NCBI GenBank assembly: GCA_938084745.1
Contig: CALKEZ010000005.1
Coordinates: forward strand, 62,001-126,000
DNA length: 64,000 nt
Source of the DNA: an uncultured Gammaproteobacteria bacterium
GTDB lineage: Bacteria; Pseudomonadota; Gammaproteobacteria; Eutrophobiales; Eutrophobiaceae
Reading direction: 5' to 3'
Below, in pieces: positions 1-64,000 of the stretch; within the stretch, counting starts at the first letter, position 1; each line of letters opens with the position of its first letter. The position numbers and the translations under genes are program-made. The notes beneath the pieces were generated by a model. The model made no database searches. It was not told where the DNA came from and saw only the letters and a list, made by a program, of their open reading frames with translations.

Positions 1-3000
1 ATCGTAATGTCACCTATGAAGAACTGGTCGAATCCTATACCGAAGCCTTACGCGGCTTGATTGATGGCGGTGCCGATCTGATTCTGGTTGAGACTATATT
101 CGATACCCTGAATGCCAAGGCCGCGCTTTTCGCTATTGATCAATATTACGAAGATCATCAGGTCAATCGACCGATTATGATTTCAGGCACGATTACCGAT
201 GCCTCTGGACGAACATTAACCGGACAAACAACCGAAGCCTTCTGGAATTCGATCAGACACTCGAATCCACTTACAGTTGGTCTAAATTGTGCTCTAGGTC
301 CCAATGACTTACGTCAGTATATTGAAGAACTTTCTAGCTTTTCGCAGTGCTATATTAGCGCCCATCCAAACGCCGGATTACCGAATGAATTTGGCGAATA
401 TGACCTCGATGCGGATCCTATGGCAGTCCATATCCAGGAATGGGCAACATCAGGATTATTAAATATTGTCGGCGGTTGCTGTGGCACCTCGCCGGCCCAT
501 ATCAAGTCCATGGCCAGGGCCGTAGCAGGTATTGCCCCGAGGCAGCTACCCAAGCTTCCAATTTATCAACGACTGAGCGGACTCGAACCATTTAATATCA
601 CGCCCGATGTTAACTTCGTGAACGTTGGTGAACGTACCAACGTCGCCGGTTCACCCCGCTTCCTGAAACTGATTAAAGAAGATCAGGATCTGGATGCGGC
701 ACTGGAAGTGGCGCGTCAGCAGGTAGAGAACGGCGCCCAGATTATCGATATCTGTATGGATGAAGGCATGCTCGAATCCGAGCAATTAATGGCCGACTTC
801 CTAAAACTGATCGCCTCGGAACCCGATATCAGTCGCGTACCGATCATGATCGACTCGTCTAAATGGAGTGTTATTGAAGCTGGCCTGCGATGTGTGCAAG
901 GAAAAGGCATCGTCAATTCGATCAGCTTAAAAGAAGGCGAAGAGAAATTCATCGAACACGCCAAACTGGTTAAACGTTATGGTGCTGCGGTGGTAGTGAT
1001 GGCCTTTGATGAAGCAGGCCAGGCCGATACGACCGAACGCCGTTTTGATCTGTGCAAACGTTCCTATGACATCCTGGTCAACAAAGTCGGATTTGCACCG
1101 GAAGATATCATCTTCGATCCGAATATCCTGACCGTGGCTACCGGCATGGAAGAACACAATAACTATGCGGTTTCCTTCTTTGAAGCCACGCGGTTAATTA
1201 AAGAACACTTACCGCATGCATTGGTGAGTGGCGGTCTCAGTAATGTGTCATTTTCATTCCGCGGGAATAACCCGGTGCGTGAAGCCATGCACACGGCCTT
1301 TCTCTACCACGCCATTCAGGCTGGCATGGACATGGCCATCGTCAATGCCGGACAACTCGGTATCTATGATGAGATCCCGAAAGATTTACTGGAATACATC
1401 GAAGACGTTTTATTGAACCGTCGCCCTGATGCCACTGATCGATTGGTCGAGTTTTCCGAAACGGTAAAAGGCGGCGCCGCAAAAGAGAAAATTGTCGACC
1501 TCGAATGGCGCAAAGGCAGCGTCGCAGAACGATTGGCACATGCCCTGATAAAGGGTATCGCAGACTACGTTGAAGAGGACACCGAAGAAGCACGACAACA
1601 AGCCGCAAAACCCATCCATGTGATTGAAGGACCTTTAATGGATGGTATGAATATCGTTGGCGACCTATTCGGTGCCGGCAAAATGTTCTTACCCCAAGTG
1701 GTTAAAAGTGCCCGCGTCATGAAAAAAGCCGTGGCCTATTTAATCCCCTTCATCGAAGCAGAAAAGGGCGAAGGTGACAGAGAAAGTAATGGCAAGATCA
1801 TCATGGCCACAGTTAAAGGTGATGTGCATGATATCGGTAAAAATATCGTCGGCGTCGTTTTGCAGTGTAATAACTTTGAAGTATTCGATCTTGGCGTGAT
1901 GGTGCCCGCACAAAAAATACTGGATGCCGCGCGCGAACATAATGCCGACATCATCGGCTTAAGTGGCCTAATCACACCGTCGCTAGATGAAATGGTGCAT
2001 GTCGCCAAAGAAATGCAACGACAGGGTTTTGATCTGCCGTTAATGATTGGTGGTGCCACTACATCACGCGCACATACTGCAGTAAAAATTGATCTCGGTT
2101 ATGACCATCCCGTGGTTCATGTTAAAGATGCATCACGCGCAGTCGGTGTTTCGACCAAGTTAATCAGTGATGTAATGAAAGCTGATTTTGTGAAAGAGAT
2201 CAGCGCCGAATACGATACCCTGCGTGAACGCCACGCTGGCAAACAACAAAGGATAAAATGGTTAACGCTGGAAGAAGCGCGAGATAATCGTGCAACTCTT
2301 GATTGGGCTAACTACACGCCGATAAAACCTAAACAACTCGGCGTACACGTATTTGAAGATTACCCGCTGGCTGAACTGGCTGACTGTATCGATTGGACGC
2401 CATTCTTTGTGGCCTGGGAACTGGCAGGAAAGTATCCAAGAATTCTGGAAGATGAGATCGTTGGTGAAGAGGCAACGCGCCTGTTCAACGATGCAAAGGC
2501 GATGCTGAAAAAAATCGTCGACGAAAAATGGTTTACCGCGAAAGGTGTTTATGGACTTTTCGCTGCAAATTCCATCGGGCATGATGATATTGAAGTCTAT
2601 ACCGATGAGAAACGTAATGGTTTATTAACAACAATACATTCTCTACGCCAACAAACGGTTAAACCACCCGGACAGGCGAACTACGCCCTGGCCGATTTTA
2701 TTGCACCAAAAGAAACAGGCGTTGAAGATTATTTTGGCGCCTTTGCCGTGGCGACGGGTTTCGGTATTGAAGAAAAAATAACCACCTTTGAAGCAGATCA
2801 TGATGACTATAGCGCCATCATGGTAAAAGCACTTGCCGATCGTTTAGCCGAAGCCTTTGCTGAACGCCTACATGAGAAGGTAAGAAAAGAATTCTGGGGT
2901 TATGCCTCAGATGAAGTGCTCGATAATGAACAACTCATCAGTGAAGCCTATCAAGGCATACGCCCTGCGCCCGGTTATCCTGCTTGCCCGGATCACACTG

Positions 3001-3254
3001 AAAAAGGATTGCTGTGGAAATTGCTTAAAGTTAAAGAAAATACTGGAATAGAAATCACGGATTCATTTGCCATGTATCCAACAGCCGCAGTCTCCGGCTG
3101 GTATTTCTCACATCCTGAATCAAGATACTTTGGTTTAGGCAAGATCAATCGTGACCAGGTAAAAGACTACACGCATAGAAAAGGAATGGACTATAAAACT
3201 ACGGAACGCTGGCTCTCGCCAAACCTAGGTTACGACCCGGATGATACTGAATAA
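1..3254 (+). CDS. metH: Cobalamin-dependent methionine synthase, 5' end missing
   Basis: Cytosolic B12-dependent methionine synthase, which moves a methyl group from methyl-tetrahydrofolate to homocysteine. The reading frame is open from base 3, so the start lies outside the window; about 1083 residues remain of a protein usually near 1230. The zinc/homocysteine domain shows its cysteines in VGLNCALGP (codon at 288) and GGCCGT (codons at 477 and 480). The pterin-binding domain follows ([11 protein letters not shown]), then the cobalamin cap and the B12 domain with GDVHDIGKN, whose His codon at 1827 is the lower axial cobalt ligand. The C-terminal SAM-dependent reactivation domain carries [15 protein letters not shown]. 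All modules are intact and the frame is unbroken. A hairpin terminator follows. Family assignment is secure. Confidence 0.98.
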
Positions 3255-3272
3255 TAAAGATTCAAATTACTT

Positions 3273-3312
3273 GCTGCGCCCGGAAGAATAAATCCAGGCG
3301 CAGCGTTTTGTG
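3273..3312 (+). terminator. Terminator after metH
   Basis: An 8-bp perfect stem, GCTGCGCC (3273-3280) with GGCGCAGC (3297-3304), sits 18 bases after the metH stop and is followed by GTTTTG and, further on, a run of six T. It is consistent with intrinsic termination of metH. Confidence 0.7.
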
Positions 3313-3369
3313 AGTCATTTTTTGGTTTCACTTACTTGCTATTACTCACCACGCTATCTGCAGTGAATA

Positions 3370-3418
3370 TTGATATAGATCAGTATTGTTAATCCCTTGC
3401 CTGATTACAATGTCATCA
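3370..3418 (+). promoter_or_regulatory. FNR-type box with class II promoter geometry
   Basis: TTGATATAGATCAG at 3370-3383 matches 9 of the 10 specified bases of the FNR/ANR consensus TTGAT-N4-ATCAA. A good -10 hexamer, TACAAT, lies at 3406-3411, giving a predicted start near 3418 and placing the box centre at -41.5, the usual class II activator position. The same 14-base box recurs at 14606 before hsp20. The ATG of the downstream gene is 38 bases past the predicted start. Which regulator binds is inference. Confidence 0.65.
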
Positions 3419-3455
3419 AAACAAAAGATATAATGATATTCTTGGAGGATTTTTG

Positions 3456-4184
3456 ATGACAATGACACACCTCCCTATTGAGCAAAATCGCTCAATTCAT
3501 CTGCCTAATATCCCCGAATTACGTCATCGGCTTAGCGAAAAACTATTCGAATACAGGGACAGGGTAGAAAGACTAAAAAAAATGTATCGCGAGGAAAAAA
3601 CCGGCGTTGTTATTGATAGAGACAATAATTTATTAGATGCTATTTATAAAGCTGAAATTGTTTCAGAATTATTTAACAAACAAAATGTGAGTATTGGTGA
3701 ATTGTACGACATGTTGCAAAGCCAATTTAAAGGTTATGTTTCAGATGACATCTTTTTAAATGCAATCAGTGTGATTGATGACTACCTAAGGACAGGAGGA
3801 ATACATACAGAAGGAGGAACCGTTTTTTTTACTAACGAATTACTAAATAAACTTTTAGAAGAAGAAGCCATACTGGAATACCCGAAAGATGCAATTCTTC
3901 GTGCACAACTTCAAAGCAAATATCATGAGTATGTAGGTAAAAATGTTGATTTCGAACAAAGTTCAGAATCAACAATAGATCGAGCGGCCATGAAACGGAA
4001 TAGTTATAAAATACGCCTGCTTTCTGAATTACGTAAAAATGGCAGACTAATTGTGAAAGAACTCGTGCAAGAAATTACTAACGAAGAAGGCAAAACCTTT
4101 GATCGATTGGAATTCTATAATGCGGTCAACCAAATTTCTGATTTATTAAAACAAATTAAATCTCAGCCACAATCCAATAATTAG
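3456..4184 (+). CDS. Hypothetical protein under an FNR-like promoter
   Basis: No family recognised. The product is 242 residues, soluble, strongly charged and probably mostly helical, with no signal peptide, membrane segment or cysteine cluster. I chose ATG 3456 over the in-frame TTG at 3453 because GGAGG (3444-3448) sits 7 bases before the ATG. It stands alone between the metH terminator and the convergent gltA. Its promoter has an FNR-type box at about -41.5, so expression probably rises when oxygen falls. Base composition is lower in GC than in metH. Function unknown. Confidence 0.75.
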   Translation: MTMTHLPIEQNRSIHLPNIPELRHRLSEKLFEYRDRVERLKKMYREEKTGVVIDRDNNLLDAIYKAEIVSELFNKQNVSIGELYDMLQSQFKGYVSDDIFLNAISVIDDYLRTGGIHTEGGTVFFTNELLNKLLEEEAILEYPKDAILRAQLQSKYHEYVGKNVDFEQSSESTIDRAAMKRNSYKIRLLSELRKNGRLIVKELVQEITNEEGKTFDRLEFYNAVNQISDLLKQIKSQPQSNN

Positions 4185-4266
4185 TTGTTAACATTATTAC
4201 TTTACTCAGGCAGTCGATCACCTTTCAAATCAGTTGGTGACAAGTTATACCATTATCTTATATTAC

Positions 4267-4347
4267 GGTGTAACGCTTTATATGAAACACCAGATAAACC
4301 CTGGTTGTGATAGCAATGCTATTTGATACCGCGATCAGGGATTTATG
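4267..4347. other. Paired inverted repeats between convergent genes
   Basis: The gap between the hypothetical gene and convergent gltA holds GGTGT (4267-4271) paired with ACACC (4287-4291), and a longer arm ATAAACCCTG (4294-4303) matched by CAGGGATTTAT (4337-4347, one bulge). Between the long arms TAGCA/TGCTA can form an inner hairpin. There is no T-run, so this may be a weak two-way terminator or a structured 3' end. Confidence 0.3.
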
Positions 4348-4435
4348 ATTGTACATACATCAGTGTTCGAATAAATAATCTACGCTATATCGTTTAGACT
4401 GACATTTGATAAATTTCATCTAGATCAAGCAACTA

Positions 4436-5716
4436 CTAGCGTTTATCCATCACCACATATTCTCGGTCCGTTGCACCGGTATATATTTGTCTTGGCCGAC
4501 CGATTTTGCTATTTGGGTCATCCATCATTTCTTTCCATTGTGCGATCCAGCCTGGCAAACGACCTATGGCAAACATCACGGTAAACATGTTTACCGGGAT
4601 GCCCATTTCTTTATAGAGTATGCCGCTATAAAAATCCACATTGGGATAAAGATTGCGTTCAATAAAATATGGATCGGTTAATGCGGCTTCTTCGAGTTCC
4701 TTGGCGAGATCCAATAAAGGATCACTAATACCTTTTTTACTGAGTATCAAGTCTGTCATTTCTTTCAGAATCTTTGCACGCGGATCATAGGTCTTATAAA
4801 CACGGTGTCCGAAGCCCATTAATTTTATTTTCGAGTCTTTATCTTTAACTTTATTAACAAACTCGGAGCATTTCATGCCAGAACGTTGAATCTCTTCCAG
4901 CATTTCAATAACTGATTGATTAGCACCACCATGTAACGGACCCCATAAAGCAAGTATGCCGCTACTCATAGCAGCATATAAATTAGTTTGACTGGAACCG
5001 ACTAAACGCACCGTTGAAGTAGAACAGTTTTGTTCATGATCGGCATGCAGGATCAACAGCATGTTAAGTGCACGCACCATATCCGGATCAGATTCATATG
5101 GTCTGCTTGGTACAGAAAACATCATTTGCAAGAAATTCTCACAGTAACTCAAATGGTCTTGCGGATACATAATCGGTTGGCCAATACTCTTCTTGTAACT
5201 AAAGGCCGCAATTGTTCTTAATTTTGATAACAAGCGCGTTGACTGAATTTCGCTGTTTTCATAAACGTTTAGGGATTCCGGATAATATGCGGAGAGTGAA
5301 CAGACCATGGAAGACAGAATCGCCATCGGGTGTGCAGACTGAGGATATCCATCAAAGAAATGTTTCATGTCTTCATGGATCATGCTGTGCCTGGTTAACA
5401 GACCGGAAAAGTTCTGAAGTTGCTCTTTATTCGGTAATTCACCATGGATCAGTAGATAGCTGGTTTCAACAAAGGTTGATTTTTCTGCCAATTGTTCGAT
5501 CGGAATACCTCGATAGCGGAGGATACCTTTTTCACCATCCAGATAGGTTATCGCGCTTGTTGTGGCGCCAGTATTTACATATGCCGGATCCAGCGTAATG
5601 TAGCCCGTCTTTGCACGTAGACTGGAGATATCGATCGCTTTCTCCCCTTCGCTGCCAATAAAGACTGGAAACTCATAATCCTTGCCATCAAGGGTTAATT
5701 TTGCATGTTCACTCAT
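4436..5716 (-). CDS. gltA: Citrate synthase (type II)
   Basis: First enzyme of the TCA cycle, condensing acetyl-CoA with oxaloacetate. The 426-residue length fits the hexameric, NADH-inhibited Gram-negative type II family. Active-site signatures are visible: GPLHGGAN and GFGHRVYK supply the two catalytic histidines, and the conserved Asp is in NVDFYSG. An acidic N-terminal extension (residues 1 to about 50) is typical of type II enzymes. The ATG at 5716 is preceded by GAGGAT in the sense direction. The gene is divergent from the small gene at 5821, and the shared 5717-5808 region holds a perfect palindrome. No anomaly seen. Confidence 0.98.
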   Translation of the reverse strand: MSEHAKLTLDGKDYEFPVFIGSEGEKAIDISSLRAKTGYITLDPAYVNTGATTSAITYLDGEKGILRYRGIPIEQLAEKSTFVETSYLLIHGELPNKEQLQNFSGLLTRHSMIHEDMKHFFDGYPQSAHPMAILSSMVCSLSAYYPESLNVYENSEIQSTRLLSKLRTIAAFSYKKSIGQPIMYPQDHLSYCENFLQMMFSVPSRPYESDPDMVRALNMLLILHADHEQNCSTSTVRLVGSSQTNLYAAMSSGILALWGPLHGGANQSVIEMLEEIQRSGMKCSEFVNKVKDKDSKIKLMGFGHRVYKTYDPRAKILKEMTDLILSKKGISDPLLDLAKELEEAALTDPYFIERNLYPNVDFYSGILYKEMGIPVNMFTVMFAIGRLPGWIAQWKEMMDDPNSKIGRPRQIYTGATDREYVVMDKR

Positions 5717-5754
5717 AAACTATCCTCGTAAATATGATATCGTTGTAATGCCTG

Positions 5755-5771
5755 CCTGATATAGTATCAGG
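5755..5771. promoter_or_regulatory. Palindrome in the gltA divergent promoter region
   Basis: CCTGATA-TAG-TATCAGG is a perfect 7-bp inverted repeat with a 3-base centre, 38 bp upstream of the gltA start and 50 bp upstream of the divergent small gene. Overlapping it is a direct repeat, TAGTAT-CAGG-TAGTAT. The position suits an operator acting on one or both genes; the regulator is unknown. Confidence 0.4.
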
Positions 5772-5820
5772 TAGTATACAAAACAAAGTCATTTATTAAA
5801 GCAATAGAGTGAATACGCTT

Positions 5821-6093
5821 ATGCAAAATGAAATAATCACGGTCACGAATACTGAAAGTGGCAAGACGATGGATGTTCTGGTATTTGATAAACGTGCCGG
5901 CCAAATCACTGTTGTTATTGGTGAAGGTGTGCACAGCGTGAAATGTGAATTAACACCGACCAAAAATGAACAGGCTTATGTCGGCAGCGTGATGGGGCGA
6001 GAAATTATTTATCATTGCAGTTGTGAACAGGTTCAGGCTGAACTGGATGAGGTAAATCCGGCGCTGAGAAAATCGCGAACATTTAAGAAATAA
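5821..6093 (+). CDS. Small hypothetical protein
   Basis: A 90-residue protein of unknown function. It alternates short beta-type stretches (IITVTNTESG, QITVVIGEG) and carries three cysteines, one near VKCELT and a pair in HCSCEQ, which could bind metal or form a disulfide. The C-terminus is basic. No signal peptide is evident. ATG 5821 was chosen; an in-frame GTG at 5809 would add four residues, and GAG at 5807-5809 could serve ATG 5821 as a weak ribosome site. It is divergent from gltA and followed by a gap before roxA. Confidence 0.6.
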   Translation: MQNEIITVTNTESGKTMDVLVFDKRAGQITVVIGEGVHSVKCELTPTKNEQAYVGSVMGREIIYHCSCEQVQAELDEVNPALRKSRTFKK

Positions 6094-6237
6094 TTTAAAA
6101 TACTTGATGTTTATTGGCTCTGTAATACAGGCAGCGGTGAATCACAACTTTATTAATTTTTACGTCAACACAACAACCCTCCAGATACCCCGTATTAATA
6201 AATAATTATTTACCTAGATACTAAAGCATCATTTCAT

Positions 6238-7383
6238 ATGCAATTACCTCGCAACATGAGTCGAGCAGACTTCTTAAAACAATATTGGCAAAAGAAACCG
6301 TTATTAATAAAACAGGCTTTTCCAAACTACCAAAGCTTGATCTCACCTGAGGAACTCGCGGGACTGGCTTGTGAAGAAGGCATTGAATCCAGAATACTTC
6401 AGGAACACGAACAAACAGGAGCATGGCAACTCCGTTACGGGCCTTTTACAGAAAAAGATTTTACCAGCCTGCCAAAATCACATTGGTCATTATTAGTACA
6501 AGCCGTTAATCATCATATTCCTGAATTAAATAATCTGCTGAATGAGTTTGACTTTGTGCCTGACTGGCGGGTTGACGATATCATGATCAGTTATGCACCA
6601 ATTCATGGCAGTGTTGGTCCACACCTGGACAACTACGACGTGTTTCTATTGCAAGCACAGGGTCGCCGTCATTGGCATATCAATGAACATGATTATACAG
6701 AAGACGACTTCATAGAGGGTCTCGAATTAAAGCTACTTTCTGATTTTAAGTCAGCACAAGACTGGATACTGGAACCCGGCGACATGCTCTATCTTCCACC
6801 GGGAGTAGCCCATCACGGCATCGCGCTGGATGATTGCCTCACCTACTCCATCGGCTTTCGCGCTCCATCACAAAAAGAATTGCTAAGTGCTTATACTGTG
6901 AATTTCAATGATGTTGCAAAAGACCAGTATTACACTGACCCCCATTTAGAATTACAGGACTCACCTGGTGAGATTAAGACCGAACATATTCGAGCCATGC
7001 GAGAAATGATTGTTTCGGCCATCACTGATGAGGCCGATTTCGCAAGTTGGTTTGGTCGTTTTATTACTGAAGATATGCATCATTATGAAACTGAACAGCA
7101 TGAATTAACGCGCCATGATTTCAGCCAGCAGTTTAAGCAAGCCGGGCACCTGAACAGACAAGGCAATATTCGTTTTTCCTACATAGAGGATGTGAACAAG
7201 TTAAGATTTTTTTATGCTGGCAATGAACTTGATTGCACACCAGATCAATTGCACTTAGTTCGATACTTATGCAGCGCACATAAACTTGAGTATCAAACGA
7301 TTCTAAAGCTGGCTAATGAGGATTCAGTACTAGCACTGCTTCATAGCTTATACCAGGAGGGTTGTTTTTATTTCGATGAATGA
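6238..7383 (+). CDS. roxA: Ribosomal protein uL16 arginine 3-hydroxylase (RoxA/YcfD)
   Basis: JmjC-type 2-oxoglutarate/Fe(II) oxygenase that hydroxylates an arginine of ribosomal protein uL16 in E. coli. The N-terminal segment (FLKQYWQKKPLLIKQAFP) is the classic opening of this family. The cupin core shows the iron ligands H129-x-D131 in GPHLDNYD and a distal His in GVAHHGIAL near residue 192, with LEPGDMLYLPPG between. The C-terminal third matches the dimerisation and winged-helix region. Length 381 residues is close to the E. coli protein (373). Its last 8 bases overlap the GNAT gene at 7376, so the two are translationally coupled. Confidence 0.93.
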   Translation: MQLPRNMSRADFLKQYWQKKPLLIKQAFPNYQSLISPEELAGLACEEGIESRILQEHEQTGAWQLRYGPFTEKDFTSLPKSHWSLLVQAVNHHIPELNNLLNEFDFVPDWRVDDIMISYAPIHGSVGPHLDNYDVFLLQAQGRRHWHINEHDYTEDDFIEGLELKLLSDFKSAQDWILEPGDMLYLPPGVAHHGIALDDCLTYSIGFRAPSQKELLSAYTVNFNDVAKDQYYTDPHLELQDSPGEIKTEHIRAMREMIVSAITDEADFASWFGRFITEDMHHYETEQHELTRHDFSQQFKQAGHLNRQGNIRFSYIEDVNKLRFFYAGNELDCTPDQLHLVRYLCSAHKLEYQTILKLANEDSVLALLHSLYQEGCFYFDE

Positions 7384-7801
7384 GCTAGATGTGATGCAAG
7401 TGTCCTGGATGGATATGGAACCGCATTTACGCGACATACGAACGCGTGTTTTTATAGAAGAACAAAATGTACCCGAAGAACTTGAATGGGAAGATAATGA
7501 CATCGATTGTGTACATCTACTCGTTAAAAAAGATAATAAATATATTGCGACGGCGCGTTTACTGCCTAACGGGCAAATTGGTCGTATGGCAGTGTTGAGA
7601 CCTTACCGAAAGCTGGGTGTGGGTAGCATGATGTTGCAAAAACTATTAGCCATTGCAGCGGAAAAAATGCAGCTGCATAACGTATTTTTAAATGCGCAAA
7701 TTAATGCAATGGACTTCTACAGTAAATTCGATTTTCAGGAACAAGGCGAAATATTTGATGATGCAGGTATTCCGCATATAAGAATGAAGAAAAGTTTATG
7801 A
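7376..7801 (+). CDS. GNAT-family N-acetyltransferase
   Basis: A single-domain 141-residue acetyltransferase using acetyl-CoA; the substrate is not predictable. The core fold is visible: VFIEEQNVPEELEWE near the N-terminus (typical of the ElaA/YjdJ-like branch), YIATARLLPNGQIGRMAV as the central strands, and the acetyl-CoA pyrophosphate loop RPYRKLGVGSMML. The C-terminal FYSKFDFQEQG is also typical. The start overlaps the end of roxA by 8 bp, so it is produced with the ribosomal hydroxylase. Whether it also acts on a ribosomal target is inference. Confidence 0.88.
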   Translation: MNELDVMQVSWMDMEPHLRDIRTRVFIEEQNVPEELEWEDNDIDCVHLLVKKDNKYIATARLLPNGQIGRMAVLRPYRKLGVGSMMLQKLLAIAAEKMQLHNVFLNAQINAMDFYSKFDFQEQGEIFDDAGIPHIRMKKSL

Positions 7802-7804
7802 GGA

Positions 7805-7838
7805 ATTAAACGGTTTAATCATGTTGCTACCGTTTAAT
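7805..7838 (+). terminator. Inverted repeat after the roxA-GNAT pair
   Basis: ATTAAACGGT (7805-7814) and ACCGTTTAAT (7829-7838) form a perfect 10-bp stem just after the GNAT stop codon. The left arm is itself part of a 15-base palindrome, ATTAAAC-G-GTTTAAT (7805-7819). A C-run rather than a T-run follows, so the terminator call is moderate. Confidence 0.45.
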
Positions 7839-7916
7839 CCCCCCACTCTATGCACGGCTATTCCTGTCCATGCAGTCGTATCACATTACTGCAATACTAT
7901 ATTTCCAAAGCATGTT

Positions 7917-8411
7917 TTAAGCTTGTGCGAGTAATGCATCTGCACTGCTGGCACTACAGGCAAGAATGCTTTCTTCAACATTTAATGCAGAGACAACACC
8001 ATCGTCGACGATCATTGAGTAGCGTTCTGAACGCACACCAAGACCGAAATCACCAAGATCCAAATCCAGGCCAATAGCTTTAGTAAATGCTGCCGTTGGA
8101 TCACAAAGCATCTGGATATTTTCACCAACACCTTGCGCCTTTGCCCACGCATCCATAACAAACGGGTCGTTAATAGACACACACACAATACTATCAACAC
8201 CCTTCTCTAATAACGCATCAGCTACTTTTACGAAACCGGGCAAATGATCCGCAGAACAGACTGGCGTATATGCGCCAGGCAAACCGAATACAGCAACTTT
8301 TTTACCCTTGAAGATGTCATCATTCGTGCTGGTGCGAACGTCAATTTCTGAATCAGAACCCATCCACATAAATGAACTTACCGGGATACGATCCCCTACT
8401 TTAATCGCCAT
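7917..8411 (-). CDS. Peroxiredoxin, Prx5/redoxin type
   Basis: Cytosolic thiol peroxidase that reduces hydrogen peroxide and alkyl hydroperoxides. The 164-residue protein carries the Prx5 active-site signature PGAYTPVCS followed by HLPGF, with peroxidatic Cys52; a second cysteine near residue 152 (ILACSAS) may resolve the disulfide. Unlike some gammaproteobacterial Prx5 proteins it has no glutaredoxin fused at the C-terminus. It is a single gene facing the roxA-GNAT pair. With katG decayed elsewhere in the window, this may be one of the remaining peroxidases, which is inference. Confidence 0.93.
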   Translation of the reverse strand: MAIKVGDRIPVSSFMWMGSDSEIDVRTSTNDDIFKGKKVAVFGLPGAYTPVCSADHLPGFVKVADALLEKGVDSIVCVSINDPFVMDAWAKAQGVGENIQMLCDPTAAFTKAIGLDLDLGDFGLGVRSERYSMIVDDGVVSALNVEESILACSASSADALLAQA

Positions 8412-8585
8412 AATCAGTGCCTCTAAATTGTTATAATCGGATTGTCAGGATATGAGTCACAGCAATAAATGTCTATCTATTTTGACCAAGTCTAAGTCCG
8501 TGAATCGTTGAAAAATAGATTAATGCCTATAATCAGCATACTCATAGCGTTAAATCAAATCCCCACATCTTTGAAAAACAGAGCA

Positions 8586-9827
8586 TTATTTGAATGTCTT
8601 CGTTCGTTCACTAGGCAGTTCGTCTTGTTCTACATTCAACAATAAATCGCGAACAAATATGCCGATCTTGTATCTGTCGATATCTTTAACTTCGTTTAGA
8701 TAAACTCCAATGACAATATTATCATGTTCAGGATTACTGTCTTTCCATAAGACAGTCGCTTTCGCATAGACCTTCATGTATTCATCTTCTTTAGGAAAAT
8801 AGATTTCCAGTTCAATATTACTGCCAACTGGAATATCTGAGGCTATTCGTAAAGTCGCTCCGCTAGTCGACAAATTAATCGTTTCTGCAGAAATATAATG
8901 TTCAATCTCTTTTGAATTAATTCGAACTTTAAGATAGACAGCAACTCTAGGGTCCCAACGTAGGTCTTTATCATCTAAATTATGTTCAACCCTTCCTTTT
9001 AAAGAGTGCTCTAAAGCAAAAGAGAATTCTCTGCATGAGTGGTATCTATTACGTGGCTTTTTTTCTAATGCTTTTAAAATGGCTTTTTCAAATTTTTCAG
9101 GCAATGTTGGAACATAATACGATGGTTCAACAGGGGTTTCTTCAATATGACTTTTTAACAATTCAGATAAGGTTGTGACTTTTCTAAATGGATAATGACC
9201 AGTTATCATTTTGTAGAGAATAACACCGAGAGAATAGATATCAGATCTGGCATCCATATATGTGCATTGAATCTGTTCTGGCGACATGTATGATGGTGTG
9301 CCGTGCACATAATTCTCTTTCAGACTTTGATCTTCCAACATAGCGGCAATGCCAAAGTCCATGATAAGCGCTTCACCAGCAAGCGAGTTCCTGATGTTAC
9401 CTGGCTTCAGATCGAGATGCACAATACCTCTACTATGGGCATAATCTATTCCCCATAATACTTGATGCATAATCTTCAGAGATTCATCTATTGTTAGTGG
9501 TTGTTTCTCGCGACTTAGCATGTGATCTAAGTCTTCGCCTAGTACCAACCGCATAACAATTAATACGGATTGACCGTAATCTAAAACATCATAGATAGGA
9601 ATAATGTTGGCATGTTCTGCGCGGGCATGAATTCTTGCTTCATGAAGAATATGTTCTTTTCCGCCACTTTTTTTGCTGAAGTCAGGTGTTGTTGCTTTTA
9701 TAGCAACATTTCGAAAAAGTTTTTTATCAAAGGCTTTATAAACTTCACCAAAAGAACCAGTTCCAATTAGTTCCTGAAATTCGTAACGGTCTATTTTTTT
9801 GCCTGTAAACGATCCAGTTTTATTCAT
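8586..9827 (-). CDS. Ser/Thr protein kinase fused to a C-terminal PilZ domain
   Basis: A Hanks-type kinase joined to a PilZ (c-di-GMP-binding) domain, 413 residues, no membrane segment. Kinase (about 14-275): glycine loop GTGSFGEV (22-29), ATP lysine K44, catalytic loop HLDLKPGN with D139 and N144, DFG at 157-159, activation segment GTPSYMSPEQ (176-185). PilZ (about 288-395): RWDPR gives the RxxxR c-di-GMP motif (R290, R294) and NLSTSG (318-323) gives the second [D/N]xSxxG motif. All catalytic and binding residues are therefore present, suggesting phosphorylation gated by c-di-GMP. It is monocistronic and divergent from cysK. The target is unknown. Confidence 0.92.
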   Translation of the reverse strand: MNKTGSFTGKKIDRYEFQELIGTGSFGEVYKAFDKKLFRNVAIKATTPDFSKKSGGKEHILHEARIHARAEHANIIPIYDVLDYGQSVLIVMRLVLGEDLDHMLSREKQPLTIDESLKIMHQVLWGIDYAHSRGIVHLDLKPGNIRNSLAGEALIMDFGIAAMLEDQSLKENYVHGTPSYMSPEQIQCTYMDARSDIYSLGVILYKMITGHYPFRKVTTLSELLKSHIEETPVEPSYYVPTLPEKFEKAILKALEKKPRNRYHSCREFSFALEHSLKGRVEHNLDDKDLRWDPRVAVYLKVRINSKEIEHYISAETINLSTSGATLRIASDIPVGSNIELEIYFPKEDEYMKVYAKATVLWKDSNPEHDNIVIGVYLNEVKDIDRYKIGIFVRDLLLNVEQDELPSERTKTFK

Positions 9828-10093
9828 AACATAAAGTTGCTTTCAAAATTAATACCATAATTATGCATTATCGATTCATCAATGGTCTACATATACAGAT
9901 AATGAAAAGACAATATATAATAACTATTTATTAGCGGCGACTAAGACTTTATGGAATGACTAAAGTCTCATTGGCTCATCATGCCACTTGCCTTTAAAAT
10001 GTATTTTATTATCTGGCAAATAAGGTTGTGCTGCTTCATATAGAGTATAATTGGCTATAATACCTTCAACATTCTCTTCATTGGTAAAATATA

Positions 10094-11005
10094 ATGAAAT
10101 ACGACAATATTCTTCAGACCATCGGCAATACCCCTCATATTCGCATCAACCACCTTTTTCGTAACGATATCGAAGTCTGGATGAAAACAGAAAGCTTCAA
10201 TCCCTGTAGCAGTATTAAAGATCGAATTGCCAAAGCCATGATTGAGGATGCTGAAGCAAAAGGCTTGATTAATAAAGACACAGTTATTATCGAGCCTACG
10301 TCTGGCAATACGGGTATTGGTCTGGCGCTGGTGGCGGCAGTTAAAGGCTATCGCTTGATACTCACCATGCCTGAATCAATGTCGATTGAACGACGTAAAT
10401 ACATGCATGCCCTGGGTGCTGAACTGGTATTAACGCCGAAAGAACTGGGTATGGGAGGCACGATTGCAAAGGCAAAGGAATTACTTGAAGAGCATCCGAA
10501 CGGCTGGATGCCGCAACAATTTCAAAACCCGGCAAATACGCAAGCACATAGAGAAACGACAGCCCGGGAAATCCTGGCTGATTTTCCTGACGGAATTGAT
10601 TACATGATTACCGGTGTTGGTACAGGAGGTCATATCACGGGTTGCGCTGAAGTGATGAAAGATAAGTTTCCGCATTTAAAAGTATTTGCTGTTGAACCTG
10701 AAAAATCTCCGGTCATAAGTGGTGGCGAAAAAGGCCTGCACCGATTACAAGGCATCGGCGCCGGTTTTATCCCCGAAGTACTTAACGTTGATATTCTCGA
10801 TAGCACGATTCAGGTCTCGGAAGAAGATTCTTTTGAGATGGCACGACGTTGCACAAAAGAGGAAGGCATCTTTGTCGGTATTTCCTCCGGTGCAACACTC
10901 GCTGCCGTCAAACAAAAAGAAGTTGAAATGACGCCTGGCAGTCGTGTATTAATATTCAGTTACGATTCCGGCGAGCGTTATTTGTCAATTGAAGATTTAT
11001 TCTGA
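10094..11005 (+). CDS. cysK: Cysteine synthase (O-acetylserine sulfhydrylase)
   Basis: PLP-dependent enzyme making cysteine from O-acetylserine and sulfide. The 303-residue product has the PLP lysine K42 in SSIKDRIA, the substrate loop [11 protein letters not shown], the PLP phosphate loop [10 protein letters not shown], and the CysK-type [14 protein letters not shown]. Overall it matches CysK better than CysM, although NPCSSIKDR at the lysine is a slightly unusual variant. The gene starts a plus-strand cluster; the next gene, an ABC ATPase, begins 21 bp downstream. No ribosome-binding site of note precedes the ATG. Confidence 0.93.
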
Positions 11006-11026
11006 CACCCGCCCTTACGTTAGTGT

Positions 11027-11872
11027 ATGGCTAATAATGCACAAATAGAAATTCAGATTGAAGATTTACATAAATCCTTCAATGGTCATACTGTGTTACA
11101 GGGAATCAATCTCGATTTTTATAGCGGTGAGTTTGTTGCCATCGTAGGCAGCTCCGGTTGCGGTAAAACAGTTTTGCTCAACACTATCCTCGGTCAGTAC
11201 CCGATCGACAAAGGTATCATCAGAATCCTGGATAGATCCGATGAAAATTGGGTTTTAAAAAAACTCGATGACTTTAACGAGTTGGAAATCGATAACATTC
11301 ATAAGCATTGGGGCGTTGTATTCCAACGCAATGCTCTTTTCTCCGGTTCTGTTTTATTTAATATTGGCTTGTGGCTAAAAGAAATAAAAGGAATGGATGA
11401 TGAAACCATCATCCCTATTGCAAAAAAGGCATTAACGGCGGTTGGTCTTCCTGATGATGAAGCCTTTCTAGAAAAAAGTGGCAGTGACTTATCGGGCGGC
11501 ATGGCGAAACGACTTGCCATTGCCCGCGCAATATCAATGGACCCTTATGTGTTTTTTTATGATGAACCCACAACCGGGCTCGACCCTATCAGTTCCGCCA
11601 CTATCCATAACCTGATTTTTGATATTCATCATGCAGATCGAACTTCAATCATAATCACGCATGACAAGGACCTGCTCATTCGTTTACGTCCAAGAACAAT
11701 AATGCTACATGAGGGAAAAGTACATTTTGATGGCCCATTTGATGAATTTGAAGCAGCTCAATCTGATGTTATCCGTCCATACTTTGAAACAATGCCTTTA
11801 TTACACAAACGGATTATGGAAAAAGTAGAGATAGACCCTCAGCTTTCAAAACGAAAAGGATTGAACGTATAA
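11027..11872 (+). CDS. Orphan MlaF/Mkl-type ABC transporter ATPase
   Basis: ABC ATPase of the lipid-transport (MCE-associated, MlaF/Ttg2A) branch, 281 residues. Walker A is GSSGCGKT, the signature LSGGMAKRLAIARA (the GGM-KR variant is characteristic of MlaF-like ATPases), Walker B VFFYDEPTTGLDP and the switch His in IIITHD. An insertion of about 20 residues (ENWVLKKLDDFNELEID) follows the first strands and is unusual. No permease or MCE gene is adjacent; the full mlaFED set is 47 kb away. It may share a distant permease or have a regulatory role. It follows cysK by 21 bp. Confidence 0.85.
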   Translation: MANNAQIEIQIEDLHKSFNGHTVLQGINLDFYSGEFVAIVGSSGCGKTVLLNTILGQYPIDKGIIRILDRSDENWVLKKLDDFNELEIDNIHKHWGVVFQRNALFSGSVLFNIGLWLKEIKGMDDETIIPIAKKALTAVGLPDDEAFLEKSGSDLSGGMAKRLAIARAISMDPYVFFYDEPTTGLDPISSATIHNLIFDIHHADRTSIIITHDKDLLIRLRPRTIMLHEGKVHFDGPFDEFEAAQSDVIRPYFETMPLLHKRIMEKVEIDPQLSKRKGLNV

Positions 11873-11979
11873 AGAATGACGAGCTTGTATCTTTTACCAA
11901 CTAACTTAATTAAAGCTTGATTAATTCAGGTACTATTGAAAAAATCACACGACGAACAATTCAATAATAAATATTTATC

Positions 11980-12486
11980 ATGCAAAAACTTATACCGTTA
12001 GAAGAAGACACAACCAATAAAAGAACGGTAATGGATTACGCTATAGGTATGGATTTCTTTTCTGAACTCGATGACACTGAATTACGTTCGGTCACAAAGT
12101 GGATTAGACCTTATAAAGCTAATTCAGGTGTAACAATCTTTGAAGAAGGCAAGCAGGAGCCGCAATTATGTTTAATAGCTGATGGGGATGTCTCTATCTT
12201 CAAAGAAATTTCAAGTACCGAACATTTAAAAATAGCAGACATTAAATCCGGTGGATCTATAGGTGAAATGGGGATACTGGATGATGAAGCGATATCAGCA
12301 TCGGCTATCGCTTCTATGGACTCGGTTGTCTTTATAATATCAAATGTTGATTTTAAAAAGATGGTGTCTGAAAACCAGTCGCTTGGCGTAAAATTACTAT
12401 GGAAAATAGGGAAAATCATTAGTTTACGGCTTAGAAAAACCACCGGCTTACTTGCCGAGGTTTCAATTGCAAAATCAGACCGCTAA
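11980..12486 (+). CDS. Cyclic-nucleotide-binding-fold (CAP_ED) protein
   Basis: Stand-alone cNMP-binding-like domain, 168 residues, without a DNA-binding module. The beta-roll is clear: FFSELDDTELRSVTKWI leads in, then VTIFEEGKQEPQLCLIADGDVSIF and GSIGEMGILDD. The phosphate-binding cassette, normally GELALL followed by PRSA, reads GEMGILDDEAISASA, so the arginine that grips the cyclic phosphate is missing. Cyclic nucleotide binding is therefore doubtful, and another ligand or a purely structural role is possible. It lies between the orphan ATPase and a CBS protein, 34 bp from the latter. Confidence 0.85.
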   Translation: MQKLIPLEEDTTNKRTVMDYAIGMDFFSELDDTELRSVTKWIRPYKANSGVTIFEEGKQEPQLCLIADGDVSIFKEISSTEHLKIADIKSGGSIGEMGILDDEAISASAIASMDSVVFIISNVDFKKMVSENQSLGVKLLWKIGKIISLRLRKTTGLLAEVSIAKSDR

Positions 12487-12520
12487 ACTATACATATAAA
12501 GGATATATCAAAATATAATC

Positions 12521-12901
12521 ATGTATAAACAAGCTTCAGAAATTTGTGGCCCGGTTGTTACTGTTAATGCAGACACAACCATCGAGAATGTGCTCAAGGA
12601 TATAGACTGGAGTTCAATTTCAAGCGTTGTCGTACTCGATGATAACAAGCATGTCATCGGCATCATCACCGAGCAGGACATGATATACGCCGAATCAATT
12701 GGCATAAAAAAGAGTGATTTAAAAGCCTGGGAAATTTGCACCAAGGAAATAATCAAAATCAGTCCCGAAGAGACCATACTGGGCGCCATGCAACTGATGG
12801 TTGAGAATAAAGTACATCATGTGCTCGTCATGACTGGCGATTATCTCGAAGGTATAATCTCGACTTTTGATGTATTAAAAGAGCTAATGAAAGAAAAATA
12901 G
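12521..12901 (+). CDS. CBS-domain-pair protein
   Basis: A 126-residue protein made only of two CBS motifs (residues about 8-60 and 68-124), the fold that forms an adenine-nucleotide sensor (Bateman module). Hallmarks are VVVLDDNKHVIGIITEQDM in the first motif and HHVLVMTGDYLEGIISTFDVLKEL in the second. There is no catalytic partner domain, so it probably acts by binding AMP/ATP or similar and contacting another protein. It directly follows the cNMP-fold gene, giving two ligand-sensor proteins in succession. Confidence 0.9.
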   Translation: MYKQASEICGPVVTVNADTTIENVLKDIDWSSISSVVVLDDNKHVIGIITEQDMIYAESIGIKKSDLKAWEICTKEIIKISPEETILGAMQLMVENKVHHVLVMTGDYLEGIISTFDVLKELMKEK

Positions 12902-12992
12902 ACTTCGTGTCGGTTGCACCGAGATAAAACTGCGTTTATTAATTTTCTAACTAATAGAGAAGAATATCTTCTACTATGCTATTTTGTTACTC

Positions 12993-13775
12993 ATGTATAT
13001 CAATGAAATGCAAGACAAGCCACTGCATAAAGGCATAATTCAATCCATGTTTCTGAACCTGCTTGCCTTTAGCCTGTTGTTTTTCAGCAATGCTTATGCG
13101 GCGACGTTTCCGGAAAAACCACCTGAATCAGATTATTTTGTCGATGTGGCGAACATCATAGAGGCCAGTGAACGCAGTGAAATTAACTCTATTCTTGGCA
13201 AAATATTAACCGAAGAAAAAATTCCTATCTACGTTGTAACCATTCCGTCACTATCAAATTATGGCGCCAGTGGTATGGGTATAGAAGGCTATGCGACTGA
13301 GTTATTCAACGAATGGGGTATCGGTTTTCAGGATCGAAATTATGGCATCCTGCTCCTGGTCTCCAAAGGAGATCGCAAAGCGCGCATTGAACTGGGTGCA
13401 GATTGGGGCCGTGAACATGATTACGCTGCACAAGATATTATGGATAATCTCATTATCCGCCAATTTAAAAACGGTAACTTTTCATTAGGTATTCTGGATG
13501 GTGTCCGTGGTCTTGATGCGATGGCAAGAGGATTAGCCCTACCCAAACCTACCGCTCCCTGGTGGTATTTCCCGGCGCTGATTATCGGTGTTATTTTTCT
13601 TGTTCTGTTGATTATTAACCTGTTCAAAACTGGCCGCAGTGGATGGGCCTGGGCTCTTATTGTTGCTATCGGGATATTATTGTTTTTCATATTACGTAAT
13701 GCAGGTTCTGGTGGTTCCGGCGGCGGTTTTGGCGGCGGGTCATCTGGCGGTGGAGGCGCATCAGGATCATGGTAG
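12993..13775 (+). CDS. TPM-domain (YgcG-like) membrane protein
   Basis: A secreted/anchored TPM-domain protein. It has an N-terminal signal (LLAFSLLFFSNAYA, cleavage after AYA), a TPM domain (VDVANIIEASERSEINSIL to roughly residue 185 with YGILLLVSKGDRKARIELG), two transmembrane helices (FPALIIGVIFLVLLIINLF and ALIVAIGILLFFIL) and a Gly/Ser-rich tail of the GGGFGGGSSGGGG type, all typical of the family. TPM domains occur in photosystem II repair (TLP18.3) and metal-binding contexts; the bacterial role is unclear. The start is uncertain: ATGs at 12993, 13008 and 13047 are all in frame. It overlaps the next TPM gene by 7 bp. Confidence 0.85.
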   Translation: MYINEMQDKPLHKGIIQSMFLNLLAFSLLFFSNAYAATFPEKPPESDYFVDVANIIEASERSEINSILGKILTEEKIPIYVVTIPSLSNYGASGMGIEGYATELFNEWGIGFQDRNYGILLLVSKGDRKARIELGADWGREHDYAAQDIMDNLIIRQFKNGNFSLGILDGVRGLDAMARGLALPKPTAPWWYFPALIIGVIFLVLLIINLFKTGRSGWAWALIVAIGILLFFILRNAGSGGSGGGFGGGSSGGGGASGSW

Positions 13776-14446
13776 GTATAATCAAGGCAAGTACACTTTT
13801 TTCAACGAAGGATCGTGACACAATCGAACATGCGATCATTGATGCAGAGAAACAGACTTCCGGTGAAATCATTCCGGTGATTGCCAGTGTCTCCGGTCGT
13901 TATGATCGAGCAGAAGATATATTTGGCCTGATCTTCTCGTTAATTTGTGTCTCAATTGGTTGGTGTTTGTTTCATAATGAAACATCAACAGCAAGCTGGA
14001 GTAGTTTTAATTTTGATCTGACATCAATACTGCTAACGATACTCTTCAGCTTTATTATTGGCGTACTCTTAACTCACTTTTTCCCTTTCTTGCGACTTCC
14101 TTTTATCGCCAAAAGCGAGACCGCAGAAGAAGTTGATCGTGCCGCCGCTGCAGCCTTCCAACAGCATCGTTTACGTAATACCAAAGACAGCACTGGCATA
14201 CTCATCTACATCTCACTTTATGAACATCAGGTCAGAGTTTTGGGAGACGATGCTATCAGCGCAAAACTCAGCCATGCTGACTGGAGTCAGATCTGCGAGA
14301 CTATCGTTAATGGCTTCAAGCAAAAGCAATACACCCACGGTATTGTGGACGGAATTAAACTCGCCGGTCAATTACTTGCGCAACACTTCCCTATTAAAGA
14401 AGAAGATACAAACGAACTGGCAAACGAGTTAATAATAATTGATTGA
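13769..14446 (+). CDS. Second TPM-domain protein, membrane-associated
   Basis: 225-residue TPM-domain protein paired with the preceding one. It begins with a helical TPM opening (FSTKDRDTIEHAIIDAEKQTSGEIIPVIASVSGRYDRAED), is interrupted by two hydrophobic helices (IFGLIFSLICVSIGWCLF and SILLTILFSFIIGVLLTHF), then resumes with RLRNTKDSTGILIYISLYEHQVRVLGDDA, the conserved TPM core. The arrangement matches the short partner commonly found beside YgcG-like proteins. Its ATG lies inside the end of the previous gene (7-bp overlap), so the two are co-translated and probably form a complex. Confidence 0.85.
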   Translation: MVGIIKASTLFSTKDRDTIEHAIIDAEKQTSGEIIPVIASVSGRYDRAEDIFGLIFSLICVSIGWCLFHNETSTASWSSFNFDLTSILLTILFSFIIGVLLTHFFPFLRLPFIAKSETAEEVDRAAAAAFQQHRLRNTKDSTGILIYISLYEHQVRVLGDDAISAKLSHADWSQICETIVNGFKQKQYTHGIVDGIKLAGQLLAQHFPIKEEDTNELANELIIID

Positions 14447-14605
14447 TCATTTTAACGTACTAGAGATGGATCTGCGTTAGTACAAAGGAAACGTCTAAAA
14501 TACGATCCCGTTTTTGCTCCACATTGTAAACAAACTATAAAAAAGCACCGACTCCCGGGCCTCAACCATCCGCCTTTTCTACATCACTCCAAGACTAACT
14601 ATATC

Positions 14606-14653
14606 TTGATATAGATCAGAATATTCCCTGCCAGTTAATCTATGCTTCACCCT
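14606..14653 (+). promoter_or_regulatory. FNR-type box with class II geometry before hsp20
   Basis: TTGATATAGATCAG at 14606-14619 is identical over 14 bases to the box at 3370. TATGCT at 14641-14646 fits a -10 element, with a predicted start near 14653 that puts the box centre at about -41. No sigma-32-like or ROSE-type heat-shock element was recognised in the short leader, which suggests activation by an FNR/ANR-family protein. Confidence 0.65.
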
Positions 14654-14683
14654 GTAGATATTAGATAGATTTTGGAGGAGTTC

Positions 14684-15199
14684 ATGACTACAAAGAATAT
14701 TTTAAAAACACAAGAGTCTGCTATGGAAAAACCAAAGTCAGGATCGTTGTTTCCAGAAAGCCTGTCGTCTTTTCAGGATATAGACAATATATTTGAAGAT
14801 TATCTCAATCGAAACTGGTTTCGTTCAATACGCCCCAGGCTCGCATCGATGAGTGACCTGTGGGGCACTTATGAAATGCATGCACCAAGCATGGATGTTG
14901 TTGATAAGGACGATGAGGTCTTGATCCGTGTTGAAGTGCCCGGAGTAGATAAGAAAGATCTGGATGTATCAGTCACCGACAACATCTTGACCGTTAAAGG
15001 CAAGAGTAACTTTGAGACTAAAGAAGAGAAGGACAACTATTATCGTTCCGAGATAAGAAAGGGTTCTTTTTCAAGAAGCCTGAGCTTACCGGCAAATGTT
15101 GATGGAACAAATATCAATGCGAGCATGAAAAATGGTTTGCTTGAATTAACGATACCAAAAACTAAAAAGACGAAGCCTAAATCAATAAAAGTTAAGTAG
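14684..15199 (+). CDS. Small heat-shock protein, Hsp20/alpha-crystallin
   Basis: ATP-independent holdase chaperone. The 171-residue protein has an N-terminal arm (residues 1-70), an alpha-crystallin domain starting at APSMDVVDKDDEVLIRVEVPGVDKKDLDV and including FSRSLSLPANVD and AMKNGLLELTIPK, and a short basic tail. The C-terminal IxI motif is not obvious. ATG 14684 was chosen over an upstream TTG (14672) because GGAGGAG (14674-14680) forms the ribosome site. It is monocistronic, with its own FNR-like promoter and a downstream hairpin, so oxygen limitation rather than heat alone may control it. Confidence 0.95.
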   Translation: MTTKNILKTQESAMEKPKSGSLFPESLSSFQDIDNIFEDYLNRNWFRSIRPRLASMSDLWGTYEMHAPSMDVVDKDDEVLIRVEVPGVDKKDLDVSVTDNILTVKGKSNFETKEEKDNYYRSEIRKGSFSRSLSLPANVDGTNINASMKNGLLELTIPKTKKTKPKSIKVK

Positions 15200-15228
15200 T
15201 AATTTTATTATATCTACACTGGCAGGTC

Positions 15229-15253
15229 ATTACCCCGGTCTTACCGGGGTAAT
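15229..15253. terminator. Strong hairpin after hsp20
   Basis: ATTACCCCGGT and ACCGGGGTAAT form a perfect 11-bp stem around a 3-base loop, between hsp20 and the convergent Sel1 lipoprotein gene. There is no T-run on either side, but the stem is strong and symmetrical and may serve both strands. Confidence 0.6.
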
Positions 15254-15340
15254 AAATTCGAATTAAATTAGCTACGCAGTTTGTACTGAAGACAATATCA
15301 AGCATGCCTCACACAAGAGAAACAGATTGCCTACCAACAT

Positions 15341-16273
15341 TCATTCCTGATTAGATCTGCTCGTAGCTTTAACTGGATTTGGCCCATGAATTTGCCATAA
15401 CTCTTTAGCAAGTTTTTGCGCACTTTTCCGTTCATCGGGCGTCATGTACAAATCTACTTCATCACGTACCTTTTCAGCTGGTTTGTATCCACCTGCGGCG
15501 GCAATACCTATCCAGGCATAAGCCCTTACAAAATCCTGATCTACTTTAACCCCGGCAGAATACAATGTCCCCAGGTAATATTGCGCGACGAGATCATTCT
15601 CTTCGGCTGCTTTTATAAACCATGCTCTAGCCTCGACACTATCCTCTGGCACACCTAATCCCTGCTGATACATATTAAGCAGGTTTTTCTGGGAATTTAA
15701 AACGCCCTGGGCTGCAGCTCTACGATACCAGCCGATAGCAGCATGGTAATCTTGCGTGACGCCCAATCCATTTTCGTACATCACACCCAAATCATGTTGA
15801 GCGCTGGCGGTCCCTTGTTCAGCCGACTTGCGATACCATTTAGCCGCTTCGTTATAATCCTGTTTGACACCAATCCCGTCGTGGAACATATAGCCCAGAT
15901 TTGCTTCAGCTTCGGCATTACCTTGAACGGCGGCATTGCGAGTCCATTTCAAAGCCAACCAATAATCCCGTTTGACACCATGGCCGAGGATATACAATTG
16001 CGCGAGTCTTATTTGAGATTCCGCCACGCCTTTTTCTGCTGCTTTTTGATACCACTCTGCAGCCTGATTATAATCCCTATCAACAGCCAGCCCTCGTTCG
16101 TACATTAAGCCAATATAATTTTGCGCCTCACGATTGCCCGACTCGGCGAGCGGTAATAACAGGTCGAACGCGGTATCATATTCCTGTGAATTATACGCTT
16201 CGCTGGCAATTTCAAAGTCTGATTGTCCACAAGCAGATAGCGTAAGGATCAATAATAATAAAAATATTTTCAT
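15341..16273 (-). CDS. Sel1-repeat (SLR) lipoprotein
   Basis: Periplasmic or outer-membrane-anchored lipoprotein of 310 residues. A short hydrophobic signal ends in LSAC, a good lipobox, which is why ATG 16273 is preferred to upstream in-frame codons. Six to seven tandem 36-residue Sel1 repeats follow (for example AQNYIGLMYERGLAVDRDYNQA and AQHDLGVMYENGLGVTQDYHAA). The C-terminus has a basic tail. Sel1 repeats scaffold protein-protein contacts; no partner can be named. It begins 4 bp after the lactate permease stop, so the two are probably co-transcribed. It shares architecture with the giant gene at 53590. Confidence 0.9.
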   Translation of the reverse strand: MKIFLLLLILTLSACGQSDFEIASEAYNSQEYDTAFDLLLPLAESGNREAQNYIGLMYERGLAVDRDYNQAAEWYQKAAEKGVAESQIRLAQLYILGHGVKRDYWLALKWTRNAAVQGNAEAEANLGYMFHDGIGVKQDYNEAAKWYRKSAEQGTASAQHDLGVMYENGLGVTQDYHAAIGWYRRAAAQGVLNSQKNLLNMYQQGLGVPEDSVEARAWFIKAAEENDLVAQYYLGTLYSAGVKVDQDFVRAYAWIGIAAAGGYKPAEKVRDEVDLYMTPDERKSAQKLAKELWQIHGPNPVKATSRSNQE

Positions 16274-16277
16274 TTGT

Positions 16278-17936
16278 TTATAAAACAATAATAAGAGCAA
16301 TAAGTGCTGCGATTAAAAGATAATACACTGTCGGAATAATGGTTTTACGGATTAAGTTACCTTCTTGCCCTGAAAGACCACAGGTTGCGGAAGCTGCGAC
16401 AATGTTATGTATACAGATCATGTTTCCTGCGGCACCACCCACAGCTTGTAAAGCCACGATCAAGACCGGTGATAAACCGATTTTCATTCCCACACCAAAT
16501 TGAAATAACGAAAAAGTAAGATTACTTATAGTGTTGCTGCCAGCAATAAAAGCGCCCAATGTACCTATAGGAGCAGCAAACAATGGCCATGCTTGGCCTG
16601 ACATATTGGCTATTGTTTGTGCTAATTCAATCGGCATGCTGGCAAAACCAGCTGCGTTCACATCGGATTGAATGAATATACGCACCATAGGTACAGCAAA
16701 CACAAGAACGACGGCAGCATTTTTAAACGCTCGACCGGTACTTTTTATAGCAGCAAAAACTTCATTTTTTGACATCCCGTATAAGGGTATACAAACAAGC
16801 ACCACAAGTAGAAAGATGCTGCCCGGTAAATACAGGAAATTAATCGAGGCATTTATATCTGTATTCAGTATTGACGGTATTGAGAGTTTGAAACCGGCCA
16901 GGATTGATTTAAAAGGTAACTCGGGTAATCGTGTAATAACGAGTAATAAGCCAATCAGCATGTAGGGAAAACAGGCTTTCCATAACGGTATTTTATTGTC
17001 CTCCGTATTCATGTCATGAATGGGTTCGGATGCTTGCCAGTTACTTAGCCATTCATTTTCTGCAGGAAACTGCCATATTTTTTTGGGCTGAAACAGGCCA
17101 CGCTTGGCCGCGGCTACAGTTATCACTATGGCGATAGCACCACCCATCAGGGATGGAAATTCAGGACCGAGGAGATTGGCAAAGATGGCGTAGGGTATGA
17201 CAAAAACCAGTCCGGCAAATAAAGCAAATTTCCAGACATCTAGCCCTTCACGCCAACTACGATTAGCACCAAAGAACCGCGTCAGTAATATAACGACAAA
17301 TAACGGTATAACAAAACCAATGGTCGCATGAATTAAGGCAACCTGCCCTCCAATGCTAAACACAAGATCATTTATAGAACTGAACTGGTCTTGTGACGCT
17401 ATATAAGAATTAACAATATCTTGTCCGACAAGCCCATCATGAACGCCAATTAATATTGGTGTACCTACAGCGCCAAATGAGACAGGTGTACTTTGTATAA
17501 TCAGAGCGCACATCACTGCCGCTAATGGCGGGAATCCCATAACGACCAGTAAGGGACCTGCTACAGCAGCGGGTGTGCCGAACCCCGATGCGCCTTCAAT
17601 AAATGCACCGAAAGACCAGGCGATAATGATCGCTTGTATCCTGGGATCCGGTGAAATATGTGTAAAAGCATTGCGAAGTGTCGTTACTGCGCCTGAATAC
17701 ACTAAAATAAATAATAAGAGCAAGGCGCCAAGGATTATATAAAGTACCTTACTCGCAATAATGAGTCCTTCAATACTAGCGGCGGCAATGGTTATAGGTG
17801 TGACTTGCCAGTAGAATGCTGCCAACAATATGGTAACAACAAGCCCTATTGGCATAGTTTTTTTCGCAGGCCACTGAAAAACCACTAACATGAGAAAAAC
17901 AATGGCAAGTGGCGTTATTGCAATTAGTGCAGGCAT
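16278..17936 (-). CDS. lctP: L-lactate permease (LctP family)
   Basis: Inner-membrane lactate (possibly glycolate) proton symporter, 552 residues with about 13 hydrophobic helices. Conserved blocks include the opening [34 protein letters not shown], and near the C-terminus [19 protein letters not shown] and [21 protein letters not shown] 17936 was preferred to the TTG at 17951. No lactate dehydrogenase gene lies nearby; the downstream partner is the Sel1 lipoprotein. Assignment to the family is secure, but the exact substrate is not. Confidence 0.93.
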
Positions 17937-17939
17937 GGG

Positions 17940-18117
17940 AAGATTGTACAATCAAACCGGAAATTATTCCGATCTTATAGAACAGGCTGATGATATATTT
18001 TATTATATTTATGAAGAAGCTGGTATTAATCGACCTCATGGAGGGATTATTTGTATTCCCTCGCTGGCCATGTCTACGCCATTTATACTACCAGAACTAC
18101 CTGATGAAAAATAAAAA
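17940..18117 (+). pseudogene. Possible remnant of a GGDEF-domain C-terminus
   Basis: A short open stretch antisense to and just upstream of lctP encodes SDLIEQADDIFYYIYEEAG followed by INR, which resembles the end of diguanylate cyclase domains (ADxALYxAKxxGRNR). There is no upstream coding body, ribosome site or start of its own. It may be a decayed gene tail, or chance. Low confidence. Confidence 0.25.
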
Positions 18118-18125
18118 TTGAAACA

Positions 18126-20276
18126 TCACCATTCAGACAAGTGTTGTAATTCAGCTGTAGACCAACGTAAGTGTTCAACTTGAATTTTTGCTAATGTCAT
18201 TAACAGTTGAATCGCTGTGTCAGGATAATTCTTGCACAGCTCATCCAGAGCAGTCCGACTGAGAATTAAAAGTTCTGTCCTATGTGTTGCAACAGCACTA
18301 GCCACTCTGGGGCCTGGATTAAGTAATGCCAATTCACCAAAAAAAGAACCCGGCTGACAAGTAGCCAGTCTCTTATGATGATGCTGTGTCGTTGGGAGCT
18401 GGATATCTATTTCGCCACTCAATACTAAATACAATTGGTCTCCATGCTCGCCTGCGGAAAATAATTTTTCCTTTGTTTCCAGTATTCGTTTTTCGAGAAC
18501 TGTGTTCAGGTTGTTCCGTGCTGCATCATTCATGCTTAAGCATAAGTCGTTGTCTTCAAGAGGAATATGGTCATAGAATTTTGTCGGAGTAACATCAAGA
18601 TTTTCAAGCAACATATTTTCAGCATATTCAAGAGCTTCATCTTTCCCATTAAACGTTAAAACCTGAAGCTCCACATTAGAGGAACTCATTTTTTTTATCG
18701 TTTCCTGTAATTGTTCACCCACACCAATTTCCTTATGCACATTACAGAAAATCAATCGTCCACCATTTTTTTGAACGCGTGACCCAATTTGATGAAGAAA
18801 CTTGATAGCGGTTAAGTCTACCTGCAACACTCGGCGTAAATGTAAAATTATATAATTTGGTCCGTTCAGATCATTTGATAATTCCTGCAATAATGTATCT
18901 GCAGTCGCAAAAAAAAGATTCCCGCGCAATTCATACAAGATGATTCTGGCGCCATTTTTTTCAAGTAACTCTCTTTCTTTTACACTGCGGGATCTGACGG
19001 AGCGGATCTGCTCTCCGGTAGAACGAAGATGTACGACAGGCGCCTGAATTTGTGTTCGTATAAAAAGAATTATCGCAATTAAAACACCAAGGCCTACGGC
19101 CATCATCAAATCATAGGCGACGGTTACTGTAGTAACCATGATTGCAATTATCGCATCTTGTCGTGATTTCGGACGTTTTAACCAGGCAATGATATCGAGA
19201 TCAAACATATGTAATGACACCGATAATATAATCCCGGCTAATACACTGATTGGTAAAAGACTACCGGCATCACGTGCGGCAAGAATCAGAATGAAAAACG
19301 TCAGCCCTGCAAAAACCCCTGCCCAGCGTCTGCCGCCTGATTTTACAGCAACAACAGTTGCCCCGGTTGTTCCAGCTGCGGCCATACCACCACTTATGCT
19401 GGTTAAAATCTGTCCTATCCCCTGTCCAACCATTTCCAGGTTTGCGTTATGTCGCAACCCGGTACTGACGTCCGCAATAACTGCTGTAAGTAAAGTATCC
19501 AATGAAGACAATATTGCCAGCGCCAAAGCTGCCGGAATAATGATAGGCCAACGTAAATCATTTAGTATATTTGTTGGTAATTCCAGGCTAACAGAATCAA
19601 TTCTGGGTAATTCACCAATCAACCATTGCGCAGGCAAATCGGCATGATTAAAGCTCGACATAATATGAAAAAATAAACAACCGACTAATAACCCGGCAAT
19701 CGTGCCAGGTAATTTTTTTATATATTTAGGCCCCATATAGGTACTGATTACCGTCAGGGCAGCTGTAGCAAATGGCAACCACCGCCAACTCTCCCACGAC
19801 GCATCAAGACCTTTACCTGATAAAGGATCCATTTGCGAGAGGATCATCAATATTGCCGAACCTGTTAAAAATCCACTGATCACAGGATAAGGAATATACT
19901 TAATTAGTTTACCACCACCGCTCAGACCAATAATGATCTGAAATAGACCGGTACACATGATCACCATGGCCAGGTTAATCAATAAAGCGCCTCCGCTGAC
20001 ATCTGCTTGTGATAATGCAGCAAGCGCTCCACCTAATAACACAAGTGTAGGTCCGGTAGGCGCACTAATTAAGCCGCGTGTACCCCCAAAAAAACCCGAG
20101 ACAGTACAAACAATTGCGGCACCTAAAAGTCCTGCAATGGCACCCTGTGAAGCATCAAAGCCATTTGGCGTTAATAATGCCACTCCAAAAGCCATTGCTT
20201 GCGGCAGAACAACTGCTGAAGCAGCCAAACCACCCCAGACATCACCTGAAGTTAAACCTGTAAAATATTTATTCAT
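18126..20276 (-). CDS. SulP-family anion transporter with STAS and cNMP-binding domains
   Basis: Inner-membrane SLC26/SulP transporter (sulfate, bicarbonate or similar anion), 716 residues, with an unusual three-part build. The membrane domain covers about residues 1-410 (for example VVLPQAMAFGVAL, SAPTGPTLVLLGG). A STAS domain follows (about 440-560, LHLRRVLQVDLTAIKFLHQIG). Last comes a cyclic-nucleotide-binding domain (about 585-700) with the full phosphate-binding cassette FGELALLNPGPRVASA, arginine included, so it should bind cAMP or cGMP. The cyclase-FHA gene lies 13 bp upstream in the same operon, suggesting local second-messenger control of transport. Confidence 0.92.
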   Translation of the reverse strand: MNKYFTGLTSGDVWGGLAASAVVLPQAMAFGVALLTPNGFDASQGAIAGLLGAAIVCTVSGFFGGTRGLISAPTGPTLVLLGGALAALSQADVSGGALLINLAMVIMCTGLFQIIIGLSGGGKLIKYIPYPVISGFLTGSAILMILSQMDPLSGKGLDASWESWRWLPFATAALTVISTYMGPKYIKKLPGTIAGLLVGCLFFHIMSSFNHADLPAQWLIGELPRIDSVSLELPTNILNDLRWPIIIPAALALAILSSLDTLLTAVIADVSTGLRHNANLEMVGQGIGQILTSISGGMAAAGTTGATVVAVKSGGRRWAGVFAGLTFFILILAARDAGSLLPISVLAGIILSVSLHMFDLDIIAWLKRPKSRQDAIIAIMVTTVTVAYDLMMAVGLGVLIAIILFIRTQIQAPVVHLRSTGEQIRSVRSRSVKERELLEKNGARIILYELRGNLFFATADTLLQELSNDLNGPNYIILHLRRVLQVDLTAIKFLHQIGSRVQKNGGRLIFCNVHKEIGVGEQLQETIKKMSSSNVELQVLTFNGKDEALEYAENMLLENLDVTPTKFYDHIPLEDNDLCLSMNDAARNNLNTVLEKRILETKEKLFSAGEHGDQLYLVLSGEIDIQLPTTQHHHKRLATCQPGSFFGELALLNPGPRVASAVATHRTELLILSRTALDELCKNYPDTAIQLLMTLAKIQVEHLRWSTAELQHLSEW

Positions 20277-20289
20277 CTATTTAACTTAA

Positions 20290-21198
20290 CTATATATCTA
20301 CACATCGGAAGATAACTCCAGCATGAGGATCGTTTAACGGCGTACCCCCAAAATATATAGTGCCATGGTCGACAAGCACTTCTTCCTCTCGATGCAAGCG
20401 CAAAGACTTGCCATTTGCAAAATATACAGCAGTTCCGTTTGTACTATTATCATGTAAGTAAAAGAGACCATGTCTATAAATAATCTCTGCATGCGACTTT
20501 GACGTATATTTTCCCTCAACACAGAGATCGTTGTCTTTTTCTCGCCCGATACGACAATGGGTGTGTTCTGAATCAAGGCGAACTTGTTTCCCGGTATAAT
20601 CGAGCAGAAGCGCTTTATGGATTGAATTGTCTACAGAAGTGGACAATTTCCCAATCCTTGTCACCTCTTCATCTGCTTCCCATGGAACCGCATAAACATT
20701 TAGATCGCCAACCCATGCTTCAGCTTCCACAGAATCTATTAATCGGGCATCTTCTTTAAGATCTTCTGATAACGCATCCAGACTTTTACTACTGGTCAGG
20801 ATTTCATCCATTTTGGCCAGTTTGATTATTTGTTGAGCGGTTATTGGTGCTTCACCTATAATTTCAGCACCCCTATATTTTACCGGGCCATAATGCCAGC
20901 CTATTTTCACATGTAATTCACCTATACTGAATCTGCCGAGCTTACTCGCATCACGCAGGGCTTCATGCATTTCCTTTGCCGCCATCATCGCTTTATCTGG
21001 CTTAGGGAATGAGCACATCACCTCATCACCAATAGTTTTAACGACTTCGCCACCCAGACAGGAGGCAACGTCTGACAATATAGACAGGCAAGTCCCTATA
21101 TTCTCACGCGCGACAATATCACCGTGTTGTTCGTAAATATGTGTACTGCCCGAAACATCTGCATACAATATTGCTAATTTTTGAATTGTGTCATTCAT
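20290..21198 (-). CDS. Class III nucleotide cyclase-like protein with C-terminal FHA domain
   Basis: Cytosolic 302-residue fusion. The cyclase-like domain (residues about 5-170) shows the metal-binding ADVSGST and VKTIGDEVM, which contains the purine-selecting Lys and second metal Asp of adenylate cyclases. Where cyclases normally carry the catalytic Asn and Arg (VNxAAR), this protein reads GEAPITAQQIIKL, so both appear replaced and activity is uncertain. The FHA domain (about 205-300) has CRIGREKDNDL, SKSHAEI and NSTNGTAVYF, the phosphothreonine-binding signature. It lies 13 bp upstream of the SulP-cNMP gene, implying a shared signalling role, possibly fed by a Ser/Thr kinase. Confidence 0.88.
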   Translation of the reverse strand: MNDTIQKLAILYADVSGSTHIYEQHGDIVARENIGTCLSILSDVASCLGGEVVKTIGDEVMCSFPKPDKAMMAAKEMHEALRDASKLGRFSIGELHVKIGWHYGPVKYRGAEIIGEAPITAQQIIKLAKMDEILTSSKSLDALSEDLKEDARLIDSVEAEAWVGDLNVYAVPWEADEEVTRIGKLSTSVDNSIHKALLLDYTGKQVRLDSEHTHCRIGREKDNDLCVEGKYTSKSHAEIIYRHGLFYLHDNSTNGTAVYFANGKSLRLHREEEVLVDHGTIYFGGTPLNDPHAGVIFRCVDI

Positions 21199-21450
21199 TA
21201 TTAATATACAAACAAATCATTTTGATGTTTAGCTTAAAATATAATGCCTAAACGATTATTGATTCATATCAAACAACGACTGAAAAAATCCAACGATGAT
21301 AGAATTTTAGTCAATTATAGCTTCCATTCTTGTTCGAGCTTGAACATAAGATATAAACTATTAAGGATGTGGTATTTTCTATTATGGCAACAATATAAAA
21401 AATATGCGGGAAAGGCAGATCATAAAACCCATCTGGTTTTAAACTGGCTA

Positions 21451-22263
21451 TTATTCGAGGTTTCTTGCCTCTGCTGTATCAGGATATTGATTTCGAAGTA
21501 ATAAAGTATAGCTAGACATGTCGTCCTTACAGCCTAATTTTTCACATAGCTGAATTCCAAGCCATAAGCTTTTCGGGGTATGTCTCGCATTATCCTGATA
21601 GCGATCAAAATACTGATGAGATATCTCATACTCATTTTTCTTAAAATAAATTTCCGCCATCTGAAGCAGTGCGTAAGAAAATCGAGGGTTTTTATTCAAT
21701 GCTTGTTTAAAATAGTTTTCTGGTGCTTCAGGTTTACTATTAATTAAACAGGTTCCTGCATTTGTTAGCGCTATTTCTGGTGAATCATATAGTGGATTGT
21801 TAGCCGCTTTCAGAAAAAGAGTCTCTGCTTCATCAGGACGATCTTGATCGCAAAGCAACAAACCATAGTTGTTATATGTTGACGAATCAGATGGGTTTAA
21901 TGAAATGGCTTTTTTAAAATTATTCTCCGATGCGATCGGATCGCCGAGCCGTTGATAAAGCATGCCCAACACATTATAAGCAGGCGCATAATCCGGCTTT
22001 GCCAAAATTGAGCGTTTTAGTCGTGTTAATGCATTTTCGTATGAGCCCTGCCTCATATATTCGATACCAAGATTCATATTAGCAACAGCAACTTCAAGCG
22101 CTTGTGAGTCACGACTTTTCTTTGGGTTATTCAGATCTCTTTCAGCGGCATTATAAGCGGCGTTATTAACTGTTTGTCCAACAGCACCAACGAGTGCCAT
22201 AGGGCCACATCCTGACAATATTGATGTCATTAGTAGTAAAACAATAATGCTTCGGTAACCCAT
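21451..22263 (-). CDS. PilF/PilW-like TPR lipoprotein
   Basis: Outer-membrane lipoprotein of 270 residues related to the type IV pilus pilotin PilF/PilW, which helps assemble the PilQ secretin. The signal ends in the lipobox ILSGC. A spacer is followed by about five TPR units (LGIEYMRQGSYENALTRLKR, YNVLGMLYQRLGDPIASENN, TYNNYGLLLCDQDRPDEAE, ALTNAGTCLI). The YNNYGLLLC and NAGTC features are shared with PilF. An extra region between the lipobox and the first TPR (residues 23-60) is unusual. It is not in the ndk-rlmN-pilF-hisS setting where pilF is often found, and no pil genes are near, so a different secretin or a general TPR role is possible. Confidence 0.75.
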   Translation of the reverse strand: MGYRSIIVLLLMTSILSGCGPMALVGAVGQTVNNAAYNAAERDLNNPKKSRDSQALEVAVANMNLGIEYMRQGSYENALTRLKRSILAKPDYAPAYNVLGMLYQRLGDPIASENNFKKAISLNPSDSSTYNNYGLLLCDQDRPDEAETLFLKAANNPLYDSPEIALTNAGTCLINSKPEAPENYFKQALNKNPRFSYALLQMAEIYFKKNEYEISHQYFDRYQDNARHTPKSLWLGIQLCEKLGCKDDMSSYTLLLRNQYPDTAEARNLE

Positions 22264-22455
22264 CTCTATAGTATAAAACCAATTACTGTTAAACGGATGA
22301 ATATATTATAGGTCTATTGCTCAATAATAGAACAATATGAATTAATTGAGATGTTTAAATACGTATTTTAAACGTGCTACTCGATGCGAATGTTGAATAG
22401 ATTGAAATCAGGTTTATGAATTTATCAGAACAAGATTAATTTATTATCATAAACA

Positions 22456-22490
22456 ATGAAAAAACGGCAGTGCTTTTAAACACTGCCGTT
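22456..22490 (-). terminator. Intrinsic terminator of the katG remnant
   Basis: AACGGCAGTG (22463-22472) and CACTGCCGTT (22481-22490) form a perfect 10-bp stem. On the minus strand it is followed by TTTTTT, a textbook intrinsic terminator 29 bp beyond the katG stop. It survives although the gene is broken, suggesting recent decay. Confidence 0.85.
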
Positions 22491-22518
22491 CCTGTTTTAT
22501 AGCTTACAAAAATATTGA

Positions 22519-23500
<982 letters not shown>

Positions 23501-23529
23501 GCAATCCAGGCACAACCTGCGCCAGTTTA

Positions 23530-23753
23530 GATTCAGTCTAAACATAAAGTGGAATAGAACTTAAAACAAAGGCTTAACTTTTAAATAGCACAATATTTCA
23601 TTTAAGAATCAACCATGAGGCGCACTTTATACAGCTTTAATTACTTTCAAATAAACCATAGCTTGGTTAATATCCAACGGCAAAATTAATGCGGACATAG
23701 TAAAGGCTGGTAGCCTTAGCCATCAGCTTCTCCGACCATAATCAACTATTACA
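23530..23753. other. Non-coding stretch upstream of the katG remnant
   Basis: No convincing gene, RNA or repeat seen. It presumably contains what is left of the katG 5' region after deletion. Confidence 0.4.
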
Positions 23754-24047
23754 TTACGCATGTGAACCAATAACATCCTGAACACTCTGAATATTCTTCG
23801 ATTCATAAATAACCGAAACTGATTTAGAATTAGCACTGCTATCAGCGTTTGATTCAGCACGAGCCCGGCCTATGTAATCCTGTATAGTCATAGGCTCATA
23901 CTCTACTTGACTGAAAATGGTAGTAGACTGGTTATTTGGAGCAATATCCGGCATAACACTATTAATACTAGTCGCAGAAACAGAAGAGCTCGTGGCGAGA
24001 CCTATAACAGCAGTAATTGCAAACATTTTACTTGTAACATTTTTCAT
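23754..24047 (-). CDS. Small secreted hypothetical protein
   Basis: A 97-residue protein with a clean Sec signal peptide (MKNVTSKMFAITAVIGLAT to a VSA cleavage site). The mature part of about 70 residues is Ser/Asn/Gln-rich, mildly acidic and without cysteine, likely flexible; IQDYIGRARAESNADSSAN and IQSVQDVIGSHA resemble each other slightly. ATG 24047 was chosen because GGGAGAAG lies 5-12 bases upstream. It stands alone between the katG remnant and the divergent ccm operon. No family recognised. Confidence 0.65.
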   Translation of the reverse strand: MKNVTSKMFAITAVIGLATSSSVSATSINSVMPDIAPNNQSTTIFSQVEYEPMTIQDYIGRARAESNADSSANSKSVSVIYESKNIQSVQDVIGSHA

Positions 24048-24226
24048 GTGTACTTCTCCCATAATGTTAAAAATAAAAATCGATATAACTAATAGAGAAT
24101 TATTATAGTCACGACGTGATTGATAGCTAATTTTTATTAAAAATACGCCTCATTGAAAATTTATATGGGCATTATTTATGCTGATTAGGAATATGATTGA
24201 AAACTTCTCATGAATTCATCTGCACA

Positions 24227-24241
24227 TTTAACCGGGTTAAA
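24227..24241. promoter_or_regulatory. Palindrome upstream of the ccm operon
   Basis: TTTAACC-G-GGTTAAA is a perfect 15-base palindrome 89 bp before the ccmA start, in the 282-bp divergent gap. It is the best operator candidate for the operon; the regulator is unknown. Confidence 0.35.
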
Positions 24242-24329
24242 AGTTCAATTCGTATTATTCGTAAATATCGAGCTTGATTATGCTGTCAGGTATAATTTTA
24301 AATTAATAAACGTTATTTAAATAAAGCAC

Positions 24330-24974
24330 GTGTCGAAATTCAACGTTAACAATCTGGAATGTATTCGACGGGATAATATCCTGTTTCAAAACCTTAACTT
24401 TGATCTTGAAGACGGTGGATTACTGCAGATTGATGGTGTAAACGGCAGTGGTAAAAGCAGTTTGTTACAAATGTGTGCTGGTTTGATACAGGCGACAGAA
24501 GGGGAAGTCCGATGGAACGGAGAAGATATAAACGACTGCCGTTATCAATTCCAGTCTGACATCCGCTATTTTGGACACACCAATGGTGTTAAAGCGGGAT
24601 TAACAGCATTGGAAAACATGCATGTTATGTATGCACTCTCCGGGGCAAAAACAGCTATAGATTATTCTTTTGTACTAAAGCAGATTGGTCTTGAAGGAAT
24701 GGAGGATATACTTGTAAGTCGAATGTCGGCAGGACAAAAAAGACGTGTCGGTTTGTCCCGTTTTTTCATGAGTGGTTCCAGCTTGTGGTTGCTTGACGAG
24801 CCCTTTAATGCATTGGATAAAGATGGAAAAATAATCATAGAACAATTAATCGTAAATCACTGCCGTGAGGGCGGCATGGTCATCTTTGCAACACACCAGT
24901 CGATTGAAATCGAATCTTATCCCTTACAGCACGTTCACCTGGGCCAGCATAATCAAACAACCCATCATGCGTGA
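24330..24974 (+). CDS. ccmA: Heme/c-type cytochrome exporter ATPase CcmA
   Basis: ATPase subunit of the CcmABCD complex, which releases holo-CcmE for cytochrome c maturation. The 214-residue product has Walker A GVNGSGKSSLL, signature MSAGQKRRVGLSRF (the AGQ-RR form is typical of CcmA), Walker B LWLLDEPFNALD and a switch His in FATHQSIE. The start is a GTG at 24330 with no clear ribosome site; no better ATG preserves the N-terminus. It overlaps ccmB by 8 bp and opens the ccm operon. Confidence 0.96.
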   Translation: MSKFNVNNLECIRRDNILFQNLNFDLEDGGLLQIDGVNGSGKSSLLQMCAGLIQATEGEVRWNGEDINDCRYQFQSDIRYFGHTNGVKAGLTALENMHVMYALSGAKTAIDYSFVLKQIGLEGMEDILVSRMSAGQKRRVGLSRFFMSGSSLWLLDEPFNALDKDGKIIIEQLIVNHCREGGMVIFATHQSIEIESYPLQHVHLGQHNQTTHHA

Positions 24975-25641
24975 ATATCTAAATATCTTTTTCGTGATAC
25001 TGCGACGCGACTTGATACTCGCCTTTCGAAATAAAGCAGAATTAATTAACCCCCTTATGTTTTTTGTTATTGTCATTGTCTTATTTCCTTTGGCTTTTGG
25101 TTCTGACTCGGCATTATTGAAACAACTTACATCCGGCATTATTTGGGTAACCGCATTGTTGGCAACCTGTCTCTCGCTTGAAACTATTTTTCGTTCTGAT
25201 TTTGAAGATGGTTCGATTGAACAATTTTCACTGTCGCGCTATCCACTGACCCTGTTAGTCAGCGCAAAAATCCTGGCGCACTGGATGACCTTTAGCATAC
25301 CTTTGATAGTAATCGCTTTATTCACTGGCATCGTATTATCCTTATCGAGTCAAACAATATCAGCCTTGTTCATCACCCTGTTACTTGGTACTCCGGTATT
25401 GAGCCTAATTGGTGCAATTACAGTTGCCTTAACAATCGGCTTGCGAGGTGGTATGTTACTTAGCTTACTAATTTTACCCTTGTATATGCCAATCCTGATT
25501 TTTTCTATGCTAGCTATTCAAAATGCCGCGGTAGGCCAATCAATCACTGCCGAGCTTTACTTTTTAGCGGGAATCCTTGTGCTTGCAATAACGCTGGCAC
25601 CGATAGCAACAGCAGCAGCCTTGAGGATCAGATTAAGTTAA
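24967..25641 (+). CDS. ccmB: Heme exporter membrane subunit CcmB
   Basis: Six-helix inner-membrane partner of CcmA, 224 residues. The N-terminus FFVILRRDLILAFRNKAELINPLMFF is the conserved CcmB opening, followed by LATCLSLETIFRSDFEDGSIEQ. The ATG at 24967, inside the end of ccmA, is the correct start; the longer open frame upstream is only overlap with ccmA. The stop overlaps the ccmC start (TAATG). Confidence 0.96.
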   Translation: MREYLNIFFVILRRDLILAFRNKAELINPLMFFVIVIVLFPLAFGSDSALLKQLTSGIIWVTALLATCLSLETIFRSDFEDGSIEQFSLSRYPLTLLVSAKILAHWMTFSIPLIVIALFTGIVLSLSSQTISALFITLLLGTPVLSLIGAITVALTIGLRGGMLLSLLILPLYMPILIFSMLAIQNAAVGQSITAELYFLAGILVLAITLAPIATAAALRIRLS

Positions 25642-26396
25642 TGAAGTTACCCAGATGGATTCACCAATTTGGTTCGCCAAAATATTTCTATGAACTATCG
25701 TTATGGCTATCGCGATGGGTTGCGATCGTTTGCGTTATTTGTTTTGTGTGTGGCCTCTACGGTGGACTGGTTTTAGCGCCTGCCGACTATCAACAAGGCG
25801 ATAGTTTCAGAATCATGTACATTCATGTGCCCTCTGCCTGGATGTCACTCTTTATCTATATGGTAATGGCCGTAGCCGGTGGCATAGGTCTTATATGGCG
25901 CATTAAACTTGCGGAGATAGTTGCACGTAGTAGCGCACCAATAGGTGCTTCCTTTACTTTTCTGGCATTAGTCACCGGCGCTATCTGGGGCAAACCCATG
26001 TGGGGCACATGGTGGGTATGGGATGCCCGCTTAACGTCGGAACTGATTTTATTATTTTTGTATCTTGGTTATATCGCATTACAGTCCGCATTCGAAGACC
26101 GACGTGTTGCTGCACGCGCCGGAGCAATCCTTGCGCTGGTCGGAATAGTCAATATTCCGATTATTCATTATTCAGTAGAATGGTGGAGTACGCTGCATCA
26201 AGGCCCTACTATTACAAAGATGGACAAACCCTCTATTCACTTAAGCATGTTGATTCCGTTGTTATTTATGGTACTTGCGTTTAAAACTTTCTTTATTTCA
26301 ACGCTTCTAATAAGAGCACGCAGTGAAATACTGGAATATGAATGTAATGCCTCCTGGGTCAAACAATTATTAGGATCAAATAATGTCACTAAATGA
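25641..26396 (+). CDS. ccmC: Heme transporter/handling protein CcmC
   Basis: Inner-membrane protein that loads heme onto CcmE, 251 residues with six helices. The tryptophan-rich periplasmic signature WGTWWVWDARLTSELIL is present, flanked by the two heme-ligand histidines in YIHVPSAW and in the IIHYSVEWW region. It overlaps ccmB by one base and ccmD by 14 bases. Confidence 0.97.
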   Translation: MKLPRWIHQFGSPKYFYELSLWLSRWVAIVCVICFVCGLYGGLVLAPADYQQGDSFRIMYIHVPSAWMSLFIYMVMAVAGGIGLIWRIKLAEIVARSSAPIGASFTFLALVTGAIWGKPMWGTWWVWDARLTSELILLFLYLGYIALQSAFEDRRVAARAGAILALVGIVNIPIIHYSVEWWSTLHQGPTITKMDKPSIHLSMLIPLLFMVLAFKTFFISTLLIRARSEILEYECNASWVKQLLGSNNVTK

Positions 26397-26568
26397 ATTT
26401 TTGTCTATGGGCGGATACGGTACTTACGTCTGGTCTTCATATGGAATAAGTGCCCTGGTCTTATTCATCAATGTCATTCAGCCAGTATTAAGAGAACGCA
26501 AGACGGTGCGTGAACTGCAAAAACGATTTCAGACTATGCAACAGCATCAACCGGATTCAAAATCATGA
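26383..26568 (+). CDS. ccmD: CcmD, small subunit of the CcmABCD complex
   Basis: A 61-residue single-pass membrane protein that helps release CcmE from CcmC. It shows the conserved GGYGTYVWSSYGISALVL segment and a charged cytoplasmic tail (RERKTVRELQKR). It starts inside the end of ccmC and its stop overlaps the ccmE start. Confidence 0.93.
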   Translation: MSLNEFLSMGGYGTYVWSSYGISALVLFINVIQPVLRERKTVRELQKRFQTMQQHQPDSKS

Positions 26569-27023
26569 CACCCAGAAAAAAACGCATTGCCATTGTTATC
26601 GCGATACTGGCAGGGATGGCTATTGCCGCTGCATTAATTCTGACGGCATTTGAAAAAAACCTGTTGTACTTTTACAGTCCAACCCAGATAGTCAATGGTG
26701 AGGCGCCAGACTCCCGGTCTTTCCGTATCGGCGGTTTGGTAATGACCGATAGTGTTAAACGTAATAAAGACACGCTGGACGTCAGTTTCATATTAACCGA
26801 TACAATTAACGAGATAGAAGTTGTCTACAACGGTATACTTCCGGATCTTTTTCGAGAAGGCCAAGGCATTGTCGCTAACGGTAAACTTGACGAAAACAAA
26901 CTCTTTCAGGCGGATGAAGTACTGGCGAAACATGATGAAAATTATATGCCCCCTGAAGTTGCACAAGCCTTAAAAGAAGCTGGTGCCGAAATTCCACATC
27001 AACAATACGATACAACACAATGA
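26565..27023 (+). CDS. ccmE: Periplasmic heme chaperone CcmE
   Basis: Membrane-anchored heme chaperone, 152 residues. An N-terminal anchor (IAIVIAILAGMAIAAALIL) is followed by an OB-fold domain with FRIGGLVM and DLFREGQGIVANGKL. The heme-binding motif is HDENY (H123, Y127), the standard His type rather than the Cys variant. It overlaps ccmD and ccmF by 4 bp each. Confidence 0.97.
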   Translation: MTPRKKRIAIVIAILAGMAIAAALILTAFEKNLLYFYSPTQIVNGEAPDSRSFRIGGLVMTDSVKRNKDTLDVSFILTDTINEIEVVYNGILPDLFREGQGIVANGKLDENKLFQADEVLAKHDENYMPPEVAQALKEAGAEIPHQQYDTTQ

Positions 27024-29002
27024 TTCCTGAACTCGGTCACTTTGCTTTAATCCTGGCTCTTGCCATGGCAATTATTCAAACCATTTTCCCCATTGCCGGC
27101 GCGGCAAATGGCAATCAGGCCTGGATGTCACTTGCACGTCCGGTGGCACGCTTACAATTTGTCTTTATCAGCATTTCTTTTGCTGTCTTGATTTATTTAT
27201 TTTTGACGAACGATTTTTCGGTTGCCTATGTCGCACAAAACTCGAACTCATTATTACCGGCTATTTATCGATTCTCTGCTGTCTGGGGAGCCCATGAGGG
27301 CTCGTTACTATTGTGGGCAGTAATACTCAGCCTTTGGACCACTGCGGTTACCTTCTATAGCAAACGACTACCAAACTTCTTTCTTGCGCGCGTGATTGGC
27401 GTCATGGGTGCTGTGAGCGTGGGGTTTTTGTTGTTTATGTTACTTACCTCAAACCCGTTCGAGCGTTTATTCCCGGTCCCTGCCGATGGCAGTGATTTGA
27501 ATCCCTTATTACAAGACCCCGGCCTGATCATTCACCCACCCATGTTATACATGGGTTATGTTGGTTTTTCTGTCGCCTTTGGTTTTGCCATCGCAGCGTT
27601 ATTAGGCGGTAATCTCGACTCAAGTTGGGCACGTTGGTCTCGTCCCTGGACGCTATTAGCCTGGGCATTTTTAACCATCGGTATTGCGCTCGGTAGCTGG
27701 TGGGCCTATTACGAGCTCGGCTGGGGCGGCTGGTGGTTTTGGGATCCGGTTGAGAATGCATCGTTCATGCCCTGGTTGATAGGCACAGCATTGATACATT
27801 CATTTGCTGCAACTGAAAAACGTGACGTGTTTAAAAACTGGACCATCTTGTTGGCCATCTGTGCGTTTGCATTAAGTTTGCTGGGTACCTTCCTGGTTCG
27901 TTCTGGTGTCCTGACCTCAGTCCATGCCTTTGCTACCGATCCTGAACGCGGCGTATTTATACTTGTGTTACTCGGTTTTTTTGTCGGTGGCTCATTATTA
28001 CTCTATGCCTTGCGTGCACCATCAACCGTAAAAGGCGGCCAATTCAAATTAATTTCACGCGAAACATTCTTATTGTTCAATAGCATCCTGTTTTTGGTCG
28101 CGATGTTAACAGTGTTACTTGGCACGCTTTATCCACTGATTGCAGAAGCTCTGGGCATGGGCAAACTTTCTGTCGGTGCACCCTACTTTAACGCTGTTTT
28201 TATTCCTATCATGACACCGGTAGCACTGCTTATCGGGATAGGTGCTATTGTCAGATGGAAGCAGGATGACTACATTCGTGTCGGCAAGCAATTACGTTAT
28301 CTATTTCTGGCAAGTCTTGTCGTGGGAGGTATTTTGGGCATCACCTTTTTTGATAATCATCTATTCAGAACAATCGCCGGAATTGTTGCTGCTTTATGGG
28401 TAATCCTGACCAGTCTTTCAGCCCTGATGTCTCGATTAAAACATCGACAAAATAAACTGGTGGCGCTGCAAACTATCCCGCGTGGATTTTATGGAATGAC
28501 ATTAGCGCATATTGGCTTTGCCGTAACGATAATAGGCATCACTATTACCAGCCAACATAGTGTGGACGTTCATCAGCGCATGGCTCCCGGCGATGTGGTT
28601 GCGTTTGCGGATTATCAGTTCTCGCTGGAAGCATTACGCCCAACTATAGGTCCCAATTTTAAAGCGACTGAAGCTGTAGTGAAGGTAACAAAAAATGGCA
28701 AACATGTTACGGATTTACATTCCCAGAAAAGAATCTACACCGTTCGTAATATGCCAATGACAGAAGCAGGAATAGACTCAAGTCTCATGCGTGACATTTA
28801 TGTTTCATTGGGCGAACCGCTTGATGATAATGCCTGGAGTATTCGCCTTTATCATAAACCCTTTGTTCGCTGGATTTGGCTAGGGGCTATTTTTATGGCG
28901 CTTGGTGGTTTACTCGCGGCAACTGATCGTCGTTATCGTCTCAAGGTAGAAAGTAATAAAACCGCTCCTGTAGAAGGTGGCGCTGTTTCATTAAAATCAT
29001 AG
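27020..29002 (+). CDS. ccmF: Cytochrome c heme lyase subunit CcmF
   Basis: Large inner-membrane heme lyase that takes heme from CcmE and, with CcmH/I, attaches it to apocytochromes. The 660-residue protein has about 15 helices and the WWD signature WGGWWFWDPVENASFMPWL, plus WGAHEGSLLLW and LGTFLVRSGVLTSVHAFA. A soluble periplasmic segment (about 515-615) precedes the last helix. Length matches the family. It overlaps ccmE by 4 bp; ccmG follows after 2 bp. Confidence 0.97.
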   Translation: MIPELGHFALILALAMAIIQTIFPIAGAANGNQAWMSLARPVARLQFVFISISFAVLIYLFLTNDFSVAYVAQNSNSLLPAIYRFSAVWGAHEGSLLLWAVILSLWTTAVTFYSKRLPNFFLARVIGVMGAVSVGFLLFMLLTSNPFERLFPVPADGSDLNPLLQDPGLIIHPPMLYMGYVGFSVAFGFAIAALLGGNLDSSWARWSRPWTLLAWAFLTIGIALGSWWAYYELGWGGWWFWDPVENASFMPWLIGTALIHSFAATEKRDVFKNWTILLAICAFALSLLGTFLVRSGVLTSVHAFATDPERGVFILVLLGFFVGGSLLLYALRAPSTVKGGQFKLISRETFLLFNSILFLVAMLTVLLGTLYPLIAEALGMGKLSVGAPYFNAVFIPIMTPVALLIGIGAIVRWKQDDYIRVGKQLRYLFLASLVVGGILGITFFDNHLFRTIAGIVAALWVILTSLSALMSRLKHRQNKLVALQTIPRGFYGMTLAHIGFAVTIIGITITSQHSVDVHQRMAPGDVVAFADYQFSLEALRPTIGPNFKATEAVVKVTKNGKHVTDLHSQKRIYTVRNMPMTEAGIDSSLMRDIYVSLGEPLDDNAWSIRLYHKPFVRWIWLGAIFMALGGLLAATDRRYRLKVESNKTAPVEGGAVSLKS

Positions 29003-29004
29003 CT

Positions 29005-29538
29005 ATGATCCGTTACTTGTTGCCGCTCGGTATATTCGCTGGCCTTGTGCTGATATTTATCTATGGCCTGCAACATGATCCACGTCTTGTACCCTCGCCT
29101 TTAATTGATAAACCGGCACCGACATTCAATTTGCCTACGCTGCATTCGCCTGGCATTAATATTCATCTGGATGACTTAAAGGGCAAAGTCTCACTACTTA
29201 ACGTCTGGGCATCATGGTGCGTCGCCTGTCGCGAAGAACATCCCTTGTTAGTAAAAACATCCCAAACTAATGCATTAAACTTATACGGCCTTAATTATAA
29301 AGATACGCGCGAAGATGCTCTACGCTGGCTAAACAAATTAGGCAATCCTTATATCGAAAGCGCCTTTGATCAAGCTGGTACAATCGGGATTGATTACGGT
29401 GTCTATGGTGTACCCGAAACTTTTGTACTCGATAAAAATGGTATTATTCGATATAAACATATCGGCCCGCTTAACAAGCAGGATATAGATGACATTATCC
29501 TGCCATTAGTGAAACAACTCGAGCAGCCGGCATCATGA
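29005..29538 (+). CDS. ccmG: Thiol:disulfide reductase CcmG/DsbE
   Basis: Membrane-anchored thioredoxin-like protein that keeps apocytochrome cysteines reduced. N-terminal anchor (LLPLGIFAGLVLIFIYGL), then a thioredoxin fold with active site WCVAC (C72, C75; the family usually has WCxxC with Pro/Thr inside) and the cis-proline in YGVYGVPETF. 177 residues. It overlaps ccmH by 4 bp. Confidence 0.96.
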   Translation: MIRYLLPLGIFAGLVLIFIYGLQHDPRLVPSPLIDKPAPTFNLPTLHSPGINIHLDDLKGKVSLLNVWASWCVACREEHPLLVKTSQTNALNLYGLNYKDTREDALRWLNKLGNPYIESAFDQAGTIGIDYGVYGVPETFVLDKNGIIRYKHIGPLNKQDIDDIILPLVKQLEQPAS

Positions 29539-30011
29539 TTAAAACCGCGCTAATCATTGTGTTGATGTCACTGAATTTCACTGCTTACGCCGCAGATAAT
29601 CCTGTTGAATTCAGCAACCCTGAATTGCAGGAACGCTATTATGCGTTAATAGATGAAATACGCTGTCTAGTCTGTCAAAACCAGTCTTTAGCGGATTCTC
29701 ATGCCGACCTGGCCCAGGATCTACGTAACGAAATCTACCAGAAAGTATTGGCCGGCGAGAAAGATGAACAAATCGTGACATTCCTGGTTGAGCGCTATGG
29801 TGACTTTGTTTTATATCGACCACCGTTAACAAAGAACACGTGGCTACTCTGGTTTGGTCCTTTCTTATTTCTGCTGCTCGGTATATACGTCGCCATCAGG
29901 CTTATAAAAAAACAATCTGCTGAAAAAAATGCCTTTACTGAACTGGACGAAACACAACAAAAACGTCTAACGGAACTATTGAATGAAGACACTGACAGGA
30001 ACAAAGGATAA
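29535..30011 (+). CDS. ccmH: CcmH, apocytochrome thiol oxidoreductase subunit
   Basis: 158-residue periplasmic-facing protein with signal peptide (to AYA), the redox motif RCLVCQNQSLADSHA (C44, C47), a YGDFVLYRPP block and a C-terminal transmembrane helix (LWFGPFLFLLLGIYVAIRL). It corresponds to the N-terminal half of E. coli CcmH, whose TPR half is here the separate downstream gene ccmI. Gap to ccmI is 2 bp. Confidence 0.96.
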   Translation: MIKTALIIVLMSLNFTAYAADNPVEFSNPELQERYYALIDEIRCLVCQNQSLADSHADLAQDLRNEIYQKVLAGEKDEQIVTFLVERYGDFVLYRPPLTKNTWLLWFGPFLFLLLGIYVAIRLIKKQSAEKNAFTELDETQQKRLTELLNEDTDRNKG

Positions 30012-30013
30012 AC

Positions 30014-31255
30014 ATGCTTGAATTCTGGCTTATAGCAGGCGCAATGCTACTACTTTCACTGATCGTGATAGTAGTAGCATTATTGAGAAAACCGAAAAGC
30101 ACTCACGATGAAGAACAGGGCTCTGATATCTATAAACAACACTTACATGAGTTGGAAACTGATATCGAAAATGGTCTATTAGACGAAGCCGAAGTCGAAA
30201 CAACAAAAAAAGAATTACAACTCTCTATTTTAAATCAGGACAAAACGATTAGAAAGCAAATGTCGGATAGCACATCACACAAAAAATCAAACGCGCCAAA
30301 AATAACAGCAATAGTATTACTAATGCTTTTGCCTCTGTTTGTTGTTGAATTATACCAACGTCTTGGTCGGCCGGAACTCATTGAGCAAGCTGCGCTGCTG
30401 GAAGAATTCAATAACGCACAAACTGAAGAAGAAAAAGCAGTTGCCATCGAAAAAATGCTGGCACGTATGGAGCAACGAGTAGAGAACAATCCTGATGATG
30501 TCGATGGTTGGTTGATGTTAACAAACTCCTACACTTCGCTTGAGCGCTACCCTGAAGCACTACGATGCGTTGAAAACCTGTATCGCATCAAAAGCAATGA
30601 CCCTTCAATCATGCTTCGATATGCCGATATTTTATCTATGGTGAACAACGGTAAATTTATTGGCAAACCAACAGAGCTGATAGAACAAGCCATGCAACTA
30701 GAACCAACAAGTGAAAGCGGGCTTTGGTTATCTGGACTTGCTGCAATTCAGCGCGGTGAAATTAAAACAGCAATTGACTATTGGGAACGACTCGTCAGCC
30801 AGTTTGAAGACGGATCAGAGTCACAACAACAAATAGAGCATTACATCAACCTTGCACGCCGGCAGTTGGTAGAAACAGACAATGCCGCGAACACTGATCC
30901 TGTTGCTGACGCAAAACTTCAGGTAAATGTCAGTTTGTCAGAAGAACTTCGTGGACAAACCCGCAGCGACGATACGATTTTTATCTATGCTACTGCAGTT
31001 GAGGGTCCACCAATACCACTCGCCATATTGCGCAAACAGGTTAGTGATTTACCACTACAAGTCATACTGGATGATTCAATGTCCATGATGCCATCCAATA
31101 GATTATCGCAACACAAACAAGTGAAACTTATTGCAAGAATATCCAAAAGTGGGCATCCCAAACCTGAGCCTGGCGATCTGGAGGGCATTATCAACAACGT
31201 TAAAACTGACCTTAATGAAGCTGTGAATTTACGCATAGATAATCAAATTCAATGA
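30014..31255 (+). CDS. ccmI: CcmI, apocytochrome chaperone with TPR domain
   Basis: 413-residue inner-membrane protein that holds apocytochrome c for heme ligation. Two N-terminal helices (LIAGAMLLLSLIVIVVALL and ITAIVLLMLLPLFVVELY) flank a cytoplasmic segment with the leucine-zipper-like YKQHLHELETDIENGLLDEAE. A periplasmic TPR region (about 135-270, GWLMLTNSYTSLERYPEAL) is followed by a beta-rich C-terminal domain. It closes the complete ccmABCDEFGHI operon and overlaps the S4 gene by 4 bp. Confidence 0.93.
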   Translation: MLEFWLIAGAMLLLSLIVIVVALLRKPKSTHDEEQGSDIYKQHLHELETDIENGLLDEAEVETTKKELQLSILNQDKTIRKQMSDSTSHKKSNAPKITAIVLLMLLPLFVVELYQRLGRPELIEQAALLEEFNNAQTEEEKAVAIEKMLARMEQRVENNPDDVDGWLMLTNSYTSLERYPEALRCVENLYRIKSNDPSIMLRYADILSMVNNGKFIGKPTELIEQAMQLEPTSESGLWLSGLAAIQRGEIKTAIDYWERLVSQFEDGSESQQQIEHYINLARRQLVETDNAANTDPVADAKLQVNVSLSEELRGQTRSDDTIFIYATAVEGPPIPLAILRKQVSDLPLQVILDDSMSMMPSNRLSQHKQVKLIARISKSGHPKPEPGDLEGIINNVKTDLNEAVNLRIDNQIQ

Positions 31256-31467
31256 AAGAAGTTCTAATCACAAAAGAGCCTGTCGAGTTGTACAAGCTTT
31301 TGAAGTTTGAAAGCATGGTTAGTAGTGGCGGTGAGGCAAAACATGTCATTGCAGAAGGATTGGTGACGGTTAATGGCATTGTCGAAACTCGAAAACGAAA
31401 AAAAATAATCTCTGGTGATATAATAGAATTTAATGAAGAAAAAATTCAGGCTAAATTTAGTCAGTAA
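31252..31467 (+). CDS. S4-domain RNA-binding protein (YbcJ-like)
   Basis: A 71-residue protein made of one S4 fold: PVELYKLLKFESMVSSGGEAKHVIAEGLVTVNGIVETRKRKKI shows the conserved GGEAK...I..G.V.VNG pattern. It probably binds structured RNA or the ribosome; the exact role is unknown. It overlaps ccmI by 4 bp, so it is co-translated with the operon, although no link with cytochrome maturation is known. Confidence 0.9.
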   Translation: MKEVLITKEPVELYKLLKFESMVSSGGEAKHVIAEGLVTVNGIVETRKRKKIISGDIIEFNEEKIQAKFSQ

Positions 31468-31556
31468 CACTTATTAGACACATACATACCTGACTAAAAC
31501 GATTTACATATCTAAAAAAAACATTTCTTTCCCATCAACACTATTCTATTAAGCCT

Positions 31557-32075
31557 ATGACAAATAATGACCTATTACGCAGACTCCGTTATATTTTTGA
31601 TTTTGATGATGCGAAGATGATATCTCTATTCGGTCAGGCTGATCATAAGGTAACACGAGCACAAGTCAGCGCCTGGCTGAAAAAAGAAGATGATGCCGCT
31701 TATCAGGAATGCAATGATTCGACTTTAGCTTCTTTCCTAAATGGTTTGATTAATGATAAACGTGGTAAAAAAGACGGGCCACAAGCTGTGCCGGAAGAAA
31801 AATTAACGAACAATATTATTTTTAATAAATTGAAAATTGCGTTAAACATGAAGGCTGAAGACGTATTGGCAACGCTTGAATTAACCGACTTTCGTATTAG
31901 CAAACATGAATTAAGTGCTTTTTTCCGCAAGCCCGGACACAAACACTATCGTGAATGCAAGGACCAGGTGTTACGGAATTATCTCAACGGGCTGCAACTA
32001 AAATATCGTGGCGATAGTGAGCCAGATACTGCTTTTGAATGGAAACAACCCTCTGAAAACCAGCCTGAGTCCTGA
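31557..32075 (+). CDS. DUF1456 (YehS-like) protein
   Basis: 172-residue soluble protein of the DUF1456 family. It contains two similar halves: NDLLRRLRYIFDFDDAKMISLF...QVSAWLKKEDD...LASFLNGLI and NIIFNKLKIALNMKAEDVLATL...ELSAFFRKPGH...LRNYLNGLQ. The function of the family is not established. It stands 89 bp after the S4 gene and 36 bp before a thioesterase. Confidence 0.93.
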   Translation: MTNNDLLRRLRYIFDFDDAKMISLFGQADHKVTRAQVSAWLKKEDDAAYQECNDSTLASFLNGLINDKRGKKDGPQAVPEEKLTNNIIFNKLKIALNMKAEDVLATLELTDFRISKHELSAFFRKPGHKHYRECKDQVLRNYLNGLQLKYRGDSEPDTAFEWKQPSENQPES

Positions 32076-32111
32076 GCCATTAAAACAATTATCAATAATG
32101 AGTGTTAATTA

Positions 32112-32522
32112 ATGACAAAAAATATTCTGGAAGAAATTATTATACCCGGTTTCTATGAGACAGACGCTATTGGTCATATCAATAATACCGTCGTGCCGAT
32201 GTGGTTTGAAAAAGGACGCATGCCCCTGTTCAAGATATTCACGCCGGATCTTGCCCCCGGAAAGTGGGATTTAATTCTGGTCAGGATCGAAGTTGATTAT
32301 ATCGCTCAAATTGGCTACCAAGATCCTGTCACCATCCGCACAGGAATTCAGGGCATTGGCAATAGCTCGTTTATCGTCTGTCAGGAAGCATTTCAAAAGC
32401 AGTCGCTTTGCGCACGAGGGCAAACAACGATGGTGCATTTTGATTATCAGCGAAATAAATCCAAACCACTGCCGGCAAATACACGTAGTGAACTGGCAAA
32501 GCATTCCTGGAGTGTTGACTAA
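32112..32522 (+). CDS. Acyl-CoA thioesterase, 4HBT hotdog fold
   Basis: 136-residue single hotdog domain. YETDAIGHINNTVVPMWFEKGR is the 4-hydroxybenzoyl-CoA thioesterase signature, with Asp and the HINN motif in the catalytic region. VRIEVDYIAQIGYQDPVTIRT and FIVCQEAFQ form the core strands. Substrate unknown; probably hydrolyses medium or short acyl-CoA. It is followed by a 118-bp gap before ettA. Confidence 0.88.
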   Translation: MTKNILEEIIIPGFYETDAIGHINNTVVPMWFEKGRMPLFKIFTPDLAPGKWDLILVRIEVDYIAQIGYQDPVTIRTGIQGIGNSSFIVCQEAFQKQSLCARGQTTMVHFDYQRNKSKPLPANTRSELAKHSWSVD

Positions 32523-32640
32523 AAGCTACCATGTCTAATACCGACTCTACTAATAATATTGCTTAGTTAATTCGTATTACCGATAATCTCTACCTTATGA
32601 ATTTTTATTCAAGCAAACAAGCAGGTTAGTTCTTAATCTT

Positions 32641-34305
32641 ATGGCTCAATACGTATACACCATGAACGGCGTAGGCAAAATCGTTCCGCCTAAACGCCAA
32701 ATATTGAAAGACATCTATCTCTCTTTTTTTCCCGGCGCCAAGATCGGCGTCCTCGGTTTAAATGGTGCAGGTAAATCAACACTACTGAAGATTATGGCGG
32801 GTATCGATACCGATATTATCGGTGAAGCCCGTCCTATGCCTGATATCAAGGTCGGTTATCTGCCACAGGAACCGCAACTGGATTCTGATAAGGATGTACG
32901 TGGCAATGTTGAACAAGGTCTACGCGAACCACTTGATGCGTTGGCAGGCTTGACTGAAGTCTATGCCGCCTATGCCGAAGCCGATGCTGATTTTGATGCA
33001 CTGGCGAAGCAACAGGAGAAACTGGAAAGTATTGTTGCTGCCTGGGACGCAGAAAACCTCGAAAATACATTGGAAATTGCAGCTGATGCCTTACGTCTGC
33101 CTCCCTGGGATGCATCTATAGAGACATTGTCGGGTGGTGAAAAACGCCGGGTTGCACTCTGTCGCTTATTATTATCACGCCCCGATATGCTGTTACTCGA
33201 TGAACCCACCAACCATCTGGATGCGGAATCAGTGTATTGGCTGGAACGTTTTTTAGCCGATTTCAATGGCACTGTTGTGGCCGTTACACATGATCGTTAT
33301 TTTCTTGATAACGTTGCTGGCTGGATACTAGAACTGGATCGTGGCGAAGGTATTCCATTTGAAGGGAATTATTCACAATGGCTGGAAAACAAAGAGTCTC
33401 GACTGGAACAGGAAGATCGCGCTGAGTCAGCCAGACAAAAGGCCATTAAACAGGAGTTGGAGTGGGTTCGCACTGCTCCTAAAGGGCGTCATGCGAAAAG
33501 CAAAGCACGTCTTGCCCGTTTTGAAGAAATGAACTCTCAGGACTTCCAAAAACGCAGCGAAACTAATGAAATTTACATTCCGCCAGGTACACGGCTAGGT
33601 GATGTGGTTATTGAATTAAATAATGTCAGTAAAAAATTTGGTGAGCACGTCCTCTATGAAAATCTTAATCTGAATATCCCGAAAGGTGCTGTTGTTGGCA
33701 TCATCGGTGGAAACGGTGTTGGTAAGTCCACTCTCTTTCGCATGATTTCAGGTACAGAACAACCCGATGATGGCGAAATACGATTAGGCGACACTGTACA
33801 GGTCGCTTATGTGGAACAGAGCCGAGAAAGTCTCGATGATAAAAAGACTGTCTGGGAAGCCGTATCTGATGGTCTTGATAATATCACTATTGGCAATTAC
33901 GAAATAAATTCACGTGCTTACGTTGGGCGCTTTAATTTCAAAGGTACTGATCAACAAAAACATGTCGGCGATTTATCAGGTGGTGAACGTGGCCGTTTGC
34001 ATCTCGCCCATACATTAAAACAAGGCGCTAATGTTTTACTGCTGGATGAACCTTCCAATGATCTTGATATTGAAACGTTACGTGCACTGGAAGAAGCCAT
34101 ACTGGCTTTCCCTGGCTGTGTGCTCGTTATATCTCACGATCGCTGGTTTCTCGATCGAATTGCCAGTCATATACTGGCATTTGAAGATGACGGTGAAGTG
34201 GCATTTCTGGAAGGTGATTTCACTGAATATCATCAGGACTTTCTAAATCGTAAAGGCAATGATTCACAGCCAAAGCGAATGAAATATAAACGTTTAAAAA
34301 CCTGA
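32641..34305 (+). CDS. ettA: Energy-dependent translational throttle protein EttA
   Basis: Soluble ABC-F ATPase that binds the ribosomal E site and gates the first elongation step according to ATP/ADP ratio. 554 residues, near the 555 of E. coli. Two ABC domains: Walker A GLNGAGKST and GGNGVGKST; signatures LSGGEKRRVALCRLL and LSGGERGRLHLAHTL; Walker B LLLDEPTNHLD and LLLDEPSNDLD. The EttA start (YVYTMNGVGKIVPPKR) and the arm/P-site linker are both present. Single gene with its own upstream gap, followed 39 bp later by the small kinase. Confidence 0.97.
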   Translation: MAQYVYTMNGVGKIVPPKRQILKDIYLSFFPGAKIGVLGLNGAGKSTLLKIMAGIDTDIIGEARPMPDIKVGYLPQEPQLDSDKDVRGNVEQGLREPLDALAGLTEVYAAYAEADADFDALAKQQEKLESIVAAWDAENLENTLEIAADALRLPPWDASIETLSGGEKRRVALCRLLLSRPDMLLLDEPTNHLDAESVYWLERFLADFNGTVVAVTHDRYFLDNVAGWILELDRGEGIPFEGNYSQWLENKESRLEQEDRAESARQKAIKQELEWVRTAPKGRHAKSKARLARFEEMNSQDFQKRSETNEIYIPPGTRLGDVVIELNNVSKKFGEHVLYENLNLNIPKGAVVGIIGGNGVGKSTLFRMISGTEQPDDGEIRLGDTVQVAYVEQSRESLDDKKTVWEAVSDGLDNITIGNYEINSRAYVGRFNFKGTDQQKHVGDLSGGERGRLHLAHTLKQGANVLLLDEPSNDLDIETLRALEEAILAFPGCVLVISHDRWFLDRIASHILAFEDDGEVAFLEGDFTEYHQDFLNRKGNDSQPKRMKYKRLKT

Positions 34306-34344
34306 TCAATAATACATGCCTGATTTATAGAGCAACATGAATTA

Positions 34345-35076
34345 ATGCCAACCTCCACCATCGATTCGTTTAACTTTCATCCCGGACGTATCGTTGCTCG
34401 TAAATATGTCATTGAGCGATTCTTAGGCGCTGGCTGGGAAGCTGAGGTTTATCTTGTCAGGGAATGTGCAACAGGAATTGAGCGAACGGCAAAATTCTTT
34501 TTCCCACAGCGAAACATTAAAGACAAATCATTGAAGTTTTATGCGCGAAAACTTCATAAACTACGACGCTGCCCCATTGTAATTCAATATTCGACGCAAG
34601 ATAGTATTATATATAAAAAACACAGTATCTCTTTTTTAGTATCGGAATTTGTAGAAGGTGAATTACTCACTGAGCATTTAAAACGACAATCGGGGAAACG
34701 ACTCCATCCGTTCCAGGCACTACACTTGCTTTACGCTCTTGCGAAAGGAATTGAATGCATACATTCCGTCGGTGAATATCATGGGGACTTACATTCGGAC
34801 AATATTATCGTGCAGAGTGTTGGTCTTGGTTATAACCTGAAAATAATTGACATGTTTCAATGGATAGATACGCCGGGTTCAAATATAAAAAGCGATGTCA
34901 TGGATTTAATACGAATATTTTATGATGCATTGGGCGGCCAGAAACATTACGCAAAACAGCCACCTGAAATTAAAGCAATTTGTTGTGGATTAAAGCATTC
35001 ACTGGCACTTAAAAAATTTAACAGTGCAGGAAAGTTGCGCCGCTACATCGAAGACATGCAATGGGATAAATTATAA
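34345..35076 (+). CDS. Small Ser/Thr-type protein kinase with variant DFG
   Basis: A compact kinase-fold protein, 243 residues, without extra domains or membrane segments. The glycine-loop region is LGAGWEAEVY (27-36) with K50 as likely ATP lysine; the catalytic loop is HGDLHSDNI (D148, N153), the form seen in atypical and bacterial kinases. The metal-binding DFG is DMF (D169). The C-lobe is short, so the activation loop is reduced. Catalytic residues are present, so activity is plausible. A PP2C phosphatase gene starts 2 bp later, forming a kinase/phosphatase pair. Substrate unknown. Confidence 0.85.
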   Translation: MPTSTIDSFNFHPGRIVARKYVIERFLGAGWEAEVYLVRECATGIERTAKFFFPQRNIKDKSLKFYARKLHKLRRCPIVIQYSTQDSIIYKKHSISFLVSEFVEGELLTEHLKRQSGKRLHPFQALHLLYALAKGIECIHSVGEYHGDLHSDNIIVQSVGLGYNLKIIDMFQWIDTPGSNIKSDVMDLIRIFYDALGGQKHYAKQPPEIKAICCGLKHSLALKKFNSAGKLRRYIEDMQWDKL

Positions 35077-35078
35077 TA

Positions 35079-35885
35079 ATGAATGATGAAAACAAGATCA
35101 TCACACGTTTTGATGCAACCGACGCTGAACCTCAAGGCATATCGATTAACCATGGTGAGATAGTTTATTATTCGAACAGGTCACCCAAAAAAGATACTCC
35201 GAATGAAGATGCGCTGGCCATTATCCCCGTTGATGCAGAAACCACGGTGTTGGTTGTCGCTGACGGTCTGGGTGGTATGCCTGCAGGTGAACAAGCCTCA
35301 CAAACAGTTGTTGAATGTTTAATTACATCGTTAAAGAATAACAGACTATCCGTTCGTGAGGCTATATTAAACGGGATAGATGAAGCTAACAAAACGATAT
35401 TGGATTTAAAGACAGGATCCGGCACAACGGTTTCAATTGCTGAGTTAAGTGGTAATAGATTACGCACCTACCATGCGGGAGATTCGCTGATATTACTCAC
35501 GACTAATCATGGCAATATCAAATATCAAACACTCTCTCACTCACCGGTCGGGTATGCTGTTATCTGTGGCGCGCTTAATCAGGAACAAGCCATGTTACAT
35601 CCTGAACGCAATCTTATTTCGAATTATGTTGGCTGCAATGATATGCATATTAATATTGGCCCCATTATAGAACTCGCGGTGAATGACACGATCATACTCT
35701 CCAGCGATGCATTATCCGATAATCTCTACGAAGAAGAGATTTGTGAATTTATTCGTAAAGGCCCTTTGCTGGAAGGCGTGACGGAGCTTATTACACAATG
35801 CAACCATAACATGGTAGAACCCTTGCCCGACCGACGTTGTCATCCGGATGATTTTACCCTGATCAGTTTCAGGCAAAACACCTGA
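35079..35885 (+). CDS. PP2C/PPM-family protein phosphatase
   Basis: 268-residue metal-dependent Ser/Thr phosphatase. Metal-binding motifs are visible: NEDALAI (D44), VVADGLGGMPAGEQAS (D62, G63), LSSDALSDNL and the C-terminal HPDDFTLISF. GSGTTVSIAEL and YHAGDSLILL form core strands. It lies 2 bp after the small kinase, so the two are co-expressed and presumably act on a common target. A strong hairpin follows 52 bp later. Confidence 0.93.
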   Translation: MNDENKIITRFDATDAEPQGISINHGEIVYYSNRSPKKDTPNEDALAIIPVDAETTVLVVADGLGGMPAGEQASQTVVECLITSLKNNRLSVREAILNGIDEANKTILDLKTGSGTTVSIAELSGNRLRTYHAGDSLILLTTNHGNIKYQTLSHSPVGYAVICGALNQEQAMLHPERNLISNYVGCNDMHINIGPIIELAVNDTIILSSDALSDNLYEEEICEFIRKGPLLEGVTELITQCNHNMVEPLPDRRCHPDDFTLISFRQNT

Positions 35886-35929
35886 ACTATAATGATGACG
35901 TTTGAAACTAGCAGCGAAATAAACACTCA

Positions 35930-35964
35930 TATAAAAAACCCCCGTGAGTACTTCACGCGGGGGT
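35930..35964 (-). terminator. GC-rich hairpin with T-run on the minus strand
   Basis: ACCCCCGTGA (35938-35947) pairs with TCACGcGGGGGT (35953-35964, one bulge). Preceding A's on the plus strand become a T-run on the minus strand, so the intrinsic terminator is best formed for minus-strand transcription; it could also serve the kinase/PP2C transcript. Confidence 0.55.
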
Positions 35965-35965
35965 C

Positions 35966-36003
35966 TGTGTCACTGATAGTGACATGATGGGAGTGATAAC
36001 ACC
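35966..36003. other. Second hairpin cluster beyond the GC-rich terminator
   Basis: TGTCACT-GAT-AGTGACA (35968-35984) is a perfect hairpin immediately after the previous one, and GTGATAACAC (35993-36002) can pair instead with its left side. The rest of the 331-bp gap to 36217 is AT-rich with no gene seen. Confidence 0.35.
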
Positions 36004-36216
36004 CTGACTAAAGTATAGAACAATATTTCGAATTATCAGGATAAATTTGATTATGTATTCTAGACTTCTCAACTTGATTCTTTATTACTTTAATAAGTCA
36101 TTGAAATAATTATTTGCATGAATAAATCAGTTAAATTAGCTATGCCTGCTTCATTATAATAATTAATTAATGCCCTTACATTTTGTTATTACATTAGTCT
36201 TTTATATAATCATCTG

Positions 36217-36648
36217 ATGCATATTTTTCGCCGGCTTATCAAGCATAAAAAACTGACGGGCATACTGTTGTTTGGCCTGTTGTTACGCTCCTTGATCGCC
36301 AGCGGTTTCATGATCGACGCCAACCCGACCGATGGCAGTTTGTTTTCCGTTATTATCTGTAATGGCCCGGCAGGTATCAATGCAATTGAGGGCTTATCAA
36401 ATAAATCATCCGCGCATGAACATCATCATGCCGTTGATAATGATAAACATGAGCATGTAACTGAAGACCATGGCTTTTCTGCATGTAGTTTCTGGTCATC
36501 GAGCGGTCAGTCAATACTGGCAGACGTCTTCTATTTTGCTATTAAGAATTCAAAACCGGCCGATGAAGCCGTCATTTATCAAACACCTTTCATACACAGG
36601 TTAACTAACCCTGGTCTTTTCCCGCGCGCACCCCCTGTCCTGAGCTAA
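36217..36648 (+). CDS. DUF2946-like His-rich protein
   Basis: 143-residue protein with an N-terminal signal/anchor (LTGILLFGLLLRSLIASGF), a CNGPAG cysteine, a His-rich segment (AHEHHHAVDNDKHEHVTEDHG, about residues 66-86), a second conserved cysteine (SACSFW) and the C-terminal PRAPP. This pattern matches the DUF2946 family, often near copper-efflux and outer-membrane transporter genes. The His cluster suggests metal binding in the periplasm. It precedes a Met/His-rich outer-membrane barrel gene by 73 bp. The role of the family is not proven. Confidence 0.72.
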   Translation: MHIFRRLIKHKKLTGILLFGLLLRSLIASGFMIDANPTDGSLFSVIICNGPAGINAIEGLSNKSSAHEHHHAVDNDKHEHVTEDHGFSACSFWSSSGQSILADVFYFAIKNSKPADEAVIYQTPFIHRLTNPGLFPRAPPVLS

Positions 36649-36721
36649 TTCATAATTATTTTTAGTTTTCTACTGTCATGCATGGCAGTGGATTTATATT
36701 GAATTTTCAGGAGTAATTCAA

Positions 36722-37837
36722 ATGAAGTCTTTGTTTAAATTGACCGTGTTTAGCACTGTCGGAATTTTATTATTTAGTCTTAACGTGTTCGCTGATACTG
36801 ACCATGGTGATGTGGGCATGGCATTGAATAACGAGGGCCTTAAACCCGTGCGGGCTGATAGTCATGCACCCATTGGTGTAATGGGTGAACACATGCATAA
36901 AAGAGGCGAATGGATGCTGTCTTATCGATTTATGCATATGGATATGGACGGTAACCGTATCGGCGATGATGAAGTCAGCCCCGAGACGATTATCGCTAAT
37001 ACGGCAAATCGCTTTTTTGGCTTGGCAGGACAACCGGCTAATTTACGCATAGTACCGACAGAGATGAGTATGCAGATGCATATGTTCGGTGCCATGTATG
37101 CACCGAGTGATTGGTTAACAATGATGGTGATGATAATGTATGCCGAAAAATCGATGGATCACATTACCTTTAATGGACCCGGCACCAGCAGGATCGGCAC
37201 TTTCACAACGAAAGCCAAAGGCGTGGGTGATACAAAAATAGCCGGCTTATTCAAGTTACTGGAGACAGGCCCGCATCACATCCATCTGAATGCTGGCATT
37301 AGCATACCAACCGGCTCAACCGATAAAAGAGATGATATTCTCGCGCCAAACGGCGCAACCCTTAATGTTCGACTACCCTACCCGATGCAACTCGGCTCAG
37401 GGACAATTGATGTACTTCCCGGACTCACCTACAGCGGCACAGCTTCCAGATTCAATTGGGGTGCGCAATATAATGGTACTTTTCGCACTGGCAGAGACAA
37501 TGGCTATAGTCTCGGTGATAAGCAAGAAATAACCGCCTGGTTAAGTTATCTATGGCGACCCTGGATGAGTCTTTCAACGCGACTCGCCTATAGTCACGAA
37601 GCACAAATTGATGGTATCGATCCCGGCATTATTGGCCCAGTACAAACAGCTGATCCCGACAATCAAGGCGGTGATATTGTGAACCTGATGTTTGGCGCCA
37701 ATGTTGCGGGGCAAACAGGTCTATTAAGAGGCCATAGACTGGCTTTTGAGGCTGGCATACCACTGCACAGAGATTTGAATGGGCCACAGTTGGAAACTGA
37801 TTTAATTGTTACTGCTGGCTGGCAATACGCATTTTAA
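36722..37837 (+). CDS. Met/His-rich outer-membrane beta-barrel protein
   Basis: 371-residue predicted outer-membrane protein with signal peptide (to VFA) and a C-terminal aromatic residue (WQYAF), typical of barrels; similar proteins are annotated as transporters of the phenol_MetA_deg type. The first third is unusually rich in Met and His (GEHMHKRGEWML, RFMHMDMDGNRIG, EMSMQMHMFGAMY, TMMVMIMYAEKSMDH), a pattern seen in copper-associated proteins. Alternating strands follow. GGAG lies 9 bases before the ATG. Probably works with the DUF2946-like protein just upstream. Substrate unknown; copper is inference. Confidence 0.75.
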   Translation: MKSLFKLTVFSTVGILLFSLNVFADTDHGDVGMALNNEGLKPVRADSHAPIGVMGEHMHKRGEWMLSYRFMHMDMDGNRIGDDEVSPETIIANTANRFFGLAGQPANLRIVPTEMSMQMHMFGAMYAPSDWLTMMVMIMYAEKSMDHITFNGPGTSRIGTFTTKAKGVGDTKIAGLFKLLETGPHHIHLNAGISIPTGSTDKRDDILAPNGATLNVRLPYPMQLGSGTIDVLPGLTYSGTASRFNWGAQYNGTFRTGRDNGYSLGDKQEITAWLSYLWRPWMSLSTRLAYSHEAQIDGIDPGIIGPVQTADPDNQGGDIVNLMFGANVAGQTGLLRGHRLAFEAGIPLHRDLNGPQLETDLIVTAGWQYAF

Positions 37838-37859
37838 TAGCAGGCATCCTGAACAACTT

Positions 37860-37896
37860 GCACCGGCGAACAGCGTTAATCAGCCCTTGCCGGTGC
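37860..37896 (+). terminator. Hairpin after the outer-membrane barrel gene
   Basis: GCACCGGC (37860-37867) and GCCGGTGC (37889-37896) pair, extended by AA/TT inside. It lies 22 bases after the stop codon. No T-run follows. Confidence 0.5.
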
Positions 37897-37899
37897 GGG

Positions 37900-38229
37900 T
37901 TGATATTCTCCATAGCATCTTCCCTGTTGCCCACGACTATCGTTTTACACTCACAAACCAGGCTTGCCTGAACTGACGCAGTTATTAAGTCGCCTAAGCT
38001 GTCTGATTCTGCGTTTAATGTGGGTATCTGTGCCCTTAAAGCTGGCCTAAAATCTGGCCATACTTCAATATCGCCAAGACTAAAGCCATCAACTTGAGCA
38101 ACAAAGCAATGTCATCAGGATCAATATTGATAGTGCTTTAAAGTTCGACACAGAACCATGCTGCTTAATATTTATTAATCATTTCATGTGCTTATGAAAT
38201 ATTTTATAGCTTTAATGATGCCTGATAGT
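37900..38229. other. Long intergenic region before phaC
   Basis: About 330 bases without a supportable gene. The minus strand contains short open pieces in changing frames that might be a decayed gene, but none matches a family I recognise. A small palindrome, ATCAATATTGAT, lies near 38118-38131. Confidence 0.35.
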
Positions 38230-38270
38230 TCTGTATATTGACTCATCCAATACTCTAAACGGCAGTTTTT

Positions 38271-38305
38271 ATTGTGCAGTGCACAATTTCATCTATACTG
38301 TCGCC
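38271..38305 (+). promoter_or_regulatory. phaC promoter with palindromic operator over -35
   Basis: ATTGTGCA-G-TGCACAAT at 38271-38287 is a perfect 17-base palindrome. TTGTGC (38272-38277) within it can act as the -35, with TATACT (38294-38299) as -10 at 16-bp spacing and a start near 38305. An operator lying on the -35 box implies repression. TGC-containing palindromes are known for PhaR-type PHA regulators, so PhaR is a candidate; this is inference. Confidence 0.6.
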
Positions 38306-38329
38306 TGAATGTATCTAAAAGGTGTAATT

Positions 38330-40093
38330 ATGTTTTCTGGTGAAACTGTAGAACTACTGAAAAAAATATCGGAATCTCACATTGAGCTTACGACTAACTT
38401 TCTCAACGCAAGTCTTGATAACCTGAACAAAGCGAACCCTACTCTGTTCAAATCCGAAAGAATTGATGAATTAAAAAGCAAGATCAGTAAGTCAACGTCA
38501 TTAGGGCAGGATAATATTCAATTATTTACGGAATATGTCAGGCTTTGCCAATATACCATGGCCAAATCAATGGGTATGGAAGCTGACGCTATTGCCGCTC
38601 CAGACAGATCAGACAGACGCTTTTCTGATGAAAGCTGGAATGAAAATATTGCTTTTGATTATATAAAACAATTTTATTTATTAAGTTCCAGATACATACT
38701 TAATGTGAGCTTGGAAAATGAACACATCGATAAAAAATACGAAAAACAAATCGAGTTTTATACCAGACAGTACACCGATGCATTATCTCCGAGTAATTTT
38801 GCTGCAACCAACCCCGTCGTTCTGAAAGAAACTATCGACAGTAAAGGTGAAAACCTTGTTCAGGGTTTAAACGCCTTTTTTGAAGATTTGACCCGCGGCA
38901 AAGGGAAAAAATTAATGACCAAAATGACGAATAATGAGTCATTTGAAGTGGGTAAAAATATTGCGACAACGTCGGGCAAGGTCGTTTTCCAAAATGAGTT
39001 AATGCAGCTGATACAGTATGATCCGACAACCAAGACTGTATTTGAAACGCCATTGCTTATCGTGCCACCCTGGATTAATAAATTTTATATTCTCGATTTA
39101 AGAGAGGAAAACAGTTTCATCAAATGGGCAGTTGACCAGGGTCATACAGTATTTGTTATCTCCTGGAAAAATCCTGATGCCAGCTATGCGGATACCAAAT
39201 TCGAAGACTACATGACGAAAGGTATACTGACAGCGACCGACCAGATAAAACAAGAAACCGGTATTAGCAGTGTCAATTCCATCGGTTATTGCATTGGTGG
39301 TACTTTGCTCGCATCAACAAACGCTTATCTTGCCAGCAAAAGCCGCAAACCAATCAAGTCAGCGACATACTTTACAACGTTGGTTGATTTTGAAGAACCG
39401 GGTGACTTGGGGGTATTCATTGATGAAGAAAAACTGGACGCACTTGATGCTGATATGGAGAGGGATGGTTTCCTTGATGGCACCACTATGGCGACAGTAT
39501 TTAATATGCTTAGAGCAAATGACCTCATTTGGCCATTCTTTATCAATAATTATTTATTAGGAAAAGAACCCACCGCATTTGATCTACTGTACTGGAATTC
39601 TGACTCAACACGCATTCCAGCTGCGGCACACAGTTTCTATCTTCGTCAATGTTATCTGCATAATTTATTACGCGAACCAGGCGGAATTGAGATGAATGGC
39701 ACGCCGATTGATCTGAGAAAAATCAAGATACCGAGTTACTTCATCTCGACCCGCGAAGATCATATTACCCCCTGGAAATCGACCTATGAAGGTGCCCGAT
39801 TAATGTCTGGACCCACTCGTTTTGTACTCGGTGGTTCAGGACATATCGCCGGCATCATTAATCCACCGGTTAAAAACAAATACAACTATTGGGTGAATGA
39901 TGAAATCAATGCGGATCCAGATCATTGGCTGGATAATGCTAAAAGCAATCCCGGTTCATGGTGGCCTGATTGGCAAAAATGGATTAAAACGAAAGCGGGC
40001 AAGAAAGTTGATGCCAGAAAACCCGGTTCAAAATTAAAGATTCTTGAAGATGCCCCAGGCAGTTACGTAAAAGAAAGAATCGTCCCCGATTAG
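38330..40093 (+). CDS. phaC: Class I poly(3-hydroxyalkanoate) synthase
   Basis: Granule-bound enzyme polymerising (R)-3-hydroxyacyl-CoA into PHA. 587 residues, matching class I synthases (589 in Cupriavidus). The catalytic triad is visible: C321 in the lipase-like box GYCIGG, Asp in REDHITPW, His in GGSGHIAGIINPP. The N-terminal domain (1-200) is of class I type. ATG 38330 was chosen because AAAAGG precedes it and because an ATG at 38309 would lie only 4 bases after the predicted transcription start. phaA, phaB and phasin genes are not adjacent. A 13-bp-stem terminator follows. Confidence 0.95.
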   Translation: MFSGETVELLKKISESHIELTTNFLNASLDNLNKANPTLFKSERIDELKSKISKSTSLGQDNIQLFTEYVRLCQYTMAKSMGMEADAIAAPDRSDRRFSDESWNENIAFDYIKQFYLLSSRYILNVSLENEHIDKKYEKQIEFYTRQYTDALSPSNFAATNPVVLKETIDSKGENLVQGLNAFFEDLTRGKGKKLMTKMTNNESFEVGKNIATTSGKVVFQNELMQLIQYDPTTKTVFETPLLIVPPWINKFYILDLREENSFIKWAVDQGHTVFVISWKNPDASYADTKFEDYMTKGILTATDQIKQETGISSVNSIGYCIGGTLLASTNAYLASKSRKPIKSATYFTTLVDFEEPGDLGVFIDEEKLDALDADMERDGFLDGTTMATVFNMLRANDLIWPFFINNYLLGKEPTAFDLLYWNSDSTRIPAAAHSFYLRQCYLHNLLREPGGIEMNGTPIDLRKIKIPSYFISTREDHITPWKSTYEGARLMSGPTRFVLGGSGHIAGIINPPVKNKYNYWVNDEINADPDHWLDNAKSNPGSWWPDWQKWIKTKAGKKVDARKPGSKLKILEDAPGSYVKERIVPD

Positions 40094-40101
40094 AACTTTT
40101 C

Positions 40102-40131
40102 TACCGTCACCAATGTTAATTGGTGACGGTA
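40102..40131 (+). terminator. Terminator after phaC
   Basis: TACCGTCACCAAT and ATTGGTGACGGTA form a perfect 13-bp stem with a GTTA tetraloop, 8 bases after the phaC stop. Only a short T-poor tail follows, but the stem is very stable. Confidence 0.7.
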
Positions 40132-40182
40132 ATCATTCCTTAATAAAGTAATATTACAGTCTACATTGTGGAGAAAATAACT

Positions 40183-40464
40183 ATGGCTAAAGCAAGTGCA
40201 CGACATATCCTGGTTGATAGTGAAGAACGTTGTACATCATTAAAACAACAAATTGAAGATGGTGCTGATTTTGCGGAGATTGCAAAAGCACATTCAAGTT
40301 GTCCATCCGGTCGTAAAGGCGGGGAACTGGGTGAATTTGGTCCAGGGCAAATGGTTAAGGAATTTGATGATGTTGTATTCAGTGGTGAATTAAATACCGT
40401 TCATGGTCCGGTTAAAACTCAATTCGGTTATCATCTACTGGAAATAACCGAGAGAGATGACTAA
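40183..40464 (+). CDS. ppiC: Parvulin-type peptidyl-prolyl isomerase (PpiC-like)
   Basis: Cytoplasmic 93-residue parvulin that interconverts cis and trans prolyl bonds. The whole protein is one domain: ASARHILVDSEERC at the start, FAEIAKAHSSCPSGRKGGELGEFGPGQMVKEFDDVVF in the middle and VKTQFGYHLLEIT at the end are parvulin signatures. ATG 40183 is preceded by GGAG (9-base spacing); the in-frame GTG at 40168 overlaps that ribosome site and is unlikely. Monocistronic with its own terminator. Confidence 0.95.
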   Translation: MAKASARHILVDSEERCTSLKQQIEDGADFAEIAKAHSSCPSGRKGGELGEFGPGQMVKEFDDVVFSGELNTVHGPVKTQFGYHLLEITERDD

Positions 40465-40492
40465 GTCATTTTAAACAGCTATAAAAGGTGGT

Positions 40493-40520
40493 AACAACAT
40501 CACTTGTTGTTTTGTTTTGA
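40493..40520 (+). terminator. Intrinsic terminator after ppiC
   Basis: AACAACA-TCACT-TGTTGTT forms a 7-bp stem followed by TTGTTTTGAT, 28 bases past the ppiC stop. Confidence 0.75.
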
Positions 40521-40572
40521 TGGGTAGTTAATCAATTCTTATAAATTATTAAAATTAGCTTTTCAGTAATTT

Positions 40573-40618
40573 GGACATGACTGACAATCCTGATGTCCAC
40601 GCAGGGATTGTCAGTCAT
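40573..40618. other. Competing inverted repeats between convergent genes
   Basis: ATGACTGACAATCC (40577-40590) and GGATTGTCAGTCAT (40605-40618) form a perfect 14-bp stem. An alternative stem, GGACAT (40573-40578) with ATGTCC (40593-40598), shares bases with it and is mutually exclusive. It lies between ppiC and the convergent sugar dehydrogenase gene. Confidence 0.5.
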
Positions 40619-40666
40619 AACTTCACCCATCACCTTGGAACTTGCAAAAATTAAATGCCATGCAGA

Positions 40667-41782
40667 CTATAAGCTAGTCGGAATTATTCTGAGTAGCTTA
40701 CCCTTCGACGCATCTGTTATAAAATATAAAAAGCCATCCAAGCCTTGCTGTACCTCTCGTATACGGCCATAACTACCATTGATCAATCTTTCTTCTTTAA
40801 CTACTTTGTTGTTTTTCATTTCCAATCGGGCTAACTGACCAAATACCAGAGAACTGACAAAGGCGTTTCCTTTCCACTCTGGAAATTTATCAGCGTCGTA
40901 AAACAATAAACTTGAAACACCAATAGAAGGTACCCAATAGTGCACCGGTTGTGCCATACCTTCTTTTTGCGTTCCTTCTCCGATCTTTGTCCCAATGACA
41001 TATTCCACACCATAGGTAATAACTGGCCAACCATAATTCACACCGGGTTTCATTAAATTTAATTCATCACCGCCTTGTGGGCCATGTTCTATCGTCCACA
41101 CAGCAGTCGTCTCCGGTTGCATCGCAATGCCTTGCATATTCCGATTACCATAGGTATATATTTCTGGCTTCGCACCAGACTTATTAACAAAAGGATTATC
41201 TTTCGGAATGGATCCATCCTTATTAATTCTTATCAGGGAACCAGCATGGTCATTAACGTCTTGTGCACGTTGCTTGTCTCCACGATCACCGAGCGTAATA
41301 AAGAGTTGTCCTTGTTCAGTTATTAATAGACGCGACCCGAAATGATGTCCGCCTTTTGATTTTGGCAAGGCTTTAAAGATTGTTTTCACTTCTGAAAGTT
41401 TATTTCCGCTAAGTTTGGCGCGGGCAACTTCAGTACCAAGCCCGGTTTTATCAGCGCCAGTATAGGAAAAGTAGATAGTCTGGTTATCAGCAAAATCAGG
41501 ATCGACTGCAATATCAAGCAAGCCACCTTGACCCGTTGCACGTATTGTTGGCAACCCTGTCACAAGTAATAATTCTCCTTTATCCAGCAGGCGCAGACGA
41601 CCGGGGCGTTCGGATAACAATATTCGACCATCAGGCAAAAACTCAACTGACCATGGATGCTCGAGACCGTCAACGACGGTTTCAATTCTGAATGAATGAT
41701 TTTCCGAATCAATTATTTCATCAGCAAGTGCAGCACAGTTAAAACAAAAGAGAATTATTAAGCTAATGATTTCTTTCTTCAT
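40667..41782 (-). CDS. PQQ-dependent soluble sugar dehydrogenase (Asd/YliI-like)
   Basis: Periplasmic beta-propeller quinoprotein of the aldose sugar dehydrogenase family, 371 residues. Signal peptide to ALA. Typical blocks: GLEHPWSVEFLPDGRILLSERPGRL, GQGGLLDIAVDPDF, IYFSYT, KGGHHFGSRL with the catalytic-His neighbourhood, and YTYGNRNMQGIA, WTIEHGPQGGDELN, PGVNYGWPVITYG. Binds PQQ and calcium, electron acceptor unknown. It is 24 bp downstream of cmoB, possibly on the same transcript but functionally separate. No PQQ synthesis genes are visible here. Confidence 0.92.
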   Translation of the reverse strand: MKKEIISLIILFCFNCAALADEIIDSENHSFRIETVVDGLEHPWSVEFLPDGRILLSERPGRLRLLDKGELLLVTGLPTIRATGQGGLLDIAVDPDFADNQTIYFSYTGADKTGLGTEVARAKLSGNKLSEVKTIFKALPKSKGGHHFGSRLLITEQGQLFITLGDRGDKQRAQDVNDHAGSLIRINKDGSIPKDNPFVNKSGAKPEIYTYGNRNMQGIAMQPETTAVWTIEHGPQGGDELNLMKPGVNYGWPVITYGVEYVIGTKIGEGTQKEGMAQPVHYWVPSIGVSSLLFYDADKFPEWKGNAFVSSLVFGQLARLEMKNNKVVKEERLINGSYGRIREVQQGLDGFLYFITDASKGKLLRIIPTSL

Positions 41783-41806
41783 AGTTTCTCTATATCCATT
41801 AAATGT

Positions 41807-42787
41807 TTAATATTTAGTATCCTTATCTGCCAAAAGAATCGCACGTGTCGGTGCAGGATAGCCTTCTACAGTTTTAGTCTTATCTTGTTTGTCCAAAAAA
41901 TCACTCAAAGATTCAAAAATCATCCAGTCTGTTTTTCGTTGTTCATCAACAGTTGTTTTTGTAACATCAATAATTCGAACATTCTTAAAACCGGCGTCCT
42001 CTGCCCATTCAATCAAACGAGCTGTGTTCGGTATAGCCCAGACGTTATTCATTTTTGCATAACGTCCATCAGGGATGAGAACACATGTTTTCTCATCCTC
42101 AATGATTAATGTCTCTAGTACCAATTCGCCACCGGGCTTCAGCGTATTCAGGCATTGTTTCAAATGCTCGATCGGGTCACGTCGATGATAGATAACCCCC
42201 ATTGAAAACACAGTATCGAAGTTTAGATTAAATTCCGGTAATGCCTGTATGCCAAACGGCAATAGGTCAATATTGGCAGACGGCAGGTATTTTTTTATCG
42301 CCGAAAACTGCATGTAAAATAATAATGTCGGATCCAGTCCAACAACATAATGAGCCTTTTCACCCAACATGCGCCACCCGTAATAACCATTACCACAACC
42401 AATATCCAGTACTGTACGATTCTGAAGTGGTTTGATGTGTCGGATTAATCTTGACCATTTCAGATTAGAACGCCATTCAGTATTGATTAATGTACCAAAT
42501 AGATTGAAGGGCCCCTTGCGCCAGGGCATCAAAGCACGAAGATTTTCCTTTAGTGCTGATAGTTGGTCTTCAGTACAATCGATCTTGTGACCGATAACAA
42601 TATGTTCTGAATCAAGCCGCACTTCCGTGGCTGTAATTAAAGGCAATGCCTCAAGTGCTGACTTCCAACGAGAGTAATCGCCATGTTTTATACTTGCAAA
42701 ATAGTCTTCAAGTTGCCGTGTCAATAGCGCTGACCAGTCCCCCATCGCATTGGCCTCAAGCACATCAAACAATCCCTGGTGATTCAT
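41807..42787 (-). CDS. cmoB: tRNA U34 carboxymethyltransferase CmoB
   Basis: Transfers the carboxymethyl group from carboxy-SAM to 5-hydroxyuridine at tRNA position 34, giving cmo5U. 326 residues, near the E. coli length (323). SAM-binding motif I is VLDIGCGNGYYGWRM; also VVGLDPTLLFYMQF, the MGVIYHRRDPIEHL loop and PNTARLIEWAEDAGF. It lies 15 bp downstream of cmoA in the minus-strand group trhO-gst-cmoA-cmoB. Confidence 0.96.
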   Translation of the reverse strand: MNHQGLFDVLEANAMGDWSALLTRQLEDYFASIKHGDYSRWKSALEALPLITATEVRLDSEHIVIGHKIDCTEDQLSALKENLRALMPWRKGPFNLFGTLINTEWRSNLKWSRLIRHIKPLQNRTVLDIGCGNGYYGWRMLGEKAHYVVGLDPTLLFYMQFSAIKKYLPSANIDLLPFGIQALPEFNLNFDTVFSMGVIYHRRDPIEHLKQCLNTLKPGGELVLETLIIEDEKTCVLIPDGRYAKMNNVWAIPNTARLIEWAEDAGFKNVRIIDVTKTTVDEQRKTDWMIFESLSDFLDKQDKTKTVEGYPAPTRAILLADKDTKY

Positions 42788-42802
42788 AGCACGAATGTAA
42801 GG

Positions 42803-43531
42803 TTATTTGATGGCGATAAAAGAAACAAAATTAAAACACTTTAACCAGACAAATGCTTTCGAAAAACCGGCCTTATTTAATCGTTGCAGGTGTGTGCTTA
42901 TGGTCTCGGGGATCAATACCTTTTCCAGAGCATCTCGCTTATTGGCAATTTCAAGCAGATCATAGCCATTCATTTCTTTCATATGTAGATGCAGTTCGCT
43001 CATTGTATTGTTTTCCGCATCGTCATCAAACACGATCTTCTCAGACAAGATAAAAATGCCACCCGGCAATAGGCCCTGATAGATTTTTTTTATCAACGAA
43101 TCTCGTTTATCGACTGGAATGAACTGCAAGGTAAAATTCATCACAACAAGAGATGCATTTTCTATTTTTGTTTGCAGCACATCGCCGAGTTCAAAGTTTA
43201 TTTTATTTTTTTGTTCAGCCTGAGATGCCGTTTTACGGCAGCTATCAATCATGGCTTGCGAATTATCAATCGCAATAATATTACATTCTTTAATGGTTAA
43301 CCCCTGTTGTATTGCCTCACTCGCCGCCCCAAGTGAACACCCCAGATCATAAATATTTGAATATTGCTGAGCATATTCACTGGCAATAACACCCAGCATA
43401 GCGATCGTTAGCGGGTAGCCAGGCACAGATCGTTCTATCATGTCGGGAAACACTTCCGCTACCCGTTGATTAAACTCAAACGGCTTAACAGGATCGCCAA
43501 CCGCTTTATACAAGGTGTCTTTTTTACTCAT
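42803..43531 (-). CDS. cmoA: Carboxy-S-adenosyl-L-methionine synthase CmoA
   Basis: Makes carboxy-SAM from SAM and prephenate for CmoB. 242 residues, close to the E. coli enzyme (247). Motifs: FEFNQRVAEVFPDMIERSVPGYP at the N-terminus, SAM loop YDLGCSLGAASEAI, and MNFTLQFIP. The gene is 27 bp downstream of the GST gene and 15 bp upstream of cmoB. Confidence 0.96.
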   Translation of the reverse strand: MSKKDTLYKAVGDPVKPFEFNQRVAEVFPDMIERSVPGYPLTIAMLGVIASEYAQQYSNIYDLGCSLGAASEAIQQGLTIKECNIIAIDNSQAMIDSCRKTASQAEQKNKINFELGDVLQTKIENASLVVMNFTLQFIPVDKRDSLIKKIYQGLLPGGIFILSEKIVFDDDAENNTMSELHLHMKEMNGYDLLEIANKRDALEKVLIPETISTHLQRLNKAGFSKAFVWLKCFNFVSFIAIK

Positions 43532-43558
43532 GGTAAATTCGATGTTTATGCTAGATAT

Positions 43559-44203
43559 TCAGGGAAAATAGACCGTCATTTGACCCGGCGACCAGGGTTT
43601 ATATTTATACATACAGTCCTGAAAAAGTACACTCTGCTCAATTTTTTTATACCAACGATAGAGCAAGTTATAAGGGCTGGATTTGAACCACTCAAGATCA
43701 ACATTTGCAAATTGCCGAATAAAAGGAAATATCGATATATCAGCAAAAGACAGATGATTTACTGTTAAGGCAACACCATGATGATCGTCCAGATGCGTCT
43801 CAAGCACGTTCAAAAAGTCGGCTGTTTTATCACGATAGTATTCCTGCGGGTACTCAGGATAGCCCACATGATATTTATAACGGTCAAGATAATACTTGAA
43901 TTCGTTGTCATTTCTTTCGATTAATGCCAATGGAACTGAACCAGTCTCATTTAACCAATGCGCCGGATCATTCTGCTTTAATGCCCACAACATGACATCC
44001 AGACTTTCATCTATAATTTTATTATCGGGAGTCGCCAGAACCGGAACGGTTCCTTTTTTGGAGAGCGACAACATCGACTCAGGTTTTTCTTTCAATAATA
44101 CTTCTCTGAGTTCACATTTTATATTGGCCTGGTAGATTGCCATGCGTGCACGCATGGCATACGGACAGCGCCGGAACGAATAAAGTATTGGGTGTCGGTC
44201 CAT
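43559..44203 (-). CDS. Glutathione S-transferase family protein
   Basis: 214-residue GST-fold protein. The N-terminal thioredoxin-like domain begins PILYSFRRCPYAMRARMAIY, with a CPYA active-site motif (glutaredoxin-like Cys) and the conserved GTVPVLATPDNKIIDES glutathione-binding loop. The C-terminal helical domain contains LSFADISIFPFIRQF. Gaps of 18 bp (from trhO) and 27 bp (to cmoA) place it inside the tRNA U34 modification group, although no GST is known in that pathway. ATG 44203 chosen over an upstream TTG. Confidence 0.9.
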   Translation of the reverse strand: MDRHPILYSFRRCPYAMRARMAIYQANIKCELREVLLKEKPESMLSLSKKGTVPVLATPDNKIIDESLDVMLWALKQNDPAHWLNETGSVPLALIERNDNEFKYYLDRYKYHVGYPEYPQEYYRDKTADFLNVLETHLDDHHGVALTVNHLSFADISIFPFIRQFANVDLEWFKSSPYNLLYRWYKKIEQSVLFQDCMYKYKPWSPGQMTVYFP

Positions 44204-44236
44204 AGTGTGTTTGTTCAAGTAAGGACTTATACCTGA

Positions 44237-45154
44237 TTACATTTTTGCACCAATATGTTTTTGCTTACGTTGTTTTGCCAGTGTCACCTGGCGTTGGCGT
44301 TCATTGAAGCCGGCACGTTGTTCTTCAGTCGTTTCGTTTATACAATACGGACAAGAGACACCTTCTTCATAATCTTTCGATTTCATGTCTTCCTCTGTAA
44401 TGGGCCGTCTACAGGCATAGCATTGTTCATAACTGCCCTCAGCCAATTGATGATCAACCGATACACGACTGTCAAACACAAAGCATTCTCCTTGCCAAAG
44501 ACTCTCTGTCGGATCGACCTCCTCCAGGTATTTAAGAATGCCCCCGTTTAACTGATAGACCTCTTCAAAACCATGTTCGAGCATATAGGCACTGGCCTTT
44601 TCACAACGAATACCGCCCGTACAAAACATGGCCACTTTTTTTGTGGTCGCCGGATTGAGATGGCTTTCGACAAAATCTGGAAATTCTCTAAAGTTGGTGG
44701 TTTCGGGTGACATTGCATTTTTGAATGACCCTATTTTAAATTCGTACTCGTTACGGGTATCGATTAATAGCACGTCAGGATCACTAATAATCTCATTCCA
44801 GTTTTTTGGATCAACCCTGATTCCAGAACGGTCAGATGGTTTTATGTCGGGTTGTCCCATAGTAACGATCTCTTTTTTTAATTTGACCTTGGTTCTATGA
44901 AACGGAATTTCATCAGAGTAAGACTCTTTATACTCAAGGTCAGCCAGACGATCATCCGATTTCAAAAGCTTCATTAACGCATCAATGGCTGATCGTGTTC
45001 CGACCAGAGTACCGTTAATGCCCTCTTCAGCGAGCAAAACAGTACCGTATATGCCACGTTCCTGACAAAAAGATAACAATTTGGGCTGCAGCGTCACATA
45101 ATCCTCAAGCCGGACAAATTTATACATTGCAACGATGACAAATGATTTTGACAT
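44237..45154 (-). CDS. trhO: tRNA uridine(34) hydroxylase TrhO (rhodanese family)
   Basis: Oxygen-dependent enzyme that forms 5-hydroxyuridine at tRNA position 34, the first step to cmo5U. 305 residues. An N-terminal acylphosphatase-like domain ([17 protein letters not shown]) is followed by a rhodanese domain ([15 protein letters not shown]) with active Cys178 in [13 protein letters not shown]-terminal zinc-type cysteine set is present (CYACRR and CPYCIN). It heads the operon trhO-gst-cmoA-cmoB, which thus encodes the whole route from U34 to cmo5U. ATG 45154 is the first good start. Confidence 0.96.
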
Positions 45155-45233
45155 TTGATGATTCTCTAATACATTTTAAAAAAATACACTCGTGATTATA
45201 ATAGTAATACGCATCTCATCAAATCAAGATTCA

Positions 45234-45258
45234 GTTATTGATAATTAATATCAATAAC
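45234..45258. promoter_or_regulatory. 25-bp palindrome in the trhO/DnaJ-like divergent region
   Basis: GTTATTGATA-ATTAA-TATCAATAAC is a perfect 10-bp inverted repeat with a 5-base centre, 80 bp upstream of trhO. A smaller related palindrome, TATCA-T-TGATA, lies at 45279-45289. Likely an operator for one of the divergent genes; the half-site spacing does not fit FNR. Confidence 0.5.
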
Positions 45259-45314
45259 TTACACACCATTTTGACTAATATCATTGATACGCGTGCCTGA
45301 CAGGGATATTATCC

Positions 45315-45377
45315 ATGCAGACTAAACTTCCTCATAAATTGAGTTCTTTTGACACAATCACCGATCAAAACCAATGA
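45315..45377 (+). CDS. Leader ORF coupled to the DnaJ-like gene
   Basis: A 20-codon ORF (MQTKLPHKLSSFDTITDQNQ) with a fair ribosome site (AGGGA, 8 bases upstream). Its TGA overlaps the ATG of the next gene as ATGA, while that gene lacks a ribosome site of its own. This is the layout of translational coupling. The peptide itself matches no family. Confidence 0.4.
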   Translation: MQTKLPHKLSSFDTITDQNQ

Positions 45378-45793
45378 ATTCAAACAAACCAGCCGGCAGA
45401 AACGAGAGAAGGAATTATTACCGTACTTTAAATGTACAGCCCGATGCTACGTTAGATATCATTAAAAATAATTATCGGACTTTATTACAAAAGTTGCGTT
45501 TACACCCCGACCTTGGCGGCAAGGATTGGAATGCTTCGATAATCAATGAAGCCTATAGTATTTTAAGTCATACCGAGAAACGAGCTGCTTATGATAAAAA
45601 CCTCTTGCGCCAATATGGTGTTCGTCAGCTATCTCAGGGGCATCTTGAAAAAACAACAAACATTAATCTAAATGCGCCTGCTAATTCTGTCAATAAAGAC
45701 CTCTATGGCAATCAACGAAATTTTTACCGTCTGTTTAATATTCAACCCGATTCACCCGCCAGTATTATCAAAACAACCTACCGTACGTCGTCA
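45374..45793 (+). pseudogene. Tandem J-domain protein gene, disrupted by an IS
   Basis: The intact part encodes one complete J-domain (RNYYRTLNVQPDATLDIIKNNYRTLLQKLRLHPDLGG, HPD present, to EKRAAYDKNLL) and a linker. A second J-domain then starts (RNFYRLFNIQPDSPASIIKTTYRT) but stops at the IS left end near 45783, before its HPD motif. The ORF nominally runs on to 45817 inside the IS. Beyond the IS right end HEILIEANTPIRQP weakly resembles the third J-domain helix (ASIINEAYSIL), so the gene probably continued there. J-domain proteins stimulate Hsp70; the target of this one is unknown. Confidence 0.75.
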
Positions 45794-45834
45794 AATGATA
45801 TGGCACAAATCATCTAAAAAGTTAAGAGAGACTT
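45783..45834 (+). repeat. IS left inverted repeat
   Basis: About 52 bases, approximately 75% matched to the reverse complement of the right end, with GTCAAA, ATATG, CTAAAAA and AAGAGAGACTT shared. It contains one fewer base than the right copy. Confidence 0.8.
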
Positions 45835-45854
45835 TTATCTATTATAGTTCTGTT

Positions 45855-46853
45855 TTATTGGTTCACACATAATTTTAAATTTTCTTTTCTCCTCTGTTGT
45901 AATGTTTCATGTTTAATCCTGGCGCGACGATCCATAATTTCATGGTAACGACCAAAGTACATATCAGCCGGTGTGATGTTATCCAATGACTCATGGTAGC
46001 GTTCATGGTTGTAGTAATGAACAAACTGTTTAAGTGCATTTTCTAATTCTGATGGGTAGTAATAATGTTCCAGTTTCACGACGTTCTTCATAGAACGATG
46101 ATAACGTTCAATTTTGCCCTGTGTCATCGGATGATACGGTGCACCGCGAGTATGTTTCATCTGATGCTTACCCAAATAATCCTTTAACTCAGAAGATAAA
46201 TAACACGGACCATTATCACTGAGTAAACGAGGACGGTGTTTGACCTTTATTTCATTCACTCCAGTGGTTTCAATGGCAAGATCTAAGGTCTTCTTCACAT
46301 CATCGGCCGCCATGTTGCTGGTCAGCTTCCAAGCGATGATATAGCGGGAGTAGTCATCGAGTATGGTTGATAAATAATACCAACCCCAACCAACGATACG
46401 AAAGTAAGTAAAGTCCGTTTGCCAAAGTTCATTAACACGCTTGGTTGGATTCTGGAAATGGTCACCCGCCTGCATCAGGATATAGGCGGGACTGGTAATC
46501 AGCTCATATTGCTTCAACAACCGATACACACTGGATTCTGAGATAAAGTAATGATGTTTATCGGTAATGTGCCAAGCTAATTCTCGTGGCGATTGTTCTG
46601 GATATTGCAATGCGATTTCCAGACATTGTTCCTTTACGGACTCAGGCAGTTTATTCCAGAAACGACGTGGCGTACGACTTGTCGGTTCAAGACCGTCTGG
46701 TCCATCATCAAGGTATTGTCGATACCATCGATAGAAACTACTGCGACTCACACCTAATTCTGCCAGGGTACGTTTCACAGGCAGTTCTGAGCCTTCGACC
46801 AAGCGAATGACTTCCAACTTCTCTGCCGCTGACAGACTCATTCGTCTTCCCAA
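45855..46853 (-). CDS. IS3-family transposase OrfB (DDE integrase)
   Basis: 332-residue catalytic part of the transposase. An N-terminal helix-turn-helix (KRTLAELGVSRSSFYRWYRQYL) is followed by the integrase core with WQTDFTYF (first Asp), LLSDNGPCYLSSELKDYL (second Asp) and TQGKIERYHRSMKN (Glu). The frame starts with a TTG and overlaps the end of orfA by 16 bp; it stays open upstream through the slippery A7G in orfA, so it is probably made as an OrfAB fusion by -1 frameshift. Confidence 0.95.
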   Translation of the reverse strand: MGRRMSLSAAEKLEVIRLVEGSELPVKRTLAELGVSRSSFYRWYRQYLDDGPDGLEPTSRTPRRFWNKLPESVKEQCLEIALQYPEQSPRELAWHITDKHHYFISESSVYRLLKQYELITSPAYILMQAGDHFQNPTKRVNELWQTDFTYFRIVGWGWYYLSTILDDYSRYIIAWKLTSNMAADDVKKTLDLAIETTGVNEIKVKHRPRLLSDNGPCYLSSELKDYLGKHQMKHTRGAPYHPMTQGKIERYHRSMKNVVKLEHYYYPSELENALKQFVHYYNHERYHESLDNITPADMYFGRYHEIMDRRARIKHETLQQRRKENLKLCVNQ

Positions 46854-47197
46854 GTCGAGTCCAAGCCAAGTACACTTTTTTTAAGCACATCATTCTTTAA
46901 CATGATGTCAGCTAACAGGCGTTTGAGTTGGTCGTTCTCTTGTTTTAGATCGGTGACTTCATTTGATGTGGCTTCCCGTTTAATGTCACCTGCGAGTCGC
47001 TGTTTCCCGGCTTCCAGAAACTCTTTGCTCCAACGGTAATAGACATTTTGATTGATGCCTTCTCTACGGCAGAGTTCGGCAATGCTCTCTTCACCTCGCA
47101 GTCCTTCTAGGACAACTCGGATCTTCTCTTCTGCTGAATATTTCTTGCGTGTGTGACGACGTATCTCTTTAACTCGTTTCTCGGTACTATTGCTCAT
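46838..47197 (-). CDS. IS3-family OrfA
   Basis: 119-residue DNA-binding part of the transposase with a helix-turn-helix (YSAEEKIRVVLEGLRGEESIAELCRREGINQNVYYRWSKEF, in two short stretches) and a leucine-rich coiled coil (DLKQENDQLKRLLADIMLKNDVL). The A7G slippery stretch lies at 46875-46882 near its 3' end. Confidence 0.95.
   Translation of the reverse strand: MSNSTEKRVKEIRRHTRKKYSAEEKIRVVLEGLRGEESIAELCRREGINQNVYYRWSKEFLEAGKQRLAGDIKREATSNEVTDLKQENDQLKRLLADIMLKNDVLKKSVLGLDSTWEDE
46875..46882 (-). other. A7G programmed-frameshift site
   Basis: On the minus strand the sequence CTT-AAAAAAAG lies near the orfA end. A -1 slip here moves ribosomes into the orfB frame, which has no stop between this point and orfB. 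This is the standard IS3-family arrangement. Confidence 0.75.
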
Positions 47198-47234
47198 TGT
47201 AAGACTCCTCAGTTATTGTATTTAACGTAGCAGA

Positions 47235-47286
47235 AGTCTCTCTTAGTTTTTAGCTCAATTCTGTCTCATATGTTTTGACGGGGTAC
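47235..47286 (-). repeat. IS right inverted repeat
   Basis: The partner of the left repeat, reading outward from AAGAGAGACTT to GTAC at 47283-47286. It ends just before ...CCCATGAAAT of the flanking DNA. Confidence 0.8.
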
Positions 47287-47365
47287 ACCCATGAAATATT
47301 AATAGAAGCTAATACTCCAATTAGACAACCGAATTTAATTTTCTCTATCATTTGGTATCGATAGC

Positions 47366-47992
47366 TCATAGAGGCTGAATCAAATCTGCATTATTATTAC
47401 TCGGCTTATTGACAGCAGATGAAATCATGTGCGCACCCATGGCTTCACTTGAGCAGGGCGTTAGTAATTCATAGTCCCCCTCTTTTAACCAGGCATCATA
47501 ATTATTTTTATCGAGGATAACTGGCATGCGGTGGTGTATGGTTTTCATTAACTCGTTCGCTGCCGTGGTGATGATAGTAAATGTTTCTACCTCCGCTTTC
47601 TTCTCCCATAAACCTGCAATACCAAAATAAGCATCATTTAACGAATAAATTGCATACGGTTGTTTATGACCTTTATTACCTTGCCATTCATAAAAACCGG
47701 AGACCGGAATGATGCAGCGTTGTGTCTTGAAGGCACTACGAAAATAGGGCTTTTCTCTGATAGTTTCTGCTTTTGCATTGATTGGTTTGATTTTAATATC
47801 GGGCTTCGCCCATGCGGGTACAAATCCCCAGTTCAGACTTGCAAACTCTTTAACATCAGATTGTAGTCGAACAACAGTACAGTTGGAGGAAGGGGCTATA
47901 TTGTAGCTGGTTTCAGTTTCAACAGGATTATCAGCACCAAATTGACTGGTTAACTGTTTCTTATCGCTTTTTATATAGAACCGACCGCACAT
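47366..47992 (-). CDS. SRAP/HMCES-family abasic-site protein (YedK-like)
   Basis: 208-residue protein that covalently caps abasic sites in single-stranded DNA. MCGRF begins the protein, so Cys2 becomes the catalytic N-terminal cysteine after Met removal; this fixes the start at 47992. Other SRAP residues: INAKAET (Asn), IPVSGFYEW (Glu) and IHHRMPVIL (His). It is divergent from the DUF2237 gene by 45 bp. Confidence 0.95.
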   Translation of the reverse strand: MCGRFYIKSDKKQLTSQFGADNPVETETSYNIAPSSNCTVVRLQSDVKEFASLNWGFVPAWAKPDIKIKPINAKAETIREKPYFRSAFKTQRCIIPVSGFYEWQGNKGHKQPYAIYSLNDAYFGIAGLWEKKAEVETFTIITTAANELMKTIHHRMPVILDKNNYDAWLKEGDYELLTPCSSEAMGAHMISSAVNKPSNNNADLIQPL

Positions 47993-48037
47993 AATAAGTA
48001 GTATAATGGAATCATAAAACAAACCCTAAAAGTGCTT

Positions 48038-48403
48038 ATGATTAAAAATGTATTAGGAACTGAACTCGAGCCTTGCTGCGATGAGCTGGAAACCGGCTTT
48101 TTTCGTAATGGGAAATGTGAGTCTTGTGATGCCGATTACGGCATGCATACTGTCTGCGCGGAGATGACTGATGAGTTTCTGGAATTCTCCAAAAAAAGCG
48201 GTAATAACCTATCAACACCACGAGAAGAGTTTGATTTTCCCGGACTGAAGTCGGGTGACCGCTGGTGTATCTGTTTGCCACGCTGGATAGAAGCTCTGGA
48301 AGCAGGTATAGCACCCAGGATTCTTCTACGATCCACGGATGAATCTGTCCTTGAACACGTGCCACTTGAAGTATTGGAAAAATATGCGATCACCGATGAC
48401 TAG
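48038..48403 (+). CDS. DUF2237-family protein
   Basis: 121-residue cytosolic protein of the DUF2237 family, recognised by NVLGTELEPC, TGFFRNGKC, HTVCAEMTDEFLEFSKKSGNNLSTP and FPGLKSGDRWCICLPRW. Seven conserved cysteines suggest metal or redox function; no activity is established for the family. ATG 48038 is preferred to the GTG at 48032. Followed after 25 bp by a potassium-channel gene. Confidence 0.93.
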   Translation: MIKNVLGTELEPCCDELETGFFRNGKCESCDADYGMHTVCAEMTDEFLEFSKKSGNNLSTPREEFDFPGLKSGDRWCICLPRWIEALEAGIAPRILLRSTDESVLEHVPLEVLEKYAITDD

Positions 48404-48428
48404 CAATCGTTCATAAACCGAATTATCT

Positions 48429-48851
48429 ATGTTTCAAATCGGTCTCATTACAATAGTTGCTGTGGCTTTAGCCATTGGCACTCATTATTCCGCACTACTA
48501 ACAATAACAAAATTGCTTAGCCATTTCCGTGGGACTCATCCTGCGAGTATTGTGCTTGCCTTGTTTCTTTCTGTAGTGGCACATCTTTCAGAAATTCTAA
48601 TCTTCGCCATTGCCTGGCAGGTCATGTACAACATGGAACTCATCACTTTTTCAGTTGAGTCACCCAGTTTTATCGATATCGTCTATTTCTCAGGTACTAC
48701 TTATACCACCGTCGGTTATGGCGATATTGTCTTGACTGGCGATGGTCGACTGATGTCCGTGGTTGAAGGTGTCATGGGACTGGTACTCATCGCCTGGACG
48801 GCATCGTTCACCTACTACGAAATGAATCGTAAATGGATCAAGAATACCTAG
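48429..48851 (+). CDS. Two-TM potassium channel-like protein
   Basis: 140-residue inner-membrane protein of the ion_trans_2 type. Transmembrane helices surround the pore loop, whose selectivity filter TTVGYGD is intact. An extra N-terminal hydrophobic helix (LITIVAVALAIGTHYSALLTI) makes three in total. There is no regulatory RCK domain. Its last 14 bases overlap the 3' end of the convergent symporter gene. Confidence 0.9.
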   Translation: MFQIGLITIVAVALAIGTHYSALLTITKLLSHFRGTHPASIVLALFLSVVAHLSEILIFAIAWQVMYNMELITFSVESPSFIDIVYFSGTTYTTVGYGDIVLTGDGRLMSVVEGVMGLVLIAWTASFTYYEMNRKWIKNT

Positions 48852-50331
48852 CGTTGTTGTATGTCATCCAGACACTGCCGCATACTGCCATCAGCAAATT
48901 AAATAACAAACCGATAAGACCGGGATGGAATCCATAAACTTTGCCGTTCTCAACAAAATCAAATCCCGCATAGGCCAGACCGAGCGATACAATCAAACCA
49001 ATAACGATCCCGATAAATGTAGGCATGGCCTGCATACCTCGCCAATGTATGCTCAACATAAATGCCGGTACCAGCTGGATCAAAATATCAAACTTTCTAT
49101 CCAGTAACTTTATCAACGATGCCTTATCGTTGAGGTAGATCGCCAACCAAACTAAAAACAGAATTAAACACCAGGAAAAGAGTTTTCCCAGAAAAGTTAA
49201 GCGTGCTTCGCTCGCATGCGCATTAACAAAGCGCCCATAGATATCTTTACTTAACATCGAGGAAATCGATAGCAAGGCCGAATCTGCCGTCGACATCATC
49301 GCTGCCAGTATTGCCGCATAAAGAATAACGACTAACCAGTAACCGAGAATCGAATTCTGTTGGATGATGGAGAGTATAATTCCGAGCACTTGATCTGATT
49401 CATTGCCCTGCAGACCAGGAATATAGGCGATGGCATAGATGCCGGTGATGACGGCAATCAAGGATGTAAACAGGGGCGCAAATGCCATCAGGGCCAGTCC
49501 TTGTCGTAATACCTTCTCGCTACGTGCAGCATAGATACGTTGTATGACTTGTGGGTATAGAGTTGAACCTAATCCAATGATAATAATATAACTCAGCCAC
49601 TCGCGAAGACGATTGGCATCAGGCACCGCAACCTTTGTCGCATCGGGTGATTGTAGAATGATGTTGGTTGCCAGTGACAATGGCCCGAAATGTTTATACA
49701 ACATAAACAACAACAGACTAAATCCAACCATTAACACCAGACCCTGTATAACATCAGTCCAGGCAACAGCACGAATGCCGCCCAGGGTGCCATAAACCAC
49801 CATGATCAAGGTTAACAGTATCACGCCTTGTTGATAGGCCATGTCCGGATCGGCTGTAGACAAGCCTTGCATAGCACGCCCCATCGCCATTAGCTGCGCC
49901 AGCAGGTAGTTACTCAATACAATAACCAGAATGAATGTTGCCAACACGTTAAGCCAGTTTGAATTAAACCGGTGCTGGAGATAGTCCGTGGGGGTGATGA
50001 AGTTATATTGCTTGGCACGCGCATAAAGCCGCGGCGCATAAATCAATAGACACGCCACTATCGCTGTCATGAAATGAATACACATGATCCAGGCATAACC
50101 CATTCTGTAGGCCTTGCCGGAATAACCAAATAAAGTATTACCACTGTATTGGGTTGCGTATAAGGTAAGAAAAATAACGACCAGCCCGAATCCATTTCCG
50201 GCAAGATAAAAATCTTTCAGTGTATTTTCTTTTCTGGCACGGTAACCAAGTAACCCAACCAGTATTAATGACCCTAAATAGATACTGATAAATATCCAGG
50301 CGCCCTGATCAAACACCTGACTAGTCTTCAT
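48838..50331 (-). CDS. Sodium:solute symporter (SSS family)
   Basis: Inner-membrane Na+-coupled transporter with about 13 helices, 497 residues. Features: FYLAGNGFGLVVIFLTLYATQYSGNTLFGYSGKAY, GGIRAVAWTDVIQG and STADSALLSISSMLSKDIY, the last being the conserved Na+-site region. ATG 50331 was chosen; the longer open frame would overlap the upstream small gene heavily. It overlaps that gene by 11 bp, so they are co-translated. Substrate unknown. Confidence 0.92.
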   Translation of the reverse strand: MKTSQVFDQGAWIFISIYLGSLILVGLLGYRARKENTLKDFYLAGNGFGLVVIFLTLYATQYSGNTLFGYSGKAYRMGYAWIMCIHFMTAIVACLLIYAPRLYARAKQYNFITPTDYLQHRFNSNWLNVLATFILVIVLSNYLLAQLMAMGRAMQGLSTADPDMAYQQGVILLTLIMVVYGTLGGIRAVAWTDVIQGLVLMVGFSLLLFMLYKHFGPLSLATNIILQSPDATKVAVPDANRLREWLSYIIIIGLGSTLYPQVIQRIYAARSEKVLRQGLALMAFAPLFTSLIAVITGIYAIAYIPGLQGNESDQVLGIILSIIQQNSILGYWLVVILYAAILAAMMSTADSALLSISSMLSKDIYGRFVNAHASEARLTFLGKLFSWCLILFLVWLAIYLNDKASLIKLLDRKFDILIQLVPAFMLSIHWRGMQAMPTFIGIVIGLIVSLGLAYAGFDFVENGKVYGFHPGLIGLLFNLLMAVCGSVWMTYNNARYS

Positions 50332-50533
50332 CTGAACCAGTATCTGTATTCCAGGGATAACACAACAAGATATAAGCGGTAAAAATAGAGGCGCAAACTG
50401 AAACCCCAATAGCAACAATAAACCACGCGGGCAATCCCATGATTAAAAATGTAGTGCCCTCTTCCCAATACCAGGGAATCCCGATAAAAAGAAAAAATAA
50501 ATAGGTCGCCGTTATCCAGACATGCCGTTTCAT
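50321..50533 (-). CDS. Small membrane partner of the symporter (DUF3311-like)
   Basis: About 70 residues with two hydrophobic helices (WITATYLFFLFIGIPWYW and GLPAWFIVAIGVSVCASIFTAYIL) and an acidic tail. It directly precedes and overlaps the symporter gene, as the small DUF3311-like subunits of other SSS transporters do. ATG 50533 or the ATG at 50539 could be the start. Confidence 0.75.
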   Translation of the reverse strand: MKRHVWITATYLFFLFIGIPWYWEEGTTFLIMGLPAWFIVAIGVSVCASIFTAYILLCYPWNTDTGSDED

Positions 50534-50548
50534 AGCCACTTGAACGGC

Positions 50549-51421
50549 TTACTTAAGACTTTCTTTCAAATTGAGATAGTCGGATAAACCGAGAATATCT
50601 TTGACTTCATCAAAACCAACCATTTTTTCTTCAAGGCTTTTAGTATGGCCATCGCGTTTAAAAACTTCTGCCATCTCGCGCATGCAATGTGCTGTCATTA
50701 ATACAGAATCAATGGGTGCAACAACAATCTTGAATCCCATTTCTTCAAGCTCGGCAGAACTTAAAATCGGGGTCTTGCCTAAAGCAAGCATATTGACAAA
50801 CTTGGGATACTCAACACGTTTACATATTTGTTCCAGCTCATCGACCGATAAGGGTGCTTCAATAAAAGCGATATCAGCACCAGCATCACAATAACGATTG
50901 ATTCTATCAATCGCTTCGTCAAGCCCATCCGTTTCTCTGGAATCGGTCCGCGCAATAAAGATGAAATCCGGATCCTGGCGTGCTTTAACTGCTGCTTTAA
51001 ATTTCATCACCATGTCATCGGCCGGAATCACTTCCTTCCCACCAAAGTGACCACAGCGTTTTGGAAAGACCTGATCTTCGAGAATAATGCCCGCCGCACC
51101 CGCGCCTTCAAACTCGTTCACACAACGCATCACATTGTGCAAATCGCCATGTCCAGTATCTGCATCAGCAACCACCGGAATAGAAAGCCGATGCGTCATA
51201 CGCCGCGTTGCATCAACCATTTCTGACATACCCAGGAAATTTAAATCGGGCAAACCATACAAACTGGCACTGGTACCGAATCCGCCAATAAAGACAGAAT
51301 CAAAACCACATTGCTCTACCATGACAGCCGTTAAGACATCATGAGCACCTAGCGTACTGATGATGCCCGGTCTTGCCATCAATTCACGAATCTGCGCTGC
51401 CGGACTTTGTTTTGCTGTCAT
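50549..51421 (-). CDS. Isocitrate lyase/PEP mutase-family enzyme
   Basis: 290-residue TIM-barrel enzyme of the ICL/PEPM superfamily (carboxyphosphonoenolpyruvate mutase, oxaloacetate decarboxylase or 2-methylisocitrate lyase types). Active site KRCGH is the family loop; VADADTGHGD supplies the metal-binding Asp pair and ILEDQVFPKRCGH the catalytic loop. ARTDSRETDGLDEAIDR is also typical. The exact reaction is not decided by sequence; the KRCGH motif fits both lyases and decarboxylases. It lies upstream of the symporter pair with a 15-bp gap, so the transporter may import a substrate for it. Confidence 0.9.
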   Translation of the reverse strand: MTAKQSPAAQIRELMARPGIISTLGAHDVLTAVMVEQCGFDSVFIGGFGTSASLYGLPDLNFLGMSEMVDATRRMTHRLSIPVVADADTGHGDLHNVMRCVNEFEGAGAAGIILEDQVFPKRCGHFGGKEVIPADDMVMKFKAAVKARQDPDFIFIARTDSRETDGLDEAIDRINRYCDAGADIAFIEAPLSVDELEQICKRVEYPKFVNMLALGKTPILSSAELEEMGFKIVVAPIDSVLMTAHCMREMAEVFKRDGHTKSLEEKMVGFDEVKDILGLSDYLNLKESLK

Positions 51422-51544
51422 TGATCTGCTCTCCCAATAAATTTAATGTAGGATTCGTCTTATAGCTTCTCAGACTTAAATTGTACTACAGCGACACTCA
51501 GGATTAAGTATCATTATGCTTGATTATATTTTGGAGATTTAAAG

Positions 51545-51865
51545 ATGACAGAAACAACTAATGGCAGTGTATTAATGGGTATGATCTGGATGTTTATCAT
51601 CTCCCTCCTTCTATTCTGGCTGCCCGGACTGGGCTCTTTAATCGCAGGCATCGTCGGCGGTAAACAGGCAGGCGGTGTATTGGCCGGATTAATGGCTGCC
51701 TTATTACCGGGCATTCTGGTCGCCATAGGTTTGTTCTTTGCTGGCACTATGCTAACAACATTGCCTATCGTAGGGGCATTGCTTGCTGGCGGTGGATTGT
51801 TGCTTTATGTGCTTTATATTCCACCCTTGATTATTGGTGCATTGATAGGCGGTTTACTTGCATGA
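51545..51865 (+). CDS. Small Gly/Ala-rich membrane protein
   Basis: 106-residue hypothetical with three hydrophobic helices (MIWMFIISLLLFWLPGL, GVLAGLMAALLPGILVAIGL, LLLYVLYIPPLIIGALIGG). The internal repeats of small residues suit tight helix packing. GGAG precedes the ATG by 9 bases. It is followed by the FNR-type box of pap; no known family recognised. Confidence 0.7.
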   Translation: MTETTNGSVLMGMIWMFIISLLLFWLPGLGSLIAGIVGGKQAGGVLAGLMAALLPGILVAIGLFFAGTMLTTLPIVGALLAGGGLLLYVLYIPPLIIGALIGGLLA

Positions 51866-51872
51866 CCCCGAT

Positions 51873-51920
51873 TTGATTTAAATCAATACGCAAAAACAAA
51901 TTCTGCCTAAAATTTACATA
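51873..51920 (+). promoter_or_regulatory. Perfect FNR-type box with class II geometry before pap
   Basis: TTGATTTAAATCAA at 51873-51886 is a full match to TTGAT-N4-ATCAA. TAAAAT (51908-51913) serves as -10; the predicted start near 51920 puts the box centre at about -41, ideal for class II activation. The ATG of pap follows 29 bases later with AAGGAG 7 bases before it. Confidence 0.75.
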
Positions 51921-51948
51921 TTATTGGATATCAATTAAGGAGAATATC

Positions 51949-53424
51949 ATGTTCGAACTGGCCGAATTGGGACATAAACTCTCTAAGGCAAAATATAAAA
52001 AACGTATACCAACGCTTCGAACCCAATTACTCGAAGTTCAAAATAGGCTAACCGAGGTAAACTTTCCCGTTTTAATCCTCATTTCAGGCGTTGATGGCGG
52101 TGGTAAAGGCGAGATCATTAATTTGCTCAATGAATGGATGGATCCAAGAGGCATTCAGACACATGCCTTCGATGTTCCCAGCGAAGATGAATTAAAACGA
52201 CCACCACACTGGCGTTACTGGATGGCGCTCCCCGGCAATGGTGAGATCGGTATATTTATCGGCTCCTGGTATAGCGACCCCATTGCCAAATGTATTAGCG
52301 GGAAAATTGACTATGCCGATTTAGATGCAAGTCTGGCGCACGTTAAAAATATCGAACGTGAACTGGCCGATGATGGAAGCCTCATCATCAAATGCTGGAT
52401 ACATATGAGCAAAGAAAGACAAAAAGAAAAGTTAAAAGCCTATCAAAAAGATCCCGATACAAGCTGGCGAGTTACAAAAAAAGATCTCAAACATCTGAAA
52501 CTCTACGATAAATTTGCCAGTATTGCTGAACGTGTTATCAGGGAAACAAGCACGGGGCATTGTCCCTGGTTAATCGTTGATGGTACAGATATCAAGCACA
52601 GCAGTATCACTGTGGCTGAACATATACTTGATCGCATCAATACACACATCGATCTGAGCAATCAGAAAACACCGCCCCCAAAAGAAAATGTAGACATCAT
52701 TGAAAAAGATATCAGTTTATTAAAATCCTTAAATCTGGATAAAAACCTGACCAAGGCGCAATACAACAAACAATTAGAAAAATATCAGGGCAAACTAAAC
52801 CGGCTTGCTCGCGAAGCCCGACTCAAAAATGTATCGTCCACACTGGTCTTCGAAGGCTGGGATGCCGGAGGTAAAGGCGGTGCCATCCGACGTATCACAC
52901 ATGCACTCGATGCAAGACAGTATCGGGTTATTCCTATCGCTGCACCGACCGATGAAGAAAAAGCGCACCATTACCTATGGCGTTTCTGGCGGCATGTTCC
53001 TAAAGCAGGACAAATAACCATCTATGATAGAAGCTGGTATGGCCGGGTACTGGTAGAACGCGTTGAAGGTTATGCCGCAGAGGAGGAGTGGTTCAGAGCC
53101 TATAAAGAAATCAATGATTTTGAAGAAGAGCTCACCGAAGCAGGGGTACTTATTAACAAGTTCTGGTTACATATCAGTAAGGAAGAGCAAGAAAGACGTT
53201 TTAAAGAACGCGAACAGATCAGCTATAAAAAATACAAAATTACCGAAGAAGATTATCGTAATCGGAAAATGTGGGGCCAATATGAAGCCGCCGTTGACGA
53301 TATGGTGACCCGGACGAGTACAGAATACGCCCCATGGCATCTGATAGAAGCGAATGACAAACGTTACGCCAGGATAAAAATCTTACAAACATATTGTGAG
53401 ACATTGGAAAAACAGCTCGGATAA
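51949..53424 (+). CDS. pap: Polyphosphate:AMP phosphotransferase (PPK2 class II)
   Basis: Cytosolic enzyme that phosphorylates AMP to ADP using polyphosphate. The 491-residue protein has two PPK2 domains, as in Acinetobacter Pap: first ISGVDGGGKGEIINLLNEW (about 35-240) and second FEGWDAGGKGGAIRRITHAL (about 300-490), each with the Walker-A-like GGGKG/AGGKG. The second domain has YDRSWYGRVLVERVEG, matching the active lid region. The last helix carries ARIKILQTYCETLEK. The promoter holds a perfect FNR-type box, so nucleotide recycling from polyphosphate may be turned on by oxygen shortage. Two terminator hairpins follow. Confidence 0.96.
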   Translation: MFELAELGHKLSKAKYKKRIPTLRTQLLEVQNRLTEVNFPVLILISGVDGGGKGEIINLLNEWMDPRGIQTHAFDVPSEDELKRPPHWRYWMALPGNGEIGIFIGSWYSDPIAKCISGKIDYADLDASLAHVKNIERELADDGSLIIKCWIHMSKERQKEKLKAYQKDPDTSWRVTKKDLKHLKLYDKFASIAERVIRETSTGHCPWLIVDGTDIKHSSITVAEHILDRINTHIDLSNQKTPPPKENVDIIEKDISLLKSLNLDKNLTKAQYNKQLEKYQGKLNRLAREARLKNVSSTLVFEGWDAGGKGGAIRRITHALDARQYRVIPIAAPTDEEKAHHYLWRFWRHVPKAGQITIYDRSWYGRVLVERVEGYAAEEEWFRAYKEINDFEEELTEAGVLINKFWLHISKEEQERRFKEREQISYKKYKITEEDYRNRKMWGQYEAAVDDMVTRTSTEYAPWHLIEANDKRYARIKILQTYCETLEKQLG

Positions 53425-53476
53425 GTTTTTTGAGGGCTGTTTTCTGTTAAAAACACGATATATAGTGTTTTTTTTT
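53408..53476 (+). terminator. Terminator pair after pap
   Basis: AAAACAGC (53408-53415) pairs with GCTGTTTT (53436-53443), overlapping the pap stop. A second stem, AAAAACAC (53449-53456) with GTGTTTTT (53465-53472), ends in a run of nine T. The second is a strong intrinsic terminator. Confidence 0.8.
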
Positions 53477-53589
53477 ATGTTTTACACTAAAATTTGCGAA
53501 ATTCAACGAATTTAACATTCTTTCGAAATACCATAATTGCAACAAATACTTCCGAAAATTATCTGGCGTAATGATGGGGAAATGAATTA

Positions 53590-56500
53590 ATGCTTCGTTT
53601 CTTGCCAGTTGCCCTACTCTCCCTTTTATATATCAATACGGCTTACGCTGATCTGTATAGCGCCAGTAATGCCTTATCACGTGGTGATTATGACACTGCC
53701 GTTGCTGAATTTACAAAGCTGGCTGAAAACGGTAACGATAAAGCTCAGGCTAATCTGGGTTATATGTACTATGCCGGCGAAGGTTTGGCACAAGACTATC
53801 AACAAGCCGTCTACTGGTATCGCAAGGCTGCTGTTCAGGGTAATAAAGATGCGCAGTATAATCTGGCTGTCTCCTATGCCTTCGGTGAAGGTGTCGAACA
53901 AGACTTAACTGAAGCGGCCATTTGGTACCGACGCGCCGGTGAACAAGGACATGTTGTTTCTCAGTATAGCCTGGGTATCTCCTACGCCTATGGTGAAGGC
54001 GTACCGCAAGATCAGAAAGAAGCAGCCCAGTGGTTCAAAAAGGCAGCAGATCAAGGCTATGCACGAGCACAAGTTCATCTAGGCAGTATGTATCATACTG
54101 GCGAAGGTGTAGAACAGGATTATGCTGAAGCCGTGCGCTGGTATCGCATGGCCGCCGATCGCGGTGATGCAACAGCACAATATAATCTTGGTACCATGTA
54201 TCGTTCAGGTAAAGGCGTTGAACAGAATTATGCGCAGGCAAAGCGTTGGTACAGACAATCAGCCGATCAGGGCTATGCAGCTGCACAAAATGAACTGGCA
54301 AGCCTGGAACGCTCTGCCGGCGCAAATGTCGCGACTCGAACTGTACAAGAGAAACCAACATTATTTCCTGCTGAATCTGCGGCAGAAATAATTCAGGAAC
54401 CACTCTCGGATGTGTCTACGACGGAAGTCATAGCAGAAACCGAAGAACCCGCCCAGGCAGAAAAGACCGTAACGAACGCAACAAACACACCCGAGATAAA
54501 ACAAACTAGTGCAGCAGTGAATGCGGAAGTAACCACAAAGAAACCCCTTTTCACGGTAGATAAGAAAGACCTTTTAACACTGGATAATTCGCAACTCGAT
54601 ATCCCTGTCCCCATTACAGAACCTGAAACAGCCGCTCAACAAATTCCAGAAATTGAGGAAGCAGTCACAACTGAAGTTGAGACACCAGTCAAAAAAGAAA
54701 TAGTCGAAACAGCTGTTGAACTTGAAGATGACACTGCCGTAATTAATAACAAGGTTGAAGCACAGGTAGTGACGATAGAAAATGTGGTTGACGAGCTTCC
54801 AAAGCCTGGTGCTGACAAGCATGAAGTATCAGCAATGCACCGCGCCTTGGGCATGCCACAACCCGAACCTAAAGATAAACAGAAACAAGGTAATCTGTTT
54901 TCTACTATCGGTAATTTATTTGCCACTGATAAGAAATCAAAAACTGAAAGTGCCTCGAAAAATCTGGAGACCGATAGTCCAGTTGCTGAAACTGCAGCTC
55001 TTATAGAAGAGACATCTGAAACAATTGCAGAACAACCCGATGTTATAACTGCGACAGAAAATGAAACTATTCCGGAACCAGAGCCTCAAGATGACCTAGT
55101 CGAAGAAGCCCCATCAGAGAATGCTTATGTTGTTGCAGAAGATCCTACTCTGCTATCAACACCAACAGTAACAAGTCCTGAAGCAGATATTCCAGAAGCA
55201 GTTGCCAAAGAGACTCCAGCCGAAGAACCTTATGTTGCCGCGGAAGATCCTACCCTACTATCTGCGCCTGCAGAAATACCTCCTGCAACTGTCATTAAGG
55301 AAGACGTTGCTGAAGAACAGTTATCCGGAAAAGCGTATATCGCTGAGGAAGATCCCACGCTTTTATCAGAACCAATCGAGAGCATAGAAGTTGGGGAAGA
55401 AGCTAAGTCTTCTGCTGGCTTCTTATCTGCACTTGGCAATCTCTTTTCCGGAAAAGACAAAGAACCCAAGCAGGCCCTGTCCGAGGAACAACCTCAGGCA
55501 GTCGAAGATGAACAGGTATTAATTGCCAAGATTGATGAACCCGCGCCTATTACAGATGAAATTGACCTCGCACAAGATGCTGAGAGAGATTTATCTCAGT
55601 ATAGTGTTGCTGCGGGCCAGCGTGCCTTAACAACAGGTGATTTTACTGCAGCGGAAAAACAATTCAGGCCATTAGCAGAAGCTGGCGACAGTGCGGCACA
55701 GGCTAAATTAGGTTCGCTCTATTATGCCGGCAAAGGGGTTGAGCAAAGTTTTATTAGTGCTTTTGTATGGTATAAAAAAGCCGCCGATCAGGGTAATGTC
55801 GATGCTCAATACAGTATTGGCAATATGTATTTATTAGGCGAAGGTATAGAACAGAATAATGAAGAAGCCGCGAAATGGTATGCCCTTGCCAGTGAGCAGG
55901 GACATATAGCCGCAACGAATAACCTCGCGAATTTAAAAAAGCTTGAGACTTTGTCACAACAGAATCTCGAAGCAACAACCCCCTCAGCAGAAGTCATTGC
56001 TGATACAGAAGCTGTTGAAAAAAAAGTCATAGAGGCTGTTACTCTCGATAACAATATAGAAATAGAGACTAGTGCAGAAGTTGCAGAGGCAACAACATCG
56101 ACTGAAAAGTATGTCGCTGCTAAAGACCCTGCACTTGCTACGACATCGAGTGAAACTGCTATGGCACCTCAAGCTCAGGATGAATCTGCAGGCGGTTTCT
56201 TATCTGCGATAGGTAATCTCTTTTCAGGTAAAGACAAAAAAAGCAAAACACCCTTGTCTGAAGATCAACCACAGGCGATAGAAGAAGATGAATCAATCGC
56301 TATGTCTGGAGAATCAGCAGCCGTCGTTGATGAAGTTGAACTTGTTGAGGAAGCAGAAAAGAGTTTACCGGAATACAGCGTTGATTCTGGTCGTAAGGCC
56401 CTAAAGAATGGTGACTTCAATGAAGCAGCCAGACAATTTATCTCATTAGCCGAAGCTGGTGATAGCGAAGCACAAGCCCATCTCGGTTCTCTTTATTATG

Positions 56501-58278
56501 TTGGCAAAGGTGTTGAGCAAAATACTAATGAGGCATTTGCCTGGTATAAAAAAGCCGCAGACCAGGGCAATGTCGATGCCCAGTATAGTATGGGTAACAT
56601 GTATCTACTGGGTGAAGCTGTCGAACAAAATAATCAGGCTGCAGCAGAATGGTACAGCCTCGCTAGTGCGCAGGGTCATGTTGCTGCAAAAAATAATCTT
56701 GAAAACCTAAAGAAGCTTGAATTATTAAACCGTCAAAACCAATTAAACGATGAGCTTGTCGCAGAGCAAGATGTCAGTGCCGAGTCCGCTCCGAACATCA
56801 ATCAGAGCCTGAGAGAGATCGCTCCAACCGAAGCTGTTTCTTCAGAAACCACAAGCAGTGTAAAGAGCTATGCTGCGGGTGAAGCACCAGCGACGGATAC
56901 ATTACAATCTTACGCCGATACTGCAAACTCGGACGCAACAGTTGCAGAGACAATCATTAACGACGTAAATGCATCATCACCAACGATTGCCACCGAGACA
57001 ACAGCAAAGCCGAACGAGACGACTGAACAATCAGCATTCTTTAAAAGTTTATTCGGTGACCCTGATTCAACAACCTTAAAAGAAACAGAAACCATTAATC
57101 TTGATGAAGATTCTGAAGCTGTTGCAAAAAATAAAACAGAAAAAAGCGTAGTAGAAACTGATAGCGAACCTGAAGATCCTCCTGTCACTGCTGCCACCGA
57201 CACACCAGCAGTAACCTCCGAAAAATCCGCTGGGCTGTTTGGCTTTTTAGGAAACATGTTTTCCTCTGACAAACAAGATAAAAATATTGATGATGCTGAC
57301 GATATAAGTGAACAAGCAGACGAAATTGCCATGCTGGAAACTGAACCCGCAGAGAGTTCAATCGAAAATAAGACTGTTGCAATCAAAGAACAAGCTCTTG
57401 AAAAAGTAAGCGGTAACATTCCAGAAACTGAGTTTGAGCGACTAAGCCCTTTGGCTACACAAGGTGACATGGCAGCGCAGTACAAATTAGGCACACTTTA
57501 TTATTCAGGCAGTGGTGTGGAACAGGATTATTCGCAGTCCGCTCTCTGGTATAGACGCGCAGCACAACAAGGTAATGCCGATGCACAATATAGTCTGGGC
57601 AATATGTACTTGATGGGCGAGGGTTTAGAACCTGATGAGACTCTAGCCGCTTATTGGTATGCGCTGGCTGCAGATCAAGGCCATTTATCAGCACAGCATA
57701 ACCTGACGAATTTACAGAAATCAATCACACCAACTGAGCAACTGGCAATTGAAACCAGCACCGTCGTCAATGAAAAAATGGCCGATATTAATGAGGATGA
57801 TGTCGATGAATCGGAATCAAGTATCGATACAACCGGCAAAACAGAGTATGAACAAGGTTTGGCGTATGCCTTCGGCGATGGTGTAGCACAGAATGATCGA
57901 ATGGCGTTCAATTTATTTTATGCCGCTGCTGAAAAAGGTTATACCCTGGCCCAATATAAAGTGGGCGTCGCTTTCGCCTATGGTGAGGGTGTTCGGCAAG
58001 ATCAAAAACAGGCTGCCGAGTGGTATCGGAAGGCCGCTGAGCAAGGCTATACAACTGCTCAGAGAAATCTGGCAATGATGTATCTTGATGGTAACGGTAT
58101 ACAACAAGATAAAATTCAGGCTTTAGCCTGGTATAATATCGTTGCGAGTCAGGGTAACGCCCTGGACATACGCCGCAGGGATCTTCTTGAGAAAGAACTC
58201 TCCGAGATCGAATTATCCCAGTCGCAAGAAATATCGAATCAAATAGCAAATCGCTTGAGTAACAACGCCTCGCTCTAA
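53590..58278 (+). CDS. Giant modular Sel1-repeat protein
   Basis: A 1562-residue secreted or periplasmic protein with a Sec signal (to AYA). It has about 14 Sel1 repeats in five blocks: five near the N-terminus (about 55-235), then 2+2+2 in duplicated modules, and three near the C-terminus (about 1420-1530). Long acidic, Glu/Ala/Thr-rich linkers separate them and are probably disordered. The linkers repeat short motifs: EDPTLLS three times (about 515-600) and a GNLF-type motif, G-F-L-x-x-x-GN(L/M)F(S/A)xxDK, at about residues 438, 610, 869 and 1218. Residues 610-868 are duplicated as 869-1126, and a third, more divergent copy begins at about 1218. Likely a surface or periplasmic scaffold; function unknown. 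Confidence 0.85.
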   Translation: MLRFLPVALLSLLYINTAYADLYSASNALSRGDYDTAVAEFTKLAENGNDKAQANLGYMYYAGEGLAQDYQQAVYWYRKAAVQGNKDAQYNLAVSYAFGEGVEQDLTEAAIWYRRAGEQGHVVSQYSLGISYAYGEGVPQDQKEAAQWFKKAADQGYARAQVHLGSMYHTGEGVEQDYAEAVRWYRMAADRGDATAQYNLGTMYRSGKGVEQNYAQAKRWYRQSADQGYAAAQNELASLERSAGANVATRTVQEKPTLFPAESAAEIIQEPLSDVSTTEVIAETEEPAQAEKTVTNATNTPEIKQTSAAVNAEVTTKKPLFTVDKKDLLTLDNSQLDIPVPITEPETAAQQIPEIEEAVTTEVETPVKKEIVETAVELEDDTAVINNKVEAQVVTIENVVDELPKPGADKHEVSAMHRALGMPQPEPKDKQKQGNLFSTIGNLFATDKKSKTESASKNLETDSPVAETAALIEETSETIAEQPDVITATENETIPEPEPQDDLVEEAPSENAYVVAEDPTLLSTPTVTSPEADIPEAVAKETPAEEPYVAAEDPTLLSAPAEIPPATVIKEDVAEEQLSGKAYIAEEDPTLLSEPIESIEVGEEAKSSAGFLSALGNLFSGKDKEPKQALSEEQPQAVEDEQVLIAKIDEPAPITDEIDLAQDAERDLSQYSVAAGQRALTTGDFTAAEKQFRPLAEAGDSAAQAKLGSLYYAGKGVEQSFISAFVWYKKAADQGNVDAQYSIGNMYLLGEGIEQNNEEAAKWYALASEQGHIAATNNLANLKKLETLSQQNLEATTPSAEVIADTEAVEKKVIEAVTLDNNIEIETSAEVAEATTSTEKYVAAKDPALATTSSETAMAPQAQDESAGGFLSAIGNLFSGKDKKSKTPLSEDQPQAIEEDESIAMSGESAAVVDEVELVEEAEKSLPEYSVDSGRKALKNGDFNEAARQFISLAEAGDSEAQAHLGSLYYVGKGVEQNTNEAFAWYKKAADQGNVDAQYSMGNMYLLGEAVEQNNQAAAEWYSLASAQGHVAAKNNLENLKKLELLNRQNQLNDELVAEQDVSAESAPNINQSLREIAPTEAVSSETTSSVKSYAAGEAPATDTLQSYADTANSDATVAETIINDVNASSPTIATETTAKPNETTEQSAFFKSLFGDPDSTTLKETETINLDEDSEAVAKNKTEKSVVETDSEPEDPPVTAATDTPAVTSEKSAGLFGFLGNMFSSDKQDKNIDDADDISEQADEIAMLETEPAESSIENKTVAIKEQALEKVSGNIPETEFERLSPLATQGDMAAQYKLGTLYYSGSGVEQDYSQSALWYRRAAQQGNADAQYSLGNMYLMGEGLEPDETLAAYWYALAADQGHLSAQHNLTNLQKSITPTEQLAIETSTVVNEKMADINEDDVDESESSIDTTGKTEYEQGLAYAFGDGVAQNDRMAFNLFYAAAEKGYTLAQYKVGVAFAYGEGVRQDQKQAAEWYRKAAEQGYTTAQRNLAMMYLDGNGIQQDKIQALAWYNIVASQGNALDIRRRDLLEKELSEIELSQSQEISNQIANRLSNNASL
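55417..56970 (+). repeat. Tandem 777-bp duplication inside the giant Sel1 gene
   Basis: Residues 610-868 (55417-56193) and 869-1126 (56194-56970) are diverged copies: FLSALGNLFSGKDK and FLSAIGNLFSGKDK, LSEEQPQA and LSEDQPQA, DQGNVDAQYSIGNMYLLGE and DQGNVDAQYSMGNMYLLGE, NLKKLETL and NLKKLELL. The period is exactly 259 codons. Confidence 0.8.
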
Positions 58279-58367
58279 TTCAATACCCCCTCGTTATTAT
58301 CGCCATTGCCGTGTCAGTATCGTTTTTTTCTGGCATTATTAAGTCTTACCTATCTAGCGCTTGATTT

Positions 58368-59168
58368 ATGATCGATCCAAACATAAAAAATGTAATTGAA
58401 ATTGAAGGACTGAATTCCTATTACGGTGAAAAACAGATCCTCTCTAATATTTCATTACAGGTGGAACGTAAAGAAGTCATGGTCATTATGGGACATAGCG
58501 GTTCTGGTAAAAGCACTCTGCTTCGCCATATGATTGGTTTAAATACCGCTGAATCGGGTTCAATAAAATTATTAGGTAAAGAAATAACCGGTTTAAATCG
58601 TAAAGAATTATATGAATTAAGAAAACATATTGGTGTTGCTTTCCAGAATGGCGCCTTGTTCAGTTCGATGACATTACAGGAAAACGTTGAATTACCTTTA
58701 CACGAACACACCAGACTTGATCACAATACAATCCGCATTATGTCCCGGCTTAAACTTGAGCTGATGAACCTGAGTGACAACGAATCCCTGATGCCAGCTG
58801 AACTTTCTGGTGGCATGTTAAAACGCGCCGGTCTGGCAAGAGCAGTTATTATGGATCCGGAGATACTTTTTTTTGACGAGCCTTCTGCAGGTCTTGACCC
58901 GGTAACCTCTGCTGAGCTGGATGATTTAATTTTACAGTTACGTGATGCGTTGAATATGACTATCATTGTCGTCACACATGAGTTGGAGAGTGCCTTCAAG
59001 ATTGCGGACAGAATTACCGTTATTGATAATGGACAACAAATCATCACAGGCAATAAACAGACCATTAGAAATTCTACCGACAACAGAATCGTCAGTATGC
59101 TTGAACGAAGAGCGATGAACGAGAATATTGACGCGGATGATTACCTGAATAAATTGACACGATCTTGA
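58368..59168 (+). CDS. mlaF: Phospholipid transport ATPase MlaF
   Basis: ATPase of the Mla system that maintains outer-membrane lipid asymmetry. 266 residues; Walker A GHSGSGKST, signature LSGGMLKRAGLARA, Walker B ILFFDEPSAGLDP, switch His in VVTHE. The QNGALFSSMTLQENVELPL stretch is typical of MlaF. It is followed 6 bp later by mlaE. No mlaB (STAS) gene follows in this group. Confidence 0.94.
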   Translation: MIDPNIKNVIEIEGLNSYYGEKQILSNISLQVERKEVMVIMGHSGSGKSTLLRHMIGLNTAESGSIKLLGKEITGLNRKELYELRKHIGVAFQNGALFSSMTLQENVELPLHEHTRLDHNTIRIMSRLKLELMNLSDNESLMPAELSGGMLKRAGLARAVIMDPEILFFDEPSAGLDPVTSAELDDLILQLRDALNMTIIVVTHELESAFKIADRITVIDNGQQIITGNKQTIRNSTDNRIVSMLERRAMNENIDADDYLNKLTRS

Positions 59169-59174
59169 ACGACG

Positions 59175-59963
59175 ATGAGTATGAATAAACTACACGCATT
59201 ATCATCACTGGAGGCAATGCTAATACGGTTTGGTATTGCTGGCGTATTCTTATTTGAAACAGCCCGAACAATTGTCCTGCCCCCCTATTCTATTAAACCA
59301 CTCATCAAACAAGTTGCCTTTGTTGGCGCACGTTCATTGCTCGTCATCGTCGTTGCCGGTTTATTCGTCGGCATGGTAATAGCCCTGCAATTTTATGACA
59401 CCCTGGTGCGTTTTGGTTCAGTCAGCCTGCTCGGCTCAGCCGTTGGTTTGAGCCTGATACGCGAACTTGGCCCGGTATTAACGGCATTGATGGTTATTGG
59501 CAGGGCGGGATCCGCTATGTGTGCGGAAATTGGAATTATGCGAGTAGACAATCAAATAGATGCTCTCGAATGCATGGCTATCGATCCTTACCGTTATCTT
59601 TTTGCGCCAAGGATACTAGCCGGTATTATTTGCGTACCGATATTAACAGCCGTATTTATTCTGGTAGGTATTTTTGGTGGTTATTTTGTCGGCGTAATCC
59701 TGTTTGGTGTCAGTCCCGGTTCCTATTTTCAGGGCATGTCCGACACTATATTAAATCGAGATCTGTTTATGGGATTCTCCAAATCACTCGTATTTGGATT
59801 GCTGATTGTCTGGATAGCCTGTGACAAGGGTTTTAATTTACATCTCGATAAACATGGCGCATATGGTTCAGAGGGTGTCAGTCGTATCACAACTGAATCT
59901 GTCGTCATATCGTCTATCGCTATTCTTTTCAGCGATTATTTACTCAGTGCCTTGATACTGTAA
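59175..59963 (+). CDS. mlaE: Phospholipid transport permease MlaE
   Basis: Inner-membrane permease of the Mla complex, 262 residues. RSLLVIVVAGLFVGMVIALQFYDTL, LIRELGPVLTALMVIGRAGSAMCAEIGIMRV and DALECMAIDPYRYLFAPRI are hallmark MlaE segments. Start ATG 59175 lies 6 bp after mlaF; an alternative ATG is two codons in. Confidence 0.96.
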   Translation: MSMNKLHALSSLEAMLIRFGIAGVFLFETARTIVLPPYSIKPLIKQVAFVGARSLLVIVVAGLFVGMVIALQFYDTLVRFGSVSLLGSAVGLSLIRELGPVLTALMVIGRAGSAMCAEIGIMRVDNQIDALECMAIDPYRYLFAPRILAGIICVPILTAVFILVGIFGGYFVGVILFGVSPGSYFQGMSDTILNRDLFMGFSKSLVFGLLIVWIACDKGFNLHLDKHGAYGSEGVSRITTESVVISSIAILFSDYLLSALIL

Positions 59964-59972
59964 ACTCCACTT

Positions 59973-60425
59973 ATGAACAAACAACAGCAATCTGAATTAC
60001 TTGTCGGAATTTTTATGCTTGCGGGCATCATTGCTATTACCTTTCTTGCATTACGCATGGGGGACATCGGTTTATTTAATAATAATGAACTTACTATTAA
60101 AGCAAGATTCACATCCGCATCTGGCCTCAAAGAAGGTGCTTACGTAGAGATGGCCGGCGTTACTGTCGGAAAAGTTAAGCGAATTGTTTTTAATCCTGAA
60201 ACATATCTGGCAGATGTAGATATCAGTCTGAATAACAATATCAAGGTGCCTGAAGATTCAATAGCGTCTGTTCGAACATCGGGAATTATTGGCGATAAAT
60301 TTATAAAAATATCGGCTGGTGGCAGCGATGCCTATCTTGATCAGGGAATGGAGATCGTTGAAACAGAACCTTCTATCAACCTGGAAGAATTAATTAGTAA
60401 ATATATTTTTGAATCAGGAGAATAA
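59973..60425 (+). CDS. mlaD: MCE-domain protein MlaD
   Basis: Membrane-anchored hexameric MCE protein that binds phospholipid in the periplasm, 150 residues. N-terminal helix (LLVGIFMLAGIIAITFLALRMG), then the MCE core FTSASGLKEGAYVEMAGVTVGKVKRI and VRTSGIIGDKFIKISAGGSD. 9 bp after mlaE. mlaC, usually next, is instead on the other strand 451 bp away. Confidence 0.95.
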   Translation: MNKQQQSELLVGIFMLAGIIAITFLALRMGDIGLFNNNELTIKARFTSASGLKEGAYVEMAGVTVGKVKRIVFNPETYLADVDISLNNNIKVPEDSIASVRTSGIIGDKFIKISAGGSDAYLDQGMEIVETEPSINLEELISKYIFESGE

Positions 60426-60455
60426 TCCTGATTAAGGATTATATATATTATATAT

Positions 60456-60797
60456 ATGAGTATGCTTCCAAGCTGTAAGAAGTGCGGTTCAGTCTATACC
60501 TATGAAGATCGCGAGATGTTTGTTTGCCCTGAATGTTCGCATGAATGGACCATCAGCATTGCCGTTGCTTCTGATGAAGACAATTTCATAATTAAAGACG
60601 CCAATGGCCATCAATTAAATGATGGCGATTCGATAACTGTAATCAAAGATTTAAAAGTGAAAGGAACATCATCTGTCGTAAAAGTCGGCACTAAGGTAAA
60701 TGCTATTCGCCTTGTTGGAGGCGATCACGATATTGACTGTAAGATAGAGAGCATTGGTGCAATGAAGTTAAAGTCAGCGTTCGTTAAAAAAGCATAA
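60456..60797 (+). CDS. yjdM: YjdM/PhnA-like zinc-ribbon protein
   Basis: 113-residue cytosolic protein with an N-terminal zinc ribbon ([25 protein letters not shown]) and a C-terminal SH3-like beta domain ([25 protein letters not shown]). This is the family called YjdM or PhnA; its role is unclear, and a phosphonate role is not established for E. coli YjdM. It sits between mlaD and mlaC, 30 bp after mlaD, but nothing in the family suggests lipid transport. ATG 60456 and 60462 are possible starts. Confidence 0.93.
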
Positions 60798-60812
60798 CCC
60801 TTTTTACGCTTT

Positions 60813-60827
60813 CCTGATTTTATCAGG
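60813..60827. terminator. Short hairpin between yjdM and mlaC
   Basis: CCTGAT-TTT-ATCAGG, 6-bp stem, between convergent genes. Confidence 0.35.
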
Positions 60828-60876
60828 CCATCGCAACGCATGAATCGGGTTAAGTCCGGTATTGAACAGCGAATCC

Positions 60877-61515
60877 CTAACTGTCTTCTGCGAGTTCTGC
60901 AGATGTAGTGACTTCTTCTTTTTGGGAGGCTTTGTATTTATTAATTCTTGTTTGAATGTCGCTCAACAAGCCGTCCATTCCATCATTTTTAACAATCGCC
61001 GCAAAGGTACTTCGATAATTGCTCACTAGGCTGACACCTTCAATAACTACATCATAGGCAAACCAGTTACCATCGTTGTTCTTTAATTTATAGTTCACCG
61101 GGATATTGGTGCTATCGGTAATTATTAGCGTTTCTACGACTGCTCTTTTCCCGCGTATAGTTTCTCCAACATATTCGACTTTCTGATTGGTATAGGCCTG
61201 GATTTTGGTCCTATAGGTATCTTCCAGATATTGTGAAAAGAAGACTACAAACTGCTGGCGCTCTTCTGGCGTCGCTTTTTTCCAATTAGTGGCCAAAACA
61301 CTTTGTGACATGCTACGAAAATCAAAACTGTCATTGATAACCAGACCAATTCTTGCCCAACTTTCTTCCCGATCCAGGCTCTTGTCTTTTAGGACAGTGA
61401 TAACTTTATCGACGGAATCTTTGACCCGGGCCGTTGGCGTTGCGAATTCAGCGGCAATAGCACTCATTGTTGAGAAGATGAACAGAAAAAAATAAAGCGC
61501 GTATTTTTTTATCAT
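60877..61515 (-). CDS. mlaC: Periplasmic phospholipid carrier MlaC
   Basis: Soluble periplasmic shuttle that carries phospholipids between the outer-membrane complex and MlaFED. 212 residues with signal peptide (to AIAAE). Tgt2/MlaC core: SFDFRSMSQSVLATNWKKATPEERQQFVVFFSQYLEDTY and VPVNYKLKNNDGNWFAYDVVIEGVSLVSNYRSTFAAIV. C-terminus extended with KEEVTTSAELAEDS. It is convergent with mlaFED-yjdM instead of following mlaD, so it has its own promoter. Confidence 0.95.
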   Translation of the reverse strand: MIKKYALYFFLFIFSTMSAIAAEFATPTARVKDSVDKVITVLKDKSLDREESWARIGLVINDSFDFRSMSQSVLATNWKKATPEERQQFVVFFSQYLEDTYRTKIQAYTNQKVEYVGETIRGKRAVVETLIITDSTNIPVNYKLKNNDGNWFAYDVVIEGVSLVSNYRSTFAAIVKNDGMDGLLSDIQTRINKYKASQKEEVTTSAELAEDS

Positions 61516-61824
61516 TTTTTTTATTTACCGCATTCCTTGTTGATAGCACTATCGTACCTTTTTAAATGAATAGAATCCAAAAATAATGTCAGCTGGCTAC
61601 GACACAATATTGAGTATATTGAAGGTCGCCATACCACAACATCGTCTTATTCAAGCATTTATCGGCTTCATCGCTATTTTATATCTAATTGATTTATATA
61701 ATATTTATATTTAGATTGTGTGATATTGATCACAGATTCTTGTCACCACACAGACTATCCTTATATTCCGGTATGTGAGTTGCACTATAAAAACAACAAT
61801 AAAAATATAATCAGGAATGAACGT
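61516..61824. other. Divergent promoter region between mlaC and a hypothetical gene
   Basis: A 309-bp AT-rich gap. It holds the CRP/FNR-like site at 61719 described separately. No other gene or RNA was seen. Confidence 0.4.
61719..61768 (+). promoter_or_regulatory. CRP-like palindrome with class II geometry
   Basis: TGTGATATTGATCACA at 61719-61734 is a perfect CRP/Vfr half-site pair (TGTGA-N6-TCACA). It also shares the TGAT-N4-ATCA core with the FNR-type boxes of this window. TATCCT (61756-61761) can act as -10; the predicted start near 61768 puts the centre at -41.5. Confidence 0.6.
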
Positions 61825-62112
61825 ATGAATGTTTATCAATGTTGGTATTTAGGCCTTAACGGTTATTGCTGCCGCGGTCATAATTCAAAATGGATATTTG
61901 TCCCCGAGTTAGGACAGGCAAATAACCGTATCCATAAAGATCTTGCGTTAACTGATCTGGTGTTTGATAACCCATTTGCAATGCAACATGAATTAAACGT
62001 GGAACAACGATTACAAAAAGTACGCTCAAATCCGCTGCATTTCCTGAAATCACTTTTTATCCCCGCTGAAAAACCAAGCACAGTAGGCGGATTGTTGTTT
62101 GCCAGTATTTAG
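61825..62112 (+). CDS. Small hypothetical protein under a CRP-like site
   Basis: A 95-residue protein of unknown function. It begins MNVYQCWYLGLNGYCCRGH with three cysteines, then a hydrophilic middle rich in Asn/His/Lys, and ends SLFIPAEKPSTVGGLLFASI. No transmembrane helix. ATG 61825 has AGGA 9 bases upstream; longer in-frame starts at 61720 would run through the operator and are rejected. A strong terminator follows. Confidence 0.6.
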   Translation: MNVYQCWYLGLNGYCCRGHNSKWIFVPELGQANNRIHKDLALTDLVFDNPFAMQHELNVEQRLQKVRSNPLHFLKSLFIPAEKPSTVGGLLFASI

Positions 62113-62140
62113 ATAATAAATCTCAAAATTTTATAAAACA

Positions 62141-62172
62141 AGGCTGCCGAGCTTAAGCTTGGCAGCCTTTTT
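62141..62172 (+). terminator. Intrinsic terminator
   Basis: AGGCTGCC-G-AGCTTAAGCT-T-GGCAGCCT is a long stem with one G-T pair, followed by TTTTT. It ends the transcript of the hypothetical gene. Confidence 0.9.
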
Positions 62173-62237
62173 CGTTCTTAATCTTTCCTATTTAACGTAA
62201 ACTGAACTAAGTTCAATAATTCCCTCTAAGCCAAGAC

Positions 62238-62957
62238 ATGAAGAACAAAAAGATTATCCTCCTGCTCCTGTTCATTATCGCCATAGGCTTATTTTTATGG
62301 CTGGATGTAGGTCAATATCTTAATCTCGCCTATATAAAATCCAGACAGGATGCCATTGATAATTATTATGCTCTGAATCCGTTTAAAACAGGTTTAATCT
62401 TTTTTATCAGTTATATTCTAATAACCGGAATCTCTCTGCCCGGAGCGGGTATTTTAACTTTAGCCGGTGGTGCTGTTTTTGGCGTAGTGTGGGGAACGAT
62501 ACTGGTTTCTTTTGGTTCAGTCTTTGGCGCAACCATGGCCTTCCTGATCGCGCGATATTTATTTCACGACTACATTCAAGCCCGATTTAGTAAACAACTC
62601 GCGCCGATCAACCGGGGCATCAAGAAGGAAGGTGATTTATACCTGTTCACCATCCGCATAATTCCGATATTTCCGTTTTTTATAGTGAATACATTAATGG
62701 CCTTAACACCCATTAAAACGCTTAATTTTGCTCTTGTCAGCCAAATAGGGATGTTATTACCGACCATCATCTTCGTGAACGCAGGTACTCAGTTAGCGCG
62801 GATAGAATCACCTTCCGATGTCCTGTCACCTGAATTAATAGTTTCATTCGTTCTTCTCGGTCTATTCCCGTTATTAGCCAAAAAAACAATCGTTTTCATC
62901 CGCCGTAAGCAACATAAAAGTCTGGATATTATCGAACCAGAGAACGATGGTTCATAA
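62238..62957 (+). CDS. TVP38/TMEM64-family membrane protein
   Basis: Inner-membrane protein with about six helices and the VTT/SNARE-associated (PF09335-type) core: ISLPGAGILTLAGGAVFGVVWGTILVSFGSVFGATMAFLIARYLF and FTIRIIPIFPFFIVNTLMALTPIKTLNF. 239 residues. It overlaps the downstream flavoprotein gene by 11 bp; the same pairing, and sometimes a fusion, is known in other proteobacteria. Possibly lipid scrambling or membrane redox; unproven. Confidence 0.92.
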   Translation: MKNKKIILLLLFIIAIGLFLWLDVGQYLNLAYIKSRQDAIDNYYALNPFKTGLIFFISYILITGISLPGAGILTLAGGAVFGVVWGTILVSFGSVFGATMAFLIARYLFHDYIQARFSKQLAPINRGIKKEGDLYLFTIRIIPIFPFFIVNTLMALTPIKTLNFALVSQIGMLLPTIIFVNAGTQLARIESPSDVLSPELIVSFVLLGLFPLLAKKTIVFIRRKQHKSLDIIEPENDGS

Positions 62958-64000
62958 GCCCAAAACGTTTGATCGTAATTTGATCGTCATTGGCGGTGGA
63001 TCCGCCGGGTTGGTCTCTGCCCTGATTGCTGCTGCTGTTAATGCGAAGGTCACCTTAATTGAAAAACACAAGATGGGTGGCGATTGTTTAAATACAGGTT
63101 GCGTCCCCTCCAAGGCATTCATCAAATCAGCCAAGGTTGCCTCGCTGATAAAACGATCCAGAGAATTCGGGATTAATGTGGCTGAATCCCATATCGATTT
63201 TGCCGCGGTCATGGAACGCGTTCAATCAATCATTGCCCGCATCGAGCCACATGACTCGGTAGAACGTTTTCAGGGCTTGGGGGTTGAGTGCCTGAACGGA
63301 GAGGCCAGGATTATCTCACCGTGGACGGTTGCAATAAATGGCCAAACACTGAGCACGCGTAATATTATTGTTGCGACAGGCGCGCGCCCTTTTGTGCCCC
63401 CGATTAAAAATATAGACCAGATTAAATACCTCACCTCGGATAACCTTTGGTCTATCCGTGAACTACCCAGGCGTCTGGTTGTGCTCGGTGGTGGTCCGAT
63501 CGGTTGCGAACTGACTCAGGCTTTTGCGCGTTTAGGCAGCCGGGTAACACAGGTAGAAATGTTACCACGTATCCTGGCACGGGAAGATGATGATATCGCA
63601 GCGATAATAAGTAAACGCTTTGAGGAAGAAGGGATTCATATACGCACTAACCACGTGGCGAAAGAAATTATTAACCATAATAATCAGAAAATTCTTGTTT
63701 GCGAAAATAACAAGAACACCGTTGAAATAGAATTTGATGAAATCCTGGTAGCAGTTGGTCGCGCGGCAAACAGCAGTGGCTTTGGTCTGGAAGAACTGGG
63801 TGTAGAACTCAATCCTAACAAGACCATCAGAGTAAACGATAAGTTACAAACCTCTATCTCCAATATCTACGCCTGTGGTGATGTTGCTGGTCCTTATCAG
63901 TTTACTCATACCGCCTCACATCAGGCCTGGTACGCCACGGTCAACGCCTTGTTCGGCAAATTCAAATCATTCAAGGTAGATTACTCTGTGATTCCCTGGG
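62947..64000 (+). CDS. Mercuric-reductase-like FAD disulfide oxidoreductase, 3' end missing
   Basis: Pyridine nucleotide-disulfide oxidoreductase of the dihydrolipoamide dehydrogenase/MerA type; 351 codons visible, running off the window. FAD motif VIGGGSAGLVSAL (near residue 14), redox pair CLNTGC (C47, C52) followed by VPSKA, NAD motif VLGGGPIGCEL, and the second FAD motif YACGDVAG. ATG 62947 starts inside the TVP38-family gene (11-bp overlap). No N-terminal heavy-metal domain, and no mer genes are visible, so it is probably not a true mercuric reductase. The substrate is unknown. Confidence 0.92.
   Translation, partial: MVHKPKTFDRNLIVIGGGSAGLVSALIAAAVNAKVTLIEKHKMGGDCLNTGCVPSKAFIKSAKVASLIKRSREFGINVAESHIDFAAVMERVQSIIARIEPHDSVERFQGLGVECLNGEARIISPWTVAINGQTLSTRNIIVATGARPFVPPIKNIDQIKYLTSDNLWSIRELPRRLVVLGGGPIGCELTQAFARLGSRVTQVEMLPRILAREDDDIAAIISKRFEEEGIHIRTNHVAKEIINHNNQKILVCENNKNTVEIEFDEILVAVGRAANSSGFGLEELGVELNPNKTIRVNDKLQTSISNIYACGDVAGPYQFTHTASHQAWYATVNALFGKFKSFKVDYSVIPW

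Follow-up and report, generated by a model that had tools for sequence, protein, structure and literature searches.

The 64,000-nucleotide stretch of gammaproteobacterial DNA analysed here (the window) encodes a large Sel1 protein, SELBIG (53590–58278, forward strand; 1562 amino acids, 169 kDa, mature pI 4.25), which, judging from sequence comparison, is moderately likely to be a Sel1 scaffold of the periplasm that is held to a membrane at several points and is connected with lipid homeostasis of the envelope. The protein unites a Sel1 scaffold with a repeated putative anchor resembling the membrane-targeting sequence (MTS) of RNase E. In the mechanism proposed, SELBIG would reach the periplasm by export and there form a chain of rigid Sel1 solenoids connected by lengthy linkers that are acidic and disordered. 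Every long linker bears one to several hydrophobic motifs of the RNase E MTS type, 8–11 residues in length. Each motif would form a short amphipathic helix on the phospholipid surface of the putative target membrane, and the Sel1 blocks would offer protein-binding grooves to presumptive clients. The platform thus built would most likely organize or support phospholipid transport by MlaFED/MlaC or other outer-membrane upkeep, a role that is proposed because SELBIG precedes mlaF, mlaE and mlaD almost wherever both exist.

Architecture of the protein

Pfam recognizes essentially Sel1 alone in SELBIG (E = 1.1e-128). PF08238 reaches 415 bits, with a cut-off of 30.7, over 13 stretches, and a model built for this study resolves 14 repeats arranged in five blocks. 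The chain opens with a Sec signal peptide (53590–53649, forward strand; residues 1–20), whose sequence is MLRFLPVALLSLLYINTAYA followed by D; cleavage falls between AYA and D and there is no lipobox cysteine. The signal peptide was called by eye from the sequence and by comparison with orthologs, which have in common a hydrophobic N-terminus and a conserved aspartate after the cleavage site. An N-terminal block of five repeats (53731–54270, residues 48–227) is the most conserved part of the protein, with 58–91% identity among orthologs. It is followed by three Sel1 pairs (pair 1, 55684–55899, residues 699–770; pair 2, 56458–56673, residues 957–1028; pair 3, 57463–57678, residues 1292–1363) and by a C-terminal block of three repeats (57829–58152, residues 1414–1521), all on the forward strand. 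The four linkers are 471, 186, 263 and 50 amino acids long and have a pI of about 4.1, the first carrying a charge of −65. AlphaFold models, computed from an alignment of 6 sequences and with a pTM of 0.43–0.53, show confident Sel1 solenoids (pLDDT >90 in the N-terminal block) and disordered linkers. SELBIG is, in short, an exported bead-string protein of Sel1 solenoids and acidic disordered linkers.

Foldseek matches the N-terminal block to solved Sel1 structures with E values from 1e-14 to 1e-4. The solenoid fold is shared with an Oxalobacter formigenes protein (6ok3), an antigen of uropathogenic E. coli (4bwr), HcpC (1ouv), LpnE (6deh), LceB (8sxq) and AlgK (3e4b), whose chains, unlike that of SELBIG, are mostly continuous solenoids. 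To our knowledge, none of these proteins contains hundreds of acidic linker residues with repeated MTS-like motifs.

A repeated hydrophobic motif in the linkers

Four MTS-like motifs are present on the forward strand: NLFSTIGNLFA (motif 1, 54892–54924, residues 435–445), GFLSALGNLFS (motif 2, 55417–55449, residues 610–620), GFLSAIGNLFS (motif 3, 56194–56226, residues 869–879) and GLFGFLGNMFS (motif 4, 57232–57264, residues 1215–1225), the last being the top-scoring copy in SELBIG. They are joined by a short-form motif, AFFKSLFG (57034–57057, forward strand, residues 1149–1156). The sequence-only reading had described the motif as GNLF, occurring four times and always ahead of a Sel1 pair. The four letters do occur at residues 434, 441, 616 and 875, but the first two positions belong to a single instance (NLFSTIGNLF), and GNLF is merely one spelling: GNMF at 1221 and AFFKSLFG at 1149, both of which had been overlooked, bring the instances to five. 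The placement was misjudged, as two instances lie in linker 1 and two in linker 3; in some other orthologs the motif also precedes the C-terminal block of three repeats.

Across the orthologs, mostly represented by metagenome-assembled genomes (MAGs), the long form follows the consensus G-[LFV]-F-x-x-[ILF]-G-x-[LMF]-F (GLFGFIGKLF-like) and the short form G-F-F-x-[RKS]-[LIM]-F-[GS] (GFFxRLFG; peptide spelling KKKGFFGRLFGKKD). The seed rows of the matrices were hand-picked from the SELBIG family, which leaves the tests on RNase E, BamE and BamB described below unaffected. In the ortholog set the long-form matrix finds 79 windows at ≥12 bits, against 0.35 in shuffled sequences. Copy number ranges from 0 to 7 per ortholog, most complete family orthologs carrying 1–7, and copies have been lost in reduced genomes: L134, a member of the genus, has none and L135 has one. 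Absence of the motif from orthologs, which would have spoken against the sequence-only reading, is not what is seen, as nearly all of them keep it, and it is retained across genera although the remaining linker cannot be aligned. Its copy number has risen independently in separate lineages through frequent duplications within linkers that enclose the motif, giving repeats of 94 amino acids in L131 and of 67 in L145. This retention amid linker drift, together with the expansion in copy number, supports the earlier suggestion that the repeats may serve multivalent binding.

The surroundings of the motif are distinctive. Lysine and arginine make up 20.4% of the residues beside it and 5.7% of the rest of the linkers, a 3.6-fold enrichment, and the proportion is higher beside the motif in 28 of 33 ORFs. 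The helical moment of the core of 8–11 residues exceeds that of same-letter permutations modestly (median rank 0.18), and in the AlphaFold models the motifs appear as short low-confidence helices within disorder, with a pLDDT of about 33. A profile search of the own genome with the motif returns the SELBIG gene alone at E <0.01; family-wide, one extra match was obtained, a fragment of the same protein (G022:C66). The possibility that the motif is a general feature of the proteome was discarded, since matches to the DNA pattern for GFFx[RKSN]hF[GRS] outside the gene are about as numerous as those to the reversed-pattern control. A match in a secretin, GFFGNLFKS (L155), lies inside the conserved secretin domain and was therefore taken as unrelated structure.

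Duplication of modules and linker repeats

The tandem duplication of a 259-codon module claimed in the sequence-only reading is borne out: the offset is exact (616 to 875) and the DNA copies align. Copy A (55411–55946, forward strand) comprises the end of a linker, motif 2 and Sel1 pair 1; copy B (56185–56720, forward strand) comprises motif 3 and Sel1 pair 2. The two are 69.6% identical in DNA (E = 4e-61; gene positions 1822–2357 and 2596–3131), and their Sel1 pairs differ by 22%. The same three-pair layout is found in two independent MAGs of the sister species L051 and L052, which are 57–58% identical to SELBIG, and the other species have one Sel1 pair fewer. SELBIG pair 1 is 88% identical to pair 1 of L051/L052 and 78% to its own pair 2, which implies that the duplication predates these species. 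With the layout shared and the copies diverged, an assembly artefact is excluded.

The three AEDPTLLS-type repeats reported earlier are present in linker 1 (55138–55368, forward strand; residues 517, 552 and 587), with a repeat unit of 35 amino acids. The EDPTLL repeat is confined to the genus and occurs in 2–5 copies in five species.

Likeness to the membrane-targeting sequence of RNase E

The resemblance of the linker motif to the MTS of RNase E was tested with matrices trained solely on SELBIG-family linkers, the test set consisting of 23 RNase E proteins of the family and that of E. coli. In 24 of 24 proteins, one or other of the two matrices, short and long, places its top-scoring window on the MTS. 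The short matrix alone locates it in 23 of them, with a shuffle p ≤0.02, L278 being recovered by the long matrix only. In E. coli RNase E the best window is GLLSRFFG at residue 569; family examples include GLISRLFG, GLIARLFG (own genome, L279) and GLFASIGKFFS (L276). Among the RNase G-like paralogs used as a control, 6 of 7 score ≤3.5 bits and thus have no motif.

The MTS of E. coli RNase E spans residues 568–582, QPGLLSRFFGALKALFS; substitution of F575 or F582 by glutamate largely releases the enzyme, both residues being critical (PMC12594526). The sequence forms an amphipathic helix with clustered aromatics and basic residues on its flanks, binds protein-free lipid vesicles and, in simulations, prefers anionic lipids (PMC4372235). 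SELBIG motifs share with the MTS of gammaproteobacterial RNase E a G-[LF]-[LIF]-x-R-[LF]-F-G core, the clustering of aromatic and aliphatic residues and the basic flanks (PMC4435900, PMC4372235, PMC12594526). In both cases the site lies in a long disordered region and is multivalent, through the tetramer in RNase E and through repeats in SELBIG. There are also differences: SELBIG has a signal peptide and is directed to the periplasm, a single chain of it holds the motif in several copies, set between the Sel1 blocks, and the core is 8–11 residues long, against about 15 in the RNase E MTS. A single copy, being shorter than the 15-residue MTS, may by analogy bind weakly or not at all. Against tethering it should also be considered that strongly acidic linkers, the basic flanks excepted, disfavour anionic bilayers.

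Gene order and the Mla system

Downstream of SELBIG lie, on the forward strand, mlaF (ABC ATPase, 58368–59168), mlaE (permease, PF02405, 59175–59963) and mlaD (MCE protein, PF02470, 59973–60425), followed by the convergent mlaC (periplasmic lipid carrier, PF05494, 60877–61515, reverse strand). SELBIG is directly upstream of same-strand mlaF/E/D genes in 27 of 30 assessable loci, with a gap of 24–225 bp in the 19 loci measured; in L147 and L150 it is mlaE, not mlaF, that comes directly after it. The three loci with no downstream mlaF/E/D (L055, L143, L146) come from assemblies that have no MlaE match, and in L141, where the contig end is too near for the neighbourhood to be assessed, the genome likewise has none. 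SELBIG is kept in the absence of MlaE in G002, G020, G028 and G032, and the motif is kept where mlaFED is missing (L141, L143, L146, L055). A correlation between presence of the motif and mlaFED was considered and rejected: it held for the long form only, and L141, L143 and L146 have 4–6 copies in the absence of MlaE.

In the small-genome genus g17 (L187–L190) SELBIG is absent from the site, a PEP-mutase-like gene adjoins mlaF, and mlaFED and mlaC are retained. Co-occurrence is therefore not obligatory, each partner being kept without the other in some genomes. Between SELBIG and mlaF, 28 bp before the latter, lies a conserved dyad, GTGTCAG-N12-CTGGCATTATT (58311–58340, forward strand), found in one copy per genome in 6 of 12 genomes of the genus. 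The dyad may act as promoter or operator for mlaFED, which would then be transcribed from a promoter of its own. The consensus reads GTGYCAG-N12-CTGGCATYATT, with the same site in L051–L054, L131–L134 and L148, and a weaker dyad precedes mlaF in g17 genomes that have no SELBIG (L188, L190). A small transmembrane ORF between SELBIG and mlaF was dismissed, its reading frame not being conserved in relatives. Directly upstream of SELBIG is a gene for a PPK2 polyphosphate kinase (51949–53424), whose conservation is limited to g6 and some members of the genus.

SELBIG and the MlaFED/MlaC system are tied by gene order, the genes of the latter being directly downstream of SELBIG or convergent to it. 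The literature searched mentions no Sel1 subunit in papers on Mla and nothing relevant on Sel1 with an amphipathic helix, and we know of no Mla experiments in this bacterial group. Because g17 keeps mlaFED alone and a dyad stands before mlaF, the tie is suggestive and not obligatory. SELBIG could accordingly be a membrane tether with no link to Mla, its adjacency to mlaFED reflecting conserved gene order only. This reading agrees with the independent losses of SELBIG and mlaFED, with the dyad that mlaF has of its own and with relatives of the same design in other families that sit away from mlaFED; it appears rather unlikely, as the order is kept in most genera of the family from which this MlaE has not been lost. 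The preferred reading, a tethered scaffold with a possible functional tie to Mla, makes SELBIG a candidate extra part of the Mla phospholipid pathway.

The ligand of the motif

The same type of motif recurs in two other envelope proteins of the family. BamE and BamB are outer-membrane lipoproteins. The C-terminal tails of family BamE contain a conserved GFFGRL(F/L/W)D (L381, L364–L393; GFFGRLFD in the own genome), GFFGRL or close variants being present in most of the 20 readable tails, and the BamB proteins of the genus and of g17 end in SFFGRFLNIFSGDDE-like tails (L334–L352). With RNase E in the cytoplasm, the motif is thus present in both compartments that the inner membrane separates, an indication of lipid more than of a single protein partner; its probable ligand is the phospholipid bilayer, available in the cytoplasm as in the periplasm.

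The main competing explanation, already implicit in the sequence-only reading, is that a single hub protein in the periplasm, perhaps associated with Bam, binds the motif as a docking peptide, and that the match to RNase E is convergence of hydrophobic peptides. Three periplasmic proteins of the family carry the motif (SELBIG, BamB and BamE), its invariant glycine and phenylalanine positions seem stricter than a lipid helix needs, and multivalent linear-motif scaffolds are common. Yet the same matrix finds the cytoplasmic MTS of RNase E in every one of the 24 proteins, including those encoded by the same genomes, and no periplasmic protein could bind it there; the basic flanks and loose spelling (L, I, F and M interchange) suit lipid. 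This explanation is judged unlikely.

If lipid is the ligand, MTS-type anchors, known from cytoplasmic RNase E, would here be multiplied in an exported scaffold and in the tails of BamE and BamB, which suggests a reusable and evolvable means of holding soluble proteins on periplasmic faces of the envelope. A bolder extension, which we regard as quite improbable, is that one amphipathic motif is reused across the envelope (in SELBIG and in the BamE and BamB tails) as the periplasmic equivalent of the RNase E anchor, and that SELBIG bridges the inner and outer membranes through many weak lipid contacts around MlaFED/MlaC. If true, phospholipids would move along a tethered path, or within a corral, of a kind that has not been described for E. 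coli.

It is very unlikely that the motifs dock in the Sel1 grooves of SELBIG itself, within or between molecules, so that chains self-associate. Grooves of the Sel1/TPR type do bind peptides and a motif is present in every long linker between Sel1 blocks, but neither motif 1 nor motif 4 docks on a Sel1 block in the AlphaFold models (motif pLDDT about 33, alignment of 6 sequences), and the copies in RNase E, BamB and BamE would be left unexplained. Least likely of all is the idea that the linkers are drifting low-complexity spacers in which functionless copies spread by slipped duplication: duplications of motif-bearing linkers are frequent (L131, L145 and the EDPTLLS repeats) and copies are lost in the reduced genomes L134 and L135, but the motif persists amid linker that is unalignable across genera, far exceeds the shuffled expectation (79 against 0.35) and recurs in the unrelated A/P/T-rich linkers of other families.

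Distribution and relatives

Close SELBIG orthologs outside the family were sought among 274 genomes of the class and none was found. Matches of the C-terminal block profile outside the family were rejected as orthologs (about 260 versus 129 bits), the best being ordinary Sel1 proteins. Minimal forms occur in genus g15 of the family and consist of two Sel1 repeats, two motifs and then a Sel1 block (L239, L240).

It had been supposed that no described protein has such a design. This stands insofar as none was found in the literature searched; the same layout does, though, recur elsewhere in the class, in two further families. Their exported Sel1 giants, not described before, are L324 and L325 (1130 and 1097 amino acids) and L328 (1173 amino acids). 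Like SELBIG, they have Sel1 blocks set apart by disordered linkers, in which the motif is spelled GFFKRLFG and GLFSFFGKLFK; unlike in SELBIG, the linkers are A/P/T-rich, the order of the blocks is reversed, with the block of five repeats at the C-terminus, and no mlaFED is found beside them.

Two further segments of the first disordered linker are conserved. A second linear motif, KKPLFTVDKKDLLTLD (54538–54585, forward strand, residues 317–332; near-invariant form KKPLFSVDKKDLLTLDSSQLDIP), occurs in single copy in 11 orthologs, is unstructured in the model and has no known match. Just ahead of motif 1, at residues 410–424 (the EVSAMHRALGMPQP region), five members of the genus share the short segment VSAMHRAMGLPQPKP, which forms a weak helix in the model.
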